From positions 1 to 22,199 of the IMG/VR virus record IMGVR_UViG_3300040801_002342: a stretch of 22,199 bases of DNA, one strand, 5' to 3'. The DNA is from a virus. The notes beneath the pieces are model-generated. The model was not told where the DNA came from. It was given only the letters and a program-made list of their open reading frames with translations, and searched no databases. Numbering within the stretch: the stretch's first letter is position 1; each line of letters begins with the position of its first letter. Below, piece after piece: positions 1-22,199 of this stretch. The position numbers and the translations under genes are program-made.

Positions 1-1
1 G

Positions 2-37
2 GGGATAGCAGGGGAACTGATTGAAAAATTCACATAA
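2..37 (+). CDS. Probable C-terminal tail of an upstream gene (partial)
   Basis: The second forward frame is open from the window edge and ends with TAA at 35-37, encoding GIAGELIEKFT. The other two forward frames close at once or at base 24. The stop lies 22 bases before a strong intrinsic terminator, which is where the end of a gene would be expected. By lambda-type order a terminase or gpW-like gene could sit here, but eleven residues are too few to identify it. The call rests on position and an open frame only. Confidence 0.35.
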   Translation, partial: GIAGELIEKFT

Positions 38-59
38 CTCATCATTCATAATTAACTAA

Positions 60-100
60 GGGCGGCTCACCCTCCGGGGTGGCCGCCCTTTTTTTTGTTT
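60..100 (+). terminator. Intrinsic terminator 1
   Basis: A GC-rich hairpin pairs GGGCGGC (60-66) with GCCGCCC (82-88). It extends inward by CACC (68-71) with GGTG (78-81), with a six-base loop. Eight T residues (89-96) follow directly. It would end transcription coming from the upstream gene. Confidence 0.85.
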
Positions 101-137
101 CTGCGCGCCCGCGCACACATGCACATGAAAAAAATTC

Positions 138-182
138 AAGGGGCAATGTGACTGATTATTCCGTCACATTGCCCCTTTTTTT
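138..182 (+). terminator. Intrinsic terminator 2, probably bidirectional
   Basis: A perfect 15-bp stem pairs 138-152 with 163-177 (core GGGGCAATGTGAC / GTCACATTGCCCC) around a 10-base loop. It runs into seven T residues at 176-182. Seven A residues at 128-134 lie just upstream, so the same hairpin could also stop transcripts on the minus strand. With the hairpin at 60-100 it forms a tandem terminator pair before the structural operon. Confidence 0.85.
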
Positions 183-214
183 GTCTCCGCACCCTGCACA
201 CCGCAAAAAAATGC

Positions 215-243
215 TTGAAATCATACACATTCCCCTTTAGATA
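215..243 (+). promoter_or_regulatory. Weak candidate sigma70-type promoter for the structural operon
   Basis: TTGAAA (215-220, five of six to the -35 consensus) is followed after 17 bases by TAGATA (238-243), a poor -10 match. It lies between the tandem terminators and the portal gene, where a promoter is expected. Better -10-like strings nearby (GATAAT at 246-251) have wrong spacing to this -35. Location supports a promoter more than the sequence does. Confidence 0.3.
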
Positions 244-279
244 TAGATAATTTCAATACAAACGATAGGGATTATCTAT
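243..279 (+). promoter_or_regulatory. Inverted repeat overlapping the portal start codon
   Basis: ATAGATAAT (243-251) and ATTATCTAT (271-279) form a perfect 9-bp inverted repeat with a 19-base spacer. The right arm covers the first base of the TTG start, and the spacer contains the likely ribosome-binding stretch GATAGGG (264-270). It could be a protein operator, or an mRNA hairpin that presents or masks the start. The AT-rich stem would be weak as RNA, so a DNA-binding site is at least as likely. Confidence 0.4.
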
Positions 280-1928
280 TGACTCCGGAAGAAATCAGCA
301 AATACATACAGGACATGCCCGATGACGTGGCATCCCACCTGTCTTTCTCCACTGCCAGCACAAACGCACCGGCAACCGATGCAGACGGCTTCCCCATTGC
401 AGGCGGAAGCGCAGGGCGTAAGGAAAGGCGCAGCCGTGAGGATTTGCAGGATGAGTGCTGGACCAAGTTCCATGAGAATCCGCAGATCAACACCGCCGTC
501 CGCGGCCAGATCGGCAGGCTCACGGGCATGGGCTTTGAGTCCACTTCCGCAGAAATGGAAATCCAGAACGCTATCGAAGATACAGAGAAGGACCATCGCA
601 ACCGGCTGTGGGATCTCTGGCCCAAGTTTACAGGCCGTGCGCTCATCGAAGGTGAGCTGTTCCTTTCCCTCACCATCCACAGGGACGGTTTTGTGGAAGT
701 GGATTTCATTGATCCCAAGAGCATACAGGGTATGGGGGATGACGACACCGGCATTATCTACCACAGCCGCAAACCCACCCTGCCGCTCTTTTACAATATC
801 CGTACCGACAGCGACGCACGGAACCGTGACTCCCGAATCCCCCACACAGAGCAGGTGCCCAGCATCAACATAGCCCGCTTTCCGGAGTACATAAAGGATG
901 CCAAAAAGCATCCCGGATGGAATGCCGAGTATCAGAAGACATCCAAGGGCCGCAGCTTTCATCAGGTGGTGGACGGGGTAAAGAGTTTCTTCCGGCCCTA
1001 CCGGAACCTGAGCGGATACAACCGCTTTATCGTGGAGTGGAACAAAGGACTCTGCACCCGCCGGGCAACGGCCTATCTGCGGACGACGATCAAGTGGATA
1101 AACCACTATGAACGTCTCAAGGAATACGAGATAGACCATAAGAAATCGTCCTCCGCACACTGCTTTGTCACCACATGCCAGTCCTGGCGGGACTATAAGA
1201 ATTTCGCATCGCTTCCGGATGATGTGAAGAAGAAAAGCGGCCTTGCCCATACGGTACGGCCAGGGGATCACCGCATACTTCCCCCCGGATTCGATACCAA
1301 AGCGGTATCGCCCAACCTGCCTTCCCTGAGCGGACAGGATACAGACATCATGGATATGGTTTCTTCCGGCCTGAACGAACCCCAGGACATTATGACCGGC
1401 AGGGCATCGGGTACCTTCGCATCTGTCAAGGCACAGAAAGGGCCATACACCGACCGTATATCCGATGAGATTGCCTACTTTGAACGCTGGCTGAAAAACG
1501 ATTTCTGGTCTGCGGTCTTCTATCTCAAGTCCGCATCCGGACATATGAGCCCGGCCTATATCAGTGAAGTCGTCACCGGTTTTACAGTGGACGCAGCCGG
1601 AAACCATACAGAGGAAACAAAGGAAGTGCTGGTACCGCCCGAAGCACTGGTGGATATATCCTTCCCCATCTCCGAAAATACAGACCTGGAAAGCATGAGC
1701 AAGGCATATCTGGGCGTTAAGCACGGCCCCCTTGTGGACAGCCTGGGCGTACCCCGAAGCATGGTTGCCAAGCGGCTCGGCTTCCCCAATTACCGGAGAC
1801 TGAGACTGCTCAGCGCACAGGAAAAACGGCAGTACCCGGAACTGGCCCTGAGCATAGATCAGGAGAAAGTACAGGAAACCCTGGAAGCCGAACCCTCTTC
1901 CGAAGAACTGGCGGAGCGTACACAGTGA
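279..1928 (+). CDS. Phage portal protein (lambda gpB-like)
   Basis: A 549-residue protein recognised as a phage portal by overall pattern, probably of the lambda portal family. Portals form the twelve-fold ring at one capsid vertex, seat the terminase during packaging and carry the neck afterwards. The N-terminal part has NPQINTAVRGQIGRLTG, as portals do where they tile against each other, followed by an acidic beta-rich core (FVEVDFIDPKSI). The C-terminal third has NEPQDIMTGRASGTF and a helix-rich stretch, and the end is acidic and flexible. The start is TTG at 279 with GATAGGG 8 bases upstream; the frame is closed upstream by TGA at 216-218 and no in-frame ATG lies between. A later ATG at 315 would remove twelve residues. 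Its stop overlaps the next GTG start. Length is close to lambda gpB (533 residues). Confidence 0.85.
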   Translation: MTPEEISKYIQDMPDDVASHLSFSTASTNAPATDADGFPIAGGSAGRKERRSREDLQDECWTKFHENPQINTAVRGQIGRLTGMGFESTSAEMEIQNAIEDTEKDHRNRLWDLWPKFTGRALIEGELFLSLTIHRDGFVEVDFIDPKSIQGMGDDDTGIIYHSRKPTLPLFYNIRTDSDARNRDSRIPHTEQVPSINIARFPEYIKDAKKHPGWNAEYQKTSKGRSFHQVVDGVKSFFRPYRNLSGYNRFIVEWNKGLCTRRATAYLRTTIKWINHYERLKEYEIDHKKSSSAHCFVTTCQSWRDYKNFASLPDDVKKKSGLAHTVRPGDHRILPPGFDTKAVSPNLPSLSGQDTDIMDMVSSGLNEPQDIMTGRASGTFASVKAQKGPYTDRISDEIAYFERWLKNDFWSAVFYLKSASGHMSPAYISEVVTGFTVDAAGNHTEETKEVLVPPEALVDISFPISENTDLESMSKAYLGVKHGPLVDSLGVPRSMVAKRLGFPNYRRLRLLSAQEKRQYPELALSIDQEKVQETLEAEPSSEELAERTQ

Positions 1929-2287
1929 TAAGGGCAAAGCTATACGACATACCGGAAGAACTCGGTATCTTCCGCGGTAACGACTTCCCTTTTGATGTGT
2001 TTGTCGTGCAGTCCGATGGGGTCACAGCGGTTGATCTTACCGGATGGTCTGTAAAATGCGAAATCCGCAAGCGCCGGAACCGCAATGCGCCCTTGGTGGC
2101 AGCCCTTACGGTATCCATTCCCGATCCGACAGACGGTAAAATTTATATGCGCCTTACGGATACCGAAACAGCGGAACTGCCTGTCGGAACATGGCATTAC
2201 GACATACTGTTCACCGATCCGGCAGGGAATGACTTTGTATATATGTACGGTGAAGTGACCGTATCGGGAACGGTGACGGCAAAATGA
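1925..2287 (+). CDS. Small beta-rich phage structural protein, Ig-like or BppU-N-like
   Basis: A 120-residue protein starting with GTG at 1925, overlapping the portal stop (GTGA). Its pattern (GNDFPFDVFVVQSDG, then VDLTGWSVKCEIRKR, then TDTETAELPVGTWHYDI and a closing GEVTVSGTV strand) is a layout I associate with small all-beta domains found in many phage virion proteins. Some of these resemble the N-terminal part of baseplate or fibre proteins. No catalytic motif, signal peptide or membrane segment is seen. Lying between portal and fibre-like genes, it is probably a virion accessory or adaptor protein. The fold is inferred from pattern, not from a search. Confidence 0.6.
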   Translation: MIRAKLYDIPEELGIFRGNDFPFDVFVVQSDGVTAVDLTGWSVKCEIRKRRNRNAPLVAALTVSIPDPTDGKIYMRLTDTETAELPVGTWHYDILFTDPAGNDFVYMYGEVTVSGTVTAK

Positions 2288-2748
2288 CAGATACTGTACT
2301 GATTATCCCGGAAAAAGAGATTGTCGTACTGCAACTGCCCGATCAGGGTCCGTCCGGTCCCCAGGGGCCGCCCGGCGAAAGCGGCGGGGATACAGAGCGG
2401 GTTACAGTCACCAAAGTGGCATCCCATCCCATCTCCGGGCATCGGCTTATCTGTGCGGACAACACAGGCAGGGCCGTGTACGCGTCCCACAGCGACACAC
2501 TCACAACGCACCGGGTTCTGGGACTCAGCACCCATGCGGCGGCATTCAATACGAATGTGCAGATACTGTCTGCCGGTGAAATCACGGATGACACATGGGA
2601 TTGGGACACAGACCTGCCGGTATTTCTTGGGCTGAACGGACTGCTGACACAGACAATGCCCACATACGGTGCAATCCTGCCGGTGGCATTCCCGGTTACT
2701 TCGCAGACCCTGCGGGTAAAAATCGGCGAACCCGTATATTACTCATAA
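2284..2748 (+). CDS. Head-fibre or decoration-like protein with a short collagen-like segment
   Basis: A 154-residue protein with an ATGA overlap to the gene before it. After a short N-terminal strand it has a run of Gly-X-Y triplets (GPSGPQGPPGES, about residues 22-33), the trimer-forming motif common in phage fibres. The C-terminal half (WDWDTDLPVFLGLNGLLTQ, then PTYGAILPVAFPV and a final PVYYS) follows a pattern I recognise from phage fibre and capsid-surface proteins: a WxW, a Gly-Leu-Asn-Gly turn, then paired strands. I infer a trimeric surface protein, on head or tail. Its place before the capsid genes favours the head. Confidence 0.65.
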   Translation: MTDTVLIIPEKEIVVLQLPDQGPSGPQGPPGESGGDTERVTVTKVASHPISGHRLICADNTGRAVYASHSDTLTTHRVLGLSTHAAAFNTNVQILSAGEITDDTWDWDTDLPVFLGLNGLLTQTMPTYGAILPVAFPVTSQTLRVKIGEPVYYS

Positions 2749-2766
2749 AGCCATAAGGAGAGGCAA

Positions 2767-3393
2767 ATGGCGAACAAAACAGGCAAATATTATACCAAGG
2801 ATGACCTCGGCAGGGATGTGCTGATTGATGCAGTCAACAGCTCCGCCGGGGCTGCGGATGCGGATAAGGTAATCAAAACCAATTCTTCCGGCAAGGTGGA
2901 TGAGACACTGCTGCCCCAGGCTACGGTCAGCACATCTTCCGGAGCAGGAGACGCAGGCAAGTGGATTGAAACCAATTCTTCCGGCCTGCTGGACGAAACC
3001 TTTCTGCCCACCGGTGTCGGCCCGGAAATTTTTACAGCACCTGCCAGTGAGGATTTGGCAGCCGGGGATTTTGTAAATTTCTGGAATGACTCCGGAACAC
3101 TGAAAGCCCGGAAAGCGGACGGATCAGCAGACAAACCCTGGCACGGCTTTGTCAAGGCTGCCGTTACAACTGGGAGTAACGCAACCGTATATCTTCCCGG
3201 TCAGCAGAATGACCAGTTAAGTTCGTTGACAGTCGGGGCGGAATACTTCCTGTCCCAGACCGTGGCAGGGGATGTGGTACTGGCAGCAGCACTGGATTTC
3301 GACACATCCGGATACATCATTGACCGGGTGGGGATTGCGGCTTCCGCAACTGTTATTTTGACAGAGAAAAGCCCGCGGGTGGTGATAGCGTAA
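2767..3393 (+). CDS. Probable head-fibre or surface protein with tandem 31-residue repeats
   Basis: A 208-residue protein behind a strong ribosome-binding site (AAGGAGAGG before ATG at 2767). Residues 26-50 and 57-81 are two copies of one repeat with a 31-residue period (TNSSGKVDETLLP against TNSSGLLDETFLP). Such Gly-Lys-Asp-Glu-Leu-Pro-type repeats are seen in phage fibre shafts. The C-terminal part (about residues 90-208) has AGDFVNFWNDSGTLKARKADG and a following beta-rich head like capsid-surface proteins. It shares the fibre character of the gene before it, and the two may assemble on the same spike. No enzyme motif is visible. Confidence 0.65.
   Translation: MANKTGKYYTKDDLGRDVLIDAVNSSAGAADADKVIKTNSSGKVDETLLPQATVSTSSGAGDAGKWIETNSSGLLDETFLPTGVGPEIFTAPASEDLAAGDFVNFWNDSGTLKARKADGSADKPWHGFVKAAVTTGSNATVYLPGQQNDQLSSLTVGAEYFLSQTVAGDVVLAAALDFDTSGYIIDRVGIAASATVILTEKSPRVVIA
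2842..3009 (+). repeat. Tandem 93-bp coding repeat in the fibre-like gene
   Basis: Two copies about 93 bases apart encode the 31-residue repeat units. They share the identical stretch ACCAATTCTTCCGGC near 2878 and 2971. Other codons have drifted, so this is an older duplication under protein-level constraint. Confidence 0.7.
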
Positions 3394-3414
3394 TTATCAG
3401 ATAAGGAGGGCATT

Positions 3415-3684
3415 ATGAATGTAGTATCAAGGTCCATTACTTTCGCCCGGAAACTTGCAGAAGTACGGGAACTGGCACAGAGCATCAAAGATGAAATCGC
3501 AGCCCTGGGCGGCGTTTCTGTCGGTACGGATTCCTATTTCCTGGATGATAACGGAGACCCCCGCACAGATCTGGAAGTGTCTCAGACAGCGTTTTCGGCA
3601 ATTCTGACAACAGGGAATACCCTGCTGACCACGCTGGATGCAGGACACCGCACCAACATATACAATGTAGTCAACGGGAAATAA
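3415..3684 (+). CDS. Small protein of unknown function, helical N-terminus
   Basis: An 89-residue protein with an excellent ribosome-binding site (AAGGAGGG, spacing about 5) before ATG at 3415. Residues 8-32 (ITFARKLAEVRELAQSIKD and onward) look like an amphipathic helix. The middle (SYFLDDNGDPRTDLEVSQ) is loop-like and a second helical part follows. I do not recognise a family. Its place between a fibre-like gene and a small beta-rich gene, with strong predicted translation, suggests a virion or assembly protein, possibly an oligomerisation partner for the fibres; that role is inference from position. Confidence 0.6.
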   Translation: MNVVSRSITFARKLAEVRELAQSIKDEIAALGGVSVGTDSYFLDDNGDPRTDLEVSQTAFSAILTTGNTLLTTLDAGHRTNIYNVVNGK

Positions 3685-3685
3685 T

Positions 3686-4045
3686 ATGAAATACCTCGTT
3701 CTGCCCCTGCTGCCGTCATACGTCCCCTTTGAGGTCAACTGCTGCAAAGCGGATGGGACAAAATACGACCCGACCAGCATCTCCCTGAATGTGTATGAGG
3801 AGGGAGGGGCGGACGGGACTTTTGATAATTCGGCAATCACCGGTTCCCCCTTCACACCGGCAAAGATCAACAGCAAAACCGGGGATTACGGTGTGCTGAT
3901 TGCCAAGAGCAGCTTCACGGCGGGCAAGATATACCGCCTGCTGTGGGAGGCAACGGTGGACGGCACGGATTCGCACTGGGTGGAGACGTATCTGGCAACC
4001 AACAAGAAATGGCTGACGCTGGTGGCAGGAGGCTACGAGGCATAA
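3686..4045 (+). CDS. Small beta-rich phage protein, Ig-like pattern
   Basis: A 119-residue protein starting one base after the previous stop. Its pattern (VPFEVNCCKADGTKYDPTS, then NSKTGDYGVLIAKSSFTAG and YRLLWEATVDGTDSHWVET) resembles the single-domain beta-sandwich proteins of phage virions, and in outline the product of 1925-2287. It may be a diverged relative of that gene, with the fibre-like genes between them. Its TAA overlaps the ATG of the protease gene by one base, so the two are probably translationally coupled. Function not established. Confidence 0.55.
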   Translation: MKYLVLPLLPSYVPFEVNCCKADGTKYDPTSISLNVYEEGGADGTFDNSAITGSPFTPAKINSKTGDYGVLIAKSSFTAGKIYRLLWEATVDGTDSHWVETYLATNKKWLTLVAGGYEA

Positions 4046-5376
4046 TGGACACACAGATTTCCGTAAAAGCGCTTCGCTTTGCAGACAACCGGGCGCACTG
4101 CAAATTCTATTCGGACGGCAGCGGCGGACAGACCGAACGCCTGGACATGGTGGCATACTCCGGTTCTGTTATCGAAGATCACTGGTACTGGGGCAATCTG
4201 GTCATTGACCTCTCCGGGGGACAGTTCCCGCGGGAGAAATACCCCATACTGGAAGACCACCTGGAAGACGCAAAAATAGCATTCACAGGCCCGCCTACCG
4301 TCAACGAAAACGGCCTGTGCATTGACCCGGCATCCACCGTGTTTGTGGATACGGAAGAAAGCCTGAAGTTCCGCACCATCAGCAAACAGGGCTTCCCTTA
4401 CCAGTCGTCCATCTACGGTATCCCCCTGGAAGTGGAGGAAGTACCCGAAGGACAGGTAACGGAAGTCAACGGATTCGAGTTCACCGGCCCCGGCAATATC
4501 TGGCGGAGCTGGGAGTTTATGGAGGCAAGTGTGTGTGTGTTCGGCTGGGACCGTAACACCAGTTCCGCAGCGTTCCGGAAGGATGCGGATACACAGATTG
4601 ATATATCATATGAGAAATTTACAACGGGAGGCAACCCAATGAGTGTAACAAAAGCAGACCTGAAGAATATGTTTCAGGACCTCATCCCCGAAGTCGCCGC
4701 CGCCGTCAAAGAGCAGATTGTCCCGGAAGTGGCGGAAGCGGTGAAAGCGGAGATCGTGCCGGAAATCGCAGATCAGGTAGTGGCCGAGGCGGTTCCGGAA
4801 GTGAAAGCCGAAGTGACCGGAGGCGGGGGCGCGGATGCAGCCGCATTCGCAGAGGAAGAAACCCCGGCGGAAACCACCTCCGAAGAAAAGCCCATGACCC
4901 TGGACGAAGCCAAGGCCAAAGTCAAAGAGCTTCTGGAGATGTACCCGGAACTGGCTGAGGAAGTGAAACCAAAGGCAGCCGGGGGCGGTGAGGAATCGGC
5001 CATGCGGCGCAGGCTTTACAGTATGGAAAAGCAGATGGCCCGTATGGAAGCGGATAAGGCCAAAGCGGAAGCCGATGCCATCTGGACATCCCGCTTTGCC
5101 GCCAGTGAAATTCCGGTTGAACGGCAGGAGAAAATCAAGGCCGCTGTTTCCATCCGCAAATTCATGAAAAACGGCGTACTCGACAAGGTGAAATTCGCTA
5201 CCGCCGTGGATACCGAAGTCGGGGAATGGGAAGATATGTTCTCCGGCTTCGGCTATTCCGGTGGCGGGTCCTATGTGAACCGGGAAACACCCGCCGAAAA
5301 ACGGGATGAAGACCTGATAAACCGCATGGCCGCTGCCGCTGTCAAAGGCGGAGCGTATCTGCGGAAGGAGGTGTAA
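4045..5376 (+). CDS. Prohead protease-scaffold fusion (lambda C/Nu3-like arrangement)
   Basis: A 443-residue protein. Residues 1 to about 180 look like a phage prohead protease of the serine assemblin type: PILEDH (His72) and FPYQSSIYG (Ser121/Ser122) are candidate catalytic positions, and MEASVCVFGWDRNT (159-172) is a conserved-looking strand after them. Residues 199-443 look like scaffold: four 12-residue Pro-Glu repeats (215-257), an acidic Ala/Glu linker, a long coiled coil (about 345-375) and a C-terminal part expected to contact capsid protein. Such fusions shape the procapsid and are then digested and lost. The start is ATG at 4045, overlapping the previous TAA; an earlier in-frame ATG at 3943 would run far into the preceding gene. 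The protease call is by pattern, with the catalytic serine uncertain. Confidence 0.75.
   Translation: MDTQISVKALRFADNRAHCKFYSDGSGGQTERLDMVAYSGSVIEDHWYWGNLVIDLSGGQFPREKYPILEDHLEDAKIAFTGPPTVNENGLCIDPASTVFVDTEESLKFRTISKQGFPYQSSIYGIPLEVEEVPEGQVTEVNGFEFTGPGNIWRSWEFMEASVCVFGWDRNTSSAAFRKDADTQIDISYEKFTTGGNPMSVTKADLKNMFQDLIPEVAAAVKEQIVPEVAEAVKAEIVPEIADQVVAEAVPEVKAEVTGGGGADAAAFAEEETPAETTSEEKPMTLDEAKAKVKELLEMYPELAEEVKPKAAGGGEESAMRRRLYSMEKQMARMEADKAKAEADAIWTSRFAASEIPVERQEKIKAAVSIRKFMKNGVLDKVKFATAVDTEVGEWEDMFSGFGYSGGGSYVNRETPAEKRDEDLINRMAAAAVKGGAYLRKEV
4639..5376 (+). CDS. Independent scaffold protein from an internal in-frame start (Nu3-like)
   Basis: Inside the protease-scaffold gene, ATG at 4639 (codon 199) is preceded at 7 bases by GGGAGG (4626-4631). 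It would give a 245-residue protein starting MSVTKADLKNMF and holding only the scaffold part. Lambda makes its scaffold Nu3 this way from within gene C. The segment GGGAGGCAACCCAATG here is almost the same as the one before the tail tube gene at 11163-11179, which argues for real, strong initiation. The free scaffold should greatly outnumber the protease fusion. Confidence 0.75.
   Translation: MSVTKADLKNMFQDLIPEVAAAVKEQIVPEVAEAVKAEIVPEIADQVVAEAVPEVKAEVTGGGGADAAAFAEEETPAETTSEEKPMTLDEAKAKVKELLEMYPELAEEVKPKAAGGGEESAMRRRLYSMEKQMARMEADKAKAEADAIWTSRFAASEIPVERQEKIKAAVSIRKFMKNGVLDKVKFATAVDTEVGEWEDMFSGFGYSGGGSYVNRETPAEKRDEDLINRMAAAAVKGGAYLRKEV
4687..4815 (+). repeat. Four 12-residue Pro-Glu repeats in the scaffold
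   Basis: Prolines at residues 215, 227, 239 and 251 are spaced exactly 12 apart, each within a unit like IVPEVAEAVKAE. The units match a hydrophobic pair, Pro-Glu-Val/Ile, three variable residues and Val. They encode an extended or kinked amphipathic segment just after the internal start. Confidence 0.8.
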
Positions 5377-5379
5377 GCC

Positions 5380-6099
5380 ATGACAACATTCCAGGGAACC
5401 GAATACGGCGATACCCCTTACATTGTCCGGGGTATGGAAACCGATGCCAAACGCATCTTCAAAAGCAAGTTCGATCTGGCGCTCCGCAATGACATTACAA
5501 TGGTGCCCGGATACGGCATTATTCCCCAGGGAACTGTGATTGCAGCGGTACTGGACGGCACTCGGAAAAATTCCTATGTGCCCTATGTGCCCCAGCAACC
5601 CCCGGCATCGGGCGGCGGATACGAACCCCTTGGCGCAGCCTTTCTGCTCCAGGACGGCGCAGCCGATACCAATGTCTATGTGACCATTGAGGACTCCTAC
5701 AAGTTCGCTGTCGGTGATGTGCTGGTCTGTGCGGACCGCACCAACTACGCAGGTGAAGGAGCAGGGGCTACAGACCTGGGCGCAGTCACGGCCATTGACC
5801 GGGAGAGCTACCCCAACAAGGCCCTGATTACCGTCACCAACAATGTGACCACAGCCCATACGGTGGCGCTCATGTCCTGGGTCTATATCAAAACCGGTGC
5901 GACCACACCCTTTGTCACGGCAAAGGGCATCCTTCAGGGCGGTGTGGATACCGGAACCGGCCCCAATGCCAAAGGCGGACTGGGCAATATCATCCTGTCC
6001 AACTGCCTGCTTTATACCGACATGCTCCTGAATCTGACTTCCGAGGCAAAGACAGACATCGGGGCAGCATCCCACGGCAAATATACCCTGCTGAAATAG
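5380..6099 (+). CDS. Candidate capsid decoration protein (gpD position)
   Basis: A 239-residue protein with a near-perfect ribosome-binding site (AAGGAGGTG) ending about 6 bases before ATG at 5380, consistent with an abundant product. It lies where lambda has gpD, between scaffold and major capsid genes, and probably binds the outer shell. The middle (about 102-173) has a beta-rich pattern: FAVGDVL, then LGAVTAIDRE, then NKALITVTNNVTTAHTVA and WVYIKTG. A similar pattern occurs as an insertion in the major capsid protein. The end (KGGLGNIILSNCLLYTDMLL) is more hydrophobic. At more than twice gpD's 110 residues it is not a simple gpD homologue; a head-tail or second capsid protein is the alternative. 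Confidence 0.55.
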   Translation: MTTFQGTEYGDTPYIVRGMETDAKRIFKSKFDLALRNDITMVPGYGIIPQGTVIAAVLDGTRKNSYVPYVPQQPPASGGGYEPLGAAFLLQDGAADTNVYVTIEDSYKFAVGDVLVCADRTNYAGEGAGATDLGAVTAIDRESYPNKALITVTNNVTTAHTVALMSWVYIKTGATTPFVTAKGILQGGVDTGTGPNAKGGLGNIILSNCLLYTDMLLNLTSEAKTDIGAASHGKYTLLK

Positions 6100-6123
6100 C
6101 AGTAAGATAAGAGGAGAGGATCA

Positions 6124-7341
6124 ATGCCAAACACAGTAAATGATATTCCGGAACTGAGGCTGACAACGCTCCAGGGAGTGATTGAGCGGTTTACCACCCC
6201 TCCGGACCTGTATTTCAGCAGCAAGTTTCCGGAATCCGATCTGGAAAGCGACAATGTGGAATGGGAATCCTTTGTGGGCAGCCGCGGGCTTGCCCCCTTT
6301 GCGGCCCCGGATTCCGAATCCAAGGAAACAGCGCCTGCCGGTTACGGCCTGCACGCGCTCAAGGTGGCCTACTGGAAAGAGCGGATGCACTTCGGGGAAG
6401 CCTTCCTGAACAAACTGCGGCAGCCCGGCACCCTTGCCAAGAAAACAGCCGAAAGCTATCTGAATGAACAGCTTGGCGGCCTGGAAAACCGGAACCGGCG
6501 CAGAAAAGAATGGATGTTTGCCCAGATGATCTGCAACGGCGGCTTTTCCTACAAACAGCCCAATGACGTAAAGGTGGCCGTGGATTACGGACTGCCTGCG
6601 GATCATAAGGTTACGCTGGCAAGCGACTACAAATGGGGCAGCGGCACCAGTTCCAACATGCTCAAAGACATCCGGGATGCACAGTTGAAACTCCAGAACG
6701 ATGTGGGCGCAGAGTTCGCAGAAGCCTATATCACCACGGAAGTGCTGTACCTGATGCTGGAAGACGATAATATCGTTTCCCTGCTGGAAAAGAGCAAGTT
6801 CGGCAACGGCGACCTGTTCGCCCGGCCCAAGGAAGTGCTGTCTTCCCTGCTCAATATCAGCTTCGTGATCTATGACGAGCAGTATCAGATCCGTTCCTGG
6901 CTGCTGAACAATGTCACCGCGGACAGCACCACTGTCCTGAGTGTGGATGAGGCAATGGATTACGAGGCAGGGGACACCCTGTTTATCTACTGCCCCGAAG
7001 AGAAAAAACGGGAAGCCCTGACCATTGCATCTGTGGATCAGGATGCGTCCACCGTCACGGTATCGGTTGCGCCCACGCAGAACTACAGCGCAGTGAAGAC
7101 CTGTGTGTATGTGACCAAAAAATTCATCCCCACCAATCAGTTCACCATGTTCTGCCCCAATATCCAGGGCCAGCCCTCTGCCGAGTTCAAACGGGCACCC
7201 TTCGGCCTGAACGGTTCCTACGGAATGCAGGTGGACCGGCATGAGACCTGGGACCCGGACGGAGTGTTTATCCGTGTTCAGGATAAGGGGCTCCCTGTGC
7301 TGTATAACCCGGACGCTGTGTATCAGCTCATCGTAACATAA
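6124..7341 (+). CDS. Major capsid protein (lambda gpE-like)
   Basis: A 405-residue protein with a good ribosome-binding site (AGAGGAGAGG) before ATG at 6124. The N-terminal arm (TTPPDLYFSSKFPESD), the early SRGLAPFAAPDSESKETAP loop, GEAFLNKLRQPGT and the NRRRKEWMFAQMICNGGFSY helix fit the lambda gpE family, which adopts the HK97 fold. The C-terminus (RHETWDPDGVFIRVQDKGLP) ends in a typical capsid A-domain pattern. Lambda gpE has 341 residues; the extra length is largely accounted for by a beta-rich segment at about 266-334. Its place after protease-scaffold and decoration genes supports the call. Confidence 0.9.
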   Translation: MPNTVNDIPELRLTTLQGVIERFTTPPDLYFSSKFPESDLESDNVEWESFVGSRGLAPFAAPDSESKETAPAGYGLHALKVAYWKERMHFGEAFLNKLRQPGTLAKKTAESYLNEQLGGLENRNRRRKEWMFAQMICNGGFSYKQPNDVKVAVDYGLPADHKVTLASDYKWGSGTSSNMLKDIRDAQLKLQNDVGAEFAEAYITTEVLYLMLEDDNIVSLLEKSKFGNGDLFARPKEVLSSLLNISFVIYDEQYQIRSWLLNNVTADSTTVLSVDEAMDYEAGDTLFIYCPEEKKREALTIASVDQDASTVTVSVAPTQNYSAVKTCVYVTKKFIPTNQFTMFCPNIQGQPSAEFKRAPFGLNGSYGMQVDRHETWDPDGVFIRVQDKGLPVLYNPDAVYQLIVT

Positions 7342-7350
7342 GGGGGATAA

Positions 7351-7602
7351 ATGGCAAAAGTTCTGAGAGTGCGCCAGACCATTAAGGGAAAGCGCATCTA
7401 CAATATCGGTGAGAAGTTTGCAGAAGGCAGCCCGGAATACGGTGCCCTGTCCAAAGAGGGGCCGGACATGGTGGAGATCATCACACCCGCGCCCGTGCAT
7501 CCGGCATCTGTTCCTCCGCCCGTTGATAGTGCGGAGGATACAGCGGATGAACCCGACGAACCCGCAAACGATAAGGCCAAGGCCAAGGCCAAGAAAAAAT
7601 AA
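7351..7602 (+). CDS. Small head protein in the gpFI position
   Basis: An 83-residue protein preceded by AAGGGGGAT. The N-terminal half (VRQTIKGKRIYNIGEKFAEG) is a small compact domain. From about residue 45 it is low-complexity: Pro/Val-rich, then acidic (SAEDTADEPDEPAND), ending in alternating Lys-Ala and a lysine run (7573-7599). Lambda gpFI, which helps DNA packaging and is encoded just after the capsid gene, is also small and partly disordered. The position matches; sequence homology is not shown. The stop overlaps the next ATG by one base (TAATG). Confidence 0.6.
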   Translation: MAKVLRVRQTIKGKRIYNIGEKFAEGSPEYGALSKEGPDMVEIITPAPVHPASVPPPVDSAEDTADEPDEPANDKAKAKAKKK

Positions 7603-8045
7603 TGACCCATGACGAACTCATACCGAGACTGATCGTTTCCATGAAGGCCCTGGCGGAATACCTCAGCTTCCGCTACCCGGAAACGGATGCGGAAGAAGTA
7701 ACCGATTCGGACAATGCCATTGCCGATGCAGAGGGGGATACCGGTTGGACACTCCCCCTGACGGACAAAACGCAGATCCGATGGTTCATGGAACGCTGCC
7801 GCCGACACCTGATCTCCTACCTGCTGCTGGACAAGGCCCTGAAGTTCCAGGCCAAGTCATTCGCATTACAGCAGCAGTGGGATCATTTGCAGGCAATGGT
7901 ACAGACTGCGGATGAGAAGTGGGAAGTATTCAGGGAAGAGGATATGACCGGCATGGAAGAAGGTACACAGTTCGGCTTTGCCGTCTCCACCGGTCTGTCT
8001 TACGACGATTTCGGCAATGAGATCATAGGGGAAGTGGAATTTTGA
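7602..8045 (+). CDS. Probable head-tail connector or head completion protein
   Basis: A 147-residue, mainly helical and acidic protein between the capsid and neck genes. WFMERCRRHLISYLLLDKALKF and onward forms a long helix, followed by a charged helix to about residue 113. Size, helical content and position fit adaptor proteins that bind the portal after packaging (HK97 gp6 or lambda gpW-type role), but I do not recognise a specific family. It begins at ATG 7602, coupled to the previous stop, and its own stop overlaps the TTG start of the next gene (TTGA). Confidence 0.55.
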   Translation: MTHDELIPRLIVSMKALAEYLSFRYPETDAEEVTDSDNAIADAEGDTGWTLPLTDKTQIRWFMERCRRHLISYLLLDKALKFQAKSFALQQQWDHLQAMVQTADEKWEVFREEDMTGMEEGTQFGFAVSTGLSYDDFGNEIIGEVEF

Positions 8046-8629
8046 GCAGCCTGGCAGATGACATCCGGGATGTGTATGCGGAGATCGGCAGCAGGATACA
8101 TGTGCTGAACGGCAGCACATGGACCGATGACGCATACATAGACACAGAGCAGGATATGGGATCACCATATCTGCGCCGTGCCTTCTTCCCGGTGTCATCC
8201 GCGGCTGTCCCCGGCAGTATTGTCCGGATACCGTCCGTGAATGCGGACTTCCTGATGCTGACCCGGATACCCGGTGTGTTTGAAGATGCGCCCTATGAGT
8301 ATGAATCCCTGCTGTTCATGGTCAATGTGACAGCCATTATTGTCCGCCTGAGCCATGAACGGGACGCATCCACCTACCGGCAGACGGTGGTGGAAAGCGA
8401 AGTGCGGAACCCTGCTTACGGATTCATGAGCCCCGGAACCGTAACGCTGACAGCCGGAAGAACCGGCAACATGATACTGGACGAAAACGACCTGTACATA
8501 CCGGCAGCCTACAATGCGGCAGCAGGGGACAGGGTAAAGTTTGATAACGAAGAACGGCAGATTGAAAGTATCCGCCTGCGAGATTATCCCGGCGTTGCTA
8601 TCTGCCGTCTCAGCACGGACAGCCGGTGA
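8042..8629 (+). CDS. Probable neck protein (head closure, gpFII position)
   Basis: A 195-residue, mostly beta-rich protein. The start is TTG at 8042, overlapping the previous TGA. Sequence such as GSIVRIPSVNADFLMLTRIP and AGDRVKFDNEERQIESIRLRD suggests a small beta-barrel, and the position (after the connector, before tail completion genes) is that of head-closure proteins. A central segment (YESLLFMVNVTAIIVRLS) is hydrophobic but looks like buried strands. The call rests on order and size. The stop is followed one base later by the holin start. Confidence 0.5.
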   Translation: MSSLADDIRDVYAEIGSRIHVLNGSTWTDDAYIDTEQDMGSPYLRRAFFPVSSAAVPGSIVRIPSVNADFLMLTRIPGVFEDAPYEYESLLFMVNVTAIIVRLSHERDASTYRQTVVESEVRNPAYGFMSPGTVTLTAGRTGNMILDENDLYIPAAYNAAAGDRVKFDNEERQIESIRLRDYPGVAICRLSTDSR

Positions 8630-8630
8630 T

Positions 8631-8987
8631 ATGCTTAAACAGACCCTTGAACTAATGGAACAGAACTTCCTCGGATTTGTCCTGGGACTGTTCGGCGGAA
8701 TGATACGCGACCTGAACAGCGAAAGTTTCAGCTTCCGCCTGTTCATCATCGGCACCATGACATCGGCATTCATTGCTGTATTTGTCAGTCTGCTGATAGG
8801 GGATATGGATATATCAGACGGCTTCAAGGCCGCCATCATCGGTATCTCCGGATACTGTGCCAAGTATGCACTGGAGATGTTTGAACGCTGGTTCCGTTAT
8901 CTCATGCAGGGGATAGAGAAACGCTTCAAGGCTAATGTGGACAGTAATGCAGGGCCGGAGGATAAAGACGGGGGGGACGAACAGTGA
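8631..8987 (+). CDS. Phage holin, three-helix type (LydA / holin superfamily III-like)
   Basis: A 118-residue membrane protein that should form the holes releasing the endolysin. Hydrophobic stretches lie at about residues 13-25, 36-57 and 64-82. FLGFVLGLFGGMIRDLN and GDMDISDGFKAAIIGISGYCAK match a pattern I know from P1 LydA-type phage holins. The C-terminal tail is charged, as in many holins. I chose ATG at 8631, one base after the previous stop; a longer in-frame start at 8541 would lie deep inside the preceding gene and add a non-holin leader. The stop overlaps the GTG of the next membrane protein gene (GTGA). Confidence 0.85.
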   Translation: MLKQTLELMEQNFLGFVLGLFGGMIRDLNSESFSFRLFIIGTMTSAFIAVFVSLLIGDMDISDGFKAAIIGISGYCAKYALEMFERWFRYLMQGIEKRFKANVDSNAGPEDKDGGDEQ

Positions 8988-9538
8988 GTGTTCTGCGATA
9001 CATCGAAACCCATCCCCTTGTTATCGGCAGTCTGCTGACCTTCTGCTTTGCGTTCACAGTGTTTGTGCTGTCCATCCGTACCCACTGGCTTTTGTCGCGG
9101 GAAAACGAAAAGCGCAATATCCTGTTCCGTGTCCGGCAGAGAGCAGTAAAGCCCTGGTGCCTCCGGGCTGCCAAGGTCGGAGCGGTCAGCTCTCTCCTGT
9201 ATATGCTTCTGGAAGTACGCTGGATCATACAGGAGCAGTGGGAACTGATTGGCAGTACGGATGACCTGCTGTGGTGTTTACAGGAAATATCCTGGATGCT
9301 GCTGGTTCTCATTTATGTGAAAATTTCGCTGAATGTTGTGAAAAACAGCCGGGTACGTCGGCGCAATGACGGGGACTGCGCCATGAAGCATATCTGCATC
9401 TATGCGGACGAGTGCATGATGTATGGCAAAAGAGACTTCGGAGACCACCCCGACGAAACACTGACAGAATTATTAAGCGACAGGAGCGGGCCACCGTGTT
9501 TTCAATCCGGTTCAAACCAGAGGACATCCGACAAATGA
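8984..9538 (+). CDS. Three-transmembrane protein of unknown function next to the holin
   Basis: A 184-residue protein from GTG at 8984, overlapping the holin stop, with a G-rich stretch (GGGGGGGA) upstream. Membrane segments lie at about residues 11-31 (HPLVIGSLLTFCFAFTVFVL), 62-82 and 95-116. A basic loop (RENEKRNILFRVRQRAVKPW) follows the first, and a soluble tail of about 65 residues with four cysteines follows the last. Tight coupling to a holin suggests a second holin, an antiholin or a lysis accessory, but I do not recognise a family. The last 43 bases overlap the next gene in another frame. Confidence 0.65.
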   Translation: MSVLRYIETHPLVIGSLLTFCFAFTVFVLSIRTHWLLSRENEKRNILFRVRQRAVKPWCLRAAKVGAVSSLLYMLLEVRWIIQEQWELIGSTDDLLWCLQEISWMLLVLIYVKISLNVVKNSRVRRRNDGDCAMKHICIYADECMMYGKRDFGDHPDETLTELLSDRSGPPCFQSGSNQRTSDK

Positions 9539-9969
9539 GCGCTGCCATTGCAAACATGACAGCGGCGGCGAAAGCAGCCGCGGATGTCCTGCCATACGAG
9601 GGGGCCGTTGGCTACCGGCAGAAGATATACGATGCCATCTCCGGCCAGAAATTTCCGGCACAGGGACCGTCATGGGCATACGGTGCCGGATACGCAAAAT
9701 GGAAAATGGCCGAAGTCGGGCATCTCCGCTTCTGGGAACTCTACGGCGATCTGAAGGGAAGCCTCCGTGTCTTCAAAATCGGCACGGACTGGGCAGGCGG
9801 TGTGCCGCCCGGAGCCGTCAGCACAAGGGGCGAATCCATTTCTGAATACGGAGAAAGGGTAGAGAAGAAACGCCCCCTGTTCGGACCGGCAGCGGAACAG
9901 TACGCTGATAATGAGTGGAAGGATATGTGCGTCAGGGCACTGGACCTGATCGGGAGTCATTGGAAATGA
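9496..9969 (+). CDS. Tail completion or neck protein (gpZ / HK97 gp10 position)
   Basis: A 157-residue protein with VLPYEGAVGYRQKIYDAIS, then GYAKWKMAEVGHLRFWELYG and a C-terminal helix. This resembles small proteins at the head-tail interface. I place the start at GTG 9496, which has AGGAG (9482-9486) 9 bases upstream and gives MFSIRFKPEDIRQMS. An ATG at 9535 forming ATGA with the previous stop, with AGAGGA 10 bases upstream, is a real alternative that removes 13 residues. A longer frame from 9412 would overlap the membrane protein gene by 127 bases and adds an arginine-rich leader that looks out-of-frame. Confidence 0.55.
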   Translation: MFSIRFKPEDIRQMSAAIANMTAAAKAAADVLPYEGAVGYRQKIYDAISGQKFPAQGPSWAYGAGYAKWKMAEVGHLRFWELYGDLKGSLRVFKIGTDWAGGVPPGAVSTRGESISEYGERVEKKRPLFGPAAEQYADNEWKDMCVRALDLIGSHWK

Positions 9970-10178
9970 AGCTGCTAAAGATAGAACCCAGGGATATTGT
10001 CATCACACTGGAAATGGGGGCTGAGGAAATCCGCAAGGTGCTTCAGTTCCTGGAGAACGCCACCATCACCTACACAGACCCGGAGGTTGAACCGGCTGCC
10101 GAATTTGTGCAGAGCGAGTTCTTCCCCAACCTGAAAACCGTGATGAAAGGAATTGACCAGGAGGTCAGCCGGACATGA
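9966..10178 (+). CDS. Small acidic protein of unknown function in the tail completion block
   Basis: A 70-residue protein coupled by ATGA overlaps at both ends. It has a short strand-rich start (KLLKIEPRDIVITLEMG), then a helix (AEEIRKVLQFLENATI) and an acidic C-terminal half. I know no family for it. A longer frame from 9915 adds 17 residues read inside the preceding gene and is not favoured. Its place between the gpZ-position and gpU-position genes suggests a role in tail completion; that is inference from position. Confidence 0.55.
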   Translation: MKLLKIEPRDIVITLEMGAEEIRKVLQFLENATITYTDPEVEPAAEFVQSEFFPNLKTVMKGIDQEVSRT

Positions 10179-10618
10179 GCCTGCACCCCACCGCCAAAGA
10201 GAAGAACCTGAAACTGTCCGTAATCAGGCATTTCACAGACAATATCTATACGGCCCTGTCTGTGCCTGTGCTGTTTGATACCGGGCTGGACTGGCCGGGA
10301 GACGGTAATCTGTGGGTGGTGCTGACGCAGGACTATCTGGAGATGAGCGGCAATGCCCTCAGTATGATGGTGCTGACCATGATGCTGTGCAGCCGGGAAG
10401 ACCCGGACGGCATAGAACTGGCAGCCCTGCGGGATGACATCATGCCCCTGCTGGCAAACAGTATTCCGGTATGGGACACGGATGCCGATCCCTGGACCAT
10501 CATCAACCGCATGACTGCGGACAATATCAACGAAGGGCCTGTAACCACAGACCCGGACGGAAGCAAATACAAGGCCGTGACCCTACGGCTGCGCTTTGCC
10601 AATAAGGTGACAGCATGA
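10175..10618 (+). CDS. Probable tail terminator protein (gpU position)
   Basis: A 147-residue protein that begins in an ATGA overlap and ends in another with the endolysin gene. The pattern VIRHFTDNIYTALSVPVLFD, a central strand WVVLTQDYLEM and a C-terminal strand VTLRLRFANKV fits the alpha/beta fold of tail terminators, which cap the finished tail tube and join it to the head. Position (before the tail tube, after gpZ-position gene) matches lambda U. No motif is decisive. Confidence 0.6.
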   Translation: MSLHPTAKEKNLKLSVIRHFTDNIYTALSVPVLFDTGLDWPGDGNLWVVLTQDYLEMSGNALSMMVLTMMLCSREDPDGIELAALRDDIMPLLANSIPVWDTDADPWTIINRMTADNINEGPVTTDPDGSKYKAVTLRLRFANKVTA

Positions 10619-11151
10619 AAGTATCCCAGAACTGCGTGGATTTGGTGAAACACTTCGAGAGCCTGCATGACGGCGACCTGACAGTAATCGGGCTTCAGCC
10701 CAAGATGTGCCCTGCCGGAATATGGACGGTGGGCTACGGACGTGCTTTGCGGAAAGGCAAGGGCAAGTTCCTGAAAGGGAAGAAAGACCGGGCCGCTGCA
10801 TACGCTCAGTTCCCGTCCCTGACCGAAGAACAGGCAGAGCGTATGCTGGCCGAAGACCTGATAACCTTTTCCCAGGCAGTGGGCGGCATACTGGAACGCT
10901 GGAACGTGGATCTGATCCAGCAGCAGTTTGATGCAGTCGTAAGCCTTTGCTACAACTGCGGAACCGGTGCACTGGAATACAAGGGCAAACCCCGTTCCGT
11001 GCTGCGTGTGCTGAGAGCCAAAGAGCATCAGTATATCAAAGAAACATTCGGCCTGTGGGTCAAAAGCGGCGGCAAAGTTTTGAGAGGGCTTGTCCGGCGC
11101 AGACGGTGCGAGGCGCACCTGTTCCTCACAGGTGAAGTGAAGTTTGAATAA
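10615..11151 (+). CDS. Endolysin, GH24 lysozyme (muramidase)
   Basis: A 178-residue phage lysozyme that should cut the glycan strands of peptidoglycan. The family pattern is clear: KHFES (Glu15), PKMCPAGIWTVGYG (Cys32, Thr38), then VSLCYNCG and a basic C-terminus. Glu, Cys/Asp and Thr form the catalytic set of T4- and P21-type enzymes; here the middle position is Cys. Between Glu15 and Cys32 there are 16 residues, about eight more than usual (HDGDLTVIGLQPKM), an insertion at the active-site cleft. No signal peptide or signal-arrest-release segment is seen, so export should depend on the holin. It lies inside the tail gene block, about 1.6 kb after the holin, and is coupled to the preceding gene by ATGA. 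Confidence 0.9.
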   Translation: MKVSQNCVDLVKHFESLHDGDLTVIGLQPKMCPAGIWTVGYGRALRKGKGKFLKGKKDRAAAYAQFPSLTEEQAERMLAEDLITFSQAVGGILERWNVDLIQQQFDAVVSLCYNCGTGALEYKGKPRSVLRVLRAKEHQYIKETFGLWVKSGGKVLRGLVRRRRCEAHLFLTGEVKFE

Positions 11152-11162
11152 ACCATAATAAA

Positions 11163-11179
11163 GGGAGGCAACCCAAATG
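11163..11179 (+). promoter_or_regulatory. Strong ribosome-binding site of the tail tube gene
   Basis: GGGAGGCAACCCAAATG differs by one inserted A from the segment before the internal scaffold start (4626-4641). GGGAGG lies 8 bases before ATG. Two very abundant assembly proteins sharing one translation-start segment suggests selection for high output, or duplication. Confidence 0.8.
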
Positions 11180-12103
11180 GCAGGATTAAACGTAAGAGGA
11201 CCCGTAACCCAGGAAGTGAATGCAAGGCCGCTCGGACTGCTCCAGGTCCGTCTTGGCCCCAGCGCGCTGCATATCGCCACCAATACCCCTGTTCTGAACA
11301 GTACGAACAGCGTTGGCGCACTGGCATCCACCAAGTTCTCCAACACCAAGGAGTATTACAAGTTCACATCCGGATTCCCGGCCCAGACAGACGGCCAGGA
11401 ACCCACATCCATCATGACCACCATTGAAGCAGCGTTCCTGGAGTTCAAGCCCTTCACCTTTGCCCTGGCTTCCGGGAAAAGCCCCTTTTCGGATCAGTCC
11501 GCTGCTGCTTATCTCGGATCTGCTGTCAGCACCGCCGGTACGGTGGATGACGGTGTGGGTATTACCGTAAATGATGACGGAGGTGTCATCACCGACGAGT
11601 GGACCGTGTATTTTACCGGGGCAACCGCAGGTGTGATTATCGGCAAAACCACGGGGGCGGTGCATACCTTCTCTGCCCTGGATTCCGCAATGGCACCGGA
11701 CAACGGCGGCAACCCCTATTTCAGCATCGGTGCCGATTTCTTCACCGGCACATGGGCGGCAGGGGACATCTACACCTTCAAAACCACGGCCAAATATACC
11801 GGCTCTGCCCTGTACGGAACCTACAACAGCGGCAGTATCGGCCTTGGAACCGGGGGGCTTCCGGAATACCTGCGGGTGGAAGCGGTACAGGAATTCGGTG
11901 CAGGACACAAATACACCGTTATCCTGCCCCGCGCCCAGTGTACGTCTTCTTTGGATGTTTCCCAGGCGGAAACCGAGGGGAATATTCCCGCTGTCTTTGA
12001 AGGCAACCGTGCCGACTCCGCCATCTCCGGCGGGAACGCCGCATGGGATGAAGACCCCGCCAACGGCATCGGGCCCACCGGCCGCATTTATTTCAGCGCA
12101 TAA
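11177..12103 (+). CDS. Major tail tube protein (gpV-like)
   Basis: A 308-residue protein expected to stack as rings forming the tube through which DNA passes. It is preceded by a strong ribosome-binding site. The N-terminal part (NVRGPVTQEVNARPLGLLQV, then NTKEYYKFTSGFPAQTDGQ) and the C-terminal strand set (LPEYLRVEAVQEFGAGHKYTVILPRAQ) fit a tail tube barrel. The middle (about 110-200) is Gly/Thr-rich (DDGGVITDEWTVYFTGATAG; FSIGADFFTGTWAAGDIYTF) and looks like an inserted beta domain, as on the surface of some tubes. Position before the G/GT pair and tape measure makes the assignment strong. No sheath gene is present, so this is a siphovirus-type tail. Confidence 0.8.
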   Translation: MAGLNVRGPVTQEVNARPLGLLQVRLGPSALHIATNTPVLNSTNSVGALASTKFSNTKEYYKFTSGFPAQTDGQEPTSIMTTIEAAFLEFKPFTFALASGKSPFSDQSAAAYLGSAVSTAGTVDDGVGITVNDDGGVITDEWTVYFTGATAGVIIGKTTGAVHTFSALDSAMAPDNGGNPYFSIGADFFTGTWAAGDIYTFKTTAKYTGSALYGTYNSGSIGLGTGGLPEYLRVEAVQEFGAGHKYTVILPRAQCTSSLDVSQAETEGNIPAVFEGNRADSAISGGNAAWDEDPANGIGPTGRIYFSA

Positions 12104-12119
12104 GCAGAAAGGATAAACA

Positions 12120-12605
12120 GTGACAGACAAGCTCAACCCGAAAATCCGTAAAATGCCCGTAGGTATCAAAACAATCCGTGAAGTGACGGTGTATCCCCTT
12201 TCGGTCGGTGCCCAATTGGAAATGACTGACCTGATAGGGGAAGCCATTGCTTCCGCGTCCGCTTTGGATTCGGAAGACGCAAAAAAGGACGCCGCATGGA
12301 TCGGCCTGATCCTTGGAACCATTAAGCAGAATGCCGCTGAAATGCTCAGCAAGGCAACCTGCGGGGAAGAGGACGGGAAGGCATTGCTCAACGATATTGA
12401 TAACGATCAGTTCATTGATATTGTGGAGCATCTATTTGAGGCCAATTATTCCGGAGGGCTAAAAAAAATTCCGGTGATGATGGAGAAGTGGAAACCGCTG
12501 TTTCTGAAGACGACTTCGAGCGATCCGTCTCCTACTTCCTCGGAAGGTACACCCAGTACCGCCTCGAAGACATCTACCGGAAAGACTTCCGGCAAGGCGG
12601 CCTGA
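12120..12605 (+). CDS. Tail assembly chaperone, short form (gpG-like)
   Basis: A 161-residue protein starting with GTG at 12120, just after the tail tube gene and before the tape measure. The N-terminal 115 residues (IRKMPVGIKTIREVTVYPLS and a helical core to FEANYSG) should bind the tape measure protein and keep it soluble until tube assembly. After the frameshift site the zero-frame end (KTTSSDPSPTSSEGTPSTAS) is Ser/Thr-rich and low-complexity. The call rests on place, size and the frameshift arrangement. Confidence 0.75.
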   Translation: MTDKLNPKIRKMPVGIKTIREVTVYPLSVGAQLEMTDLIGEAIASASALDSEDAKKDAAWIGLILGTIKQNAAEMLSKATCGEEDGKALLNDIDNDQFIDIVEHLFEANYSGGLKKIPVMMEKWKPLFLKTTSSDPSPTSSEGTPSTASKTSTGKTSGKAA

Positions 12606-12904
12606 CCTACGGACAGATTGAGTCTCTGACAAAAAATGCCCTGGACAGTGACGCAGCACAGATGAAATTCTATGCGGCCTGTCACGGGGCATCACCCGAA
12701 GGGGAACCCGGCGATACACCTATCGGCGATCATTACTCTGAATCAGGAATGAAAAACTTGCCCACGGACAAAGATCCAAGGTTTCGGGGATGTGTGCCGG
12801 GCGACCCTTCATCATACGCCCACCTGTCTGAAGAATTACAGCAGGAATTTATGGAAAAGCGTATGAACGAAGACCGTATGTTTTTCATGAAGGCGTTTTC
12901 ATAG
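12120..12904 (+). CDS. Tail assembly chaperone, frameshifted long form (gpGT-like)
   Basis: A -1 shift on A AAA AAA (12461-12467) joins the first 116 codons of the short form to the -1 frame, which is open from 12467 to the stop at 12902-12904, giving about 261 residues. The added part begins NSGDDGEVETAVSEDDFERS, then has RYTQYRLEDIYRKDFRQGG and ends ELQQEFMEKRMNEDRMFFMK. In lambda the T part recruits tube subunits to the tape measure complex. The T frame alone has only a GTG at 12488 with no clear ribosome-binding site, and it overlaps the short form by 118 bases, which favours frameshifting over independent initiation. Confidence 0.8.
12461..12468 (+). promoter_or_regulatory. -1 ribosomal frameshift site (A AAA AAA)
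   Basis: In the short-form frame the codons read CTA AAA AAA ATT, so the heptamer A AAA AAA fits X XXY YYZ exactly; the A run is eight long. After a -1 slip the next codon is AAT, in the long-form frame. GGAGGG at 12453-12458 is Shine-Dalgarno-like and ends two bases before the heptamer. Such elements stimulate shifting, although in dnaX the spacing is longer. I see no convincing downstream hairpin. Confidence 0.8.
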
Positions 12905-12908
12905 CGAG

Positions 12909-12945
12909 ACGGGAGAGACCGGCAAGCCCGGCTCTCCCGTTTTTT
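12909..12945 (+). terminator. Intrinsic terminator between chaperone and tape measure genes
   Basis: ACGGGAGAG (12909-12917) pairs perfectly with CTCTCCCGT (12932-12940). An inner CCGG/CCGG pairing (12919-12922 with 12928-12931) extends it past a bulged A, with a five-base loop. T residues run from 12940 to 12945. It lies 4 bases after the long-form stop and 37 bases before the tape measure start, so it could reduce transcription of the tape measure relative to the tube. Confidence 0.8.
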
Positions 12946-12951
12946 ATTACC

Positions 12952-12971
12952 CCGGCACAATCCGGCACTAT
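12952..12971 (+). repeat. Short tandem direct repeat before the tape measure gene
   Basis: CCGGCACAAT (12952-12961) is followed directly by CCGGCACTAT (12962-12971), nine of ten identical. It lies between the terminator and the tape measure ribosome-binding site (AAGG, 12972-12975). It may be a small duplication or a binding site; nothing more can be said. Confidence 0.5.
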
Positions 12972-12982
12972 AAGGTTTCGCA

Positions 12983-15900
12983 ATGGCAGAACATAATATC
13001 ACCCTCGGCGCACTGTTCCAGGCGCACACCACAAAATTCCTCAATGACCTGAAAAAAATAGAAGCATCCATGCGCCGTGTGGCGCAGCAGGCGCAGGTCA
13101 TCAATACCGCAGCGGCAAAGGCAGGGGCAGGTCTTTCCTCTATGGGGAGTGCGGCTCAGAAGGTTACGGCTGCCGGAAACTCCATGAGCAGACATGCCCG
13201 CGTTGCCGGAACCCTGAATAATGCCTATGACAAGCTATCCCTGTCCATGCGGGCCATGATAAACACCGCAGCCAGGGTACAGGCAGGGATGGACAAGACC
13301 ACTGCCACACAGAAAAAGGCCACGGCGGAAACACAGAAAGCCGCTGATGCCAATAAAAGGGCGGCGGCCCAGGCCAAAGAGACCGCCACACAGACCGGCA
13401 AACTTGCCGACACCATGCAGCAGGTGGTTCAGCGGGTAAAAGACTACAGCCGTTTTGTCATGGCGGCCACAGTGGTATATGGCTTTGTCAATGCCATCCG
13501 TGCGTCCATAGCCGAGATCATCGACTTCGATCAGGCTCTGCGGAACCTTCAGGCCATATCCGGTTCCTTCCCCCATGAGATCAAGGCCATGGCAAAGGTC
13601 ATGATTGAGCTTGCCCGGAACACCAAATTTTCCACCAGTGAGATTGCCGAAGGTATGGTACTGCTCACCCAGAGCGGTTACACCACGGCAGAGGCACTGG
13701 AAGCAATACGGGCAACCGCCGACCTTGCCACGGGTACATTGTCGGAAATGGCCGAAGCTGCCGACCTGCTGACATCCACCACTCGTGCATTCAGCCTGAA
13801 CACCAAAGAATCCGGACGTATTGCGGACGTATGGGCCAATGCCATTGACAAGTCCAAACTGAGCATCGAAAAGCTGCGGATCGCCATGAACTACATCGGC
13901 GTATCCTCCGCACAGGCAGGGCTTTCCCTGGAGCAGACCGCCGCAGCCATGATGGTACTGGCGGACAACGGCTTGCGGGCCAGTACAATTGGGACGGGTT
14001 TCCGGCAGGTTATCTCCAAACTCATTGCGCCCAATGACAAGTTTGCTGCCGCACTTATGGCACAGGGAGTTGCCCTGGAACAGATGAACCCCAAGGTTGT
14101 CGGCCTGGAAGAATCCATGCTCAACCTTTCATCGGTTCTCTGGGATGCGGAACAGCAGACCGTAAACATGGGGAAGGCATATGAATACTTCGGGCTCCGC
14201 GGGGCGCAGGCCGCAGCGGTCATCGTAAAAAGTTTCGCAGCCGGTTCCGGTTTTGACAATGCCCTGAAGATGGTCAACGAAGTGGGCACCGCCGCAAAGA
14301 TGAACGCCATACAGTCCGAAGGTCTGGCAATCAAGTTCAAGAACCTTGCCGACCGCGGCAAGCTGGTGGCAGAGGCATTGGGGGATGCAGGGGTATCCGG
14401 TGTGCTGCATCTGCTGGTGGATACCCTGAAAGCCGCAACAACCATGCTGGAAACCTTTGTCCGTTCCGGTATCGGTAAAGTGGTGTTGCAGACAGCGGCA
14501 TGGACGCTGGCGATCAAAACAGCGGTGAACGGTATTGTGGCACTGAACACCGCGCTGAAAAGCCTTGCCATTGTCGAAACCATCACCCGCCTTACCCGCA
14601 TGAGCGCAGCCACCAATACGGCCACCGCCACCTTTGCGGTAATGGGCCGCAGGCTGAAAAGCCTTGTTTCCACAGGAAATCTCTATATGGCCGCCATCGC
14701 CGCCGCCGGTGTTGCGCTGTATAAATTTGCAAAATACAACCGGGAAGCCGCCCAAAGTGCGGCGGAACTGTCTATTGAGTACGAGCGTTCCTACGATTCC
14801 CTGATCTATTTCCGGGACGTTCTCCAGGACATCTCCGCGCAGGAAGGCATAGACGCACAGGAGGAAGCGGTACAGGCTGTACAGCGATTCGCCTCCCATT
14901 TCCCCGAACTGGCCGAAAAGGTCATGCTTTACAAGGACACCGCAGACCTTGCCAACCTCAGCACAGAAGAACTGGTAACAGCCATGAACCAGCTTGCAAC
15001 GGAAGAACTGAAAGGCCAGTTTGAATCCGCTGCCGAAGCATTGGGCCGTTACAGTATTGAAGTGGAAAAGACCATCAAAAGCAGCGAGTTCCTGTTCACA
15101 TCCATGTTCACGGGTTCGGAAGATATAGAACGTGCCCAGGCGGAATACCGCTCCGCCCTGATCCAAACCACCGATACCCTGTCGGAGTTCACAACACAGT
15201 GGGGATGGTCACGGGATCAGGTGCTGTCATACATACAGGAAATGGGCGAGTCCACCCATATGAACGCATCCGCTATCAAAGAGATGGGAGATGCCTATAT
15301 CGCAGAGATGGACCGCATAGAGGCCACCACCGCCCGCACACTGAAAAATTTCAAGTCTTCCATAGAACGGATGCCCGAATCCTTCCGGGTGGCATACGAG
15401 GAAATGAGCGCCGTGCAGAAGGTGGACTTCATCAAGTTCCAGAAAGACCTGGACGGCAAGGTGGCCGCATACGACAAGGCCGCCAAGACCCTGAACCTGA
15501 CAGAAGAGGAACGGATCAAAAGTCTTGCTGCCCTCCGTGCCAAGGAATACGCGGGGTATTTCCTGGAAAATCAGAAGATGGTGGACGATACCCGCAGCCG
15601 GGAAGAACAGATCATTGCCATTATCTCTGAATTCACGGAAAAATCCAAATCTCTGTATGAGGAAGGCGCAATCACCCGTGAGCAGTACGAAGGGCAGATC
15701 CTCGGATACATGAACCTTGCCAATGAGGAATATATCGCAGGTATCCGGCAGGCATATGAAAAAGCCGAGGAGATCATGCGCTCCCACCTGTCTTCCCTGG
15801 AAAGCGAGTTTGACCAGTTAAAGGACAAGATCGCCGGGATCAATAACGAGATTGCCAGTGAGAATGAATCCTTCTATGCGTCCATGCGGGACATCCAGCA

Positions 15901-18900
15901 GAAAACCATGAGCGATGAGGAACGCTGGCTGGACGACCGTAAAGAGGCAAACCGCCTGCTGGCCGAAGGGGTGAAGTCTGCCAATAAGGATATGGTGCGG
16001 GATGCCTCCGCCATGTTCAAATCCCTTGCCCGTGAAGTGCAGGACGAAAACGGCAAAACCGTGATGGATGTGGAGGAAACCGCCGCCGTTGCTGCCAAAG
16101 GGATAGAGGACAGTCACAAGGCCACAGTGGATATTCTGAAGAAACAGAAGGATGCCTTTGCCAAAGAAATGGAGGGTATCCGCTCGGAGATTGAAGAAAC
16201 CGAGAAAAAACTTGCCGAATACAAACAGCAGGTGATTGACGTATCTGCCGTACCGCTGAATATCAATACCGATCAGGTGAACGAAGGCATAGACAGTGCC
16301 GTGGAGAAACTGGACGAATTCCGCGGGAAGATACTGGCAATGCAGGATGTGGAAGTGGCAGTCAGCTTCACCGGCTACGGTTCCAGCAAAAAGCCTTTGA
16401 GCGAGAAAACCGCAGAAATGGCCGAGCGGGTAAAAGACTTTGTGGACGGTGTGGAAGAAGGCACCCCGGAAGTGAATGTGGACTTCTCTCCCATATCCAA
16501 AGACCTTGCGGAACTGGCAGAACACGCAAAAATGGCAGCACAGGAAAATGAGCTGCTGAAGAAGACGCTGACCGTAGCCGCCGATGCCACCGAGCAGGCC
16601 GATCTTGCCAAGCAGATAGAAGCAAACAACCAGCGCATCCTTGATTCGGAAGAAGCGAAAAACGCACAGATACTGCTGGATAACGACAAGGCTGCCAAAC
16701 TACGACTGGAGCAGGAACGTATCCTCAACAACGAACTGATGGGTATCCGGACAGAAGCCCTGAAAAATACGCAGGGCGCAATTCAGCAGCAGTTACTGGA
16801 AGAAATCCGTATGCTGCACCAGAATGCCGGTGAGCAGCTTAAAGTGCAGGATAATATCAATCAGCGGATTGAGGATAATACAAGCGGGTTCTGGAAAAAA
16901 TTATTGGTAAGAGTAGGGGAATTCATTACAGACTGGCGTTCCATATTCTCCGACCAGAGCGAAGAATGGATACGTCACCATGAAAGCGTGGAAACCAGCA
17001 CAAAACAGCATAATGAGCGTATGAAGCTCATGCAGAAGAGCTTTGCCCTGGACATAGATGCGGCGGAACTGGAAAGAATTGAGTCTGTCAAGCGCACCTA
17101 CCAGCAGCTCTATGAAGTAACCGGCGACGCTTCCATGCTGGAGAAAATACAGCAGGACAACAAGCAGATACTGATTGCCGAAGAAGTGAAGAACGCACAG
17201 ATATTGCAGGATGCGGAACTGGCGCACCGCAAGTATCTGGCGGATATGGAAATCTTCCACCAGGGGATACTGGACAGCCAGCTCCGCTTTGCACAGAAAA
17301 GCGTAGAGGAATACCGCAATCTGTATGAGTCCACCGGCAATGAAAAATATCTGGCGATGTGGGAGGAGAACAGCCGGAAGATCGTAGAGATTGAAACGCA
17401 GAAAATGGCAAAGATTGTCCAGAACGAGGACGATCTGAACGTGATCCGGATGCAGCGCCTGAAGAACTTTGAGGCCGAAGCCCTGAAGGTCCGCATGGAC
17501 AAACTCAAAGAGCAGCAGCAGATGTATGCGCTTCTGGCCCAGGGCGGTGAAACAGATGCGGCCACGCTGAAAAAGATACAGGAAATCAACAAGCAGATTG
17601 TGGCAGCAGAGGATAACAAGAACAACCGTATCCTTGCCATTAACCAGGATTATGCCGAACGCAAACGGCAGATACAGGAGAAATCCGCACAGGAAGCCGC
17701 TGTTATTGCAAAGCGGGAATACGACACCATGTTCCCGGATATTTCCGCCAGTATTGACAAAATCAGTGAAAAGTTGTCGGTGGCGGCCACCGCATGGGAA
17801 GGCGGTCTTGTCTCCTTCGGCGCATCACTCACCCAGGCAGGTTATGAGGTATATCATCAGGCCATAGAACTTTCCCTGGCCGGACTCGGCAAGATGATGG
17901 AGATTTCCACCCAAATGCCGACCTATGTAGCGCAGATGCTCGGGAAGATACGGGATATTCTGAAGGGGAATAATATCGTAAAGATGCTCATCCCGGATTC
18001 ATGGGAACCCTATCTCCAGGATAAAATGGACAGGGCGGTTTCTATTGTCGGTGAAGGTGCAGGGATGGTAGCTTCGGTAATGTCCCCGGTAACAGATGCC
18101 ATCAAAGAGTGGGATGTGCATTGGTTCTGGTGGTTCCGGAATATGCACGGGCAGATATTCCCGCCGCTACTGGCAGATGCCAAAACCCTGAATCTTGCAT
18201 ACGACTCTTTGGGGCTCTCCACACAGGAAATGATCCGCAAGGGGGCAGAGCTTCAGAAATTAACATCATCCGGGAAACCGTTGCAGGCAGGGGTATTCAC
18301 ATCCCTGAAAGAAGAATTCCGTGCGGCGGTCGGCATGGTGGATAAGTTCAAAGCGATTATGTCGAAACTTGGGGCTGTCGGTAAAGCCATTGCTGCGCCC
18401 ATTGTGTATCCGTTCAAGCAGGTCATCAAGTTTGCAGGTGTGGCAAACGATAAATTAGGCACACTGTTTAATATGTTTAAAGAAGGAATGGCTTATGACC
18501 CGGCGAAAGGATTGGAAGGATTAGCGAAAACAGAGGCCGGTCATGCTGATGCAGCAGGTAAGAAACTAATAGACCTTGGCAAAATATTCCGTTCCGTTGT
18601 GGACGGCATGAAGAAAGCGGCCCTTGCCACGGTTGAACTTATCAAAAAATCCGTAACCGGCCTGCGTAATCTTATCAGCGGGTGGCTCCGCAGTCTTGGC
18701 AATACCAAAGCCTTCTCTGCCCTTGCCAAAGGATTTGAGGCAATATTCGACCCGATCATCCGTGCCATCGGCTCCGCCAAGTCACAGCTTACCAAATTCT
18801 TTAACTGGCTGGCTCCCATTGCCAGACGTGTCGGAACAAGGGTGTGGCTGGCTATCGGCCCGCCGCTGACCAAAATTGCGGCTATCGGTATGCGGATATT

Positions 18901-21900
18901 CAATATCTTCGGTGTTATCATGGCCGCCGTGGACGGATGGAACCTTGGCCGGTGGATCGGCAATATCGAAGTCGGCTTTATCAAAGTGGATGACATTATC
19001 CAGACCATGTGGGGGGATGTCTTTATCCTTATAGACAACTTCGGCATCCTGTTCGAGAAAACCATGATGGGAATCAAGAACGTGGTCAACACCGTTACCG
19101 GGGCAATCCCCCTTATCGGCAAATTTCTTCAGCTTGATACGGAAGGCAATAAGAATGCCATTGATGATTACGAGCGGGATATCCGGCGCATAGAGGAACT
19201 GCAAAAAGATATTATGCTGGGGCGCACATATGAAGGCGATTCTCCCACTGTCCATCAGGCGAACAAAGAGATTGCAGCTTTGAAAGAGAAGTCTTCTGTC
19301 ATGCAGCAGTTGGCAATTGAGGAAATCAATATCGCAAATGAAGCGGTCATTGCCGGTGAAATGAAGGTGAAACAGGCCGAGCATGTTGCTTTGTACGAGG
19401 TGGAGACGCAAAAAGCGCTTCTGGCAGAAAAAAAGCGATTTATCAAAGAGGAGATTGAGGCGAATGAAAAGGCAGATAAGAAACGCCTGGGTGATCGTGT
19501 CGAAAAACTGGCAAAGATCAACGATAATGAATACCTGACTGAGAAGGAGAAAGAGGAGCGGGTATCCGCCATGTATGAGGCAGAGGTGGAAAGCCGCATA
19601 CAGACACACCTTTACGGCGTTGAGAAAGAAGGCAAGGTAACACAGGAAGGCGTTATCCATAGACTGCGGATGGAAAGGGAGCTTACTTATCAGAAAGGTG
19701 CCCTGTACGAACACGACCGGAAAACCGCAGAGAACAGCATAGAGAAAATCACAGACGAAGCCATCGCCGCCAAGATGAAGGAGCTTCAGGCAGCAAGGGA
19801 GGCAAACCAGCAGAAGCTGGATGATGACGCACAGACCGCCCAGGCCCGCATGGACATGAACCGCAAAATCTATGAGATAACCGGAGACACCAAGTATCTT
19901 GACAGCAACAAGGAACTGAACGAGAAGCTGGTGGAAGCGGAAGCGAAGCGACTGGAAACCTTCCTGATGATGAACACCAACAACGCGGAGGAAACCGAAA
20001 GACTGGTGGCCGTTGCCAAAGAGAAGATGCGGGCGCAGTTTGCCAAGAAAGAACTGGACGAAGCCGCCGCCGTTGCCAGCCAGAAAAACGACCTGCTGAA
20101 AAAGCAGTTGGAGATTGACCCTTACAACGCGTCCCTGACCGAGCAGATCAAGAAGAACAACGAGATCATCCTTCAGGCGGAGTTCGAGAAGAACAAGGAA
20201 ATTCTCTCACAGAACGCCACCACACAGGAAGAACTTGCACGGGCATCCGAAACCGCATCCGCTCTTATGGCAGAACAGGCCAAAGCCATGAACAAGGAAC
20301 TCGGCTCTTTTGCCGGGGCGGATATTGCCCCCGCATTTGCCAAAGCAATGGCCGGGGTAAAGGTGGTGCTGGCCGACTATACCGAAGAGCAGAAGCAGGC
20401 CGTCACCCAGGCACAGGCCGAATACATGGTCTTCTACGACAACCTGGACGCCATGCGGAAACTTGACTTCAAAAAAATGGTGGAAGACACCCAGGCGCAG
20501 GCCGATGAGTTCAAGAAGGCCGCCGACCGTATGGGGATCAGCGAGGAGGAAAAGCAGGATACCATCAACCGCATCCGCAAAGATGCCTTTGAAGCATTCA
20601 AACAGCAGACCGAAGCAGAGGCAAAGGCCGTGGCCGAATCCTCTGTCGGCAAGGTGGTGGAGAATATCGAAAAGAAGGTGGCCGCATTGCAGGCCGCCAG
20701 CCAGGATAAGATTGCTGCCTATGAGGAAGAAATCGCCCGGATAGAAATCGCCCAGGCAGAAGCGGAAGCATCCATGTATGAGACAATGGCATCCACTCCG
20801 CCTGCCACGGAATCCCCCTTCTTCAAATCCCTGAATGAATCGGTCGGCAACCTTGCGGACATGAGCGAGCAGGAACTGGATATTATCCGCAAAAGCAACC
20901 AGGAGAAATATGCGGCCTATACCGCCTCCCTTACGGAAGAGCAGCGATTTGCACTTGGTAAAAAAGCCTTTGAGGATTCCATGCGGGAGTCCATCGGCAA
21001 CATGTCCGACCTGACCGCACAGGAAATCGAAGCAGCGAAGCAGCGGAATATTGAACTTGCCAAGGCATATCAGCAGGCCCCCAAAGGTGCGGTCGGCATG
21101 ACAGAAGAGGATGTCGCCGCCAGTATGACCGCTGCGGACAAAATCAGGGCCATACAGTTGAAGATGTCCGAAGAAAGAGTAAATGCCATCCGTGCGGAAC
21201 TGGGCATACAGACGGATATGCTGGATCAGCATGTGGATAAAGAGCGAGACGCTGCTGCCAAAAGCCTGGGTGTGAAAAAAGCCTCTATGTCGAAAGAGAC
21301 GGAAGAGGTCAAGAAATCCCTGACCGACCAGGAAAAACTGGATGCCGAATACGCTGTGGAGCGGGCAAACTTCTGGCTCCAGAATGAGGAACTGGCAAAG
21401 AAGCGCGGTGTGAATCTGGTACAGCTTGAAAAAGAAGCATATGAGGCAATGGATGCACTGTATCAGGACGATGTAAAAAACCGTGAGGAAGCTGCCAAGG
21501 AAAGCATAAAGGTTGCCGAGGCAGGCAGTAAGGGCGCTGCCGCTGTGCAGCGGGATTATGCAAAGGAAGTGGAAGGCGTTGAAAAGGCCGTTCTGGAGAA
21601 GAAACGGGAATATTACAAACAGGCCAAGGAAGCCCTGAAGAAAGAGCTTCAGGATTCCCTTGCAATGGAAAAGCAGATTGCAGAGGAGATCAAGGCCGTC
21701 CGTAAATCCATTGCCGATGAGCAGAAAAGCACGGAAGAGAAGATCCGTGACCTGCGCCGGGGCACCATGACAGAACAGGCCGCCTATAATGACAAATGGG
21801 CGGAGATCAATGAGAAGGTTGCCAAGGCCGAGGCAATGAGCAACGCTCAGTACGAAGAGAAAACCCGCCTGCTGAAAGAGGCAAAGGACGCTGCCGCTGG

Positions 21901-22199
21901 CATGGCAACGGAGATAAAGGACGGGGAGAATGTGCTTGTCTCCAAGGCATCATCCACACAGCGGGCAATATCCGCAATCACCGAGATCAATAACAAGATG
22001 AAAGCAGTTTCGGAAGTGCGGGTAAAAGTGCTGGAGAAAGCACAGGCCGACACCAAGAGCAATACCGCTGCCATTGAGGAGTCCCTGACAGTTACGAACG
22101 GTAAACTGGACGCTATCGGCAAGGTGCTGGATGAGAAGGTGAACAAGGGCCTGGAAGATGCGGCACGGCAGGCAAAGGATTTAATGGAAGAACTGAACA
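12983..22199 (+). CDS. Tail tape measure protein, very large (partial, open at window end)
   Basis: ATG at 12983 follows AAGG with a 7-base gap. The frame has no stop up to the window end: at least 3,072 residues. The protein sets tail length, fills the tube and may help DNA entry. About residues 175-500 match the tape-measure core pattern (IDFDQALRNLQAISGSFP, ARNTKFSTSEIAEGM, YIGVSSAQAGLSLEQTAA, GLRGAQAAAVI). Hydrophobic stretches lie at about 567-583 and 1942-1993 (GPPLTKIAAIGMRIFNIFGV, then VDGWNLGRWIG). An aromatic patch WDVHWFWWFR lies at 1710-1719. The rest is mostly charged coiled coil with diverged internal repeats. I see no lysozyme or peptidase domain in the visible part, but the C-terminus is missing. 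Confidence 0.9.
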   Translation, partial: MAEHNITLGALFQAHTTKFLNDLKKIEASMRRVAQQAQVINTAAAKAGAGLSSMGSAAQKVTAAGNSMSRHARVAGTLNNAYDKLSLSMRAMINTAARVQAGMDKTTATQKKATAETQKAADANKRAAAQAKETATQTGKLADTMQQVVQRVKDYSRFVMAATVVYGFVNAIRASIAEIIDFDQALRNLQAISGSFPHEIKAMAKVMIELARNTKFSTSEIAEGMVLLTQSGYTTAEALEAIRATADLATGTLSEMAEAADLLTSTTRAFSLNTKESGRIADVWANAIDKSKLSIEKLRIAMNYIGVSSAQAGLSLEQTAAAMMVLADNGLRASTIGTGFRQVISKLIAPNDKFAAALMAQGVALEQMNPKVVGLEESMLNLSSVLWDAEQQTVNMGKAYEYFGLRGAQAAAVIVKSFAAGSGFDNALKMVNEVGTAAKMNAIQSEGLAIKFKNLADRGKLVAEALGDAGVSGVLHLLVDTLKAATTMLETFVRSGIGKVVLQTAAWTLAIKTAVNGIVALNTALKSLAIVETITRLTRMSAATNTATATFAVMGRRLKSLVSTGNLYMAAIAAAGVALYKFAKYNREAAQSAAELSIEYERSYDSLIYFRDVLQDISAQEGIDAQEEAVQAVQRFASHFPELAEKVMLYKDTADLANLSTEELVTAMNQLATEELKGQFESAAEALGRYSIEVEKTIKSSEFLFTSMFTGSEDIERAQAEYRSALIQTTDTLSEFTTQWGWSRDQVLSYIQEMGESTHMNASAIKEMGDAYIAEMDRIEATTARTLKNFKSSIERMPESFRVAYEEMSAVQKVDFIKFQKDLDGKVAAYDKAAKTLNLTEEERIKSLAALRAKEYAGYFLENQKMVDDTRSREEQIIAIISEFTEKSKSLYEEGAITREQYEGQILGYMNLANEEYIAGIRQAYEKAEEIMRSHLSSLESEFDQLKDKIAGINNEIASENESFYASMRDIQQKTMSDEERWLDDRKEANRLLAEGVKSANKDMVRDASAMFKSLAREVQDENGKTVMDVEETAAVAAKGIEDSHKATVDILKKQKDAFAKEMEGIRSEIEETEKKLAEYKQQVIDVSAVPLNINTDQVNEGIDSAVEKLDEFRGKILAMQDVEVAVSFTGYGSSKKPLSEKTAEMAERVKDFVDGVEEGTPEVNVDFSPISKDLAELAEHAKMAAQENELLKKTLTVAADATEQADLAKQIEANNQRILDSEEAKNAQILLDNDKAAKLRLEQERILNNELMGIRTEALKNTQGAIQQQLLEEIRMLHQNAGEQLKVQDNINQRIEDNTSGFWKKLLVRVGEFITDWRSIFSDQSEEWIRHHESVETSTKQHNERMKLMQKSFALDIDAAELERIESVKRTYQQLYEVTGDASMLEKIQQDNKQILIAEEVKNAQILQDAELAHRKYLADMEIFHQGILDSQLRFAQKSVEEYRNLYESTGNEKYLAMWEENSRKIVEIETQKMAKIVQNEDDLNVIRMQRLKNFEAEALKVRMDKLKEQQQMYALLAQGGETDAATLKKIQEINKQIVAAEDNKNNRILAINQDYAERKRQIQEKSAQEAAVIAKREYDTMFPDISASIDKISEKLSVAATAWEGGLVSFGASLTQAGYEVYHQAIELSLAGLGKMMEISTQMPTYVAQMLGKIRDILKGNNIVKMLIPDSWEPYLQDKMDRAVSIVGEGAGMVASVMSPVTDAIKEWDVHWFWWFRNMHGQIFPPLLADAKTLNLAYDSLGLSTQEMIRKGAELQKLTSSGKPLQAGVFTSLKEEFRAAVGMVDKFKAIMSKLGAVGKAIAAPIVYPFKQVIKFAGVANDKLGTLFNMFKEGMAYDPAKGLEGLAKTEAGHADAAGKKLIDLGKIFRSVVDGMKKAALATVELIKKSVTGLRNLISGWLRSLGNTKAFSALAKGFEAIFDPIIRAIGSAKSQLTKFFNWLAPIARRVGTRVWLAIGPPLTKIAAIGMRIFNIFGVIMAAVDGWNLGRWIGNIEVGFIKVDDIIQTMWGDVFILIDNFGILFEKTMMGIKNVVNTVTGAIPLIGKFLQLDTEGNKNAIDDYERDIRRIEELQKDIMLGRTYEGDSPTVHQANKEIAALKEKSSVMQQLAIEEINIANEAVIAGEMKVKQAEHVALYEVETQKALLAEKKRFIKEEIEANEKADKKRLGDRVEKLAKINDNEYLTEKEKEERVSAMYEAEVESRIQTHLYGVEKEGKVTQEGVIHRLRMERELTYQKGALYEHDRKTAENSIEKITDEAIAAKMKELQAAREANQQKLDDDAQTAQARMDMNRKIYEITGDTKYLDSNKELNEKLVEAEAKRLETFLMMNTNNAEETERLVAVAKEKMRAQFAKKELDEAAAVASQKNDLLKKQLEIDPYNASLTEQIKKNNEIILQAEFEKNKEILSQNATTQEELARASETASALMAEQAKAMNKELGSFAGADIAPAFAKAMAGVKVVLADYTEEQKQAVTQAQAEYMVFYDNLDAMRKLDFKKMVEDTQAQADEFKKAADRMGISEEEKQDTINRIRKDAFEAFKQQTEAEAKAVAESSVGKVVENIEKKVAALQAASQDKIAAYEEEIARIEIAQAEAEASMYETMASTPPATESPFFKSLNESVGNLADMSEQELDIIRKSNQEKYAAYTASLTEEQRFALGKKAFEDSMRESIGNMSDLTAQEIEAAKQRNIELAKAYQQAPKGAVGMTEEDVAASMTAADKIRAIQLKMSEERVNAIRAELGIQTDMLDQHVDKERDAAAKSLGVKKASMSKETEEVKKSLTDQEKLDAEYAVERANFWLQNEELAKKRGVNLVQLEKEAYEAMDALYQDDVKNREEAAKESIKVAEAGSKGAAAVQRDYAKEVEGVEKAVLEKKREYYKQAKEALKKELQDSLAMEKQIAEEIKAVRKSIADEQKSTEEKIRDLRRGTMTEQAAYNDKWAEINEKVAKAEAMSNAQYEEKTRLLKEAKDAAAGMATEIKDGENVLVSKASSTQRAISAITEINNKMKAVSEVRVKVLEKAQADTKSNTAAIEESLTVTNGKLDAIGKVLDEKVNKGLEDAARQAKDLMEELN
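17108..17353 (+). repeat. Two diverged YExTG helical repeats in the tape measure
   Basis: LYEVTGDASML (from residue 1376) and LYESTGNEKYL (from residue 1447) are copies 71 residues apart. A third, IYEITGDTKYL, occurs from residue 2296 (base 19868). Each is followed by a charged helix with Ala/Glu/Lys-rich heptads. They suggest that the rod grew by duplication of a helical unit. Confidence 0.65.
20837..21070 (+). repeat. Two 28-residue repeats 50 residues apart in the tape measure
   Basis: Residues from 2619 (ESVGNLADMSEQELDIIRKS and on to AAY) and from 2669 (ESIGNMSDLTAQEIEAAKQR and on to KAY) align without gaps over 28 residues. The nucleotide copies have drifted strongly, so the similarity is kept at protein level. 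Confidence 0.65.

Follow-up and report, generated by a model that had tools for sequence, protein, structure and literature searches.

A tape measure protein of at least 3,072 residues, with an inserted repeat region and a diverged second pre-C-terminal copy, in an uncultivated siphovirus-like lineage

The ratio of tail length to tape measure protein (TMP) length is 0.145 nm per residue in phage TP901-1 and 0.15 nm in lambda, and duplication of a part of the TP901-1 TMP makes the tail longer in proportion (PMC5099701). For phiCbK, whose TMP (gp95) has 1,964 aa, a tail of 295 nm is predicted and one of 300 nm is observed (PMC3556154). The Gordonia phages Katyusha and Benczkowski14 carry tape measure genes of 9,084 bp and have tails of about 500 nm, and the corresponding gene of GMA7 comprises 9,141 bp (PMC4919401). 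The tail of Thermus phage P74-26 exceeds 800 nm (PMC9022992); its tape measure gene spans 15,021 bp and encodes a TMP of 5,006 aa. It has also been reported that TMP length is altered through duplicated units, namely 11-residue repeats (Belcaid et al. 2011, PMC3271669). Phages with very long tails are uncommon, and the origin of such tails has been little studied.

Here we describe a giant TMP gene located at the end of an IMG/VR record (IMGVR_UViG_3300040801_002342) of 22,199 bases, the whole of which was analysed (referred to below as the window). The initial annotation had recognised a tape measure gene of at least 3,072 codons with no stop, and both statements were borne out. The reading frame that opens at ATG 12983 is free of stops through position 22198 and reaches the end of the record, so that the 3' end of the gene is truncated by the end of the contig. 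The product is a TMP of the TP901/PhageMin_Tail type: PF10145 (PhageMin_Tail) matches residues 207-389 (E 1e-32, 114 bits against a cut-off of 33.2), and twelve tape measure families of PHROG likewise match the protein. Its charge, hydropathy and hydrophobic period (approximately 3.5-3.7), as properties of the sequence alone, agree with a charged, largely helical protein. The best overall explanation of the locus, to which we assign a probability of roughly 0.85, is an enlarged TMP of an uncultivated lambda-type siphovirus, containing an insert and a second pre-C-terminal copy. The features on which this reading is based are collected in Table 1.

Table 1. Features of the head-to-tail region and of the giant TMP gene (positions in the window; residues are those of the TMP)
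Feature	Position	Strand	Remarks
Probable portal protein	279..1928	+	assigned by position and general look, without a family match
Major capsid protein (Phage_cap_E)	6124..7341	+	family match
Probable major tail tube protein, 308 aa	11177..12103	+	relatives; place in gene order
Tail assembly chaperone (gpG-like)	12120..12605	+	conserved in relatives
gpGT-like chaperone extension, -1 frame	12440..12904	+	slippery A AAA AAA (12461-12467), correctly phased; conserved in relatives
Hairpin with U-tract, intrinsic-terminator-like	12906..12945	+	-27.1 kcal/mol, z -6.5; between chaperone and TMP genes
TMP gene	12983..22198	+	3,072 codons, 3' end cut by record end
Ordinary TMP part: N-terminal region, PF10145 core (207-389), first pre-C-terminal copy	12983..16342	+	residues 1-1120; profile columns 9-1125 of 1310
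Insert, about 1,300 residues	16343..20320	+	residues 1121-2446; no clear relative
Four copies of 65-residue repeat	16583..17731	+	residues 1201-1583 (starts 1201, 1377, 1448, 1520)
Low-charge segment, 420 residues	17903..19162	+	residues 1641-2060; 21% charged, Gly 9.8%, Pro 3.6%, 11 Trp
Two more copies of 65-residue repeat	19871..20311	+	residues 2297-2443 (starts 2297, 2377)
Second, diverged pre-C-terminal copy	20321..22186	+	residues 2447-3068 (start about 2312/2447); profile columns about 600-1108

Relatives of the giant TMP were collected with an alignment of three TMP cores, which yielded 53 viral loci and one contig of a metagenome-assembled genome (MAG). In the contig scan, a single-protein query gave no matches, and the alignment query found only L059, a deltaproteobacterial MAG contig. 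The TMPs of IMG/VR contigs L002, L003, L010, L057 and others, as well as that of L059, are approximately 31-46% identical to the giant TMP across the N-terminal core, and the contigs share the gene order portal, protease, capsid, tube, chaperone, TMP. They differ in the size and composition of the TMP itself, which lacks both the insert and the 65-residue repeat. Complete TMPs of the usual kind in 47 related loci have 1,128-2,017 aa (median 1,268), after the removal of TMPs truncated at contig ends and of the short TMPs of L047 (667 aa) and L058 (673 aa). The giant TMP is thus 2.4 times as long as the median relative and 1.5 times as long as the longest, and the logarithm of 3,072 lies about 7 standard deviations above the mean of 38 distinct proteins. 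One further TMP, that of L042 (L042 9707-14100), has 1,464 aa before its contig ends ahead of any C-terminal module; L042 is close to the window by capsid and tube, and its TMP may be enlarged too.

The upstream genes form a head-to-tail block that is common to the window and to uncultivated siphovirus-like contigs, and the portal, protease, capsid, tube and chaperone each have relatives on contigs bearing TMP relatives. The probable portal protein is 42-47% identical to proteins of IMG/VR contigs and has no tblastn match among 50,697 named phage records; the lineage therefore seems to be without a near cultured member. Five small genes lie at 1925-4042, between the portal gene and that of the head maturation protease; two match phrog_4368, and one matches phrog_1084 and has a weaker match to a tail-fibre assembly family. 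A holin gene (phrog_785, 8541-8984) and an endolysin gene (phrog_7, 10615-11148) are placed amid head-completion and tail genes, ahead of the tube and TMP genes, which is an unusual site for lysis genes.

The protein in the tube position has a long form (about 300 aa) also in L045 (50% identity) and L042 (44%), and the other relatives listed match it over the first 100 or so residues only; this pattern points to an extra domain at about residues 105-205. An AlphaFold2 model of this protein, built on three sequences, reached a pLDDT of 32 and was not used. Directly upstream of the TMP gene lies the frameshifted gpG/gpGT chaperone, followed by a hairpin that may reduce expression of the TMP relative to the tube protein; a simple scan of 36 relatives revealed no comparable hairpin. 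Genes of the gpL and gpJ type, which encode tail-tip proteins, follow the TMP gene in L002 and L003, and no tail sheath gene was recognised from the head genes to the TMP, inside which the window ends. For these two reasons the virus is most likely a siphovirus, probably of the lambda type, with the type of tail tip taken from the relatives.

Comparison with a profile (1,310 columns) built on 38 distinct relatives divides the giant TMP into an ordinary part and two added blocks. The N-terminal core had been described as ordinary, and this holds for the whole of residues 1-1120, which match the relatives' profile until the similarity stops shortly ahead of the C-terminal module. The insert that follows has no clear relative in named phages, in IMG/VR or in eight related contigs (the best tblastn match among named phages had an E value of only 0.09). 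It contains a 65-residue repeat that is present six times, grouped in two clusters; the relatives lack this repeat. Because the repeat model was built on the protein's own copies, its scores within the protein are not independent, and the evidence for the repeat consists of BLAST comparison and shuffles. Self-comparison gave 15 off-diagonal matches, the best of them at 43 bits, where no match in 120 shuffles exceeded 25.8 bits; the matches of the repeat family include 1130-1252 with 2303-2440 (E 2e-8) and 1190-1283 with 1367-1452 (E 9e-7). Between the two clusters lies the low-charge segment, which has a single strong hydrophobic stretch (residues 1962-1986), is richer in Gly, Pro and Trp, and does not look like coiled coil.

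The second added block is a diverged copy of the pre-C-terminal region. Residues 2312-2731 align with columns 600-991 of the profile (20.5 bits) and residues 2638-3068 with columns 688-1108 (27.6 bits). With a separate profile limited to the middle region, the first copy scored 122.8 bits, and the second gave matches of 16.4 and 17.9 bits. The highest score among 200 local shuffles was 3.4 bits, and the reversed sequence scored -0.3. Self-comparison also pairs the two regions (767-852 with 2447-2532; 922-1028 with 2875-2985). The signal of the second copy is weak (about 23-38% identity) and the protein is highly charged and helix-like, with a large composition bias, for which the shuffles account. 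The initial annotation had attributed the extra mass to coiled coil and repeats; the repeats and the charged, helix-like stretches fit this description, to which the second pre-C-terminal copy has to be added and from which the low-charge segment departs.

The gene has been enlarged in the lineage of this virus, through an insertion together with what appears to be an old internal duplication. In its fullest form, that of a half-micrometre ruler which arose through a large partial duplication of the pre-C-terminal section together with a new 65-residue ruler repeat, we regard this account as having about an even chance of being correct. Alternatively, the gene might be a mosaic that arose when an ordinary TMP gene acquired, by in-frame recombination, part of the TMP gene of a related phage; the product would still be a giant ruler, with a different history. 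Some relatives align with the second copy as closely as the first copy does, or more closely: the best single relative, L010, aligns with residues 2860-3043 at E 3e-12 (L015, L057, L025 and L009 also match), compared with E 6e-5 to 5e-4 between the two copies. Furthermore, the low-charge segment might represent a second hydrophobic region of the TMP type, and phrog_167 (E 0.31) and a Lactobacillus phage TMP (E 0.09) match it marginally. However, the 65-residue repeat flanks this segment on both sides and occurs in no relative, which suits growth within one gene, and we consider the mosaic origin rather unlikely.

In complete relatives a conserved module closes the TMP; its consensus is ...DGTKSAKEAFKDFARSTLEWLAELISKQ...FAHKGGIVG... 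(also given as ...GTKSAKEAFKDFARS...HKGG-type and ...DGTKSAKEAFKDFARS...HKGG-type). This module is not reached in the window; the giant TMP therefore probably continues beyond it. Searches for an overlapping viral contig, with an exact match to 36 bases close to the end of the window and with TMP residues 2201-3072 and 1117-2100 as protein queries, yielded none (near-identical records may be absent from these searches). The AVDGWNLGRWIG motif, written as a degenerate DNA pattern, had no matches. The number of residues that follow profile column 1108 in complete relatives is 139-595 (median 170), and 139-218 in 34 of the 38; a stop is therefore predicted approximately 140-220 codons beyond the window. 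Hence the gene, previously noted as still open, indeed has no stop before the record end, with probably just this short part remaining. The full TMP would have about 3,210-3,290 aa, if the usual C-terminal module follows without a further block.

The scale of 0.15 nm per residue, from which a tail of at least about 460 nm had been predicted at the outset, is the published one (PMC5099701). It gives 461 nm for the TMP within the window, about 480-490 nm for the predicted full protein, and about 190 nm for the relatives. The predicted tail thus measures approximately 460-490 nm, roughly half a micrometre, and some of the TMP residues may add no tail length, as in TP901-1. The gene had been called exceptionally large, which is correct within its lineage and does not hold among all phages, given the 9.1-kb genes and tails of about 500 nm in Gordonia and the 15,021-bp gene of P74-26. 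Katyusha, Benczkowski14 and GMA7 resemble the window in tape measure gene size, in siphoviral gene order and in the frameshifted chaperones upstream, and their major capsid protein is distantly related to that of the window (E 5e-6). In contrast to their TMPs, for which putative lytic transglycosylase domains have been reported (PMC4919401), no such domain was seen in the giant TMP. The Thermus phages P74-26 and P23-45 likewise have a very long TMP and tail, so that size alone is not new; they are larger still, and their TMP is annotated with a metallopeptidase domain. The Belcaid tape measures differ in the scale of the units, which have 11 residues and vary in number, whereas the giant TMP carries 65-residue units and a copy of several hundred residues. 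The size of this TMP and of its predicted tail is therefore unusual, but precedented in a few cultured phages.

The tail would be shorter than predicted if part of the added region had a separate function, for instance as a domain for passage through the cell wall or membrane. The low charge, the many Trp residues and the strong hydrophobic stretch of residues 1641-2060 are in keeping with this idea. On the other hand, no enzyme domain was found in Pfam or PHROGs, the majority of the residues added are charged and show a hydrophobic period near the helix value, and in TP901-1 and phiCbK tail length tracks the helical length of almost the whole TMP, which together make such a function improbable.

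An assembly or sequencing error fusing two genes or two phages is highly improbable, even for a metagenomic contig that ends inside the TMP gene and for which no second record of the same sequence was found: a false join would need to preserve the reading frame, both halves hold copies of one repeat and of one pre-C-terminal region, which at 22-48% protein identity differ too much for an assembly echo, and synonymous codon use is continuous, being similar in all three parts of the TMP (r 0.87-0.90). Fusion with an unrelated gene was rejected as well.

If the enlarged TMP acts as a ruler, its copies would be coated by the gpG/gpGT chaperones and extended as a helix within the growing tail tube; the length of the TMP would fix the point where tube polymerisation ends, and the copies would exit along with the DNA during infection. 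In this lineage the protein has been enlarged to at least 3,072 aa (predicted 3,210-3,290), retaining the usual N-terminal core and pre-C-terminal helices. Some 1,300 residues, including the six repeat copies, have been added, with the second, diverged pre-C-terminal copy placed ahead of the predicted C-terminal module.

The general understanding of tape measures is unchanged by these findings. Their merit lies in the contrast of this TMP with its own lineage and in its readable block structure: the rulers of the lineage are otherwise fairly uniform (1.1-2.0 thousand residues), and one member has more than doubled in length, with the added blocks still distinguishable. This provides a natural test of whether tail length tracks ruler length when the addition consists of a new repeat and a duplicated helix. 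If the gene did grow by partial duplication, the natural steps of tail lengthening would be readable within a single gene.
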